Below are positions 1 through 64,000 of a stretch of DNA of 64,000 nucleotides, piece by piece. The position numbers and the translations under genes were made by a program. Source of the DNA: Cenococcum geophilum 1.58 (taxonomy: Eukaryota > Ascomycota > Dothideomycetes > Gloniales > Gloniaceae); contig KV748184.1 in NCBI GenBank assembly GCA_001692895.1, positions 1,116,001 through 1,180,000 on the forward strand, in the 5' to 3' direction. A model generated the notes under the pieces. That model did not search any database. It worked only from the letters and a program-made list of their open reading frames with translations, and had not been told where the DNA came from. How positions within the stretch are numbered: position 1 is the stretch's first letter; each line of letters opens with the position of its first letter.

Positions 1-1090
1 ACTCGCCTATAAGGCGCCTGCGAGGCGCCTACAAGTCACCTGTGGTGCTCTACTACCTTACTTTTTAACCTTTTTAGGAACCACTGCTGCCGTAACAAGC
101 CTACGGACGCGCTAGTATCGCAAACTTTACTCTACCACTGTAGAGTTATTAGGGGGCGCCCGTTGCTCGCCCCCCCTACCCTCTATTACCATTTCCTTTA
201 CAACCCGGAACTAGTTTAGTATATTTTGGCTAATAAGCCACTAGGTAACCGCCTTAAGGCCTTTTTATATCGAGAGTAGTGTATTATAGTTCTCTATGCT
301 AGCTACTAAGAGTATTACTTCTTGGTTGGTGCGTAAGGGGTATAACAGTATTACGTGTTTTGGTGTCTATCTTGGCTAGCCACATTCGCATCTTAGGCTA
401 CCTACTAGGACACCCACCTAGTAGAGCCAGTCTTTTAGTCCTATTATTCCTGTTCTTAAGAGTATTGCCATTGTATTTTTTGCCTTCGTTAGGCCTTCTT
501 GGAGCCCTAGAGTGTTTACCCCCTTTAGCGTTAACTATGCTACGGCTTAGGTTCCTCTTGCCTTAGTTAGCCTCTGTACCTTTAACTCCTATACGCCTCT
601 CTAGCGTTAGTCTAGCTAGTATTATATTACGGTAGATGGTTTCCTAGCGTTCTTTTATGCTCTACTTTAGCTCCTTTCTCTCTCTTACTATTGTCTTTAC
701 TAGCCTCTTGCGCGTCTCCCTTTCTCCTTTATATAGGCCTGGGCCCTAAAGCAGCACTATTCTTCTTCTGCTTTCTTTACCTGTTTCCCTAATATGTCCC
801 CCCTACCCCGGGGTTGTTGGTTTATTCTCCTATAGGGCGCCCTAGGGTCCCTCTATAGTTTATTTAGGCGTGTCTTGATATACTTTATAACATTAAAGTT
901 GCGTTTATTTTGCGCCCTTTATATTGCAGTGGCTTTAATATATAGTTATAGGGGGGGAATATTGGCTTCCTTTTTAAGCAGTGCTGTGGCCGTTCGCTTA
1001 TATCCGCCTGTTATACTCTGGAGGCAGGCTGTTTAGACCTTTTAGAGTAGTTTAAGGAGTGATTTAGGGGGGCCTTTCTTAGAGGAACTA
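1..1090 (-). mobile_element. LINE (Tad1/I-like) 3' fragment, 5'-truncated
   Basis: Reverse complement of the 3' third of the LINE at 15.66-18.13 kb. The first 60 bases match 18078-18130 reversed, and the match runs until about 1080-1090, which corresponds to about 17040 in the other copy. The short ORF at 360-566 is the antisense shadow of the RNase H/C-terminal region, and the same shadow lies at 17594-17779 in the other copy. Sense translation (minus strand) shows the C-terminal LINE pattern of a basic stretch followed by a CxCG...H...LxCP-like zinc motif. The left end is cut by the window edge. The right end is a 5' truncation, normal for target-primed reverse transcription. Differences between the copies look mostly like C/T and G/A transitions, as RIP produces. 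Confidence 0.8.
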
Positions 1091-1249
1091 GAATATAAAC
1101 TACCTATAAGTTAGGCTATTAAAAGATATAAAAAAAACCCGCGTTTAGAGTAATTTAACGGCATACCTATATAGTCTAAAAAGCCACTAATCCTAGTAAA
1201 CCCGTAGGGTACTAAACTAATATTAATTAAACCCGCACCAAATTAATAA

Positions 1250-3430
1250 TATAAATAATAACGTAAGTGCTATATAGACCTCGTAAGGAATTTAGATATT
1301 AAAGTTCCCAATGCTAATAATAAAGAAGTTAATACGCATATTTATAACCAGTCCCGACATTATACGGTCCTTAAGCGTATTAAAAAAGGCGTATCTACTA
1401 AAGTTTATATTATTACTAATACTACAAGCGGAGCAAGATATGCGATTAAGAAAGTAGATAAAAGTAAGCCTAAGATACCATAGAGGAAATTATATCAAGA
1501 AGTTAAGATATTAAAGATACTCCAACATCCTCATCTTATTAAGTACTTTAATTCCTAAGATAGTCCCAGCTATTTTAAAATCTTTATAGAATTTGTTCCT
1601 TTTAGTAATCTTAAATAGTACACTAATAATTACAGCGGAATGCTTGCTAAAGAGGTTACAAAGTTAGTAATAAGCTAGATATTTAGTGCAGTTGCCTTTA
1701 TATATAGGCACTATTATATACACCAAGACTTAAAGCCTAAAAGCATTCTAGTATATACTAAGAATCCACTCTATATAAAGGTGTCTAATCTTAGACTCTT
1801 AAAAATGCTAAATTAGCAAACCTTTACGTATATACTCTCCTTATATATATTAAAAGGTTCTATAAGGCTGAGATACTTCTAGTGACTTAACCTTCTGCGG
1901 AACGCTGACTTACTATACACTAAAGGTTTTCCCTTAGACTAAAGGATTAGCGGGGTTAAAGCTAGTTAACTATTAAAGATATAGCCATCCTATTAATATC
2001 TAGTCTTTAGGTATAAGTCTATAAAAAGTCATAGCTGATAAACTACCTTTTTAACTTAAGTCCTACTTAGCTAAAGCCGCGTTTTAGACACTGCTCTTAC
2101 CTTTAGGAGTAACACCCTTAGAATTATTAGGTATTTCCTAAAATATTATTAAGCTCTTAACAGAAATACTTTAAGTTAACTCCTTACGTTATCCAACTAT
2201 AGAAGAGTATTAGAGGAACAAATAGCTATCTAAGGATTATTCCGTATATAGCGCATCTATACCTCTAAAATCCCTAATAGCTAATCCAAAGCGCCGGTAG
2301 GTTAAAAAACCTAACCTTAAGCGTACTTCTAATCCGTAAACCGCCTAATAACTATACGGCGACTAGGCCGTTATAGAGGATTTATTAGGATATACTTAGA
2401 TAACTTTATAAGAAAAAGTTATATCTATATTTAAGCTAAACTGCTAGCTTAATGCAACCTAGATTATTATACTAACTAGCAAAAATAGCGCTTAACGTAA
2501 ATACATCCTAGGGATTATAAAAAAGAACACAGAAGTTTAGATAGACAAAGTTAATTTATAGGTACCTTTCCAAGACGGTTGGCTTCTTTATAAATACTTA
2601 TAGTTAACTAATAAACTTAGAGGCCTTTAGGAGTATAGGCGAAAGAAAGGGTTTAATTTTAGCAGTTATTAAACTAATTACTTTAATCCTGGCTATCTCA
2701 TTATTAAGGATAGTATGGTTTCTATAACTATTTAGAGTGCGGACTTCTAGGTTAATGCGACTAATGTTTTTAAAACGGCTCGTAAATATTATTCTAAGCT
2801 AGAACTATTCTAAAAGAGCATTTCTAGTAAATATAACACTATTATAGGTAGCGTATTTTAGGGAATATATATAAGTATTTAAACTGGACGCCAAATTCTT
2901 AATAAGCACGGCTTATATTAAATTAGAGGTCTTTTTAAAGAGCACTTAAGACAGTATAAATAGCAGCGAGAGAACTAGCCCTAGTTAGTTATCGCTACTA
3001 AAGTATTAAATCTAGATAACGTTATTTCCTTAAATCTAGGGCATTTTTAGCCCAAGGAACCGAAGTGTAAAACTATCTTTAATGCTGATCTAGACAATCT
3101 ACAGCCATCGCATTCGGCGAAGGGAGAACTGTTAGGAGGTACCTTAGTAGCTTAAGTCTTATATTAGACTAACGCAGAATTAGATCTATACATTAAAGTT
3201 ACGGCTATATCTACTTACATCTCTTATATATCTAAGCATACGGACAAGTTATTCCTCCCTTAGCTCTAAGGTTCGTTCTTAGGAGTTAAAATAAATATTT
3301 AGCCGCCAGTAACTAAGTACCTAGTAAACAAATTAAACAGTTTAGTAAAATACTATATCCTAGATACTAACAGCCCGTACTTAAGCTAAATAAATTCACT
3401 AAATATATAGAAGTATTAAAGGGAGTTTTT
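1250..3430 (+). pseudogene. Ser/Thr protein kinase relic, RIP-degraded
   Basis: One plus-strand frame reads as a kinase domain. It has a YTVLKRIKKG glycine-loop segment near 1350, YAIKK (the ATP-anchoring Lys) at about 1439-1453, and HQDLKPKSIL (HRDLKPEN-type catalytic loop) at 1721-1750. VSNLRLL stands where DFG is expected (1781-1800), a W/SLG-type segment IX lies near 2005, and RYPTIEEY follows near 2190. Upstream, CYIDLV...VNTHIY might be the tail of an FHA domain, as in Chk2-type kinases, but this is weak. The frame continues as a long C-terminal extension to about 3430 that I do not recognise. Many TAA/TAG codons interrupt it, typically where CAA/CAG or TGG would fit, so no functional kinase can be made. 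The kinase fold assignment is firm; the substrate is unknown. Confidence 0.82.
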
Positions 3431-3455
3431 GGTTTTATTTTTTTAGGGTTATAAA

Positions 3456-3606
3456 TAACGTAGTTAATAAAGTTTTGGCCGCTCCCTAGGTTATAACTAA
3501 TTAGAAAATTAAAATTAGTTAAAACACTAATTTAGTAGTAAATAACTAATAAAAGTTTAAATTAGTTATAACTTAGGGAGCGGCTAAACCCCCATTAACT
3601 ACGTTA
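3456..3606 (+). mobile_element. MITE copy 1, 151-bp fold-back element
   Basis: Starts TAACGTAGTTAAT and ends in the inverse, ATTAACTACGTTA. The terminal inverted repeats reach about 45 bp inward, through a GCCGCTCCCTAGGTTATAAC-type segment, and leave an AT-rich loop. A second copy of exactly the same length lies at 13827-13977 in opposite orientation. It encodes nothing. The family cannot be named from the sequence. An element with TA-rich ends and no ORF is most likely a non-autonomous DNA transposon. Confidence 0.85.
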
Positions 3607-3663
3607 ATGTATTATTATTTATAGCTATAATTTACATTTAAAATTTATCTGTACGTTAAATAC

Positions 3664-4340
3664 TAAATTATGGACCTTAACTCCTTTTAGGTAAAAAAGG
3701 ATCCGCTTAGGTCTTAGTATGCTTATTTATACTAGTGCGCAATTAATATTATAGCTAGTTATATAAGACTAGTAATTATATAAGCTAGTTTAGAAACTAT
3801 ATAGTTTAACCTAGTACCTATTTATGCCTAATACGCAATTAATAATAAGTAAATATTATAAAAGTATTAAAACTAGAAACCTAAGAAATATACAAAGCCA
3901 GACCTAAAAATATTGAAGAAGTTCCCATATAAAGACCCCTATGAATTTTACAACGACCTAAAGAAGTTCCTACGTAAATAGCCCTATAAGCGTAGTTATA
4001 AATCTAAGCCCCCTTACGTAACCTAACTACCCTACCCTACTACACTAGAATAGACGAATAACCGCTATATATAATAAGCAGAGAAATGATTTAACTAAAG
4101 AAAAAACACTATAGAATAACGTATTTATATTTTTAAGGTATAAGTCTATAAGTACCTTAGTCTTAAACACGACTAAAAGTCGCTGTAGTGGCGTGCGTTT
4201 TAAGTCTACAAGAAATTTAAAAAATCTAAGGTCATCGGCATAGATTTGCCTTCTATTATCGCTTTTAAGGTAATAAATAAGTTTATTTAAGGAAAGGCCT
4301 AGATCCTCGCAAATGCTTTATAACTTGCTATAAGTTAAGT
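3664..4340 (+). pseudogene. Unrecognised RIP-degraded coding relic (about 220 residues)
   Basis: A plus-strand frame opens with ATG at about 3664 (MDLNSF) and reads protein-like to about 4330. It includes the dense Lys/Pro/Tyr segment KFPYKDPYEFYNDLKKFLRK at about 3913-3975 and VIGIDLPSIIAFK near 4230. Stops are TAA/TAG at positions where Gln or Trp would fit. I do not recognise the family. It lies directly after the MITE and may be the next gene or the tail of another element. The strand choice rests on codon sense only. Confidence 0.4.
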
Positions 4341-4545
4341 AGGCAGAGACTATAGTGGGAATAGCAAAATATTGTTTTGTTTCGCGATAGGCTAAGTAAA
4401 AAAAGGCTAAGGTGGGTATACAAGGTAAAAGTTTAATCCTTTTACCAACTTTTATTAGAACTCTTCTTTATATTTATATCCTATACTTATAAACTTAAGA
4501 CTATAGAGTTAAGGACACTGTATTCAACTGTTGCCTGTATTTAGT

Positions 4546-4795
4546 TAATATTATTAGCCTTATTATTAACTAACATCTCTTTATTACTGTCTGCCCCTAT
4601 TTATTAATCCTTAGTGCTAAAGCCACTTTCCTTACTATATAATATCTCTACGTCCTATTCTTAATCCTTACTGCTAAAGTTACTTTCCGTATTAGTTAAC
4701 GCCTCTAGGTTACTATTACTATCCCTAAAGTTAGTTTCTCTATCTATAAATTCCTATTTACTAACTAACGATTTAGGAACGCTGCACTCGCAAGT
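4546..4795 (-). repeat. Segment duplicated at 9511-9660, with internal ~66-bp repeats
   Basis: The run beginning GCCTTATTATTAACTAA and continuing through CCCCTATTT.TTAATCCTTAG is repeated with scattered transitions at 9511-9660, in the same orientation and about 4.97 kb away. Inside it a unit of about 66 bp (CTTAATCCTTA.TGCTAAAG...) recurs 2-3 times. On the minus strand each unit reads like E-S-x-F-S-x-K-D-Q-E, so it is likely a repeat inside a former Ser/Glu/Asp-rich protein. It is either a segmental duplication or a repeat module shared by paralogous genes. Confidence 0.6.
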
Positions 4796-4799
4796 ACTT

Positions 4800-6860
4800 A
4801 GGAATTATATAATATTACTTAATAAGAAGTTGTAATTAATATTGTTGGGGATATAGAATATAATAACTTCTTTGGTAATGTTTAATATAATATAATATCC
4901 TTTGTAAAAGGGGTATGCTTAAGAGTAGTAGAACGTATAAATAAGGGTATAAGTTTGTATGCCTTTAAGTACTAGCTGCTTAGCATCTTAAATATAAGTC
5001 CTCCTTTAACGCAAGGCAGATTAATAGAAGTTGTTATACCGCCTATATAAGGCGGAGCGCTTATAAAAGGCTTAGCTAAAATGCTAATTAAACTGCCCTA
5101 TAACGTACTAATAGCTCCTTTACCACAGATAGGGAGTAAATATATAAGATTGACTGGCTAAGATAAGTCTACTACTTAAGCAGTATCCTGCCCCGTAAAG
5201 GGTAGGCATTAGGAGTGGATTATATAATACTATTCCTACTAGGTAAGGCGTTATTAGGGGGTTACTATTAGCTTCCGGTTCTAGTTTATAACTTTATACA
5301 AATGCCTCTAAATCCTATACTATTAGGGCTACCTAAAAGCTAAGTTGCCTGTTTACCTTATCTTGACCTTAGGCTAGGGTCGTTAGCTATTAATTTGTTA
5401 AGGTAATAGGAAGTTGCGTTAAGGCGCGTAATAGGGCTTAAGTAAAGCTACGCAACTAGATAGGCATTGCTGTGCGAAGCAACGCTTAGCTAGCTGCCTC
5501 TATATCGCCGTCTTAGAATAATTAGAAGAAAGGGGTTAATGCTAGCCCTTATTATTTAATGTAACCCTCCTATAAAGGCGTAGTAAAGTAGAGTATAGAC
5601 AAGGAAGGATTATGCTCCTATTATAGCCGTATTATAGCGTATTTGTAATACTATACTAGTATCCCTAAGTTAGTAAATTGGCTCGGCTTTAGAGGTATAG
5701 TTAAAGCGAAGCCTACTATTAACTCTTCTATTAGCTAAGCGGTAAAAAGGAGTAGAATATAAAAGGCCTTTATATCCTTTAACTAGACCTAAATTAAGTA
5801 CAGTATCCTTTAAGGAAATCCCTCCTTACTTTCTCGCAAAGATATTTAAACTATTAGCTGCCTTATCTTAATAATAAGCGACTTAGACGCTATAATAGAG
5901 GATACTACATTATATCCAATTAAGGTGCGCTTTAAACATTAAATCCTTTACAGGATACTGCTAACGGAGCTAGGGTATACCGCTTGCTTTTAATCCTAAG
6001 GGCTCTAATAAGGCCGTTAATATAGTAGGGTAGGTATGCAATAGTTACTTCCCTATAGTTTTGTCCGTTTGCTAGCTCACTAACATAAGTAGGATATTTA
6101 GTTAGCACTAGAATGTAAAAGTGATTTAGAGAACAACAAGGCTAATATAGAAGGAATTATAAAGAAATGCTTACCCCGCACTAATAAGATAAAGAAGTCG
6201 CCTTAATATAATCCGCTTAGTAACTCTTTCTAATAAAGCTTATTAACCCCTAGCTTACTCTATTAGGGGCAATAGAGAGACTAAGTAGCTTAGTTAATTA
6301 ACTTAGCTATAGGCTTAGCTAACTTAATAGGAAAGTTAGCAGCCTTAAGAATAGCAATTGCTACGTTATAAGTTATCTAGGGAAGGTTAACGATTGGATT
6401 AATAGCCTAAGAAGTAACTGGAAAGAAATAAGAAATACTATTAGGCAGTTTTAACACAAAATCTATACTCTTAAGAGAGGTAGTAATAAAACTTTAGATT
6501 ATGGAGATAAATAGGTTATAAAGGCTGGAAATAAGATTATGGTATTTAAGAGGAAAAGGGCACGCTTAACTTAAGGATAGAGAAGTTTATAGAATTAAGG
6601 AGGAAAATTATTAGCTTAATTAGTATGCTTTTTAGTTATTATATTATTTACTTATTAAAGGAAATTTATATATTAGATTTAAGCTAGAACTAGCCCTGCC
6701 CTTTATAGTAAGTATTTGCCGTATTAGTAATAAGTTAGTAAATCTAACTAAGCTTAATATCTAAAGTAAGCAGAACCACGTTCCCCTATTACGTATTTAA
6801 GTCTAGTTACTCTCTACTATCTTCTTTACTAGTAGAGAATAGAATTTATCCTTAAAATAG
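4800..6860 (-). pseudogene. Unrecognised RIP-degraded gene
   Basis: The minus strand carries long protein-like stretches in largely one frame, for example ISYFFPVTS (about 6440) and LTKLLSLSIAPNRVS (about 6260). Further on it reads KYPTYVSELANGQNYRE (about 6080) and NLGLVKGYKGLLYSTPFYRL (about 5760). Interruptions are TAA/TAG. I do not recognise the family; no nucleotide-binding, zinc-finger or membrane motif stands out. It lies downstream of the kinase-like relic on the same strand and could be a separate gene or an exon series. Splice sites cannot be judged in RIPed sequence. Confidence 0.45.
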
Positions 6861-6929
6861 AAATTAGTTTATAGAATAATAGAAGAAAATGGGGCATGCG
6901 GATATGATAAGAGATATTATATTATAGCA

Positions 6930-9360
6930 ACTGTTTGATTTACTAATACGGCAAATACCCTAGCTATTTTAACCCGCGGAGTTCTACTATTGCCTATTGC
7001 ATCTCCCGCATAAATTCGTCACGACGTCCTTTCGGTTACTTATTTAGATCCTCTTTAGGTACCCATTTTCTCTTTTAATTTAGTAAGATAATACCTAGTA
7101 TAGCCTATAGCTTTAGAACCTCGGCCTATTTAAAGTTAATTATTATTACCTAGCCAACCTCTATATTCCAAAGTATATTATAAGGTATTATATCTTAGCG
7201 TAAAACTCCTAGTTAATAGACGGCCTAAATTAAGCACTTAACCTATTCTGTTAGGTATAGCCTATTATTACCGTTAATACGTTAAGAGATTAATTTCCCC
7301 CTAAAACTAAGGAACATTATATAAATAATCTCCGTAATACCGTTATAAAAATACGGATAGTTAAGATTAATATTTCTTAGATATACCGGTATATGCATAC
7401 CCTAAATTAGACAGAGGCGCTTGTAGATAGCGGCCTCCTAATTTAGGTAGCTAATAAAGTTAATAATAGTGCATTTTACGGATAGGGTGTATTTATATAA
7501 TATTAACCTAACCTTAAATAGAGCCCCGCGTACTCTATATACGCCTATTAGCTTATAATTAGTATTTAGATCTTTTAAGAGTTGCTAGCGTATAAAATTA
7601 AGGAAGGTAGGTTAGTTAATCTAATAATAGCTCCTGCCGTAATCTTATACGTTTAAACACGTCTTATTAAGTAAACCCCCCTCCACTAAGCTGAGAAGAT
7701 AATTTTAGGTATAATACTGCCCACCTTTACCTTTATGGCGGGAATCGCGACCGGATGATTTACTAGTAGGGTATAGGGTTTAGGGTAAAGGCTAAGGTAG
7801 GGATTATTAAGATAAATAACTTGGAGTATTAGGATTAAACTTATTATTACTAGATTTACTCTAATTCTATAATAGGTAATACTAGGAAAAACTAGTTAAT
7901 GTTGCTCTAGGTTAGAGCTAAATAGGTAATATATAAAGAAAATCGTTTTACCTAGGTACCTAATACTCTAATAAAGGCGTATTATGTATAGGAATTATAT
8001 CTAGTAGATCGTTATAGATTACCTCCTAGCTTTTTAGTTAAGCGGTTATATTAGTCTACTAATTCTAATTTTAAGGCGGCGTCTTTAGCGCCTAAAGGGT
8101 AAATGCTAGTATCTGTCCGACGGCGGTTAGATATAATCGATTTCCTATATCTAAATCTAGTACCTATTTAGTCGTCTCCCTAATGTCACCCTTAGGGATA
8201 AATAGGAAGTAGTAAACTGTTTTAGGATTATAGGGCACTTATAAAAAAATTAATGCTTCGCTAGTGTAAATATACCTATACTTTAGTCCAGCCTAAACTA
8301 TATAAGAAAAGGCCTAAGTAATAATAGCAGCGACTAGGCGATGGAAGTAGTCCTATAGGCTGTTAATTTTATAGTAGTAAACTACTTCCTTAAGTTCTAT
8401 ATTATTAAGACCCTTATAGATATAGCTAAGAGTTAGTTTATAGGGAGCCTTATACTTAATAATAAAGGTAGTAATATAATATTCTGTGTTCTAAGTCTTA
8501 CTAAAAGTATTATATACGTAGAACTAATCTACGCGAGGACGCGACGACCTTACTAATTCTAACGTTGCTATAGCCGTAGGCTTAGCTAGGCTAGCTAAGT
8601 CTAGCGGCTTTATCTACTTAGCCTAGGCTTAAAGATAGGGTAACTACCGTCACTAGTTCCTAGATATACTTATTTATTATATATCCTTCTCTATCCGCTA
8701 TTTTAGGCTAAAAGTATTAGTATAATTTTTAAACTTTACTAACCCCTTTAGGCGGAACTTTCGCTAAAGCGTTAGATTATTATAAAGTTGTTTAATAATT
8801 AATAATATATAGTTCTTAACGGTATAGCGCTGAAAATGATTTAAGTTTAGCTTAGAACTTATTATCCTTTAGCAAATAGCCTCTCTAGACTTTTTTAATG
8901 TGTATAGTGAAGTAAAGTGCCGTTCTAGTATAAAATTTAATTTTATAAGGTCGTTCCAGATAGCTTCCTATTATACTAAAAAATCCTCCTATACTTAAAT
9001 CCTTTTAGGGCGAATTTTATTATTTATATTAGTAGGGTTACCCCGTATTAATAATGTTGTATTAGTTTAGACAGTAAGGCCTAAGTAGAAATAGGCGTGA
9101 TAGGCATTAAGAAACTTGGGTAGTGTTATTTTATAGGTTTTCTCTTTAGCTTCTTTTTAGGCGCGCTCTGCTTCTTACTATTTACGTTATTCTTCTTCCT
9201 ATACGCGCTCTACTTCTTTCTATGCGCGCTCTACTTCTTTTTATACGCGCTCTACTTCTTTTTATATACGCTCTACTTCTTCTTATCTACGCTACTTTTC
9301 TTATCGTCTGCGTTGCTTTTTAAGGAAAAGCTATTTATAATCGGGTAAGTGTTAGGCCAT
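6930..9360 (-). pseudogene. Fungal kinase-like accessory protein with N-terminal coiled coil, RIP-degraded
   Basis: Minus-strand order: a Lys/Glu/Arg heptad coiled coil (KEVER-type units, DNA repeats of 21 bp at about 9170-9300); FLNAYHAYFYLGLTV near 9095; an unknown middle domain with VDQFYVYNT (about 8530) and EYYITTFIIKYKAPYKLTL (about 8450). Then LRFKVRLIL-like sequence near 7500, EAAIYKRL and IPVYL (about 7390-7440), INLNYPYFYNGITEIIY (about 7340), and a C-terminal kinase-like lobe. That lobe contains LGVLRQDIIPYNILWN (HxDxxxxN-like, about 7190) followed by VIIINFKQAEVLKL (DFE-like, about 7120). This architecture matches a large family of accessory proteins in Aspergillus and relatives that combine a coiled coil, a conserved middle domain and a degenerate kinase fold. 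It has many TAA/TAG interruptions. The role of the family is not established. Confidence 0.72.
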
Positions 9361-9510
9361 ATTATAGCGGCGATAATAATAATAACAGGAGAATATATAG
9401 GGGAGAGTTTTATTTATAGCGGATGCCTTAGCGATTTAGGCGGAGCGGATTAATAGAAATATCTAAATGGTTTTACTAATAATCCAGAACCTGCAATAGC
9501 GTTGGCTAGT

Positions 9511-9660
9511 GGCCTTATTATTAACCAATATCTCTTTATTACTGTTTGCCCCTATTTCTTAATCCTTAGTACTAAAGCTACTTTCTCTACTAAATAATAT
9601 CTCTATATTCTATTCTTAATCCTTATTACTAAAGTCACTTTCTATACGCAATCACGTTTA
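9511..9660 (-). repeat. Second copy of the 4546-4795 segment
   Basis: Direct copy of the first about 150 bases of the segment at 4546, with transitions only where I compared it closely. It lies just upstream (on the minus strand) of the kinase-like relic and may be the C-terminal coding part of a neighbouring gene whose body is at 9.7-10.2 kb. Confidence 0.6.
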
Positions 9661-11640
9661 TCTCTTATAGCATTTATTAAAAATTAAAGTATTAATTATA
9701 ATTTCCTTGGCTTAGTATTTTGTTTCTATCTAGTTACTTCTATATTAAGAATCTCTTATTATTATCTATATGTAAATAAACAAATTCTTATATATTGGAT
9801 TAAAGTTGGAGACTTACTTATAGTAAGTAAGCTTAATAAGTTCTCTACCTTTATATACTTAGTAGTGATAAGTTAGCTGCCCTATAACTCGCTTAGTCCT
9901 TTATAAAGAATTAAATTTAAGGTATTAAAGACTTTGATTTTAATATTTTAGAATTAACCTTTATTAACCTATCCTCTTTAACCTAGTTAAAATGTGTTGG
10001 AGTCTTCTTAACCGGAATAGAATAAATCCTTTCCTTTAAAACAGTTAGTATATTCTATATAGTAATAAAGAGAAGAGGGCCTACTAGGTCTTATAGGTTT
10101 AGAGGCTATAAAGGTTAATTTATAGACGTCTAAATATAAAATCGACTATTGCGCTATATTAGGATATAGTAATCTACGTTAAAGTTTTGCTTTAATCTAT
10201 TGGCCTTTTCTAAGAAGGTCTCCTTTTGCTTTTAAAAATTCTTATTTATAGCTTACTTTAACCTCAATAGTGATCTTTACTTTAGACGTATAACTGTAAT
10301 AAATAATTAATAGCTTGGTAGCTTTCTAGCTTTTTATAGTATAATTAGGGTATAGGTTAACTCTAAATTTTATATTAATAAGGTAGGAATATTAAGAATA
10401 AATACAGGATATATCCCTTAATATTGGCCTAAGTTGCGACTCTAAAAACTAAATCTTATTTTAAGAACTGGGTTTAATTCTAAAGACTATATTCTAATTT
10501 TAGAGACTATATCCTAACTCTATTTTTAGGAAATAAGCTAGTTAACTAATTAGTAATATGTACTAAGCTAAACGTACTAAACGTAACTAAAAGGTATAAT
10601 ATTAAGCTAAGCGACTTTAGAAGAGTAAGTACCAACCTATTTTTGTTTTAGCTTAAATTATTAATTCTAAAAACTAAATCTAATTCTGAAACCAAGATCC
10701 TAATTTAGGTTTTAGGAGATAGGCTAATTAACTACTGTAAAAAAGGGCACGATTCCAAGAACTGGAGCCTGATTTTAGGAAAACCGCTATAAAAAGGGGT
10801 TAATTATATTTATATTTAGCATATTAGGTTTAGCTTATTTTAGGACCAGCTATATAATTAATTATAAGCGCTTACACGCTAGCTACACCTTACTTAACGC
10901 GCTTTCAGCGTTGCTATATTAGAGCCTTACTCTATTTAAGCCTTATATATTACGGAACAAACTAAAGCTAATAACCACAGCTAATAAATATGGCCTATAA
11001 CTTTCTAATAATACCAGAATCCCATATGCGTACTATATTTTTAGCCTATATAACCAGAGACTGTAAACAATATATAAAAGCGGTAAATAAGCTAAGCGCT
11101 AGGATTTCTAAGCTTATTATATATTAGAATCTCTACACTAGCTAGTCTACCCTAATTTAAAGTTAGGTATTTTTAGAGAGAGTAAGTAGGATAGAGAAAC
11201 TATTTTTTAAATCCCTTTTCTAGTTTCGCAATTTTAAAACCATAATTTAGGAAACGGGATTTAGATTTATAAATTATAGAATCGTAAATTAGGAAATAAA
11301 AAACCAATTTTAGAGATATAACCTTAATTTTAATAGCACCAGCTAGGGGAGTAAGTGAAGGAAAGGCCCCTATTAAGCTAGATACCTGCAATAATATATA
11401 AAAATAGGATGGGATAATATTTAAGTAATTTCTTCTACCGAACAATTTGCTATGCTCTTTAAACTCCTTATTAAAGCTATTACTATTACTTTTTTTATTT
11501 GTATATTTATCATTTTATAGCTTAAAAGACTAAGAGAATATATATATTATTATTTATTTCTATAAATATTCTCTAGGACCTTTCTATTATATAGGATAAA
11601 GCACTCCTCTAAAGACAGCCTATTTTTTATAGGACTGTTT
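9661..11640 (-). other. AT-rich stretch with weak minus-strand coding traces
   Basis: Between about 9700 and 10260 the minus strand reads protein-like (EFLKAKGDLLRKGQ near 10230; SRPSSLYYYIEYTNCFKGK near 10070), broken by TAA/TAG. I do not recognise it. From 10300 to 11640 I see no convincing gene. There are repeated short sequences resembling TTCTAAAAACTAAATCT and TTAGGAAAT that recur elsewhere (26.3, 36.5, 51.3 and 61.8 kb), perhaps old shared flanking or promoter DNA. The 81-residue ORF at 11200-11445 (minus) has no recognisable motif and is probably chance. Confidence 0.35.
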
Positions 11641-12480
11641 AAGACGTAACCTTCTTAGTTAAGCGCGAGAGCTAGCCTATAATTTTTGTTACTGGCTTTA
11701 CGGGGGCTACAACACTCCTAACTATCGGCCGTTAAATAAGGGATACTCGCCTACTTACGACAATAGTCTAGAAGATAGTCCTCTAACGCCCCTAAATAAG
11801 GAGGACTGCCTAGACCTTATGTTTAAGGATAGGGATAGGCGCTCTTATCTTTCTAAGTACAAGGATTAAGGTTAAGTCTTTTAGGGATATTAATAGTAAG
11901 TAGGTAATGCGCGTAAACCTTTTATACTTTACTAATGCAATAACAGTTAGCTTTAAGTAATATTAGTAACGGTCTACGAGCATTTCATTACTCTTATACT
12001 TTAGTTAAAGTGTTTTTAGTTATAGAATCGCACTATTAGATGTTTTTGTGTCTATATAGAATACTTTAATGGAACTATTAAGAGATGCCTTTATAGACTT
12101 GCCTACGTGTTTCTTTAAGCATATTTTACCTAAAAATAGTTAGGGTTCCTACTAATAGTAAATTCCACGGAAAGAGCGTAGGATAATTTATTTTTAGATA
12201 TGCCTTATTCTTAAAAGGACTAAAATAAATATAACTTTTATATTGCCTAGCTAATGGATTTATCCTCCTACTTTAGTAAAACTGCTACTACGCTAAAGAC
12301 CCTACTAAAAATTTCTTCCGTATCCTAACTATTAGCTAATGTTATCTTTTGGTTTATTACTTATATAAAAACTAGATATTAGCGAAACTATTTTAAAGGG
12401 CCTTTTAAACTCTACCTAATATATATTTATACCACGCGTAAAAATAGTATTTAAATATTACGGACTAAGGATTTATTTTA
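11640..12480 (+). pseudogene. Possible RIP-degraded gene, unrecognised
   Basis: The plus strand holds short protein-like runs: NYRPLNKGYSPTYDNSLEDS near 11730, then DCLDLMFKDRDRRSYLSKYKD near 11810. After an apparent frame change or intron, FSYRIALLDVFVSI (about 12020) and PTCFFKHILPKNS (about 12100) follow. The Gly/Tyr/Asn/Pro-rich first part looks like a fungal N-terminal linker. No family can be named. Confidence 0.35.
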
Positions 12481-12489
12481 AGTTATGTT

Positions 12490-12655
12490 GGTAAGGGGGG
12501 GGTACTTGGGGCAGTCTCTTTGAGCTCAGCGGCGTGTCACGTGACAGCGCGCGGGCCATCGTGTAGATACCTTCTCGGGGCCTTCGAGCCCCTGAGATTC
12601 TTCCTTATAGAGCATCATATGTATCATTCCATCAGCCTGCTCAGTGCCCTGACAA
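12490..12655. mobile_element. Short non-RIPed island, probable LTR/retroelement end
   Basis: A 165-bp block of balanced composition in RIPed surroundings. It starts with a purine tract (AAGGGGGGGTAC), like the polypurine tract of the Gypsy element at 15.1 kb. It then contains the perfect palindrome TGTCACGTGACA (12535-12546) and a GGGGC...GCCCC hairpin near 12579, and ends ...CCCTGACA at 12654. The span 12535-12654 begins TGTCA and ends TGACA, the TG..CA form of an LTR (120 bp). A solo LTR or terminal fragment is the most economical reading; a MITE or TRIM is possible. Confidence 0.5.
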
Positions 12656-12689
12656 GTTATAGTAATACTACTTAATTAATCTAATTCTT

Positions 12690-13478
12690 TTTTAAACGGC
12701 GTATATAAGCCAATACTTTTACTATAGGAAGAGTATAAGCCCTAAGTTCTATAAGGTATTTAAGAATATTAGCCATACCTAAGATAATGCTTATACTACT
12801 TGCCGCTATACGCCCACGCTAATTTGGTATATTAATATTAGTACCTGCCTTAATAAGTAACTGAAGTATATCTATATGTCCGTTGTTGGCTGTATAGTAT
12901 AGTGGTATATTAGCGCCTTAATTAAATAGGCTTATATCCTAAAAGTCCCTCCCTAGATCCCTAATCTGATTAGCGGAGATATCTGCGCCCTTATTAATAA
13001 GAAGTTAAATAGCGTCTATAAATCCCCGCCTGGTAGCAAAATATAATAGTGTAAAGCTGGAAATGTTACGCTTTAAGATATTTACTCCTGCCTTAAGTAG
13101 TAGCTTTATTAAGACGGGTTTTCCTTACCCTACTAGGAGGTGTAATAATGTATTTCCGTAAAGATCTTTTAGGTAGATATTAACCTTTAATTTTTTTAGT
13201 AAGGATTTAAAAGTATACGTGCGGTTGTAAATAGCAGCCTATTTTAAAACTATCCCCCTTTTTCTTTCTCTATAGTAGAGTATAATATTACTAAGTCTAG
13301 TTGTTAGATAGCCGGAGAGCTTATAGGTATATATAAGAGCGATAAGATAAAGCTTACCTATTAGAGCTGTATATAGATGCTTTACTAACCGACTAAGTAA
13401 GCTTAAACTTACTAGGTTAAGATAATCTATAACTATAAAGAGGAGTTCTGAAGGAAGGTTAACTAGGTAAAGGGCCAC
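12690..13478 (-). pseudogene. F-box / ankyrin-repeat protein relic
   Basis: The ATG at 13478 opens a 79-residue uninterrupted start, MALYLVNLPSELLFIVIDYL, a typical F-box (LPxELLxxIxxYL). Downstream on the minus strand come ankyrin repeats: KDLYGNTLLHLLV near 13140, LLLKAGVNILKRN near 13090, LLYFATRRGFIDAI near 13020, LLINKGADIS near 12980, and ANIPLYYTANNGHIDILQLL near 12860. At least four repeats can be seen. In fungi F-box/ankyrin proteins are putative SCF ubiquitin-ligase adaptors, expanded as accessory genes. A few TAA/TAG codons break the frame, fewer than in neighbouring relics. The end is not clear and the sequence runs into the non-RIPed island. Confidence 0.82.
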
Positions 13479-13499
13479 TATAGCTGTAGAAGCAATTGT

Positions 13500-13826
13500 T
13501 ACCGGGCTATTAACTTAGTAAGAGGGTTAAGTTAACTTAATTAACCCTATAAGGAGGGGTATAGGCAGGGGTAGATAGAGCAAAAAAACTTAGGGGTAGA
13601 AAATGTAGAGATTTTAAGAGTGCTATAGTTACGAGAAGGCTAACGCTAGAGCATTTATATAGAGGAATTTTAAGCACTGTCTCTAATAGTGTGTCAATTC
13701 TTCTATATTTAAGGTGTAGTTCTTTAGAGTTTAGATTTTAATTTTTTTAATCTGGTATACGTTAAACTGGATTCTGAATTTGTTTTTCTAGAAAATTAAC
13801 TTTAGAATCTAGATTTCGATTTACGC
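13500..13826. other. AT-rich spacer, nothing recognised
   Basis: Presumed former promoter region of the F-box/ankyrin relic. No ORF, tRNA or repeat is visible apart from short CTAGATTT/AATCTAGA-like inverted words near 13740-13820. Confidence 0.5.
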
Positions 13827-13977
13827 TAACGTGGTTAATAGGGTTTTAACCACTCCCCTAGTTATAACTAATTTAAACTTTTATTAGTTGTTTACTACTA
13901 AATTAGTATTTTAGCTAGTTTTAATTTTCTAATTGGTTATATCTAGGGGAGTGGTCAAAACCCTGTTAACTACGTTA
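13827..13977 (-). mobile_element. MITE copy 2, 151-bp fold-back element
   Basis: Reverse complement of the 3456-3606 element and exactly the same length. The ends are TAACGTGGTTAA and TTAACTACGTTA. Differences between the copies are mostly C/T and G/A transitions. The loop keeps AACTAATAAAAGTTTAAATTAG in the same relative place. It sits between the F-box/ankyrin relic and the 3' end of the patatin relic. Confidence 0.85.
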
Positions 13978-13984
13978 ATATAAA

Positions 13985-14300
13985 TTTGTTCTCTAGAAAA
14001 ATCAACCTTTAGTTTTAAGGGACATAATAGGTCCTTTAATTAAATTATAATAATTGCCCTAGCTATATTTTCTATAAACTTTATTTTCGGGAACCTAAAA
14101 CTTAAGTACTTAGGCAAATTTATTAAAGAATAAGGGCTAAAAACGGTTAGAGTTATAGGAAGTTTAAATAGAATTCTATATTAAGTAATATAATAATATA
14201 TATATTTTTTACTTTATAGTTAAATTGCTTTTATAGATGTAAATCTGGTTATTGTAAGTATTAGTCTATTTAAAACTGTTCTAGCTATTTCTGCTATTGA
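13985..14300. other. AT-rich spacer downstream of the patatin relic
   Basis: No ORF or repeat recognised between the MITE and the apparent end of the patatin reading frame; the true stop codon cannot be placed. Confidence 0.4.
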
Positions 14301-15108
14301 TATTTTAATAGAATGCTTAAAAGAGGCCTCTTTAGTGCTTAATAATTAATGTAGCTAAATAGGGCATCTAGACCTTAAATTATTACTAACTGCTAAAGTG
14401 TTTTTAGAAGCCCACTAATTATCCTTAACTTACTTATAATCCTTTTAATTAATATATATACCTCCTTATCTATACTTTTTGTAGTAAAGTGTATACGCCG
14501 CCTAAATAATAGAACGCCCTTTGGTATAAACTCTATATAAGCTACCGGCCGCCTAAAGATAAGGAAAAAGGAAGAGGCCCTAATAAAGATATAATAAAGG
14601 TTCTCTCTACCTTAATAATTAAGAGTTAAACGGCAAAATATAATCCCTTAATACTGGAAGTTACTATTAATGAAATAAGGTATATTATTAAGCTTAAAGT
14701 AGAAAATAGAAGTATAGATCAAATCCTTTACTAAGGTTGCTTATATGCTAGACGCAATAGAATTATATACTAATTGTTTAAGATCCTTAAGTAAAGATAA
14801 ATCATTAATGTTTGGCTCTAGACCGTTAAAAAATATATTAAGACGATAGTATTAACTACGCGCCTTTATTAGCACGCTATTATAGAACTTTTTCTATTCT
14901 CTTTCTCTATCTAAATTAGCCGTAAATGCCTGTACTAGGCGTAAAATATATTAATTTATAACTAGGGATTGTACTCCTACCTTATATTTATAAGTAGAAG
15001 AAGTACTAGTCCCTAAAGAGAGTATAAAATCCAGTTAGCCCTTATTTAGCTAGAGAAACTAGCATTTCCAGAAAGTAACAAAATAAGGATTATTAAACTT
15101 AAGGCCAC
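14300..15108 (-). pseudogene. Patatin-like phospholipase relic, 3' part
   Basis: The minus strand reads GLKFNNPYFVTFWKC from 15108, then LDFILSLGTSTSSTYKY (near 15015), AFTANLDRERE, a FYNSVLIKARSQYYRLNI-type stretch near 14880, and a trailing segment to about 14300. (G/D)GGLxxNNP followed by xxSLGTG is the C-terminal half of the patatin domain, just after the catalytic DG[G/A]. The other half of the gene lies beyond the Gypsy element, at 23936 upward. Patatins hydrolyse acyl chains of membrane lipids with a Ser-Asp dyad. TAA/TAG stops from RIP are present. Confidence 0.8.
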
Positions 15109-15488
15109 TGTTACGGAGCGAGTATAAGCGGTGATAATATATAGCAAAGTAGATACTATTAAGCTATATATATAAACTGCGTAATAAAGTCAAGACGTTG
15201 CGTAAGGAGAGAAGGTAAGGAAACGGGAAGAAAGGGTATATATCGTTAGTTTGGTTACTTGGTTAATATATACACGGAGTAGAATAGGATTTAAATAGCG
15301 GTCCTAGCAGAACTTAGTAGAATTTAGTGGACTTAGCAGAATATAGTAGAATATAGCAAACTGCCGTTAGATTGCCGTAGATTGCCGTCTTGCAGTTAGT
15401 CTCTTTTTACTAAGTTAGTGGAAATAGGTAGACGAGTTGGTAGAAACAGGTAGGCGAGTATAAGGTGTTACAGAGGTGTCCCGTAATA
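15109..15488 (-). repeat. Gypsy-1 3' LTR
   Basis: 380 bp, TGTTACGGAGCGAG...CCGTAATA on the plus strand. Near-identical in length and order to 23556-23935. It contains the TAGCAGAAC/TAGTAGAAT tandem-like motif and TGCCGT-rich segment seen in the other LTR. Confidence 0.92.
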
Positions 15489-15660
15489 GTACCCCCCCTT
15501 TAAACTTGAGCTTCTGCGAGATAGGGCTGTAGTAATTCTAAATAGAGTTTATAAAAGTCTTCTGCGGCTTATATAAGTCCTATAGAGTTAACAAGTTCCT
15601 ATAAGGGCTTAGTAAAGCCTCTCCATTTTGTAAGGTATATATATTAGCGTCTCTAACCCA
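15489..15660 (-). other. Gypsy-1 polypurine tract and 3' internal remnant
   Basis: On the minus strand AAAGGGGGGGTAC directly precedes the 3' LTR. This is the position and composition expected for the plus-strand priming site. The rest is retroelement 3' UTR up to the LINE junction. Confidence 0.65.
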
Positions 15661-18130
15661 AGCCTCCCCCATAACAAGGGCCTTTAGGCTATGGCGAAAT
15701 GGGTAAAGAAAAAGGTAGGGCGCCTAGCAGAAGACCCACACCTACTACCCCTATGAAGAGCAGGAGAATCACAGGCCACAAACGACAACGATAAGAAGGC
15801 AAAGATCCTTATAGAAAGGTTCTTCCCCTAACCAGCTCCAGCAGACCTTAGTGATATCACGGGCAAAACACTGGTGACTCGCCTGCGGGTTAACAGCGAC
15901 ATAACAACAGAGGAAATGGCTAGAACCATTAGCCGCCTTTTAAATAATACAGCACTAGGACCAGATGGGATTCTAAATAAGGCCCTAAAAACCTATAGGC
16001 CACTTATAGCACCTTGGCTTGCAGATATAGCCAGAGTATGCTTTACTATAGGCTACTACCCGCGACTTGGAAGATCTATAATGACAGTTATCCTATAAAA
16101 AGAAGGCAAAGCAGATTACTTAATCCCAGGAAGCTACCGCCCTATTGCCTTAGAAAACACCCTTAGTAAGATCTTAGAAAGGGTAATAGCGGAACGCATA
16201 GCAGACACGGTAAAGGAACACGCCCTACTACTATAAAGCCAAATAGGGGCAAGAAAGAACCGCTTAATACTATTAGTACTTACGCTACTCGCTACCACTA
16301 TTAAATCTATATAGGCAATGCGAAAGGACTTTATAGTATTAATGCTTAGCCTAGATATTAGTGGTGCCTACAACAATATACCCCACAAGCGTCTCCTGTA
16401 TATCCTTAGGGTAAAGGGCTTCCTAGAATGGATTATATAATTTGTCTAAGGGTTTATAGGCCAGAAAGAAATATTACTAGTCTTCAGCGGATACCAGAGC
16501 CCCTCCATTGCAGTTATAACAGGAATACCACAAAAATTACCCCTCTCGCCTATACTCTTCCTTTTCTTTATAAGTAACCTGCTTAACTTCTTTAAGGAAG
16601 GGGCGACTTAGGGGATAGGCTTTGTTAATAACACAAACCTAATTATATACGGGCCAATAGCCGCAAAGAATTGCAGAACACTAGAGAAAGCCTATAACAC
16701 TTATATAGAATAAGCAAAATGTTATAGAGTCTAATTCTCACTAGAGAAATACCAGCTAATCCATTTTATAAGAAAACGCAACTAATTTGCAGATCTCTAG
16801 TATATAATTCGTATCTAAGGCTTTAGGGGTTAACTAGTTTAGGGCCTAAGGGTATTAAAAGTATAGGTAGATAGTAAGCTTTAGTGGAGCGTATATGCGG
16901 CGCAAGTGGCCCGTAAAGGCTAAGTATAGTTTATCGCTTTATCTAGGATTGTTAATTCTATATAGGGTCTATGCTTCCAGAGGTTACGCCTACTATATAT
17001 AGCAGTTGTCCGGCTAACTATAATATATAGATCTAGTATTTAGGCTATTAGAGAAACTAAAAAGGGCCCCCCTAAATTACTCCTTAAACCACTTTAAAAG
17101 GTCTAGATAGCCTGCCTCTAGAGTATTATAGGCGGGTATAAGTAAACGGCCACAGCACTGCTTAAGAAGGAATCCAATATTCCCCCCCTATAGTTACATA
17201 TTAAAGCCGCTGTAATATAAAGGATATAAAATAAACGCAACTCTAATGTTATAAAGTACATTAAGACACGCCTAAGTAAACTATAGAGGGACCCTAGGGT
17301 GCTCTATAGGAGAATAAACCAATAACCCTAAAGTAGGGAAGAGATATTAGAGAAATAGGTAAAGAAAGTAGAAGAAGAATAGTACCACTTTAGGGCCTAG
17401 GCCTATATAAAGAAGGAAGGGAGACGCGTAAGAGGTTAGTAAAGATAATAGTAAGATAGAGAAAGGAGCTAAAGTAGAACATATAAGAACGCCGGGAAAC
17501 CATCTACTGTAATGTAATACTGGTTAGACTAACGCTGGAGAGGTAAATAGGAGTTAAAGGTAGAGAGGCTAACTTAGGTAAGATAAACCTAAGCTATAGC
17601 ATAGTTAATACTATAGGGGGTAAATACCTAAGGGCTCCGAGAAGGCCTAATAAAGGCAGAAAATATAATAGCAATACTCTTAAGAACAGGAATAATAGGA
17701 CTAAAAGATTGGCTTTACTGGGTGGGTATCCTAGTAGGTAGCCTAAGATATAAATGTGGCTGGCTAAAACAGACACCAAAACACGTAATACTACTATGCC
17801 CCCTACGCACTAATTAAGAAATAATGCTCTTAGCAGCTGGTATAGAGAACTATAATACACTGCTCTTAATATAAAAAGGCCTTAAGGCGGTCACCTAGTA
17901 GCTTATTAGTTAAAATATACTAAATTAGTTCCGAGTTGTAAGGGAAATAGTAATAAAAGGCAAGGGGGCGAGTAGTAGGTGCCCCCTAGTAACTCTACAG
18001 TAGTAGAGTAATAGTTTATGATACTAGCGCGTCCGTAAGCTTATTACGGCAGTAGTGGTTCCTAAAAAGGTCAAATAGTAAGGTAGTAGAGCACTATAGG
18101 TAACTTATAGGCGCTAAGTAGGCAAGTCCT
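15660..18130 (+). mobile_element. 5'-truncated LINE (Tad1/I-like), RT to C-terminus
   Basis: Non-LTR retrotransposon ORF2 remnant on the plus strand. MAKWVKKKVGRLAEDPHLLP (15691) lies in the linker, then come GPDGILNKALK (about 15960) and PGSYRPIALENTLSKILER (about 16130), RT fingers. LDISGAYNNIPHKRLL (about 16350) is motif A. GIPQKLPLSPILF (about 16525) is motif B; GFVNNTNLI (about 16620) stands where the F/YxDD catalytic motif C belongs, so both Asp codons read Asn. An RNase H-like region and a CGW...PKHVILLCP zinc-like C-terminus (about 17755-17800) follow. The endonuclease domain is absent, as expected for 5' truncation. RIP stops are present but lighter in the first 600 bp. It is inserted in the 3' internal part of Gypsy-1, in opposite orientation. 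The exact 3' end (18130-18180) is uncertain. A second fragment lies at 1-1090. Confidence 0.85.
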
Positions 18131-18253
18131 AAAAGGCGGGGAGATAGATCACGGGGTTTTCTCATTTTTCTTAAATAGAGTTTTCTCCCTATATATAAAT
18201 AAGGAGTAGTCCGCGTGGGCCCAATAGGGATCCAAATTGGACGTTAAGTAATG

Positions 18254-18272
18254 AATTATTATTATTATTATA
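18254..18272. repeat. (ATT)n microsatellite
   Basis: Six ATT units at the LINE/Gypsy-1 boundary region. It could be the simple-repeat tail of the LINE or part of the Gypsy 3' UTR. Confidence 0.5.
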
Positions 18273-19710
18273 TATTAGCGTTTTCGCTTATTATACTTAA
18301 TATTATTAATTCTTTTAATAAAGTACTTATCCTTACCGTCTACTTTAACTGGTGGAGGAGGGTCCTAAATCTGTTTAGGCAGGGCGTTTAATATAGGGGT
18401 AGTAGGGTAAAAGACTAACGTATAGAATACGGGGTGGATTTTAACCATATTAGGGAGCTTTAGTTAGTAAGCATAAAAAGAAATAACTTTTTTAACTTTA
18501 TAAGGGCCGGCGTTCTTCTAATTAAGTTTCTTAGTAGGCCGTTTTGTATTTGGTTTCTTATATCTAGCCAAATAAAATTACTAACTTAGTAGGCCAGCGC
18601 TAGGGTTTAGTTCTTATTTACTGCGGCTTTATAGACAGATTGGGCCTATATTATTTCGTTAGTAAGGAACTCTTATAGTTCTTCTATCTTCTTTATAAAT
18701 TCATTTGCTTTTATAACTTATAAGGCTTAATAAGCTAGGTAAAGAACATTACTAAAGGGTTTAAAACCCATTTATGGATATTAGCCGTAGTTAGCTAAGA
18801 ACGGGGAGACCTTTATAGTTTCCGAAACGGAGTTATTTATAGTAAACTCGGCGGATATAAGCCAGTTTATCCAGTCGTCCTATAAATACGACGTATATAT
18901 CCAAATATATTGTTCTATAATAGCATTTACATATTCTATTTAACTATTCGTTTCTAGGTAGTATACTATAGACAATAGTACTTTAATGCGAAGTTAGGTA
19001 ATTAGTTTTTTTTAAAATATAGAGATAAACTAGCGGCCTTTATTAGAGATAATCGTTTCGGGAAGTCCGTAGAGTTTCTATACATAATCCAGAAATAATT
19101 GGGCGATAGTAGATACTGATATATTAGGGCAGGCAATTAGGTGTTTTATCTTAGATAGTTAGTCTATAATTACTATAATATTTATGCATCCTTTACTTAC
19201 GGGGAGATTGATAACGAAGTCAATTAAGATATCCTTCTATCTTCAGTCTAGAATAGGTAAGGGTTTTAAGAAGCCGTTATACGTCTTATATAAAGCTTTA
19301 GCTTATTAGTAGGTATAACAGCTAGAGACGTACCTTTATATTATATTATATATATTTGGCTAGTAGTATTCTCATTAGAGTAATTTTAGGGTTTTTCCTT
19401 AGCCTGGGTAGCCGGCTACTAGTAGGTTATATACATGTTTAAGGAGCTTAAGCTTAAGTTCGTTATAGTCAGGTATAACTAGGCGGTTCCTATAGTATAA
19501 GCGGTCTCCGCGAGTTTTATATTTACTTAGAGAAATCCTCTTAGAGCGTCTAATGCTATCTTAGGTTAGCTTAAACGTCTCTTAGATAAGCTCGTTGTTT
19601 GGATATTTGTTAGCTATTATCTGTTCGGTTGGTTGGTTGGTTGTTTTAAGAACGTATATTATAACGTCTTTACTAGAAAAGTTAAATAGCTTAGGTGTAA
19701 GCTTTTGCAG

Positions 19711-19877
19711 TGTAGGAATTGAACGAGCGACTTGATTGTAAATCTATGGGTATCAAGTGGAATATATACATGAAATGGTAGCTGAAATAGGAACAGTGAT
19801 CTGCAAGTAATATTGATCTGCGATTAATATATTGGGTGGCGTTGAGGCTGTTTCGGCAGCACGCGTAGTCGGTTACA
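19711..19877. mobile_element. Solo-LTR-like insert in Gypsy-1, not RIPed
   Basis: A 167-bp block beginning TGTAGGAATTGAACGAGCG and ending GTCGGTTACA (TG..CA). It contains many CpA/TpG dinucleotides that the surroundings lack. It lies in the linker between the RNase H and integrase regions of Gypsy-1 and breaks the flanking protein sense. Terminal sequence and size suit a short Copia LTR left by LTR-LTR recombination. I could not see a clean target duplication (TGCAG against TTAGG), so the boundaries may be off by a few bases. At 167 bp it would be below the length RIP normally needs. Confidence 0.55.
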
Positions 19878-21659
19878 TTAGGGCAAAGTAGGGTTTAATT
19901 ACGGTAGGTACGCGCTTTTTCCTATACTGGCGTGTCTTATAAACGTTAGGTTAAGGTATTAGGCTTCTAGCCTTAAACACCTAGGCGGTACGTAATAGAG
20001 AATTGGAAATAGGATAGATATTCTAACCAGCGGGCCTAATGGTAGCTTAGTTGTTTCGTAGTTATAAAATATTGTAGATTCTTATAGTTACTAAGGACCT
20101 TAATTAGAAATCTAGAGCCTTTTAGTTTAGGTCGCTATTGTTTAAAACATCTAATAATAGCCAATAGTTCCTTATCGTAGATCTCGTAATTATATTTAGC
20201 TAAACTTAGTCGTTTTAAAAAGTATACTATAGGGTATAATACTCCTTCCTTATTATACTAAGACAGAATGCCTCTAGTGACGTAGTTAGATAAGTCAGCT
20301 TTTACAACACTTATTTGGTTTAGATCAAAGTGTTGGAGTATAGGTATAGTAGTAAATATAACTTTTAGGTAAGTAAAAGCTTTCTTATATTCTTTATTAA
20401 AGATAAAGGCTTTATCCTTTTAGGTTAAGACTATAAGGGGTAAAACTAAGGTAGAGAAGTTATTAATAAACCGTTAGTAGAAGTTGGTAAATCCTATAAA
20501 GGCTTATACATCCTTAACGTTCTTAGGTTCTTACCAGTTTATAATTACTTTAACTTTCTTAGGGTCCATTTATACGCCGTCTATAGAAATAATAAGTCCA
20601 AGATATAGAACTTCTATTTTATAAAACTCGTATTTATCTATATCTAATTATAAGCTGGCTCCGCGCAAGGCTTATAGGACCAGTTTAATATATTTTTAAT
20701 ATTTAGCCAGATTATTACTATATATTAAGATGTCGTTAATATAAGCAGTATAAAAAAACGTCTAGGTATAGGCGCAGGGTATTATTTACGAAGTGTTAAA
20801 ATTAATTTAGGGCGTTTGCGAGGCCAAATAGCATTACTAAGTACTTAAATAATCCATATTAGGTACGGAATGCAGTAAGCTATTCGTCTCTTTCCGTAAT
20901 ACGGAAACAGTTAAATGCGTGGATAATATTAAGCTTTATGTAGAAGCGAGCCTTACTTAATTAGTTTAGTGTCTCTTAAATTAACGGGATTGGGTATTAG
21001 TTCTTAATAGTAACAATATTAAGAGCTTAGTAGTCTACGCAAAAGCGCAGGCCATTGCTAGGTTTCTTAACAAAGATTACTAGTACGGCTATAGGTAAAG
21101 AACTTGCTCTAATAAATCCTTTATTTAGATGTTCGTCTAAGTACTTCTATAATACCTAGAGTTCGTTTTAAAACATCCTATATAAGGGTCCGAATCCGGA
21201 ATATTTTCCTTCTTTAATTATAATCTTATAATTATATAGACGGCGTTCTAGTAGCTTATTGGCTTCCTTTTGTAAGAATACGTTTAAATAATTATAGTAC
21301 TCCACTAGTACCTTCGTAGCGGGGTTAGTGTGCTTTATTAGTACTAAGGCCTTCTTAATATCGGCCATTGTAACAGTAAAGATTATATATTTAGGTTTCC
21401 TAGCAAGTCGTACTAATAGGGTAGCTCTAATTATGTAAATATCTAAGGTATTAAGCGAGCTTAGATTATCCTTAGTTTCTTATATAGTTTCTTATTTAGG
21501 TTTAGTATTAGGTACGGAGTTAGTATTAAATTTAGGTCCGGGTTCTTTAAGTATCTTTTTTATAGTAGAATACCAGTTCTTCTAGTGCTTTTATATATTA
21601 AGCTTAAGCTTCTACTTAGTTCGGGGTGCAGCAGTTAGAGTTAGTTCGTGTAGTTTAGT

Positions 21660-21810
21660 ATAGATTTTAGGTTCTTAGTAAACGTCAGTAGAAATCTTAT
21701 ATTAGTAGAATTTGGTAGAATTCTCGGGTTAGTAGAATTGGGTGGATTTCTTAGGTATAGGGTGGACGTCAGTAGAAATTTCAGACTGGTGGATTCTGGT
21801 GGATTTTTCA
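21660..21810 (-). repeat. Degenerate TAGTAGAATT(T/G)GGT repeats inside Gypsy-1
   Basis: A run of AGTAGAAAT / TAGTAGAATT / GGTGGATTT words between the protease and RT regions. The same vocabulary occurs in the LTRs near 15305-15350. On the minus strand it encodes a Ser/Thr/Pro-rich linker. Confidence 0.45.
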
Positions 21811-23555
21811 GATTTTGGTTTGGGGTCTAAGCAGCAAGTTATAAGGCACTTCTACTTATAACGGGAGGCGGTAAATAAAAGCTTAAAGTTGTCCTAATTA
21901 ATAGTTACCTTATATAGCTTTATCTAGGGTTGTCTAAGGATTACTAGGTAACCTAGGGTAGTTATAAAGAGCTTAACTAATTCTTTATAGTTTAGGTATT
22001 GGAGTCTTAAGGCCACTATATAAGTAATACGGCCCAAGATAGTGCGTTTACCATTAAATCTAAATATATTAATATACCGGTTAAGGGGTATTAGGGTAAA
22101 CTTATTATCTTACACGAAGATCTTATTAATAAATCCTATGCCGCTAGCTCCTGTGTTAATTAGGACTTAAGCATTAGCCTATTAACTTTTCTACTAAAGA
22201 CGGTAGTTAACGGTTATACTACGATTCTAAGAGTTAGGTTTTGCAATATCTAATATATTTAATAAGATCCTGTAATATAGCTATCCCGGAGAGCGACTTA
22301 ACTCTAAGATATACCTTTTAGTGGTAAGCGGGAAGGGGTTCCTATAGAACGTCGGTTATAACTTTGTCCTTATAAGTAGTGCTTACTAGATATGGGACTA
22401 GAACTAGGTAAAGATCGGGGACAGTAGCTAGAGGATTAATGCGGTAAACGGTTATTAGTATTGGCCGTTTATAAGTCGTGTTAGGGTATAGGGATAGAGT
22501 AGTATCTTAAGATATGGTCCTTGCTTCCGCATTTAAAGCAAAGGCCTAGCTTAATGCGTTGTTCTTATTTAGGGGACCCTAGTAGAGCGTACCCTAGGGT
22601 CCCTATGTCGATATCTATGGTATTAGGGTGCTTAGACTAAGATAATAACTTTATAAACGTTTACGGAGCTGTCGTATTATATTAAGGAGTGGACTTCGGT
22701 GTTAGGCGTAGTATATTATTATACCGTTTATTAATAACGTTTGCGTAGGCGTTAAGGGCTCCTAGCAGGTCTACACCTATTAGGGAGGTTTTTAGTTTAG
22801 GGCTTAAGGATTTAACGAGGCTATTAACTAGTGCGGAGTCATTCTAGCCTATTTCCTTTATGTAATAATTAAATTCGGAGAAGTATACTAGGAAACTTTT
22901 CTTTTTTTAAGTTATATGGTTTATCTTCCTTTAAGCGGTAGCTTGGCGGTTTAGGTCACCGTATATAGCTTTAAGAAGTACAACTAGGCTTTATACTAAG
23001 TTCGGCTAGAGAGGTTTAATAAGGTTAGCTATATCTCCTCCTAGTTAACTTAGGGCGTAGTAGAGTTAGTTAGCTTTAGTTAGGTAACGGTCAGTATTAC
23101 CAGTCAGCTTATTCTTAAGCCGGCTTAAAAATAACTAAAGCTCTTATTGTTTGCTAGTAAAAACTAAAGGGTCTAGTAGTTTTTTAGATTATTATAACGC
23201 AGTAGTTGGTTTTATTAGTGGGATAACTATTACTAGTTCAGGGCTTGCGTTCCGCGTATTAGCTTCTAGTAATAGCAATTAATCTTAAGGGCTTAGCGTA
23301 GGCGTCTTAAGGGTGCGGATTTCTTTTTAGAGGGCCTTAATTGTTTTCTGGTGCTATGCTTCTTATTTAGCTTGCTATTAAGCTATAGTGGCTTAGTTTT
23401 ATACGAGGGCGTCTATAAAGGACTTTTATATATCTGCTAATTATTCCTAAAGTGCGGATATAATACTAGCGGCCGTTATAGGGGCTTTAAGGTTGTTTTT
23501 TATCTTAAACGGGGCGGGGCAAAGTATAGGTTTTTAAGGTTTTAACGCAACGTAG

Positions 23556-23935
23556 TGTTACAGAGCGAGTATAAGCGGTAATAATATATAGCAAAGTAGA
23601 TACTATTAAGCTATATACATAAACTACGTAATAAAGTTAAGACGTTACGTAAGGAGAGAAGGTAAGGAAACGGGAAGAAAGGGTATATATCGTTAGTTTA
23701 GTTACTTAGTTAACACGTGCATAGAGCAGAATAGGATTTAAGTAGCGGTCCTAGCAGAACTTGGTAGAATTTAGTAGACTTGGCAGAATATAGCAGAATG
23801 TAGCAGACTGCCGTCAGATTGCCGTAGATTGCCGTCTCGCGGTCGGTCTCTTCTTACTAAGTCGGTGAAAACAGGTAGACAAGTCGGTGGAAACAGGTAG
23901 GCGAGTATAAGGTGTCACAGAGGTGTCCCATAACA
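23556..23935 (-). repeat. Gypsy-1 5' LTR
   Basis: 380 bp, TGTTACAGAGCGAG...CCCATAACA, with complete TGTTA/TAACA inverted tips. The element reads leftwards from here. The differences from the left LTR that I checked are all transitions. Confidence 0.92.
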
Positions 23936-25540
23936 GCTACCATCTTAGTAAGTGCCTAGGTTGTTAAGTACTTTAGGCTTAAAATACTATAGAGCCGCAG
24001 ATATATAGGAAGCACTTTTCTAGCGCAGTTAGTAGGAAACTTAGGTTAGGAAGGTAGGCTTTAGAGACTTACGCTTTACTAATTAATACGTTATACTCTA
24101 GTCGCTAAGCCTAAATAAGTTGGTACCCTTAAGTTAATATTAGTAAAATCGGATAAATAAATACCTCTAACTTATATACCGCACTCTTAAGATCTTTATC
24201 CTTTATTATAGTTTAATATTAGATAAGGTATAGTTAATTATATAGTCGTTATCATCACCGCAACCTTTGTGTCGTTCTTTAGTGGATTAAATATTTTAGG
24301 AGAAATGCCTAAACTCTATTAGAACGCGCTCTTAATAGTAAATAAATTATACTAATAGTCTCTAATAAGAGCGCTAATAAGTCTTTGAAATTTTTTTGTT
24401 AGGGAAAAGCGTCCTTAATTTTATAGAAAAGTCTTTCTAGCAAGCTCCTTAAATCGACGAAAAAACTCTTAGAGATTGTATGGTATAAAGTATATATTAA
24501 TGCCGATTAGGCCGCCTTAAAAGTATATTAGGAAACAAATTATTTAGCTAGTAACTAATATATACTAACTAAGGTCCTATAAATATAGTCGAAATAATCC
24601 TAGAGCGGGCAACCAAAATGCTAAACTTATTGCTTAATGTAATTAAGGAAAGTAAGAGGTATAACGCTACGAACACTACCTCTATCTATATAAAGAACAC
24701 GAGTGCTAGCTATAGGTGGAATGAATTAGAAGCTAGATATTTTTTAGGGTACCTTATAAAGTAAGTAAGAAGAAATAATAAATGTGTGCTTCTTTAACTT
24801 CGGTTTTTGGCTAAAGGTCTTAATATACATATTATAAATCGTATGGCCGTAGTTAAAGACCTTCTTAGGCATCCTTATTAGATAGTAAAAGCAAGATTTA
24901 TAGCTCTTAAATAGCGCGAATTATAGCTAAAAGGACTTAGGTCGTTAATAATATATAAGTAAGGCACTCTCTATAGTAGGCTATGATACTATTTTTATAA
25001 ATAAGGCTTCTATTTCCTCTTAAATAGCTAAAACGAATTTTTGTTGCATATCTTTATAGATAGTGTAATTATAAATTACGTTTCTGTAAGTATCTGCGAA
25101 AAGCGTATTAAAAATAAGTAATAGGAGGAAATCTACGCTAATTAGCTAAATAGTTAATTGGTATATTATACGATTCTTATAATAAGATCCTAGCGTATAA
25201 CTTGTTAGTAGTAAAGTAGAAGCAGTTAAAGGTACTATAAAATACTATAGCTACGCCTAGCTTAGTATTTTACTAATTAATTCTTATAGATGCTTTTAAA
25301 ATTCTTATATAGTAAATCTTTAGGGATAAGATAACTGAATAAAATAGAAAAAGGACTTATTTAAGTAAAATTGGTCTATTATAATTGTAGAAAGCGCTTT
25401 AAAATGGCGCATGTTAAAGAGAAATCTGTTATATCGGCGGGCCTATATAGCCTTAACAAAGACTAAAAGAAGGCGTTTGCGTAATACGGAGGAATAAATG
25501 CTGCGACTTTATTTCTGATTTAATTTAAGGACTTAAATGC
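23936..25540 (-). pseudogene. RING-like/patatin phospholipase relic, 5' part
   Basis: On the minus strand an N-terminal region of unknown fold (AIQEEIEALFIKIVSQP near 25020) leads to a RING-like zinc segment: MPKKVFNYGHTIYNMYIKTF near 24870, with a G-H-T-I knuckle and Cys codons apparently turned to Tyr. Then come TRVLYIDRGSVRSVIPLTFL near 24690 (GGGxRG oxyanion loop region) and FGCPLQDYFDYIYRT near 24600, the approach to the GxSxG elbow. TKVAVMITTI is near 24255. The frame reaches T-Y-x-D-G at the Gypsy-1 junction, where the catalytic DGG motif is split. RING-patatin proteins of this layout occur in Aspergillus-type fungi. Patatin effectors degrade membrane lipids. RIP stops are numerous. 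The start is not determinable; the N-terminus may extend beyond 25540. Confidence 0.8.
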
Positions 25541-26754
25541 TATAAAAATGGGTATTTAAGTCTTTTTTAATATTATCTTCTTATTTATATTTTTTAATAC
25601 TTTTTATAACTATTCTTATATTAGTCTAGAGCTTGGCCTCCGTAATAGACGGGTTAAATATAATAGATAAAATATTAAGAACTATAAATATATAAGGAAT
25701 AGTAGATTAAGGGAGGTTATATAGTAGAGGCTTAGTAGCTTAGCATGCTAAATACTTTAATACACTATAAAGCCTGCTTAGGTTAGAAGTAAAATAATAT
25801 ATAATATTTAAAAGAGGAGTAAGGATATAAGCAGAAAGAGAATTTATAATTTCTTTTACTAAGCGATGGCCTAATTGCAACTATTTAATCTATTTTATAG
25901 GCTAAATGCGAAATCTAATAAACTATAATTATAGATCTTAGAGTTAATGTATATTAAAGGGCTGTTATCTCTTTATAGCTTTAAATTACTTTAAAGGTAG
26001 ACTTAATAGTGGGAGCTTATTAAAGATAGATCGTTTTTCCCGCTAAGGATTTACCTAAGGAGTTTAGATTTAGTTCGTCTGCCAATTAACGTAATAAAGA
26101 AAGGAGTTATATTAGGCTTTAACGAAAGAGACCTAAAAGCATAATAATAAACTCTTAGCACGCTTTTATTCCTTATAAAGGTAATCCTTATCTAGGGTAG
26201 GTTGTTTATACTTAAGCGGAAAGAAATATAACTAGTATTAGCTTAAGTTCTATTATTTAGTAGGGACTAATAGCTGTTTATATTTCCGAAGTAGGCCTAT
26301 TACGCTTATAATCTTAGCGCTTTATTCTAAATTCTATAGATCTAAAATCTAAAATCTAGAATTTAGAATCTAGCTTAACGTAAGCTAAATCGGAAAAACG
26401 AAATGCGCGATTTAATACTTTAACCATACTCTTTAAGTTAGGAAACCGAATTACAACTCCGGAGTTTAATTTCTTTAGAAAGTAGCAGCTATAGGTATTC
26501 TCTCTCTAAGTAAGAATATGGCGTTTTAATGCCCTATATAAGGAGTAGGCACGAGGAAGGGATTTATATATATTATTCTTGCATTATCTATGCAAGCTTA
26601 TAGGATTCTTACTTTACGCTTTATATCTCTAAAGCTCTTTACCTATTAATAATTACTTTTACTTTAACGCTCCTATATAGGTTTCTACTTTAGTAGTAAG
26701 TATTCTTACCGCTTAAGTATAACTACTTATAGTCCTAATAAACAGTTATAGAGA
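25541..26754. other. AT-rich intergenic stretch, nothing recognised
   Basis: Holds TCTAAAATCTAAAATCTAGA-type short repeats near 26335-26375 and a reduced-TpA patch at about 26450-26720 that may be the former promoter of the ankyrin gene. No ORF or RNA gene is visible. Confidence 0.4.
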
Positions 26755-27540
26755 ATGTTGCTGCTTAATCTGCTAAATAAAATATTATTATTAATAGCCG
26801 AGAACCTATAAGTAGAGGGAGATATTAATGCTTTTGCCTGGATAAATTACCGCCTTTATAGTATTCTAAATTCCTACCTTTATCGCTATAATATTAAATA
26901 GAAGGATAGTATGGTATTAATATAGGCTATAAAATAGGGATAAGATATAACTGCTTAAAAGTCTTTTAAAGCTACCAAAATTAGAGTAGTAACTTAATAT
27001 TAATACTACGGGCGTGCGGATTTATTATAGGTAGTAAAGAATAAATACGAATTAGTGGTATAGCTATTAATTAGAAGTGGACTTAGCAGTTTTAACCTAG
27101 AGGACTCTTTATATAAGCTGTTATATACCACAAGGTTTAGGTAAACGGTAGTAGTATAGCTACTCTTAGAAAGTATTAATATAAACTATAAGTAGGGAAA
27201 CGGCTAAATACTGCTATTATTAGCCGCAGAAAAGGGGTATAAAGATATAGTTTAACTGCTTTTAGAATATAAAAATGTTTATATTAATATAAGAGACCGC
27301 TCTAGTTGGATACTACTATTATAGGTAGTTAATTATAAGTATAATATAGTAGTATAACTTCTAGTTAAGTATAGGGGTGTTAATATTAACTTAAAGGACT
27401 TCTTAGGTAGAACGCTATTATCTATAGCTAAAGTATATAGGGATACTACGATAGTCCAACTGCTTTTAGAGTGCGAAAGCGATAGTCTAAAATCTATAGA
27501 TTAGTGTAATAGTACAAGCAGTCCTTTAATTTAATATTAA
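26755..27540 (+). pseudogene. F-box / ankyrin-repeat protein relic (second)
   Basis: ATG at 26755 reads MLLLNLLNKILLLIAENL, an F-box-like start (LPxEILLxIAExL with RIP changes), then AFAWINYRLYSILNSYLY, the second half of the F-box. Ankyrin-type repeats follow: LLLLAAEKGYKDIV*LLLEYKN (stop inside, about 27215-27280), LL*VVNYKYNIVV*LLVKYRG, GVNINLKDFLGRTLLSIA near 27390 and TTIVQLLLECES near 27450. The frame ends near 27540. TAA/TAG stops sit where Gln is expected before LL. It is a different gene from the 13-kb relic (different F-box, opposite strand) but the same architecture, likely a member of an expanded family. Confidence 0.8.
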
Positions 27541-27599
27541 AGGATAGATAAAGATTAACTTAGAGGTAGTCTAGCTCTAGTGTATAGATTAATTGGTAG

Positions 27600-30230
27600 G
27601 TCTATAGTTCTTAATAATATAGTAGATATAAAATTCTATAGATTAGCTAACCTTTTTTTCCGCTAATTAATACAATTATTTTTTATATGCCTTAAGTAGA
27701 TACTAGAAATGGTAAATTATACTAAATACTATCTATAAATAGGTTTATATCTCTATCTTATTAAACCCGGTCTTTTAAATCTAGGCCTTTATAAAGCTAA
27801 CGCTTTCTAGCTTCTTTTTTTATATAGTAAGCTTCTGCTTAACAATAGGTTTAAGCGCTTTAGTTATTAGCTTTTCCTATTATAAGACCCTATTAGTATA
27901 CTCTACTAGGTTTTCTATATCTTTATAGAGTGCTTCTACTTCACCCTAAACTTGCTTTAATTGCCTAATTTTTTTTAGCCTTAACACTATTAAATAATTA
28001 AGGAAATGTATTACTCTTTTAGCTGCAATACTATAGCTTCTAAAGCCTTAACTTGGCTACTACTTAATTAATTAAAGTAGTTTTAGAATAGTGGAATGGA
28101 TATATAGAAATTTGCCAGCTTTATTAAAGAAGGAGACTATAAGGTAGGGTTGTTTAATATATAATTAATATCGCGAGTCTTGTTAGGGTTATAATAGTAT
28201 AGGTTTAAGGCGTTGGATAATATATTTCTTAAGATAATTGGAGGCTTAAATTAACAAGTAAATAGAAAATATTAAGGCTTGCTAGTATACGTAATATATC
28301 ATATATTAAAGTAATAGGCACAGCCATGTTATACTACATTTGCTAAGGATAACCTACTAAAAGACCACTAGTTTTACGTGAAAAAAATAAGCGCTCTATT
28401 ATAAGCTAAAACAATTTAGCTTTTTAGACTAAAAGGATTAGTTATTTACTTTTTACATAGCTTATTAAATAGATATTGGAATTGAAAAATAGAAAATAGA
28501 TTTTTAAATAGATACTTAAAGAGGTAAAGACTATTTCTAAAATTATACTAGGTCTCCCGTTTTATTACTGCCCTTACTCTATAATATAAAAATACTTAAG
28601 TAATACTAGCTTAAGATAATGCTCTAAACACTACCTATTTTCTTTAGCAGATGTAACAAAATAATACTGCAATAATTAGTAATTAAGGTAAGAAAATAAT
28701 AAAATGCCCTTACTAGCTTGGAGAATTTCATAGATGCTATTTTGTTTAAACTAAATAAATTATCTAAATTATCTATTAATTGCTTACAGCTACTTTAATT
28801 TTTAGGATTCTATAACCTAAATACCTTATTAAGGGCCCTTTGCTCTTAAATATAGTTTATATCTTTAAGCTGCGGTTAGGCGCGCCTCTTTATATAAGCT
28901 AGTAATATAAACCCCAAATCTTTTAAGTCGGTATTTAGGATAATATTAGGAGCATATTTAACAGTCTCTTTAAAGTTTACTATATTAAAGTTAGTATAAT
29001 AAATAGAGCTCTTTATAAAAAACTTATAGAGTAGCACTTATATATCTCGGCCGGATATATAAATTAATGTAGGGCTAACTTAGTAATATAAAATTCCTAG
29101 CTTTTTAAGGTAATTAAGTGCGTTAAAGACCTAACTCTTAGTACTTAACTATGAGTTAAAGAGCTTAAAAAATATGCTAAACGCGTAATAAGCTATAACT
29201 GTGCTTTTTCTAGCCTAATATAAATATGTATTATTTCTTTAAGTATAAATCGATAGTATTTAATACTAATTCTTAGATATTTACCTTTTAAGAATGCTTG
29301 CTTAATCTTAATAATATTATTATACGCTACTTGCCCAAGAATCTCCTTCTCTATTATTTTACTCCGTTTTTTAAGCTTTTTAAATATAATTATGCTAGGA
29401 ATATACTTACACCTATATACTACCTATTAAGTTTTACCCTATATAAGCGTGCCTAAGGTAATAAGCTTTTGTAGCTATTTAATACTAAAAGTATTATTTA
29501 ATGTTATAACTAAGACTTTTGGGGAAGCGATAGCGTTTACTTAATTAAAAAAGGCTTTTAGAATTAATACGCCAAGAGATATAATTAACTAGTAGATTGT
29601 GTTAGTATAACTTTTAGCTTTCTGCATAAGGGCGGATTTTATTAAAACTATTAAAGCACTTTCCTTAAGGTCCAGTATCCTTTACGGTTAAGGATGCCTA
29701 GTAAATATATTCTTAATTATATGTCTACTAGAATCTATATATAGTAGTATAATTGCTTACGGGGGGGTAAGTATCTACTATAGTAAGAGGTAAGCGTATT
29801 TTAAATATCCTTATAAAATTGGGAATCCGCTAGTGCGAATTTAAAATCTAGGAAAACGTTATTAGGAAATTAAAGTCGGTTTTCGCAAAATAAAGCTTAG
29901 TTATTAAGATTAGAACACGGTTCCTTCTTTTAAGCTTTAACTTTTGACATTTACGCTTAAGGCTAAGCTCGATATCCTCTAAATAGGCATAAAAAAATAC
30001 CTTTAAGATAGAGTCCTTAATTTATAGTAAGCTGCCCTGTTATTATTAGCTTTTTAATAAATCTTTAACTCTATACCTTTAATGCCCACTAAAAGTATAC
30101 CCTAGTATTCCTATCTTTAACTATTTCGCCTAAGCCGGCCGTTTAATAAGCACGTTTTTAAGCCTCCCTATTAGCGTTAAGAGTTAAGTCTAAAGGCTAC
30201 CCTAATTAAAGTTATAGATAAAGTACCTTT
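27600..30230 (-). pseudogene. Unrecognised RIP-degraded gene(s) with coiled coil
   Basis: Most of this interval reads protein-like on the minus strand. Upstream part: ALFCENRLQFPNNVFLDFKF (about 29860) and LKESALIVLIKSALMQKAKS (about 29660). Middle: LVITLNNTFSIKQLQKLITL (about 29510) and LKKRSKIIEKEILGQVAYN (about 29370). Near 27950 a charged coiled coil follows, LKQVQGEVEALYKDIENLVE. Stops are TAA/TAG. I do not recognise a family; a large structural or adaptor protein is possible. Boundaries and intron positions are guesses, and this may be two genes. Confidence 0.45.
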
Positions 30231-31870
30231 AAATATCTTAATTCAAAATAAGATTATTTAATCCCCTAAACCCTTAGTGCTAGATAACTATAAAAGCTAA
30301 TAGGTATGGCCATCCTAGTTAAAGTATAACTTATTAAAACTAGCAATTATCTAAATATATCCTCCTTTTAAGTAGTATAAGTAGTTAGCCTAAACCCTTT
30401 AAATTAAAATCTAGTTATATAACTAAATATAAAACGCGCTTTATACCGAGGTTTAGCTATATATAAACTTTAAGTAGTAGTTAACTTAACTATCTATAGA
30501 TAACGCTATATAGTATACTGCGTATAACAATATTGCCGCTACGCTCTAGCAGTACACTTAAGATTATACTTATATACTTACGGATAACAATTACCTAAGG
30601 GCTGAGATTTAGCGGCTTACAGCCTAGGTACTGCTATATCTTTATACTTTCTACCCTTATAAACTAATAAAAATTAGTTTAACCACTTATTAACTTTTGT
30701 TCTTAATACGTTAGCCCTAAAGAATAAACAAATTTGTGTTCTTTAAAAGAAGTTATTTTAATAATTTAATAAAACAAAGCATAAGTATTATAGTAGAGAT
30801 GTGGCATTAATAACGGAAATTTTAGGGGTTTAGGGGGAAACAAAAGCGTTAGATTATATATCTTCTTTATATTCCCCTAAAGTTTAAATAATAATTTTAC
30901 TTATACTATAAAATGTAAAATACCTTACCTATAGTCTAGTATTCTCTATGTCTAAGCGTTCTTATTTTTTAAGCATTCTTATTTTTTAAGAATTTTTAGT
31001 CTTTAAGTATTCTTAAATTCTAAGTATAATTCGTCTTTAAAGTACTAAATTAAAAAAGAGACGTAGAGGATTAAGCAGCGTGCCTTTAGGCTATCAGCTT
31101 TATATAGACACACTCTATACTATAAAGTTACTCCTTAAGGTATAAAATGGGTATAGCCGTATTTTAAGGTGCGATTATTAGTAAATGCTTATTATATTAC
31201 CTATTTATTCTAAAGCCGTAAGTAATCTAGCCACAAGGGTTTTAGATAGATATTATAATAGGCTTTTAGGTTATTAAGAGACAGACTTATATAAAGATAA
31301 CTAAAAAAAAGTATTTAGACCTCTTTAATTCCTTATTTTTAGGATACTAAGAAGGTTTTTAATGAAGGTATAAATACGACCTTAGATTATATCCCTTAAC
31401 CTATTAGTTTTTAGCGCAACGATATTAATAAAAATTAGCCAATAGGAGGCCCTTATTTGAACCTTTATAATAAAAACTATATATCTAATACTGGTATTTA
31501 TATATAAGCTAGCTTAGCGCTACGCCTTAATAAGTTAAGGGATAAAAGCTATAAAATAAGGATTATTAATTACTTAACTAATATAATATATAGGTTATAT
31601 AAAAATTAATAAACTTAATATAAAAACGAGAATTAATAATAACTAAATAAAAGTATAATAATAAAGTATAGATAACTGCGCAGTATAATTAACTTAGTTA
31701 CTTTACCTAAACCCTAAAAACCTAAGCTTATCTTATTTATATTCTATACTACTAGGCATTCCCCTTTTTTTTAAAAACTAAGTTTACAGAAATTGTTAAC
31801 TCCTATTATTATAAAGTAATCTTCTTTAAATTTCTTAAATATAGAATCTTTATTAACGGCCTAGTCTATA
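30231..31870. other. AT-rich stretch with ambiguous coding traces on both strands
   Basis: Short protein-like runs occur on the plus strand near 31080-31250 (SSVPLGYQLYIDTLYTIKLL) and on the minus strand near 30600, but neither holds a frame for long. Simple words TTCTTATTTTTTAAG recur at 30958-31000. No gene can be supported. Confidence 0.35.
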
Positions 31871-31873
31871 GTA

Positions 31874-31980
31874 GGTAATCGCCGGCCTATATAAGCGGGT
31901 AATAACCGGCCTATATAAGCGGATAATAACCAGCTTACGCGAGTAGGTAATAAATAGGCTATTAGAACAGGTAATCCCCT
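31874..31980 (-). repeat. 24-bp tandem repeat, about 4.5 units
   Basis: Units of GGTAATAACCGGCCTATATA plus AGCG, with decay toward the right. On the minus strand the unit encodes an eight-residue repeat reading like AYIGRLLP. It sits in the frame of the relic that continues to 33.1 kb and so is probably an intragenic repeat. Confidence 0.7.
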
Positions 31981-32736
31981 AAATAACTAATTATAGAATA
32001 TATAGGCTATTCCCGTAGCAAGCCTAATAAAAGAAGATCTGCTTCTTTCTAGCTCTTAACCTAGTACAAACTTAAAAAATCTGGCTTCTATAATAGTAGT
32101 AGAATTATAAAGCGCCTAGTTAGCAATCTGCGCTCCCTATTTTAACTATAGAGTTACTCTAGTCTTTTACTTTTTCTCTAACTTACTATTAATATCCTAA
32201 TTAATTAAGATATAGTAAGGACCGTACCTTTTATCTCCTTTTATCTCTAAATTAAGCAGATTTAACTTAGTATTTATATTAGCTGCGCCCTCTATAAACT
32301 AAGCAACTCCAAAAATATCGTTAATATAACGCCTTATATATTTATATTTGCTATTATCTAGTTATTAGTCTCTATATTAATTAAAAGGTTTACTAACTTT
32401 TTAGTTCTCTAGCGGATTCTCTTTATACTAAAAATCCGCCGCAGTTAACTTAATTTAATACTTTAGATAGCTTTTTGGTCCATATTTGTTAATATACTTA
32501 ATACTCCTTCCAACAATTTACCTAATAGTTATTATAGATACACCCTTTACTACTTTTGGGCCGGGCCTATAATATAATAATTAACTATACTTAGGGTCCT
32601 CCTTTAAGTCCTTTTAACCTATAAGGTTAATAGGCTTATTCTCCCTACTATTCTCTATACTTTTATTAGCATAAGGAATGCTATTAAATATATCGTCGTC
32701 CTTTGTAGGCTCAGTTTTAATATTGTTGTTTTTCTT

Positions 32737-33080
32737 TTGGCCGTTGCCTTAGCCGTTATTTTAGCTATTATTTTAGCCGTTGCCTTAGCCGCTATTTTGG
32801 CCGTCGCCCTGGCCGTTATATTGGCCGTTATATTGGCCGTTGCCTTAGCCGTTGTTTTGGCCGTTGCTTTAGCCGTTACCTTAACCATTGTTTTAGCCGT
32901 TGCTTTAGCCGTTACCTTAACCGTTATTTTAGCCGTTGCTTTAGCTGTCATTTTAGCCGTTACCTTAGCCGTTATATTAGCTGTTGCTTTGGCCGTCGCC
33001 TTAACTATTACCTTAGCCGCTGCTTTGGCTATTACTTTAGCCGTTACTTTAGCCGTCGCCTTAACTGTTACCTTCCCCCT
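32737..33080. repeat. 12-bp tandem repeat (TTAGCCGTTGCC-like), about 28 units
   Basis: Continuous array of TT(A/G)GCCGTT(A/G)(C/T)(T/C/A). It is open in several frames on both strands because the unit length is a multiple of three and some frames lack TAA/TAG. It keeps GCC/GGC despite RIPed surroundings. The plus-strand ORF (32737-33132) gives Ala-Val-Leu-Ala repeats and the minus-strand ORF gives Ala-Lys-Thr repeats. Neither need be a real protein. Confidence 0.85.
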
Positions 33081-33100
33081 TAACAATAACTCTCTTATAT

Positions 33101-33869
33101 TCCTTAATTTAGGCTTAAACTTTATTAGTTAAATCTTTTAGTAACTAGAAATATTAGAGCATTATCTTAACCCGGTTAATCTTATTAGCGGTTAACATCT
33201 TAAAAAATTATAATAATATTATAGGGTGAGACAAAGATAGAAGAAAGTATTAATATTAGATATAAAAAGCGGTACTAAAGTAGAGCTTAAAATATAGTTA
33301 AAAGTAGGATTAAGGAAATTAGAAGTTAGTAATTTAAATACCTACTTAGTTAATTACTTCAAAAATAAATTATAAACTAGTTTACTGGGTAGAGGCCCTT
33401 AAATAATTTACAAAAGTATATACTTTAGAAAAAAAAACCCTCTACTTTTAGGCTACTTAACTTTTAGCCCCTTAGTATATATAGGCACAAATCCCAGTTT
33501 TTAGCTTCCTAGTTACAAAATCCGTTTTCCTATTTATAAAATTCGTTTTCTTGCCTATAAAACCCGTTTTTGTGTTTATTGAATTTACTACAAAATCTAA
33601 ATCTAGAATGCTTTTTTCTATTACCCTTCCCACCTTTTACATAGGCTTAAATAGTCGCACCTCCTATTATCTTATATCCCCATCTAAAACTATATTCTTT
33701 CTTTAGACTATTATATCCTTTTTAGCCGCTACTACCTCTATAAGCACCATTTACTTCTATTATACTGTAGTATAGAATAATTTAACATCGCTCTAATATG
33801 CTTACTAGTTAGATAGCCTATTCCTAGCCTATACACTAACTACACTATATTAAGTAGTGCAGATTTTAG
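33101..33869. other. AT-rich spacer, nothing recognised
   Basis: No ORF or repeat of note apart from AAAACCCGTTTT/AAAATTCGTTTTC words near 33520-33570, similar to motifs near 36.5 kb. Confidence 0.4.
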
Positions 33870-34313
33870 TACATTAGGAAATTTTTTTTCGGGCTCGTTA
33901 TTGCAGTTTGCGGCAATTTGCGGCAAACTGTACGGTCGCGGCAGTCGTATATGGTCTTGTGCGGTTTACGCATTTTACGGCAAACTGCATAGAGCCTACA
34001 TATTTTACAGCAACTTACAGTAAACTGCACAGAGCCTACGCATTTTATAGCAACTCGCAGCAAACGCGCAGAGCCTGTGTATTTTACACGTTTTGTATAT
34101 TTTATATATTTTATATATTTTGCACATTTTACATATTTTATACATTTTATATTTTGTATATTTATTATCCTATATAACTATATAAAATGTAGAGCTATTT
34201 ATTAAGCAATTAAGATAAGGGGGATACTCTTTACAAAGGCTCCAAATCATCAATTGGCGGTATTCCTGACGATCTGCTGGCTGTATACCGATTTCCTAAC
34301 TAGGCCTAGTGCC

Positions 34314-34600
34314 TGCCTGCCTGCCTACCTGTCTGTCTGTCTGTCTGTCTGTCTGCCTATCTGCCTGTCTGCCTGCCTGCCTGTCTATCTGTCTGTCTGT
34401 CTGTCTATCTATCTGTCTGTACCTGCCTATGCCTACCTGCCTATGCCTACTATTTATGCCTACCTGTCTGTGCCTACTGTCTGTGCCTACCTGTCTGTAC
34501 CTACCTGTCTGTGCTACCTGTCTATGCCTACCTGTCTATACCTACCGTCTGTGCCTCCTGTCTGTGCTACCGTCTATGCCTACCTGTCTGTAATTTGGGG
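34314..34600. repeat. CTGY tetranucleotide and CTGTCTGTGCCTAC-type repeats
   Basis: A pure CTGC/CTGT/CTAT tract to about 34430, then longer degenerate units CCTACCTGTCTGTGCC to about 34590. The two overlapping plus-strand ORFs here (Cys/Leu/Ser/Pro-rich) are products of the repeat. Confidence 0.85.
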
Positions 34601-34605
34601 GAAAG

Positions 34606-34870
34606 GTCGGCCCCGATCGAAGGCTCCGCCTAATTCGATTGATCGATTAATCGTATTAATTTAAATCGTTCTCTACGGCCGTTCGCTGGCTGTATATTCG
34701 AACGGTGGTCGTCTGGGGTGCCTACCTAGGAGGCCTTGATTCGATTCGGCGGACGGGCCGATATTAAAGCTCTGGTTTAATTCGATCGATCGGTTGATTG
34801 AATCGTTCGTGGCGTTCGCTGGATGGTCGTTCGAACGGTGGTCGTCTGGTTCTGGCGACGGTCGTCTGCT
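34606..34870. repeat. Two imperfect ~100-bp tandem copies rich in ATCGATCG and TTCGAACG
   Basis: TAATTCGATTGATCGATT...TTCGAACGGTGGTCGTCTGG near 34632-34718 recurs as TAATTCGATCGATCGGTTGA...TTCGAACGGTGGTCGTCTGG near 34780-34850. Dense in palindromic CGATCG and TTCGAA words. Confidence 0.7.
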
Positions 34871-35002
34871 AGCTGTCGTTCTGGTGTCTCCCTGTAGTAG
34901 AGGATATAAGGAAGGGTAGAAAATAGGTGGCTACCTAGGTGTATATAAGGGGTATCTTGGCAGAGGCACGTGTAGAGGCTATCGGGAATATAGCGGGGAC
35001 CC

Positions 35003-35545
35003 GATGCAGAGCTTCGTGTAGAGCCTCCGTACGCAGAGCTTCGCGCAAAGCCTCGTGCAGAGCCTCTGTACGTAGAGCTTCGTGTAGAGCCCTATGCAGA
35101 GCTTCGTGTAGAGCCTTGTGTAGAGCCTCGGTGCAAAGCTTCGTGTAGAGCTTCGTGCAGAGCTTCGTACAGAGCCTCGCATAGAGCCTCTGTACGCAGA
35201 GCTTTATGTAGAGCCTTGTGTAAAGCCTCGCGCAAAGCTTTGTGTAGAGCTTCGTGCAGGGCTTTGTGTAGAGCTTCGTGCAGAGCTTCGTGCAGAGCTT
35301 CGTACAGAGCTTCGTGTTAGAGCCTCGTGCAGAGCCTCTGTACGCAGACCTTCGTGTAGAGCCTCGTGTAGAGCCTCGTGCAAAGCCTTCGTGTAGAGCT
35401 TTGTGTAGAGCTTCGTGTAGAGCTTCGTGTAGAGCTTCGTGTAGAGCTTCGTGTAGAGCTTCGTGTAGAGCTTTGTGTAGAGCTTTGTGTAGAGCTTCGT
35501 GCAGAGCTTCGTGCAGAGCCTTAGTAGAGCTTTGTGCGGAGCTTT
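35003..35545. repeat. 12-bp minisatellite AGAGCTTCGTGT, about 45 units
   Basis: Near-continuous array of (A/C)AGAGC(T/C)T(C/T)(G/T)TGTAG-type 12-mers with two or three phase slips. Because 12 is divisible by three, it is open in frames on both strands: Ala-Leu-His-Glu on the minus strand (34935-35567) and Arg-Ala-Ser-Cys on the plus strand (35278-35574). I regard neither as a demonstrated gene. Confidence 0.9.
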
Positions 35546-35768
35546 GTGGTATTTTTATTGCAGCCAAAAATTAGGGTCTGCTTAAGTCGCGATTTTAGCA
35601 ATTTTAGCAATTTGCAGCAACTTGCACAGCAATTTGCACAGGCTACTTGCGTATTTATAGTAAATTGCTGCAAATTGCCGCAAATTGCCAAAATTGCGAC
35701 TTACGCAGGTTTTGCAGACCCCGATTTTCGCTTGCGACAACGTGCCCAAAAAAAAATTTCCTGATGTA

Positions 35769-37900
35769 GGAGCTACTAGACAGCTTACCTTTAATCTAAA
35801 CTCTGTTAGTATTTTGGTCGGTATAGTACTTTAATTTAATTTTCTTAGTCTTAATTATACTTTAATATAAAGCTAATTTAAAAACCCTTATTAGAAGAAC
35901 GGCTCCCTTAATATAAGATTTAATTAATTTAACCCTATAAACGTGAGCGGCAAGTTTATTATAGATTTTAAGGTAAATACTAATAAACTTTAATAGTTCT
36001 ACTGCGTATAAACATTCCGCAAGTCTTATTGCTATACTAGTATAGTTTTTAGCGTAAACCCTAAAGGTAAGGTAGACTAGTTTATAGAAAATGCTTAAAA
36101 CTTTACTATTAAAATAGTCTTAGTTTTACTTCCTACTACTAATGCCTATCCTTTCCCTTTTAAGAGCTTTAAAGCTTTATTATTTCCTATAGTTACTAAC
36201 CCTGTAGTTCTTTTAAGTGTAGGCAAGGTTGCTTTAACTAGTAGTTTTCTAAGCTTGTCCTTAGCCTTATTAGAAATTTCTAATAGGGCTAGAGATCTGT
36301 TGCTTAGATTAAGCTACTATTTAGGAGGTGTTCTTATGGCGTTAGTCTTGTAATTAGTGGACTTTTGTGGTTATTTAGTGACTTTAGGTAGAGAATAATA
36401 AATATAGAGATAGTTTATGGATAATCTAAATGTATAGAGTACTAAATAAACTATCTACTTTTTGAAGTCTTAAAAGAAGAATGCTGAGATTTAGGGTGGT
36501 TAATGCGCTTATTTATAAAAAACCACTTTTCTGTTTTTGGAATCCCGTTCCTAGAACCGTTTTTCTTATTTCCTAAATCCTAGCTCTTGTTTTTTATGTC
36601 CTGGTTCTTATTTCCCAGATCTTAACCTTTAAATATATCCCTTTTTGATTATATTTAAAGTTAAAAGATCTTGCCATAATAGGAACTAGGAGATGCCTTA
36701 TAATACCTTCCGGGCCTATTACAACCCTATTCCTTTAAGTCCGCTTATTAAATAGTACCTAGCTATTTTATATCTTTTGTATAAATGGGGAGCCTAGTAC
36801 TATATTACTTTAAGAGCCTTATAGAGATATCTAAGAAAGCCGCTTTTAAGTACTATATAAATAGTTAGTATACCTTATATTTAGATAGTAAAATTTAGTT
36901 AAAGGCTTAAATTTTATATATAATATTCTATTATATCTATTTTGATTATTTTGACTATTTTAACTATTTCGCCCGTTTCCCCTAAGCTCTCCTTATAAAG
37001 TTTTAAGTTTGGTTTAATAGAAATATTAAACTAGATAGGCTAAGATTCTCCTTCCTCCTTAGAAATGTTTTTATTATTGGATTTAAATAAGACTAGCCTT
37101 AGTTGTGGTTTTAGCGGAGAAGAGTTTAGAGGCTATACTTTGTCGTATAGGGATAGTATCTGCCTCCTATAATTATCCTTAGTGGATTAAAACGGATTTG
37201 TTGGTTTTTGTGGCCTATATAGTAGGCTTAGAGAAACTAGCAAAGGTTTTGGTTCTTATATAATAGTTATTGGAGGTAGTAGAGGATGCGGTAGCGGGGG
37301 AGGTAGGTAGAGGTTTACTTAGATCTTATTTCTTCCCTTTACTAGTAATGAGTCTACTTTATACTAAAAAAAAATAGAAACTAGTTCTTTTGCTTTTTTC
37401 TATAGTGCTTTTCTAGCGGCTATAACTTAAAGATTTTTGTTTTAAGTGGTAGATTTTATAATCTTTCTAATAATGCGTCTATTTGGTACTGTAAACGTAA
37501 TATAATCTTTCTCTAAGTAATTTTAATAAAGTGGTTAAGGATAAGATATAATAGTAATGGCTTTAAGGCTAATAGTATTGTGTGCGCTTAGTTGACTATA
37601 TATACATTATACTATTATTGCTAAAAAAAGTTATTGTTAAAGTTTAAATAGTAATTTAAAAACTAGGATTCAGAAATCTAGTTTTAGTTTTATAGTTTTA
37701 GAAAATAATCCATTATATATATATAAGTTTTGTATTTTAGGATCCGTGAAACTAAATCCTAATTTGGATATATAGGGAATGGGCCTATATATTTAAACTA
37801 GAGAATCCCGCTAAACTAAAAGTATAGTATAGCGTAAATATAATTAGAATTATACTTCTTTTTCTTTTTACCCTATCTTTGGGCCTAATTCTTCTTTTCT
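35769..37900 (-). pseudogene. Unrecognised minus-strand coding traces, RIP-degraded
   Basis: The minus strand reads protein-like near 37440-37200 (STIEKSKRTSFYFFLV; LSKPLPTSPATASSTTS, a Pro/Ser/Thr-rich linker), near 36930-36800 and near 36250-35850. None of it is recognisable. The CCTAAATCCTAGCTC and GGTTCTTATTTCC words near 36535-36620 recall short repeats elsewhere in the window. It may be a gene plus spacer; boundaries cannot be set. Confidence 0.35.
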
Positions 37901-37916
37901 TTAAAAATTCTTTCCT

Positions 37917-38507
37917 ATGCCTAATAAATCCTATTGCGTAGGTAAATATAGGAGATAAACTAGATTTCTAGTGCGTTTTAATATTAAAAACTCTTAGAGC
38001 TATACTAATAGGGCTATATAGATTATTTAATTCGTGAAATGCGTTATATAAGGCAACCTTAAACTTTATAAATCCTACCTTTTTCCTTTTCTCTATAATG
38101 GTAACACCTTATAACTATTTTAGGGACTAAACTACCAGCTTTAAGATTCCTTAAAGCGCGCTAAATGGCACGGCTGCTCTTTAATAGTATTATCCCTTAT
38201 CCTTCTTATAAGGGCTATACTTATCCAACTAAGGCAGTGCGTTAGTTAACGCGCTATATTATATTCTTTAGTAAGCATTATAGGTAGTAGCGGCGATTAT
38301 AATATGTTTTAGGTAGATTAGGCAAGTGTTATAGTACGTATTACTTATTGGAATAGTACTAGCTTCCTCTATTTGTTTCTATAAAGTACTCCTAATATAT
38401 TCAGTTTTACGACGTAAATAATGTCTTATTAGAATAAGTTGTAATTAGAGGGCGAATTTATATAACTAGTTTTAGTAAATATATGTGTTAGATTAATAAT
38501 AGTAATT
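37917..38507 (+). pseudogene. Unrecognised RIP-degraded coding relic next to Gypsy-2
   Basis: ATG at about 37917 opens MPNKSYCVGKYRR and a plus-strand frame continues with RFLVRFNIKNS, FVKCVI*GNLKLYKSYLFPFLYNGNTL and KRAKWHGCSLIVLSLILLI (about 38165) to the Gypsy-2 target duplication at 38508. Basic start, then a hydrophobic stretch; family unknown. If the gene once continued past 38512, its remainder would start at 46605. Confidence 0.42.
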
Positions 38508-38512
38508 ATAAC

Positions 38513-39006
38513 TATAACGGAACCTTGTAGCAGGAACTACGGTGGATTCGTTAATGGGCTAGGTGTGTAGGTGATATAGGAAGTCAATAACGTAATAATA
38601 ACTGGTAGAGTGGTTGCCTAACAGATTAACTCCAATTGTATTCTAAGAATTACTACAAGGAAAGGAACTATTTAGGTAGGGACTATAGTCCTTTTAAATA
38701 CACGTCCGTACTCCTAAGAAAGTTATTACTCTATCTACTCCGTCTGCTCTGTTTGCTTTATAATAGATCTTATAGATTATATAGATTATATAGATTATAC
38801 AGATTATATAGATTATATAGATTATATAGATTATACAGATTATATAGATTATACAGATTATACAGATTATATTACGTGACTCTGCTTACTATTCCTTGTC
38901 ATATGGTTTTACTAGATCCATTCTAGACTATACCTCTATTAACTAACTAGCTTCTTCTAACTCTTCTCCAAGTAGTTATAATATTGTACTTAAAGCGTCC
39001 GTAACA
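38513..39006 (-). repeat. Gypsy-2 3' LTR (494 bp) with expanded 9-bp repeat
   Basis: TATAACGGAACC...GTCCGTAACA. It carries about 11-12 units of the 9-mer TATAGATTA/TACAGATTA at 38770-38870, read as Tyr-Arg-Leu triplets in the ORF at 38636-38926. The other LTR has far fewer. Confidence 0.9.
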
Positions 39007-42000
39007 CTATCTCCCTTCTTTCCATCTTTGTCCTTAAAGATACCTAGTATCTCTAGGTTATTTACTAGAGGTATAATATCTGTCTAATTAATTTAGTTAA
39101 TATTGTTACTTATTATACCTAAAGCTTCTTCTTCTTCTTCTATAGCTTGTTAGTCTCGTACTATTACTATAATATTATCTCTTAGTGAGATAATACCGTC
39201 TCTATATTCTTATTGTATAAAAGAGGGGTTAGTTTACGTTATATTGGCGAGTCCTTTATTCTAGTAACCCTCTTTTTATTTAGAGTACACTAAAGCAAAT
39301 ATTTAATTGTCCTATGACGTTCGCTCTATTTCTAACGCTAAGTATACGCGTCCTATTACTCTTAATAGTCGCTAAGTTCCCTAAGTAATTTATTATAGGG
39401 TTTTATGCTTAATCTGCTGCTATAAAGCTCGATAATAAGCTCTTAATTGCTCTTACTAAACTTTATTATTCTTATAACGCTAAGAAAGAGGCTACTAACG
39501 CTTAGTAACGCGCTCTTAATTCTTATCTTACTGCGTCCGCTCGGTTAATCCGTCTTAAAAAGGTTTATAAGAAGGTTCGTTTTAAGGAGTAAAAACTTAT
39601 AAAATAAGGCTTATAGGAACTTAGTAATAAAAGAACGGATTCTCTTCTAACTAAAAAGAAAATAACTCTAAGTAGTTCGGCAATCGTTCTTCCTATATCC
39701 TCCTTAGGTGGCTGATTCTTTAGTAATCCTTTTTTATTAATACTACCTAACCTTTTCTCTTCTAATACTCCTATACCTTTTCTATAGCATTTTTTAAATT
39801 TTCTAGTGGCTTCTATATAGTCTCATTATAGCCTATCTACTTTACTTTGTACTATGTCCTTATAACTAACGATCTTTAAAACTTACCATTTATCTTCTTC
39901 TTATCCTCTATATGTGTCTACTTCGTAAACTAGTAGCTTAATATTTCCGTATACTAGCTCTAGCATTGCGATATGCTGTATAGGGTAGATCTTTATTTTA
40001 GCTAGTAGGTTTAATTTAAACGTAATTAGTGAAAACCTTTTTATAATTTTAAAAGGTCCTAGTCTAACGTGGTTTAATTTCTTACTTAGTTATTAACTCT
40101 TAAAATTTTTATATAGTAGCTATACTCTATCTCCCTCCTTAAGATCTGGTCTTTTAGATCTCTTAGTATAGTACCTTTTTATTCTTTACTATACTACCTT
40201 TACTATTTCTATAAGGTCTATATAAAGATTTATTAATATCTCTATTCTTTACTTAGCTATACTACTCATTTTTTTTTAACTTAACGTGGCAATAGTGATG
40301 TTCTTAGCTTATATCCGTAATTCGCCCTAAATAGTAATGCTCCTATCCCTTCTTAAGGTGTCGCATTATATACAAACTATATAACTAGTAATAATAATAC
40401 CCAATTAGTCTATATATAATTAATATAGTGTCTTAGATATTGCTCTAGTGTCTAGTTTAATTTTTCCGTTTAACCGTCTGTCTGCGGGTAATATGCGGTA
40501 AAAGTTATTACTTAAACTCCTTACTCCGCTAAGAATACCTCCTAAAATACTACTATAAATCTTAGATCTCTGTCCGATATAATCTTATTTAGTACTCCGT
40601 GTTTTATAAATACTTCTTTAATATAGATTCTAGCGACGTCTTCTACCAAGATTTCTTTTATGTATGCTATAAAGTATTCCTACTTTATTAGCTTATCTAC
40701 TATTACTAAGATTACGTCGTAATTTTATCCAGTAATAGGATCTCTTAATTTTAGCAACTTTATAATAAAGTCCTATAATATAACCTCCTATAGTCTTTCT
40801 AGTATCTTAATAGGTTGTAGCCCCCTATATAGCTTATACCCTATTAGTTTATTTCTTTAGTAATCTAATTATTCTTTTATAACTTATTTTGCTAGTCCCT
40901 AAATTCTATTAATAATGTATTCCTTTTAAAGTCTTAACACTAAGCCTATAGCTCTATTATATTCTTAAGTTAATCCCTTATAAAATAACTTAATAAATTC
41001 TTTTATAATGTTTCTTGGTATATACGTTACTTTTTAGTTTTTATACTACTCTACGTTTAGATTCTCTACCTATACTTCTTAGATCTTTTATAACTATTTA
41101 CTCTCTAGTAATTTATAGGTCTAACTAATTTCTCTTATTACTATAATTTTTGGATAATTATATCTAATTAATCCGTCTGTGTCTTTTTGCAGTAAAGCCC
41201 CTAATAGCTTTTCGTTATTTTATAGTTTAGCCTTTTTACTTAGAGCATCTGCTTATATATTATCTGTACCCTTAATATACTAAATCTTAAAATAGTATTC
41301 TGTAAGTATCTCTACCTATCTAACCTATCTTTAATTAAGTTCTTTTATTATTAGGAACCCTATTAGGTTTTTATAATCCGTTTTAACTATAAATAGTTTC
41401 TCTATACCTTATAAGAATGCTCTCTATTTTTAAAATACTATAACTATACCTAGCAACTCCTTATTATAGATGTTATAGTTTAGTTCTAGTGGTATTATCT
41501 TCCAACTATAGTATACTACTAGGTGCTATCCATTTTTATATTTTTATAGAAAGTATGCCCCTAGTGCAAAGTCTAATGTATTCGTTTTAACTACTGTCTC
41601 TAGTTTTAGTTGGTAGATTTTAAGGATTAGGTCTTAAGTAAACAACTCCTTAACTTCTTTATATAGTTTCCTTTACTCTTTTTTTTATACCTAAGGTTCT
41701 TCTTTTTTTATTAACCTTATAAATGGCTTAATATCCTTTAACTATTAAGCTATAAACCTTCTGCGGTAATTTTAAAACCTTAAAAACGATCTTAACTGCG
41801 TAACGTTCTCTAGTTCTTACTAATTTACTATAGCCTTAATCTTCTTTAGATCTATACTAAATTGGCCTAGTTTAATAATAAATTTAATAAAATCTGTCTT
41901 CCTAGTAAAAAACTTATATTTTTTAATTGCTACTAGTATCTGTTCTTTATATAGTCTTTTTAAGACCTATTTAACGTGTTCTCCGTGTTCTTCCTTACTT

Positions 42001-45000
42001 CTTAAGTAGATAATAATATCGTTAAGGTATATTATAACAAATTTATCTAAGTATTCTCTTAATATATTATTAATATGTTTCTAAAACGTTGCTAGTGCGT
42101 TTATAAGCCTAAACTATATAACTAATAGTTTATATAGTTCTTCCTTTAACCTAAAGGCTGCCTTTTATTTATTACCTTCCTTAATTCTAATTTAATAGTA
42201 CGCCTATCTTAGATCTATCTTTATAAAGATTTGTATATTACCAATCCTATCTTAAATCTCGCTAATTAAGGGTAAAGGATACTTATCCTTCCTAGTAATG
42301 CTATTTAACTATCTATAGTTAATACATAACCTAAGTTTTCTGTTTTTCTTTAGTATAAACAGTACTAGATAACCTACTAATAATTACGATAGTCTAATAT
42401 ATCCCTTTTATAAGTTCTTCTGGATAAACTCTTTTAATACTCTCCCTTCTTCTTCGGTAAGCTTATAAATTAGAAAAAACCGTAGACTTACTCCTAATTC
42501 TAATTCTAATTTATAGTCCTATACTATATATTTTAACAGCTTCTTACTTTCTAGTAACCATAGCTTCTTACCATACTTATAGTATCTCTTTAGTATATAA
42601 CTTAGTCCTTTATCCGTTTCTTTATAGGTCGCTTCTACTTAGTACTATACCATCTTAGCTTACTATCGCATCTTACGGCGTTAAGTATCCTTAATATTAA
42701 CCTAACCTATAACCCAATTAATCTTTAGATTGTATTCCTATAACTAAAGCATTCCTAATACTACCTTATTATTCCCTAATAGTAATATATTAAAAGACAT
42801 CTTAATTTATCTCCCTTTAATGGTTATCTAAATAGGTCCTATTTTAAGATTAATAATACCTCCTTTATAGGCTATCGAATCTCCTAAAATTGTAACTAGT
42901 AAATAAGGGTACTCCTTCTATCTATGCGGTAGCCCTATCCTTTTAACTACTATTAGTAAGATATAGTTTCTTATTACTCTACTATCTATTAATGCTTCGA
43001 ACTGTTAATTTTGCTATTTAACTTATAGATTTAGGTATTGTCCTTAAATTCCTTTAAGGGTTTAAGGCTCTACTACTAGCTCCCTTTAGTCCTATAGGCC
43101 TCTACTTTTTCTAACTATTAGCTGCTAGATTCTTATATACTTAACTTACTCTTTAGCTAATACTTTATTCGCTTTTTGTCCTTAATATACTATAGACGCG
43201 TGTTTTCTAGGCGTTTCTACCACTATTATCCGTCTAAGTATTCTTCCGTAAGGAATCTTCCTAGTTAAAGTATTAAGTCTTTTAACTCCTAAACTTCTAA
43301 TAGATGCTAGCTATATATATACTTAGCATTTCTATACTATCGCTTATCTAGCGCCCAATATATCCTTATAGGGTATTTCTGGTTTTTCTCTTTTGGATTT
43401 CTATGTATGTTATATATATTATCTATATATGCAATCTATAATAGCGTATAGTGCGCTAGGTGCTTTAGGTTAACTTATAACTTATCTTTATCTTTAAGTT
43501 TAAACCTCTGTTATGTTAATTTAAACGTTATAACTTTATTTATAGGTACTAAAACGCGTCTCTTACTTCTCTAGTCCTCTAATTGTTCCTCTAAATCCTT
43601 TAATATTATAATTAAGGCTCCCTTAATATAATTTATTGCTTTTTCCGTAATTAGGTGGTCCTAGATAACTTTTTTGTCTAACTATATATAGAAATCTTCC
43701 TACTTATTATTGTGTCTCTGCCTATACCACTTTTAGTACAGCTGTTGGAGTGTATACGGCCTATCCGTAAAGAAGTATCTTTTTATTACTGCATCGTAAT
43801 AGCCCTTTATATATCGTTCCTCAAACCTAGTTAAAATCCCTAGATCCTCTTTGTTTTCTAGTTTAGTAAGCTACTTAGCTCTTAGCGTACCTATTCTCGG
43901 CCTATTAGTAATTCTTTATACTAGTGCTCTGTCTTATATATAACCTAGGATACTAGTTCTTATATTTAGCCCTTTCTGTTGCTATATAAAGATCCTTACT
44001 CTAAACTTATTTATAGTTTCTTATAGCTTACGTCTTATAACTAGATCCTTAAAGTTCTCTTACTTCTTAATTGTAGTATTAACTTTTTAATCTTTAGTTT
44101 AAACATTATATTCTACTAGTAAGTCTTCTAGGTCTATATATCTATCTCCTAGTCTAACTACTGTTTATATTGTAGATTTTCTAATCTATAATAAAGCCAC
44201 TTACTTCTTACCTGTGGGTGTCCTTATTTATACTCTAAATTCTTAATCCCTTAGATTCTTTAATTCCAAGCTTGCTTCTTTCTTAAGCTATATTCTAGCC
44301 TTAGTCTAACTAGGCTTAACTAGTGTTCTTATCTCGTTTTAAGAGTCTTAAATCTTACTTATCTTATTTTAAGAGTCTTGTGCCTTTAGGAAACTTCGTC
44401 CTAAGCTTATTTGTATATTGCTAAACTAAGCTATTACTCTACTTTATTAGTTATTGTCTATTATAGGTCCCTAAGCGTGCCTTATCTCATCTTAAGAATT
44501 TTAGTTATCTTTTATCTTGTCTTAAGAATCTTAAGCCTTTAGCTTTTTGCTTTTATTAAGTGGTAAGCTAGCACTAGCAGTTGTTTGCTTACTTAATCGT
44601 CTCTAAATATTACTCCTTCCGTCTTATAAAGCGATAGATACCGTATTTAATGGTATTATAATACCCGTTACTAAACCTTGCTCTATAGCGGTTTTAGTCT
44701 CTACTTCTATTGTGTTATTAAGGCTTAAATACCCCCAGTTAGTTCCTTCTTTTACCTTATTACTGTTAATTAATAAGTACTCTAACTCTATTATTATTGT
44801 TACTAATCTTTATCTGTATATTACTATAATATCCTAATCTAGCTTATAGAGTTAATCTTGTTCTTTATCTAACTCTATAGTTCCTTTAAGTCCTCTTAAC
44901 TCTAGCTCCTATAGCTAATAGCTTGCGCTATACTTAGCGTCTTTATAAATTTAGTATGCGTTATTATAATAAAACGCAAAACTTCTAATTAAATACTCTT

Positions 45001-46177
45001 TTATTCCTTATAGTACACTATTATCCCTTTATACGTATATATTATATACTATTAGTTTAGTTCCCTTTACTACGTAATAACTTTAACTACTTCTATAGTC
45101 TTTAGCGAAATAACCCTATTTTCTATAATTTATGTAAGCTCCGTCTTTAAACTATTACTTTTACTATAAAGTCCGCTTAAACGTCTTCTGCTATTAAGAT
45201 CCTTAGTTTAGCCTCTGCTCCTTAGTTCTATAATTACTTAATCCTTAACTTCTAGGTTTCTATAGTTATTTCCTCTATTTTTTATAGGTTTCTTTAGTAC
45301 TACTTAGGTCTATTAGCTTTACGCCATACTATAGTTTTTAATTTAACTTTAGTTATTACGTACTCTGCGTCTTATATAACTATAGAACTCTATCCTAACC
45401 TTTCTTAGCCTATTCCCTTTAAAAGATCCTATTGTTAATCCTAATCGCTTAATCTATTAATTCCCTAAGGGTATCCGCGTCTTCTATTAGAATAATTACG
45501 TCCTAGACTTTCGCTTTAAGTCCTTATTTATACTATGCTATAAGCGCCTTATTATTCCACTTAACCTATATGGCTAATGTCTGAAACTACGTTATATACT
45601 TAATTGCTAAGGTTTGCTGTAATAGGTCCTAAAGCTTTCTTTCCGCTATAGTTATTACTTTTAGGTCCCTAAATATTTATATTAATTATTCCGCGAATCT
45701 AGTCTAGCTTAAAAATATATATCATACTTCCTAATTAGTGGTTGTTATACTATTATCTTATATTTCCGTAAGATAGGGTTTAAACTATTTAAGTGCTCTT
45801 CCTGTTAGGAATAGACCTATATACGCTATTTAATCTATAGGTGTTACCAACTTTGCTCCTTTCTGTGTGACTTTAAAGTGCATTTACGTAAGGAATCCTT
45901 TCAGCTTTAATCTCTTTCCTAAGAATCGTTTAATTAAAGGTAACTTAACCTTAGCTACTCCTATTCCGTTAACCCTTTGCTTAAGTGCCGTGTTATTATC
46001 TGTTAATTAATTAACTATTACCTGTAACTGTCTGACTGTAACTAGTTATAAGTTAGTATCTGCTATACTAGTGTTATTACCTAACCCTAAGGCTGTTACT
46101 GCCGTTAATGGCGTTATTATGGCTACTTTTAGTAGTATATTGTTTAACTTCTAATACTATAACTGTGGTAGTAATTA

Positions 46178-46599
46178 TATAACGGAACCTTATAGTAGGA
46201 ACTACGGTGGATTCGTTAATAGGCTAGGTGTATAGGTAATGCAGGAAGTTAACAACGTAATAATAACTGGTGGAGTGGTTGCCTAACAGATTAACTCTAA
46301 TTGTATTTTAAGAATTACTATAAGGAAAGGAACTATCTAGGTAGGGACTGTAGTCCTTTTAAATACACGTCCGTACTCCTAAGAAAGTTATTACTCTATC
46401 TACTCCATCTACTCTGTTTGCTCTATAATAGATCTTATAGATTATACAGATTATATAGATTATATCACGTGACTTTGCTTACTATTCCTCGTCACATGGT
46501 TCCACTAGATCCATTCTGGACCGTGCCTCTATTAACTAACTAGCTTCTTCCGACTCTTCTCTAAGTAGGCGTAACATTGTACTTAAAGCGTCTGTAACA
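46178..46599 (-). repeat. Gypsy-2 5' LTR (422 bp)
   Basis: Same sequence as the left LTR apart from transitions and a shorter 9-bp tract at 46430-46465. The 72-bp difference equals eight 9-bp units. Confidence 0.9.
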
Positions 46600-46604
46600 A
46601 TAAC

Positions 46605-48680
46605 GTACTTAGGCTAATATTGATTAGTATAGGTTACTTATACGTAATACTATATTAACTGTAAATAAACGTTATTTAATCCTAACCCTAATAGCCTTAA
46701 AAGTATAATAGATATATTTTAGTTCTTTATATAAAATAACCTTACCTACTATTACTGTTATAAGCTTTAGAAGTAGAATATATCTAAATAGTTATATAAA
46801 TTATTAAAAATATCTCTATAGCTCTTAATCCTACCTCTTCCCTTATAACCTAAGAGTATGCGCCTTTATGCCTATTAGATTTAATATATATATTCCTATA
46901 CCTTTAAAGGTTTTGTCTTAGTTAAGCGCGCTTACTTTAACTCTGATTTTAGATTTTTTTTAAACTTTTGTATTTTAGTTTATAAAATATAATTATCTTT
47001 GCCTTTTACCGCCTTTATTAATGCTAGCTATTTTATTTGTATTTTAATCTATTTTAAGTCTATTTTATCTGTTAAGGCACCTAAGTTAGGTTTATATCCG
47101 TACTATATTCGTCTAAAGAGGTCTATTACTATGCGCTTACTTTTTCTAGTAGATCTTTAAGGTATAATGGGAGTATTCTTACAAGGCGGGATAGCTTTTT
47201 GCTTGCGCTGTATAGCCGACCTCTACTTATAAGGCGAAGCGGATTTTCGCTTACGAGGAGAAGTAGATTTATATTTGTGAGTAATACTTCTATAGTTATT
47301 ATCCGCAGGTTAATCTAATACCGTAGTAGACGATATATCTTTATGCCTTGCTTTTAAAAGTTCGGATTTTTCTTAAATGCTACTTCTCTCTAAAAAAGAG
47401 TAGTTAGCGGGTTAAGATTCCGATTTTCTATAAAGGAGATGCTAGAATATACCTTTATCTAGAAATGCACCCTTAACTTTAGTAAGGAATTTGGCGTTAT
47501 CTATAGCTTTATTATTTATTAAAGGCGCGTTCTTATTAATTCTACTATATTATCCTTTAAAATTAAGCACCCAGCTAGATTTATTAATTAAGTCCTTTTC
47601 AGTTCCAGTTATGCTATTAATCGCCATAAACTAGGTGCCTGTAATTATGCTTTACTCTAATACCACCGTTATCTGGCTTAGGACTGGCCCTTTTAGGTTA
47701 TTTAAAAATGCCAAACCTTTTACCTAGTTGTCGACTATAGAATTCTTAGAGATTTTTGCTAGGGTTAAGCCGAAATAAGGATCCTATAAGAGGGTAATGT
47801 TAATAAACCTATAAATAAGAGCTATTAAGAATAGGTATACTGTCTTTTTAATATTTTAGTGTAGGATAGTTTCTTTAACTAAAGGGCCTAGGGGATGCCT
47901 ACTTATATTTAGAAAGCTGACCTTTACGTAAGACCTAAGACGATACCCTAAAAGGTAGTGCCGTAGCTCTGCCTTATCTTTATTTACTATAACTGTATAA
48001 ATTCTAATCTTAGAAAGGTAGATGCTTTAATAAAGCTAATAGGTTACTAAAGCGCTATACTGCCTTAGTTTAAGAACCCTTAGTAATGCTAAGTCCCAAA
48101 TATTTAGCCTATATGCTAGATTTGTGGATAGTAGGCCTTTAATTTTAAAACGAAGTGAAATAACTAGAGTGAGTAAGACTTAGGATGTTGTACTATAGTA
48201 AATAGCTTAAACCGCTGCAAGCCTGCTTAGCCTTCTTACTTTTAATGTTCTTAAGTTCTGCTATTAAAATCATCTACTTATATGCCTAAGGCCCTAGTAT
48301 AAAACACTAACCTACTTACTTAAACGAAACTATTGCGCCCACCTAAGGTTCTGCTTAGTAGATAACCCCTAATTAGCGCCTACTACTTATAGATATTTGG
48401 GTAACTAAGGCGATTATAGTAAGGTTATTTATACTCTGCCTTACTGGTTTATATAGTACCCCTAAACGGCTTTACTTAGACGGCCTATTATATATTATAA
48501 CGGTATTAATTAGACTATAGGGTATGCAATAGGATTATAGCGAAGCTTTGTTTTTGAATATACTTTATATCTACCTTATACTAACTTGCCCCTTTTTAGT
48601 ATCTCTGTTAGTGTAAAACGAAGTATAACTACTAGTACCCCTACTACCTACTCTATATACCTTTTATTCTTACTTCTTTC
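46605..48680 (-). pseudogene. Unrecognised RIP-degraded gene with basic Ser-Pro-rich tail
   Basis: Minus-strand frame from about 48250 to 46980. First part: RHYLLGYRLRSYVKVSFLNI near 47930, RHPLGPLVKETILHQNIKKT near 47870 and LQDPYFGLTLAKISKNSIVD near 47770. Then FMAINSITGTEKDLINKSS near 47630 and a charged linker with YKSTSPRKRKSASPYK near 47250, a nuclear-localisation-like stretch. The gene is not recognised; a chromatin or nuclear protein is conceivable from the basic Ser-Pro tail, but that is only an inference. TAA/TAG stops are numerous. Confidence 0.45.
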
Positions 48681-48708
48681 TTTATATAGTTAATTTATTT
48701 AAACTAAA

Positions 48709-49990
48709 ATGTCTAAACAAATTCTCCCTAAAAAATAACTACATTTTACTAAAGATAGTAAGCCTTATTCTAAACCGAAATCCGTTAAAGAGATCTCGCT
48801 TGAGGATTTTAAGAAGGTGTTTATAGCAAAGAAGAAGATTATTATCTTAAGCGGTGCTAGCATTTTAGTAGCTGTGAAAAGTATATCTTGTGTATTAGAA
48901 ACTGTAGAGAGCCATTTTTCTAACTCTTAATGCTTATAGTTCCTGACTTTTATATACTTTATAGGTACTAATCTAGACATAGCCCGTTTAAGATTAGTAA
49001 TTGCGATAATGATAATTCTACTAAAAATATGTATAGTGATGTTTGCATCACGAACGAGAAAGCTTTTTATGCTATTTCTACTAACTCCTACTAACTTAAG
49101 TACGAGAATGTCGTTTATACCCTTTAAAACCTTATATTTTCTAGGTACCAGTCTAGATGTAGCCTATTTAATATTAATAATTATAATAATAATTATTTAA
49201 CTCGAAATATGCATAGGGGTTTTTATATTATAAATAAGCTAGCTTTTTATATTATGCCTACTAACTTTTACTGGCTTACAAACGAAAATAATAAGCTTAT
49301 CCTTTAACACTTTATATAGAATATTAACGGACTTTATAATAAATTCCAGTTATTATCTTTAGACTTTCCTCTAACTAAGAAGGACCTCTAGTTAAAGATA
49401 ATAGAACTCTATAGTTAACTAGGTAGGATAATCTGCTATAAGTATAAATAGCGCTTAACCTCTAACCCAAAGTACTTTTAGGGATTAGAACCGTTAGCTT
49501 GCCTTAAGTATATTAGGAGAGATATAGACCAATAAGGTAAAGGGAAACGGTCTAGAGGTATTAGCGTACTTTGGCCCAATATACTTCTTAATAGAGAAAT
49601 TAACAATTAGGATAAGGACGTAATTATAGCTATATCTTAAGATGCCAAACATTAAGTTCTAGATCTTGTTCTAATTGTGGGCACTTAGTTAAAAAAAACT
49701 AGGTGTATTTTAGCTAGCTACGCGCCTTTATAAGGCGGCGAAAACTAGAAATAAATATAATCCCGTTATATAGATAAATAAGGAACCCCTACTACGTAGA
49801 TTAGGGCTAAAATTTTATAGCCTAATTAACTACGCGATTTATAGGGACTATTAAGAGATTGCTAGATATCTTTTAAATAAGGCTACCCCCTATAACTTAA
49901 TAGTGATATAAAATTGGGAGGTAGCTAGTACAAAGATGGATAGAAAGAGAATAATGTTAGAGTTAGCGATAACAGTTTACTTAGTATAAG
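48709..49990 (+). pseudogene. Sirtuin (Sir2-type NAD-dependent deacylase) relic
   Basis: ATG at 48709 (MSKQILPKK). SVKEISLEDFKKVFIAKKK is followed by IIILSGASILVAV at about 48838-48876, the Rossmann GAGxS motif. LIL*HFI*NINGL at about 49292-49330 corresponds to FTQNIDGL. CLKYIRRDID near 49510 resembles the zinc-binding segment, then GISVLWPNILLN near 49560 (the LRPxIVxFGE-like block) and LVLIVGT*LKKT at about 49665-49700 (VVGTSLxV, the ribose-binding strand). Order and spacing fit a fungal sirtuin of the short class. The family removes acyl groups from lysines with NAD. The reading frame is kept for long stretches, with TAA/TAG where Gln is expected and at least one apparent frame change near 48920-49290, perhaps an intron. 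No longer functional. Confidence 0.78.
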
Positions 49991-50079
49991 GAAGTTAGCC
50001 GTAGCCTTTAATTTTTCTTAGTAACTAGTCTTTTAATTTGCTGGAAAGTCAAGTATATATAGTGTTAAAGTCTATATTG

Positions 50080-51000
50080 TTATCCTTTCTAAGTAGTAGC
50101 TAAACTATTAGCTTATATACCTTATTTATAAGCCCTACTAGCCGCGTGTTTAATGAATATATTTCTCTTATATTATGCTAGCCCTCCACTACCCACTATA
50201 ATGGCGTTTTACTATATTTATCCTTAGATTTCGCGTTGACGCCGTCCTTAAGTAATAGTTTTACTATAGTTTTACGTGCCTATTAAGCAGCCTATAAAAG
50301 TAGTGTCCAACTATTACTATCCTTAGAGTTAGAGTTGACGCCTTTCTGCGTAAGTAGTATCTTTACTATCCCTTCTTGTCTACTCTCTGTAGCCTATAAG
50401 AGCGGGGTCTAACCTTTAATATTAATAGAGTTTAGGCTAATGCCATCCTTTATTAGCAGTAGCTTTACTATTACTTTATGCCCGTGTTCCGCAGCTGCTA
50501 ATAGTGGTATTTAATTGTAAAAGCCCTTAGGGTTTAGGCTAACACTATCCTACGTAAGTAGTAGCTTTGCTACCCCCTTATACCCGTTTATCGCGGTCTA
50601 TAATAGTAGTATATCTCTAAGAGCGCTCTTAGGATTTAGATTAACGTTATCCCGCGTAAGTAGTAGCTCTACTACCGCCTTACTTCTATATTCTGCACCT
50701 AATAACAGTGGCGTAGCCCTAAATTTATCCTCGGAGTTTAGATCGATGTTATCCCGTATAAGAAGTAGCTTTACTACTATTTTATACCTGTTACTTGTAG
50801 CTAGTAACAGCGGCGTTTAACTAAAATCGTTTATTACTTAGATGTTAGCTCCTACTTTTAGTAGAATATAAGACTTTACTTCTTATCTATATTCCGCGGC
50901 CCGTAATAACGCTAAAATTTTAGAGCGCTATAGTAATTCGTTTGTTAATATAAGCAGTAGCATTTCTAGACAAAGAGAGATAGGTATATTAGCTTTATAG
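50080..51000 (-). pseudogene. Ankyrin-repeat array relic, about eight repeats
   Basis: Minus-strand repeats of 33-35 residues: LLLATSNRYKIVVKLLLIRDNIDLNSEDKF (about 50740-50830), LLLGAEYRSKAVVELLLTRDNVNLNPK, AAEHGHKVIVKLLLIKDGISLNS, RQEGIVKILLTQKGVNSNSK and ARKTIVKLLLKDGVNAKSKD, each with the LLLxAAxxGHxxVVKLLL signature. The regular D-V-D-L-N-S-K-D link is the type found at the C-terminus of fungal NACHT/NLR-like and F-box proteins. The N-terminal partner domain is not visible; it may be lost upstream of 51000. Ends degenerate into AT-rich DNA near 50080. RIP stops are few within the repeats. Confidence 0.85.
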
Positions 51001-51560
51001 TAGTAGAATCTAAATAAGTAATAAAAATACGGTAGTAGAAGGCTTACTATTTAAGTAGCTGGCCGTGTGGTAGTATTAAAGTATATTTAAGGATATAAGA
51101 CCTATAACTTAACCTAGTAAGTATAAGGTAGATTACCCTTTACTATATAAGGATTTAAAATATGTCTATGGAAGAAGAGGTAGCGTAAGAGGTATTTATT
51201 CTATTGGGCCATTGTTACTTATTTTTACTAAGTATTAAATATAAAAGGATGTTTTAAAGTTAGGATTTAGGATTTAGGAAACCGAAAACGGAAATTTAGA
51301 ATAGGAACCGAGAAATAGGAAAGTAAAAAGGATTTCTTTAGTAGGAGGCGTGCACTGTTTATCTAACTAAGTATACGTAATATTGCATATATATAATACC
51401 ACGCTTAAGCTACAGAAGGGCCTAATAGTAAAGAGATATAAATAAAGACTGCTTAAATGTTAATATCTAATCCATTAAAGAGTGCAATATATTATAAACG
51501 TTATTAGGGAAGATAGAGATTACTAGTATAAAGTTATAAAGCTTAACGTTTAATAAATAT
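51001..51560. other. AT-rich spacer, nothing recognised
   Basis: Contains the GGATTTAGGATTTAGGAAACC motif near 51265-51290, related to short motifs at 36.5 and 61.8 kb. No ORF. Confidence 0.4.
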
Positions 51561-52340
51561 CTAAATTTTAGGAGAGTATATTAGGATTTGCTAAAAAGTA
51601 AGTCTAATTATGTCCCTTAAAAACCATTGCTAGTCCGCCTTAGTAGGTTCTCACCCTGTTTTATTATATCCTTAAGAGCTTTAAGCTAAACGTCTTAGGC
51701 ATTTCTTAGTATTTTAAGCTTCTTTGCCGTTCCCTTCTTAACCTCCTTATACTCTCTCCCTATAGTGTCCTTTAGTGTAGTAATCTACTTCTCCATTCCC
51801 TTTTTAAGTTCGTTATATTAGTTCTGCGTAGTATCCTTTAGTATAGTTACCTACTTTATTATCCCGTCCTTAATTTTAGCTACTTATTTTTTTAACAAAA
51901 TTTAAACTAGATTAATTATTTGCTCTACCGTACTCTTTATATAACTTTAAAGTAGGGGAGGTAGAGGTAGAGGTGCGGTAAGGTTAGTTTAGCGGCCTTT
52001 TTTACGCTTTCCTTCCTAGTTCTAGGTAGTTAGTAAGTTTTTAGCGTCTTAAGTAGTCTTTAATATATATAATATTCTTATTGGGCTCTTCTATAAAAAC
52101 AATATCCTAGATATTTCTCTTAGCCTTTATGGATTAGAATATACGTTATAGAAGTTATACTTACTTTCTTACCTTTTTTTCTATATTTAATTCTTTCTCT
52201 TACTATATCTTAAGTGGTATAACTAGGCTTCCCTCTATGGGTGTATTGGAGGTTAGTGTATAATAAATTAAATTAGGGCCTAAATTAGGAGTATATACCG
52301 TCTTTAGTTGTTCTAAATTTGATTTACTGGTGACTTACTG
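51560..52340 (-). pseudogene. Unrecognised coiled-coil protein relic
   Basis: Minus strand: YNELKKGMEK and YKEVKKGTAKKLKILRNA recur with a TTLKDTIGREY-type spacing at about 51890-51700. This gives two similar ~33-residue heptad segments (DGIIK-VTILKDTTQNQYNEL, then ITTLKDTIGREYKEV). Upstream lies a basic stretch, RTRKESVKKAAK near 52010. It looks like the C-terminal coiled coil of a DNA-binding or regulatory protein; the family is not recognised. Confidence 0.5.
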
Positions 52341-53639
52341 TTATATAGGCATTATAGTTATTAGAGAGTTTTCTGCTTTAAGTATTAGGGGTTAGTATCT
52401 ATTAAGCCGGGTAAAAGGCTAAATAAGAAGTGTCTGGCGGTTAAGAGGTGGGAAGATAGCTATTTATATACAGCGGAAGAAATAGCTGGGTAAGGTAGTG
52501 CTTAAGGTATAGGCTGCTAAATATAATATATTACTAGCTGCCGCCACTTATCTATATCTGCTACAATATTAATATAATGCCTAGGATTTAGGGCTTGTAT
52601 ATATATATAACGGAAGCCACTACCTACCTTATGGTATAAGAAGGCTAAGTTATACTAATTAGGATTTATAGGGATTCTATAGCCCTAAATAATAGGCATA
52701 TAATTTTAAAGAGTAACTATTCTAGTAACTATTTATTCTTCTTTCTACCTATTATTATTTGTCTATACACTTCTCCTAATTTTCCTAATTTTCCTCCTAC
52801 CTGACCCCATGTTAATTCTCTTTACTTTAAATTTTAAGCTCTTTAAAGGTCTAAATTACTCTAACGTTAGTATTTCCGCTTTCCTTCTAAACATAACTCT
52901 ACCTTTTTACTTTTTTTAAGGACGTTATATCGATAGGAATATACATTAGTTATTCTACCCGGAATTAAAGCTAAAATAGTTTAAAAACTTTTTCTATTTT
53001 TACTAGTATAAGAGGAAATAAGAATATTATCTTCCTAACTCTTTTATAGCTTGCCTTTTTTACTCTTACCCTAGTACGTAGAGCATTAATTAGGGAAAAG
53101 GGAGAAGTCAAGTCTTTTAAGTTTGTATTTACTGTAACAGTAGTAAGTAGGATACTTTAGGGTTATTAAGACATAACCTATACCTTTAGTATCTAGATAT
53201 ATATTGTAAAGGTATATACTATCCTATTTCTACAGCAATTACGTTAAATATAACGCCTTTTACTCTTTAGTTGTCTAGGAATTTGTTTTTAGTTTCTCGC
53301 CATTATATAGACGGCTTATAATAAGGCCCTCACGTTATATTATAATAGTAATGTTTATAACTAGGCTCTTTAATCCTAAACGCTTCCGAAATTTGATTTT
53401 ATTTATACCCGTAATTAACTATTGCTTTTACTAACTAGGTTTTAATACCTTTCTATAATAGCTTATAGAAGCATCCTTAAAAGTCTTAATATAATAGATA
53501 TTAGGAAGGGCGGGTAATACAAACGTAAGTAATACTAGGATATTAGGCTACTAGATCTATTGCCACTAATATTACTATAATAATTACTAACTATAGCGCT
53601 TAACTGGCTGGTAGAAGTGCTAATAATATATTAGCTAAT
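52341..53639. other. AT-rich stretch without a supportable gene
   Basis: Scattered protein-like runs on both strands, none longer than about 25 residues. No repeat or RNA gene recognised. Confidence 0.35.
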
Positions 53640-53835
53640 ACTATTAATGCTAGATTCGCTGTTAGTTATAATACTATAATTGCTAAATACTAGTAATAGC
53701 GGGGGACTGTTACTAGTAATGCTGGATTAACTGTTACTTGTAACGCTGGATTAATTATTACTTATAACGCTAGATTGACTGTTACTAATAATACTAGTTT
53801 CGTAGCTAGTTATAACGCTAGAATCGCTAAATACT
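53640..53835 (-). repeat. 24-bp tandem repeat, about seven units
   Basis: Units like CTGTTACTAGTAATGCTGGA plus TTAA. On the minus strand an eight-residue period, xxLALQVTVNPALQVT-like. Probably an intragenic repeat of a former protein, continuous in style with the 39-bp repeat at 54.5 kb. Confidence 0.75.
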
Positions 53836-54333
53836 GGCAATGGTAAAGGACTGCACTCCCTTAGATAATAATTCTGATATTTTATTACTGCTGTCCCTAG
53901 AAGCAACTTTACATTCTTTTCCTATATATTTCCTTTTCTTTGTTTATTATATCGTATATCCTAAGCATTATTGCAACGCTTTTTTCCGCTTAGTTAACTG
54001 TGTGCTAAGATATCTATAGAAGGCCTGCTATTAGTAAGAGGCGAGCTAAGCAATATATGCCTGCTAGTAGGAGGCGTGCTACTATTAGAAGATTTAGCTG
54101 CGTTATACTATATGAAGTGTTAGTAGGGTAATTAGTAAAGGGGTACTAGCGGTATAAACTATTGACGTATATATGTTCTAAAGACGTATTAGTATAAGCT
54201 AAACTAATTCTAAACTAATTAAGTTTAATAAGAGTAGAGGGTTTAGTCTTAAAGGCGGTATATTTATAAAAGGGTTATAGCTATTAAGATTAGAGCTAGC
54301 TGCGTTATACTATATTAAGTATTAGTAAAGTAA

Positions 54334-54633
54334 CTAAAAAGAAGCACTAGAGGTACAAACTTTTAATATATATTTTTCCCGAATATTTAGTATTGCGTAG
54401 CTAGTCGGTAGTGTTAGGACTAGAAAGATTAATATTAAAGCCTTTAGTAGAGTAAACCTCTTAGGCGTTAGAACTACTAGAACTGGTAGAGTAAATATCT
54501 TAGGCGCTAGAACCGTTGGATTTAATAGAGTAAATTCCTTAGGCGCTAGCATTATTGGATTTAGTAGAATAAATCTCTTAGATACTAGTATTGTTGGATT
54601 TAGATTTAGTAAAAGTAGACTATTAATATCCAT
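54334..54633 (-). pseudogene. Short open frame with four 13-residue repeats
   Basis: 99 residues from ATG at 54633, open to 54334. Residues about 10-65 consist of a 39-bp repeat: LNPTILVSKRFIL, LNPIMLAPKEFTL, LNPTVLAPKIFTL, PVLVVLTPKRFTL. A hydrophobic tail (LILIFLVLTLPTSYAIL) follows, possibly membrane-associated. No family recognised. It may be the surviving head of a longer RIPed gene that includes the 24-bp repeat downstream. It could also be a chance opening, since repeats in frame with three stay open together. Confidence 0.4.
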
Positions 54634-54639
54634 TTTTAA

Positions 54640-56340
54640 GGCTTTAAGTTGGTTAATTGTTAATAGTGAGAATAGGTAAGGTTGTTAGGGTAGGAGAGAA
54701 AGTTATTTTATAAATACGTTTACTCTAACTAATAGGGCACTACGCGACTAGACTAAGGTAGGTATAGATTCTTATCTACTATAGGGGCACTTTAGTTTTA
54801 GATCTTCTAGGTATATAGGCTAGGTTTTCTATAGTGGCGTAAGCTAACTAATTTAGGGGCGTAAAGATTTTATTATAATTGCATATCGGAATTTAATACT
54901 AAACACTTTACTAAATGGTATAAAAAGCAGCTATTATAAATATAAACGCTATAACCTACCCAGCTAAATTACCACATTATAATTTCCGGTGCCTATAACA
55001 GCCTAGTATTTTTTTTACCCTTTTCCCTAATGTGTTCGCGCTATCTATATAGAATCGCTTGCGTTTTTATCTGTAAATAAATTAGAGTAGCTATAGTGTA
55101 TTTTAAATTAAACTTACTTAAAGCTTAATAGCTTTAATACTATTAAATAGCAATAGATAAAACTTATCTAAGTAAAGAAAGTGCTTTATTAATATAGGTT
55201 TACGTTCTTTTATAAGATTATAAAACAATTCCCATTCCTCTAGGGTAAAAAGGTAAATTATTCTATAGCTAGTATATTCTACGTTAAATTCGTCTACGTT
55301 ATTAACTTAGAGAAGTTAATACTAAAGTTAGAAGAAGCTGTCACGCTAAGGTGCCCTTTAGTAGCCTTTTAGATATAATAGTTGACTAATAAAGGAATAA
55401 GAAGAACTTCTATTTACTAGGTTTATAATCCTATTAGCTAAAATTAGTATAGGAATAGCTTTTTCTATATCTACCTTAATGGATAATATAGCACTAGTTT
55501 CTAGGATTGGCTTAGGAACAGCTTTCTCTAAATCTGTCTTAATAGATAATATAGTGCTAGTTTTTAGGCGAGATTCCTTAACTAAGGCGCTATAGCTAAG
55601 ATTTTAGTTTGATTTAGAAGCTGGTATAACAGGTAACCTAATATAGTAGATAAAGGAATTAGCAGCTAGCGTAAATAAGGTAGAGATTAAAATAAAGCAA
55701 TCTATGCTAAAGAGTAAATGGCTAGTAGATAAGGCAAATTAGAGCATAGTTTAAGAGCTACAAGGAGATAAATGTAGGGAGGAAATTAGGGCAATAAGAA
55801 GGTAACTATATATACTTAGCATTACTAGGCAAAACCAGCTATATATTAGCTCTCTCTATACTTTATTAATACGATATATAAATCGCTATATTTAGTATAT
55901 TATTTATAACTAACTTAAGAACTATTAGATAATATAGAAGTGAAAATTAGCCCTAAGGCGGAACATAGATCCCGCTAAAAGATCTTAACGAACTACAGTT
56001 ACTTCTATTAGTGGATAAAATTAGAGCCTTAATTTTAAGGGTTGCTTTAGTCCATCCTATTAGCGAGCCGCTGCCTATAATAGCTAAACGGCCTACCTAT
56101 AGTGGCTAAACGTGTATATAGTGGCTAAATAACTTGTATATAGTAGCCAAACGACTTATATATATGTGTGTAAATAAAACCTGCCTTACATTTTAAGTCT
56201 AGAGCAGCTTTTTATAGTTAACTTATATCTACTTATAGGAATTACCTTTCTTCCTAACGTAAATAGTTGCTAACTAATTATATAGTTTTATACTAGCTCC
56301 TTAGCTCCTTTAAATATATATAAAGGTGCTAGGTGTTTAT
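54640..56340. other. AT-rich stretch; 63-bp duplicated unit at 55445-55575
   Basis: AGGAATAGCTTTTTCTATAT...GCACTAGTTTCTAGG is repeated once with transitions (period about 63 bp, 21 codons), suggesting an old coding repeat. Also TATAGTGGCTAAACG-type units at about 56080-56165. No gene can be supported. Confidence 0.4.
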
Positions 56341-56349
56341 ACTTTTCTT

Positions 56350-57430
56350 CTTTACTTTATGCTTAATTTAAGGGGTGCTCTTTTTAAATATTTTAGTATT
56401 TTATTACTAGGGGCCCGGAACCGCCTATACGTTATACTAATGATTTTAATTCTACTTTCGCGCCCCCTATAACTAAATAGGACGGTTTACTATGGCCTAG
56501 TACTTTATCTCCCCTTCGCAACCTATTTAAATTTAGGGGTCTAACACGCTCTAGTAGTTTAGCTCCTCCTAATTGCGATCTAGCTAAATAGGAGAATCTA
56601 CTATCCTCTACTTCTTTACCTCCTTCTCCCTGTAACCTAACTAGCTAGGAAGATCTACTATACTTTAGTACCTTACCTCCTTCTAATAGCGAGCAATTTA
56701 AATAGGAGGATCTATTACACTCTACCTTCCATAAACCCTACGAGGCCTTTTTAAAATATTATATTCTACTAATCCTGGACTTACTCCTTTCCTTTTAAAC
56801 GTACTTTACCTATAGCCTTAAACGAGATCTTTAGCATCGCCCTAAACTAGTAATATACTATATATTTTCAGAGGATATATACTCTAAATTTACATTAGCC
56901 TAGGGGTATACGTTAGTGTAGTTATATTAGGAGGTCTATATATTTAATAAAGCTTTATTTAAGGTGTTATTATAACTAGAGCAGCTTAAATTAAGTAGTG
57001 AGGTTTACTTGCTAGTGTTTAGAAGTAGCATAACACATCTTTACCTTTTATTTTAGAATAAAGGAAAGGATTCTCGTGACCTAGAAAAAGTAGTAGTAGG
57101 ATAAGTACCTACCCTTTTGGCTTTATATATACTAAAATCTAGGATTAGGATATAGCTAAGCGAATAGTGATTAAGGAGGTAAGGAGTCGTAATTGGAAGA
57201 TACGCACTAAGTATTCTGATTGTATTACTCTTTAAAAAGCTAGGTACTACTAAACGGTTTGCTAGAATACCCGCTACTAGTTAAACCGACAGGGTACCTC
57301 TTAGTGGATTTAAGGATCACTTTCCTTTAATTAAGGTGCTGTAGCTAAGACTAATTATAGAATTACAGCAAGATAGCCTTTGTAGAGTGGGTTCTTTATA
57401 TATAATTAGTTGTAATTAGTATATTATAAT
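56350..57430 (+). pseudogene. Unrecognised RIP-degraded gene with ~57-bp repeats
   Basis: ATG at about 56357 (MLNLRGALFKYFSILLLGAR) opens a plus-strand frame. Five ~57-58-bp units (56455-56735) read like LNRRIYYTLVPYLLL(P/I)A, then IRRSIYLIKLYLRCYYN near 56930. The later part has KERILVTQKKQ near 57060 and LLVKPTGYLLVDLRITFL near 57280. Stops are TAA/TAG. Family not recognised. Confidence 0.42.
56455..56735 (+). repeat. ~57-bp tandem repeat, about five units
   Basis: Each unit carries TTTACCTCC/TTTAGCTCC...(A/G)GGA(A/G)(A/G)TCTACTAT; the period varies 57-59 bp and the units differ mainly by transitions. About 19 residues per unit on the plus strand. Confidence 0.7.
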
Positions 57431-58200
57431 ATTTACCATTATAGAAATGCTTTTATAATTATTAAATAATTTCAATACCCCTTTTAGATAGAGGAAGGCA
57501 GGAACTAGTAGTTAGAATAGGGTGTTTTATATAATAGCCTATAGCAATTACTAAGCGAGTTTAGACTTACTCTGTTGCAATATATAATTATTTACGCCTT
57601 TTTATTAAGAACTCTAGTTTAATAATACTGGCTTCTATCTTCCCGGGCGCAATTAACTTGTTAAAATAATGGAGGACGCGACGCTTTTAACCTAATTAGA
57701 CTCTAAACTTAATACTTCTATTAACTCCGTTATACGGGCCTGTTTCTAAATCTATATTAAGACTACCGCTTAAGTTATATACATGCACCCACGGCGCCTA
57801 ATTCTAAGGTAAAAAGGTAACCTATAGCTTAAAATATCTAGGTATCCATGCTCCGCTATTCTTAGTTAACCTAAGACCAGTTATTGTATATCCTATCCTT
57901 TATTTATATTGTAAATATATTATTAAATTAATAGAAATGGCACTTTAGTTTCTTAATAGTTTTTACTTTTGGTTTAATATTATATTTTCTATTTTAGTTA
58001 TTAGCGTATATTTTAATTAGAGACATTTTATAGCGGTAAAATATTAGTGGTAGTATAGTACGCCTTACTGCTTAACTAGTTAGAAGTTTAGTAGTAAGCT
58101 TAGTAAGTACGCCCAAAGCCTTACTCTTTTCTTAAAATTTTTTAAATATAAGTCCAATTGAAAACTACCTTTCTTCTTCGCCCTATATCTTATCCTTTAT
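57431..58200 (+). other. AT-rich stretch with plus-strand coding traces
   Basis: Short runs such as FLVNLRPVIVYPILYLYCKY near 57870 and SSKLSKYAQSLTLFLK near 58095 suggest a gene remnant or exons, but the frame is not kept. Not recognised. Confidence 0.3.
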
Positions 58201-58279
58201 TCTTCTCTCTCTCTCTCTTAAGCTGGCACTAGACTATAGTGGGTATATATAATCTGTTTTACATTCTATAAAGGAGAGG

Positions 58280-59400
58280 ACTATAAATATGGCCCTTATA
58301 GCAAAATCCCTGTCTTTACTTGGCTTCTTCTAGGTTGTTCGGACACTTAAGGGGGGCTATTTTAAAGTTTTCCGCAATATGTGTGAAGACCTAAATGCTA
58401 TAGTACGTGACTTAACCGCGCCCTATAGAGATAACTACTTACTTTTAGACTGGAGCTAGCGGATTAATAACTAAACTATAGATATATAAAGTATGGGTAT
58501 ATAAAGTATATAGGTATAAATACTTAGACGGAAGCTCTCTCTGCTAATTAATCTAAGTGAGGCTGTATATACTTTATGGTCTAAAGGCAGGCTTTGCTTA
58601 AAAGGGGTTATTAGTAAAAACCCTGGCCGTATAATTAGAGTAGATATTATCTTTAATAATATAGGTCTTTTAAAACTCTTTTTAGTTAGTAGAAAGCTAA
58701 TAATTTTATAGGTAATTTATTTAATACTCTTTTAAACCTAGGAATTATTCTATATTATAAGCTGGCTACCTTATAAGTTTAATAGAACGTCTCCTAAACT
58801 TAACTAAGACCTATAATTTAAGGGGAATCCTAAAATTACTACAGTGTGGTATATAGCCTTTTTAGGGGATAAAGTAATTTTTATAATGGATGTTGGTAAA
58901 GGTTCTTAAGAGCAACTAATAGAAAAAAGGGCAACCTTTATTATAGAACTAGGTAATATATATATATTATACTACTCTAGTTAATGTTACTATTTTAATT
59001 ACAGGCTAGATTTATATGTAGCTTTTAGCTACCGCGCACTTTACTTAATATTAAGGAGCAAGGCGAAGCGTAAGTAGTGTTTGTTTACTACCTTTATGCT
59101 AATAAACCTTTCCTAGTAAAGGAAATAAATAAAGAGCTTATTAAATAAGCTGATGAACTAGCCGATTAAATACTTAGTTTAGGTTAGAATGGCTGTTTTA
59201 GGCGACGTAAGAAAAGTCTATTTATTATTTAGAAACCGAATAAGGAAGACTAAGAGTAAAGACTTAGGTATATAAAGTCGCGGCAGTATATTTTTAGGGG
59301 ATATAGCCTTTATTTAAAGAAATTAAATTAATTCTAATCGAAAGCGCGTATTAATGGGTTTGAATTACTTCTAAAGCGAATAGCTAAACGTTAATACGGC
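58280..59400 (+). pseudogene. Unrecognised RIP-degraded gene
   Basis: The plus strand keeps one frame over long stretches: MALIAKSLSLLGFF (58290), GGYFKVFRNMCEDLNAIVRD (about 58355), INLSEAVYTLWSKGRLCLKG (about 58540) and NPGRIIRVDIIFNNIGLLKL (about 58620). Then WYIAFLGDKVIFIMDVGKGS (about 58850) and MAVLGDVRKVYLLF (about 59190). The start MALIAKSL is plausible. TAA/TAG stops occur where Gln or Trp fit. Family not recognised; the IRVDI-hydrophobic pattern suggests a globular cytosolic protein. Confidence 0.5.
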
Positions 59401-59735
59401 TATATGTAATTAATGCTTACTTTTAATTAAACGTGCTAAGACGCTATATAGGATAGTAGTGACGTAATTCTGTTAAGTGGCGGGGCACTATATAACCCTA
59501 CCTTCTAAAATAGGAATAGGGAAATCCTCCTGTTGGGCGTAAATATTTTTACCCTTCCTCGCCCAACTACTTACTCTCCGTTGCAATATATCTTAATATT
59601 TAATCTACCTTTTTTCCCACAAAACCGTCACGATAGATTAATTAGGTAAAAAGTAGACTAAGTATATTTAAGTAAAGAGGCTTATATATAGAGGTATATT
59701 TAATTCTAATGCGAGCTTACTAGCTCTTTTTCTCA

Positions 59736-60920
59736 TGGCTACAAATTTAAACTAGCCTTCTTTAGCCTATAGACAGTATACTAGAATAAGGCAGCCGAAT
59801 ACATATAGGACTACTATTATACAAATAGTAGAGATTATAGAAGAAGGGGTTGAGGATTTATCCAATAAGGAGTTTAAGGAGAAAGCCTCCCACCTAGTGA
59901 ATCTTATTATGGTTTGTAGAAATATACATTTATTAAGCGATATATAGTGTAACGTAAAGGTTAAGATAGATACAAATAATATATTTGGCAATAATAATTT
60001 GGTAAAGGACAATAGTATTCTTATAGTATTTATAAAGAAATAAAGCGATGTAGGAGCTGTGGCAGTACCCCTATATAAAATAATTGCTACAGATCTAAAA
60101 GAAGTAGGGTAGGTTATAATTCGCGTAGAAAGAAGTTTTATACTTTTAGGTAATCCTTTAGTGCGGTTTTTCCGTTAGAAGGAAATATAATTTGGTGTAG
60201 CCTACTAAATTAATAGCAAATGCTATTGAAAACACTATTACTAGGTATTCTTTATTAGACTATAGAATAACTAACTTTAGGATTTTAGAGTAAGTAGGCC
60301 TTACGCTATAAAAATCTAGGAGCTGTTATACTATAATAGCCAGTCTGGATTTATATTAAGGATTAATTAATAAGCTTTGTCCTAGCGATAAAGAGTAAGA
60401 TTCTAAATTGCAACTCCTATGTTGCGGTAAGGCATCTCCTATATAATTAAAGGAGTAACTTAGACCTGTTGTTTAAAGTTCTATAGGGGCAATAGGCCGT
60501 TTGTCTGTTAAGGAAGCAGATTTACTTAAGACTTTTAAATTTAGGTATTTCTGAGCTTGATTACCTAATATTAGTAGGGAGTTATAAAGCACTAGTACTT
60601 ATTAGCTATAGCGTACCGTATACTAGTGACCTAGTAGCCAGCTTACAGCTCCTATTATATTTTTGGCGTTTCGCGATTTATAGGCCTATATTAAAACTAT
60701 TAGGGTCCTAGTTATCCTAAAGTTAAGTAAAATTAAAATTAAATATATCTGCTGCACTGATATAATATAGATATAACGAGAGATTATCACGTTTTTGGCT
60801 GCTAGAGGAAATAGCGTCACTATTTAAGGCAGTTAATGAGTTTGGTCTACACTTTTGTAGAGTAGAGGCTAAAGATGTTTTAGGTATTACTAATTAATAG
60901 GATATTATTAGTAATAGAAA
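59736..60920 (+). pseudogene. Unrecognised RIP-degraded gene
   Basis: ATG near 59736 reads MATNLN*PSLAYRQYTRIRQ and continues with IVEIIEEGVEDLSNKEFKEK (about 59830), HLVNLIMVCRNIHLLSDI and DVGAVAVPLYKIIATDLKEV (about 60050). Then RVERSFILLGNPLVRFF (about 60125), SQSGFILRIN (about 60340) and an HYLRQL tail near 60820. A consistent frame over about 1.1 kb with RIP-type stops is strong evidence for a former gene. Family not recognised. The 81-residue minus-strand ORF at 59767-60012 is its shadow. Confidence 0.5.
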
Positions 60921-60962
60921 GGGTAGGTTATTTTATATATATATATCTTAGAGACTAAGGAT

Positions 60963-61052
60963 TTGCTAGCTAAAGCTTTGCTAACTAAGGCTTTATTAGC
61001 TAAGGTTTTACTAACTAAAGCTTTGCTAGCTAAGGCTTTATTAGCTAAACCT
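60963..61052 (+). repeat. 15-bp tandem repeat (TTGCTAGCTAAAGCT), six units
   Basis: Alternating (T/C)TTGCTAGCTAAAGC and (T/C)TTATTAGCTAAGG units. On the plus strand they encode LLAKALLTKALLAKVLLTKA, an amphipathic Lys-Ala-Leu repeat in frame with the upstream relic. The units are near-palindromic (GCTAGC, AGCT). Confidence 0.8.
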
Positions 61053-62040
61053 TAATTCCCGTTAATTTCTCGTACTTATCCGGGTGCATTTTTTTGCGGT
61101 ACTAGCTAATTATTTTTATAGTTACTAAATGCTTTTTGTAGGGTTTATAGTAATTATTCTATAGCTAGTTAAGGTAGGTACTATAGAGAGTATATAACGG
61201 TTATACGTCCTTTATAAATTTAATATATCTTAAGAGGGAACTTATTGCTATAAAACGGGAGTAGCACCCACTAACTATGCATTTAAATTTCCCTTTAGAC
61301 TTATTTACGTTCTCCTTTAGTAGATATATAGGTACCTCTATAGCGTTTTTTAGAATATTGGTTTCCTCTTTAGAGCTAGGAAACTCTATTATAGAAGTTT
61401 GGTCTATAACCTAATAAGTATAAAATTTAATAGTAAGATATAAAGTAAAATGCTTTTTTACTATATTTTCCGTCTTAAGGATAATCTATTAAGATAATAA
61501 TAATATAAGAAATGTATAGCAGGGGAGTTCTAAGAGAGATAGAAGGAGACGTATAGGCTCCAGTATTTATATTGTTCCAATATAAATGTCTAATTAATAA
61601 GGGCTAGAGGATTTAAAAGATGTGCGCTAATATAATATGCGCCGCACTGCTTAGCTTGGCGTATTATTAACTAGTTATATTATATTTTAGCGTATAAGCT
61701 GCTCTCTATAACTGCTTCCTTAGTATAGTCCAATAAACTACGCCTTAAATGTAGGAAAATTGACATACTATTAGAAGCGGTGCTTAGTCGATTTTTTAGA
61801 AAACGAATTTGGAATCTAGTTTAGCGATACCAGATCGGAAAAAAATTAAAATCTAGATTTAAGAAACTAAATTCCGGGATCCTGAATTTTAAATCTTTCC
61901 TACCTTTAAATATCCGCGGGTTTTTAGGGGTAGGCGATATTTCGCCCTCTTCCAATCTTCTATAAACTAGGCTTATATTATAACTACTTTTAAGATTTTT
62001 TACAGCTCGTACTACACTTAGAAAAAGAGGTGATAGCAAT
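61053..62040. other. AT-rich spacer, nothing recognised
   Basis: Holds an AATCTAGATTTAAGAAAC segment near 61850 of the kind seen at 26.3 and 51.3 kb. The 72-residue minus-strand ORF at 61821-62039 has no recognisable motif. Confidence 0.4.
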
Positions 62041-62074
62041 AGATACGCTAGGTAAAGACTTCGCAGCTATTAAA

Positions 62075-62600
62075 GTGTAGTGTTTTAAAGGGGTTGTAAA
62101 GGTTAACCTTAAAGCACTTAATTTTAAGCATCCTTTAGCGCGTAAATATTATTATAGGCCGTCTAAAAAAAAGGTTATAGTTTTAAAAAATGTTTTTAAG
62201 AGAACTAGTTGCGACTAATTAACTAAGGAATATTTTATTAAGGCTACTATAGATAATAATACACTTGTGGATGCCCTTAGGGTCTCTAGTATTAACGAGG
62301 ATACACTTTATTAAAAGGAAGATACTATAAAGATTCCTTACCTTCCTATAGCCTAAGTTGATTGCCTTAATAGATTATACCGCATTTATACTGCCGAGTA
62401 AGTTCTAGATCTAAATAATTAATAGTAAACTATTAAGCTTTACTCTAAACGTAAGTTTTAATATTTATACCCCTTTAAGTATCTAACGCGATTTCTAGAA
62501 CTCTCTTTAAATGCTTTAATAAATATTATAGAGGCCTTTAAAAACAAGCAGCCCTTTTTAGACGGAGAAATATTTTATAAGATCTTATTGTTCGTACTAA
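62075..62600 (+). pseudogene. Unrecognised RIP-degraded gene fragment
   Basis: Plus-strand frame: VVKVNLKALNFKHPLARKYY (about 62092), KVIVLKNVFKRTSCD, LTKEYFIKATIDNNTLVDAL, RVSSINEDTLY, VDCLNRLYRIYTAE, and FLELSLNALINIIEAFKNKQ (about 62490). It is cut off where the non-RIPed Copia end starts near 62605. It looks like a fungal accessory protein but I cannot name it. Confidence 0.48.
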
Positions 62601-62604
62601 CTTA

Positions 62605-64000
62605 ATAGCACGAGTGAGTCAGATCTAGGGGCACGAAATACGTATAGTATCGTATGCTCTTTTGGATAATAGTAACTGTCGATTGTATAAAGCAGACTAC
62701 GTGGTCTATATACTAATGCACCTCCCCCCTAATTAATCAGTGCTTTATAAGTGCACCAGACGCGTAAGCAAGTGGTTGGTGCACCGAACGCGTAAACGCG
62801 TACCTGGTGTACCAAACGCGTAAGCACGCGATCGGTACAGCAGGTGCTGTAATTATACACTAGCGGTACTTGAAAAATAAAACCAGATATATACACCCTC
62901 CATAATTGCTTTAATAAAACCATAAAACACAAAGGAAAATACATAGGAAATCTCCCTGAGGTGCCATCTAGGCTGCTTTCCAAACGGTGCCCCAAGCTGG
63001 CCGTAAGTCCTGCTTACGGTCCGTAAAATAAACCGTACGGCCGTTTAACGGGCTGTAAGTTAGATCTTAAGGGCCGCTAAGGCGCTAGTGCTAAGCAAGC
63101 TAATGGCGATTTCCTATCCCGGGGATAGAAAATCGTAATTAGTTAGTTTAACCGTCCTATAAAATTTAGCAGGTTACGTAAGTCCACTAAGTCCCACTAT
63201 AGCTTTCTACCGTTTTCCACCTATACCGTATAACGGGCCGTAAACGTACTGTAGGTGCTCCATTAGTCCCGTTCCACCCATTCTATAACTTCTAGGTTAA
63301 GCTTATTTATATTAATTAGGGTTTTAAGGGCTTAACACGGCTTTGCCTTAGTTATAGCGTCTACTAAGTTATTTCCGCCGCTAATCTATTTAACCTCCGT
63401 AATCTTACGTCGTTTATAGGCCTAATATAGGCACATTAGGTCGACCATAAGCCTCTTCTCTTATATCGTACCTAGTTTAACTAGGCAGTTATAGAGGGAC
63501 TTTAAATCGGTATATAGAACTAGGGGTAACTGCTCTAGCTATAGGATCTTTTGGATTGTTAATTTAATTACGGCTACTATATTAAAGCTATAACCTAGTA
63601 CGTATAGTTCGGAAGCTAGTACACTACAGGTTACTCGTTTATATTTAATTAAGGACTAGTACAGGATATTTACGTCCTAATTATAGTCCGTAAGTATAAG
63701 TATAAAGCCGATTTGTAATAATAGGTCCCTATTATTAGTAAAGGAGGCGTCTGTAAATACTAGTAGGCTAAGGGATTTTAGGTCTAGTGGTATAAAGGTA
63801 AGTCCCCTTACTGCATTATTAATTTGCCACTAGATACACTTATTAAGCTACTTAATATTTTCCTCTTACAGATCTACTACCTGGGCCGTAAAGGACAAAT
63901 CGTAGGCAAATTCGGGTTGGCAGACTATAGCAATATAGGCGCCTCTTGCGCGCTAGGCGGCGTATTAGTCCTTTATATTTACAGTCTTACGGGTCTCTCT
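62605..64000 (-). mobile_element. Ty1/Copia retrotransposon fossil, 3' part, continues beyond the window
   Basis: From 64000 to about 63270 the minus strand gives the C-terminal Copia RNase H: FTDASFTNNRDLLLQIGFIL near 63750, LASELYVLGYSFNIVAV near 63620, LPLVLYTDLKSLYNCLVKLG near 63530, KRLMVDLMCL near 63460 and LVDAITKAKPC near 63365. This part is RIPed. From about 63060 to 62605 the sequence is GC-balanced and CpA/TpG-rich, with a purine tract (TTAGGGGGGAGGTGCA on the minus strand) near 62722. The stretch 62615-62720 starts TGAG and ends TGCA and could be a short 3' LTR, the rest being 3' UTR. Broken in several places; LTR boundaries uncertain. Confidence 0.75.
62751..62834. repeat. 28-bp tandem repeat, three units
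   Basis: Three units beginning GTGCACC(A/G)(G/A)ACGCGTAA, exactly 28 bp apart, with a fourth partial start at 62835. They lie in the non-RIPed 3' region of the Copia element and are rich in MluI-like ACGCGT cores. Confidence 0.85.

Follow-up and report, generated by a model that had tools for sequence, protein, structure and literature searches.

Results

A 1.9-kb element with paired inverted ends

The window, which is the whole 64-kb stretch of DNA analysed here, carries an element that spans positions 33870 to 35768 (1899 bp) with its flanking TA dinucleotides and, exactly as given to the base in the original prediction, 33872 to 35766 once the TA is omitted. The left terminal inverted repeat (33870–33905, forward strand) and the right terminal inverted repeat (35733–35768, reverse strand) each measure 36 bp including the TA, rather than the about 28 bp first proposed, and the left end is identical to the reverse complement of the right end at 31 of 36 positions (29 of 34 without TA). 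TA lies directly outside both ends, as had been claimed, and can be read as a candidate target-site duplication, no empty site having been seen in the window. The 3-base target-site duplication of PIF/Harbinger elements was ruled out by the three outside bases, which differ between the two sides.

Comparison of all TA-bounded pairs spaced 400 to 4000 bp apart revealed that the ends of the element are the best pair in the window, with a runner-up at 27 of 36. In 200 first-order Markov sequences with the composition of the window, the best such pair matched at 26 to 29 positions and none reached 31, indicating that the paired ends exceed the expectation of this null, which leaves long A/T runs unmodelled although the ends contain them. 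When the spacing limit was lowered to 100 bp, two short hairpins scored 30 of 36 (3456–3606) and 32 of 36 (13827–13977). Oppositely oriented and about 86% identical to each other, these are TA-bounded 151-bp elements with ends TAACGTAGTTAA; they differ from the 1.9-kb element and seem to form a small MITE family of their own.

The similarity between the two sides of the element extends beyond the inverted ends. The left subterminal region, composed of TTTGCGGCAA repeats (33906–33957, forward strand), matches the right end as its reverse complement better than any of 200 shuffles, and includes a perfect 15-bp inverted match between 33912–33926 and 35675–35689. Subterminal motifs of the GCGGCAATTT type point inward at both ends, a similarity equalled by none of 200 shuffles. 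The right end also forms an unstranded hairpin (35555–35740), with 72-nt arms that are 72% complementary and a 42-nt loop, which holds inverted copies of the subterminal motif; its fold has a z of −6.0, and none of 200 shuffles was equally stable. The left end, in contrast, folds weakly (z −1.57). With five mismatches in 36 positions and ends that are unequal in folding, the element does not resemble a newly made insertion.

The interior is rich in tandem arrays

Arrays detected by Tandem Repeats Finder cover 1048 of the 1899 bp of the element (55%), compared with 2588 of 62,101 bp (4.2%) in the rest of the window, where the array-densest 1899-bp interval contains 444 bp of array. The original description of the element as made almost wholly of arrays was therefore overstated. 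All arrays stop inside the inverted ends. From the left, and all on the forward strand, there is a 40-bp array of 2.9 copies (33975–34088); a 9-bp array (TATTTTATA) of 9.1 copies, with multiples of 18, 27 and 36 bp (about 34080–34163); a unique stretch of about 145 bp; a 4-bp array of TGCC, TGTC and TATC units (34310–34420); a 14-bp array (TACCTGTCTATGCC) of 12.6 copies (about 34420–34591); a spacer rich in G+C and CpG (34592–34960); and a 12-bp array (AGAGCTTCGTGT) of 43.9 copies (35008–35548), the second half of which is more homogeneous. A 10-bp array of 3.7 copies (35662–35697) is enclosed by the right-end hairpin. The prediction of several distinct arrays held, with periods of 40, 9, 4, 14, 12 and 10 bp; the period first given as about 45 bp is 40 bp. 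The proposed array of about 100 bp is instead a diverged two-copy repeat within the G+C-rich spacer, its copies lying 133 and 147 bp apart.

Arrays also occur outside the element. A 12-bp array (TTTAGCCGTTAC) of 26.8 copies, unlike the 12-bp array of the element in sequence, lies in the mutated left flank (32736–33056). In addition, a pair of LTR-like direct repeats 7.7 kb apart (38500–39009 and 46169–46602) carries a 9-bp array (TTATATAGA), with 12.7 copies in one repeat and 4.2 in the other. The idea that arrays are peculiar to the 1.9-kb element was thus rejected in part; because the LTR-like copies vary too, array growth is not special to the element with terminal inverted repeats, but array density is.

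Coding capacity and searches for further copies

Only two stop-to-stop ORFs of at least 150 aa are present in the element, both running across arrays, and a Pfam search with the two peptides gave no match above the curated cut-off among the matches listed, bearing out the claim that the element has no recognisable transposase. A protein-coding role for the 12-bp array, which is spanned by a 211-aa frame, was rejected as well, all Pfam matches falling below the cut-off among the best 25 of 26; what keeps this frame open is the lack of a stop in the 12-bp unit.

Self-BLAST of the window matched the element to itself alone, with no second copy in 64 kb. The joined flanks likewise matched only themselves in the window, giving no empty site, and in self-BLAST the flanks matched elsewhere over no more than two segments of about 41 bp. 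A search of the window with an 18-base end pattern, allowing at most three mismatches, returned two matches, which are the element's own ends; at least two matches were obtained in 17 of 100 shuffles. The exact end pattern had no match in genome contig and viral contig collections, the gapped end pattern and an array unit had none in viral contigs, and blastn gave no match among plasmids and phages; because all of these collections are without fungi, their negative results weigh little. Matches of the gapped end pattern to two bacterial contigs were attributed to chance, since one showed a match of 14 bases and the other none at an E value of 1. Searches for Rfam families and tRNAs across the window found nothing. 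In literature text, a 14-base end string had no match; six end strings together matched 24 papers, and the 20 of these that were listed contained the 11-base string only and were unrelated by title.

The element contrasts with surroundings that carry RIP-like mutation

The DNA around the element is depleted of CpA (0.33 of expectation) and TpG (0.44) and has raised TpA (1.46), a pattern of repeat-induced point mutation (RIP) from which we infer an ascomycete-like fungal host with RIP. For the element, the observed over expected ratio of CpA plus TpG is 0.95, compared with a median of 0.39 and a maximum of 0.60 among 1167 outside intervals of equal length, in good agreement with the original prediction of non-RIPed DNA amid RIPed DNA. 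At a scale of 400 bp, outside intervals near 62601 reach 0.97 and the G+C-rich middle of the element drops to 0.59. The step in CpA plus TpG is sharp at the right end (1.40 to 0.20) and weaker at the left (0.56 to 1.06). This contrast is not merely an effect of the arrays, because the array-free 851 bp of the element differ too, with ratios of 0.72 for CA and 0.75 for TG compared with 0.33 and 0.44 outside the element. Among the 45 pieces of the 12-bp array, 35 are exactly 12 bp long; of these units, 20 have T and 15 have C at the CpA position, and 32 retain G at the TpG position. The element is thus lightly RIPed at most.

Several other features were noted in the window. A patch at 62500–62950 with near-normal CpA/TpG (at most 0.97 per 400 bp) contains a 28-bp repeat of 2.7 copies. 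Direct repeats at 15109–15493 and 23556–23941, about 90% identical, are probably the LTRs of an enclosed RIP-mutated retrotransposon. Inverted copies at 25–1082 and 17057–18114, which are 87% identical over 1059 bp, look like the 3′ portion of a retrotransposon, tentatively of the non-LTR type.

Relationships among the parts of the element

Comparison of the parts of the element with one another (45 pairs with 200 shuffles each, the mid / pre12 pair overlapping by construction) revealed ten pairs whose similarity was equalled by at most 10 of 200 shuffles, a level at which about two are expected by chance, and five pairs equalled by none. The 4-bp array is related to the 14-bp array, the 40-bp unit to both the right and the left subterminal regions, and the 12-bp array to its run-in (each 0 of 200); the fifth pair is the left subterminal region with the reverse complement of the right end, described above. 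The link between the 12-bp array and the 40-bp unit is weak (4 of 200), no relation of the 9-bp array to the 40-bp unit was shown by the shuffle comparison, and the 9-, 12- and 4-bp arrays for the most part show no kinship with each other. Because five part-to-part relations stood at 0 of 200 shuffles, these data support the view that some arrays grew in situ out of sequence belonging to the element. Ready-made capture is possible for the 12-bp and the 4- and 14-bp arrays, given the weak link of the former and the lack of a visible seed for the latter in the ends. Within the 12-bp array, mean identity between neighbouring units is 0.95 in the second half and 0.75 in the first (13 comparisons each), and this greater homogeneity suggests recent growth on the right side.

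Discussion

Origin and classification of the element

We propose, with a probability of roughly 0.7, that the element is a non-autonomous TA-inserting DNA transposon, either a relic or a recent copy, whose interior became filled by minisatellites that arose in situ. Its movement would depend on a transposase supplied from another locus, which would bind the 36-bp ends, possibly together with the inward-pointing subterminal motifs, excise the element and insert it at TA. The interior would consist of arrays without cargo function, which may have grown by slippage or by faulty repair, for example of the gap left after excision, aided by the right-end hairpin and drawing partly on the element's own sequence. 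Because the element is little mutated within RIP-mutated DNA, it most likely arrived after its surroundings had been mutated, or else long homology elsewhere may have been too scant for recognition. A single copy is compatible with either state first suggested, recent or resistant. The element has terminal inverted repeats and a TA flank in common with Tc1/mariner elements, and it is likened to them by the TA flank only. It falls outside the strict definition of a MITE because, in spite of having no recognisable transposase gene, it is too long at 1899 bp, compared with a typical MITE length reported as about 400 bp (PMC9659126), and is present as one copy in the 64-kb window.

It is also conceivable, if unlikely, that the locus is a minisatellite-rich island that was never duplicated and so escaped RIP by being single-copy, its inverted ends being due to chance or left by an older bordering element. 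The arrays in the mutated surroundings (4.2% cover), such as that at 32736–33056, would fit such an island, as would the second patch of normal CpA/TpG near 62601 and the finding of no other copy in the 64-kb window, but an equal TA-bounded pair arose in none of the 200 Markov sequences, the change in CpA/TpG coincides with the ends, and inward-facing subterminal motifs are common to both. Somewhat less credible is a RIP-resistant transposon family, in which arrays vary so much between copies that too little aligned homology is left for RIP. RIP is reported to need about 400 bp of homology, and at times 150 bp (PMC10787394); arrays would then protect the element because no two copies share a few hundred aligned bases. 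In favour of this reading, the element is unmutated among mutated repeats, and with 55% array cover its largest array-free blocks are short. Several copies are required, however, and none was found in the window; moreover, since RIP in Neurospora can sense homology as triplets spaced 11 to 12 bp (PMC4858203), a 541-bp array of 12-bp near-repeats might attract RIP, and light RIP may have occurred, given the T at the CpA position in 20 of 35 units, although the TpG position is G in 32.

We are more doubtful still that a fungal TA-inserting family serves as a moving minisatellite nursery in which array turnover hides copies from RIP, so that the arrays act as a defence. The similarity of the inner arm of the right-end hairpin to the outer end, together with its 72-nt arms and stable fold, would be compatible with a foldback-type element, in which the right end with its hairpin would have arisen by nested or inverted duplication of an end and would itself be the mobile unit in place of the whole 1.9 kb. 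This seems very improbable, since the hairpin has no flanking direct repeat and the left end forms no comparable fold. Foldback elements, moreover, usually have longer matched terminal inverted repeats and, as described for Tetris, 8–10-bp target duplications (PMC4079207), and in place of long, internally repetitive ends the matched ends here are 36 bp. On balance, a non-autonomous transposon filled with minisatellites remains our preferred reading, and the element is real, unusual, of a known kind and probably mobile. That it acts as a mobile satellite source, as originally suggested, is a hypothesis.

The RIP-free state is the interesting part of the element. If more copies exist, they would reveal whether mobile DNA rich in arrays evades RIP, and would offer a natural test of the homology pattern that RIP detects, the period of the 541-bp 12-bp array being close to the Neurospora triplet spacing; the element would then also be a probable fungal case of a process for which most known examples come from animals and plants. 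Taken as a single copy, it is a curiosity.

Comparison with known repeat-bearing elements

The original prediction considered the element a candidate for something undescribed; as regards its kind, this fails. Tandem repeats carried or seeded by MITEs or foldback elements have been described from Xenopus, moths, bivalves, Messor ants, rye and Drosophila (PMC9659126, PMC4079207, PMC12628747, PMC6947457). Because repeat-carrying transposons are thus known from animals and plants, the element, although unusual, is probably not a new kind of thing. A literature search found no fungal element with terminal inverted repeats of such make-up, which may still exist in print. A fungal parallel among the closest known systems is a subtelomeric non-LTR element of Mycosphaerella graminicola, whose length is reported to vary with tandem-repeat number (PMC4522978); it too is a fungal transposable element with tandem repeats, but it is a retrotransposon without terminal inverted repeats.

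Drosophila Tetris and Galileo are described as foldback elements with terminal inverted repeats and internal tandem repeats that can seed satellites (PMC4079207). Tetris resembles the element in having internal tandem repeats and no conserved ORF, but in Tetris and Galileo the repeats lie in long terminal inverted repeats, and Tetris makes the longer target duplications noted above, whereas the element combines short terminal inverted repeats with TA. MITEs with (GTCY)n microsatellites in Lepidoptera, and Xmix/Xstir in Xenopus (PMC9659126), similarly carry tandem repeats; their repeats are different, agreeing with the 4-bp unit in its GTCT form only, maybe by chance. Finally, miDNA4 of Xenopus tropicalis is a Tc1/mariner MITE with an internal satellite, for which a mechanism of array gain and loss has been proposed (PMC9659126, PMC12628747). 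Like the element, it is a non-autonomous inverted-repeat element that encloses a tandem array; as described, it contains one satellite type, whereas the element studied here, with one known copy in RIP-mutated surroundings, holds at least five periods side by side.
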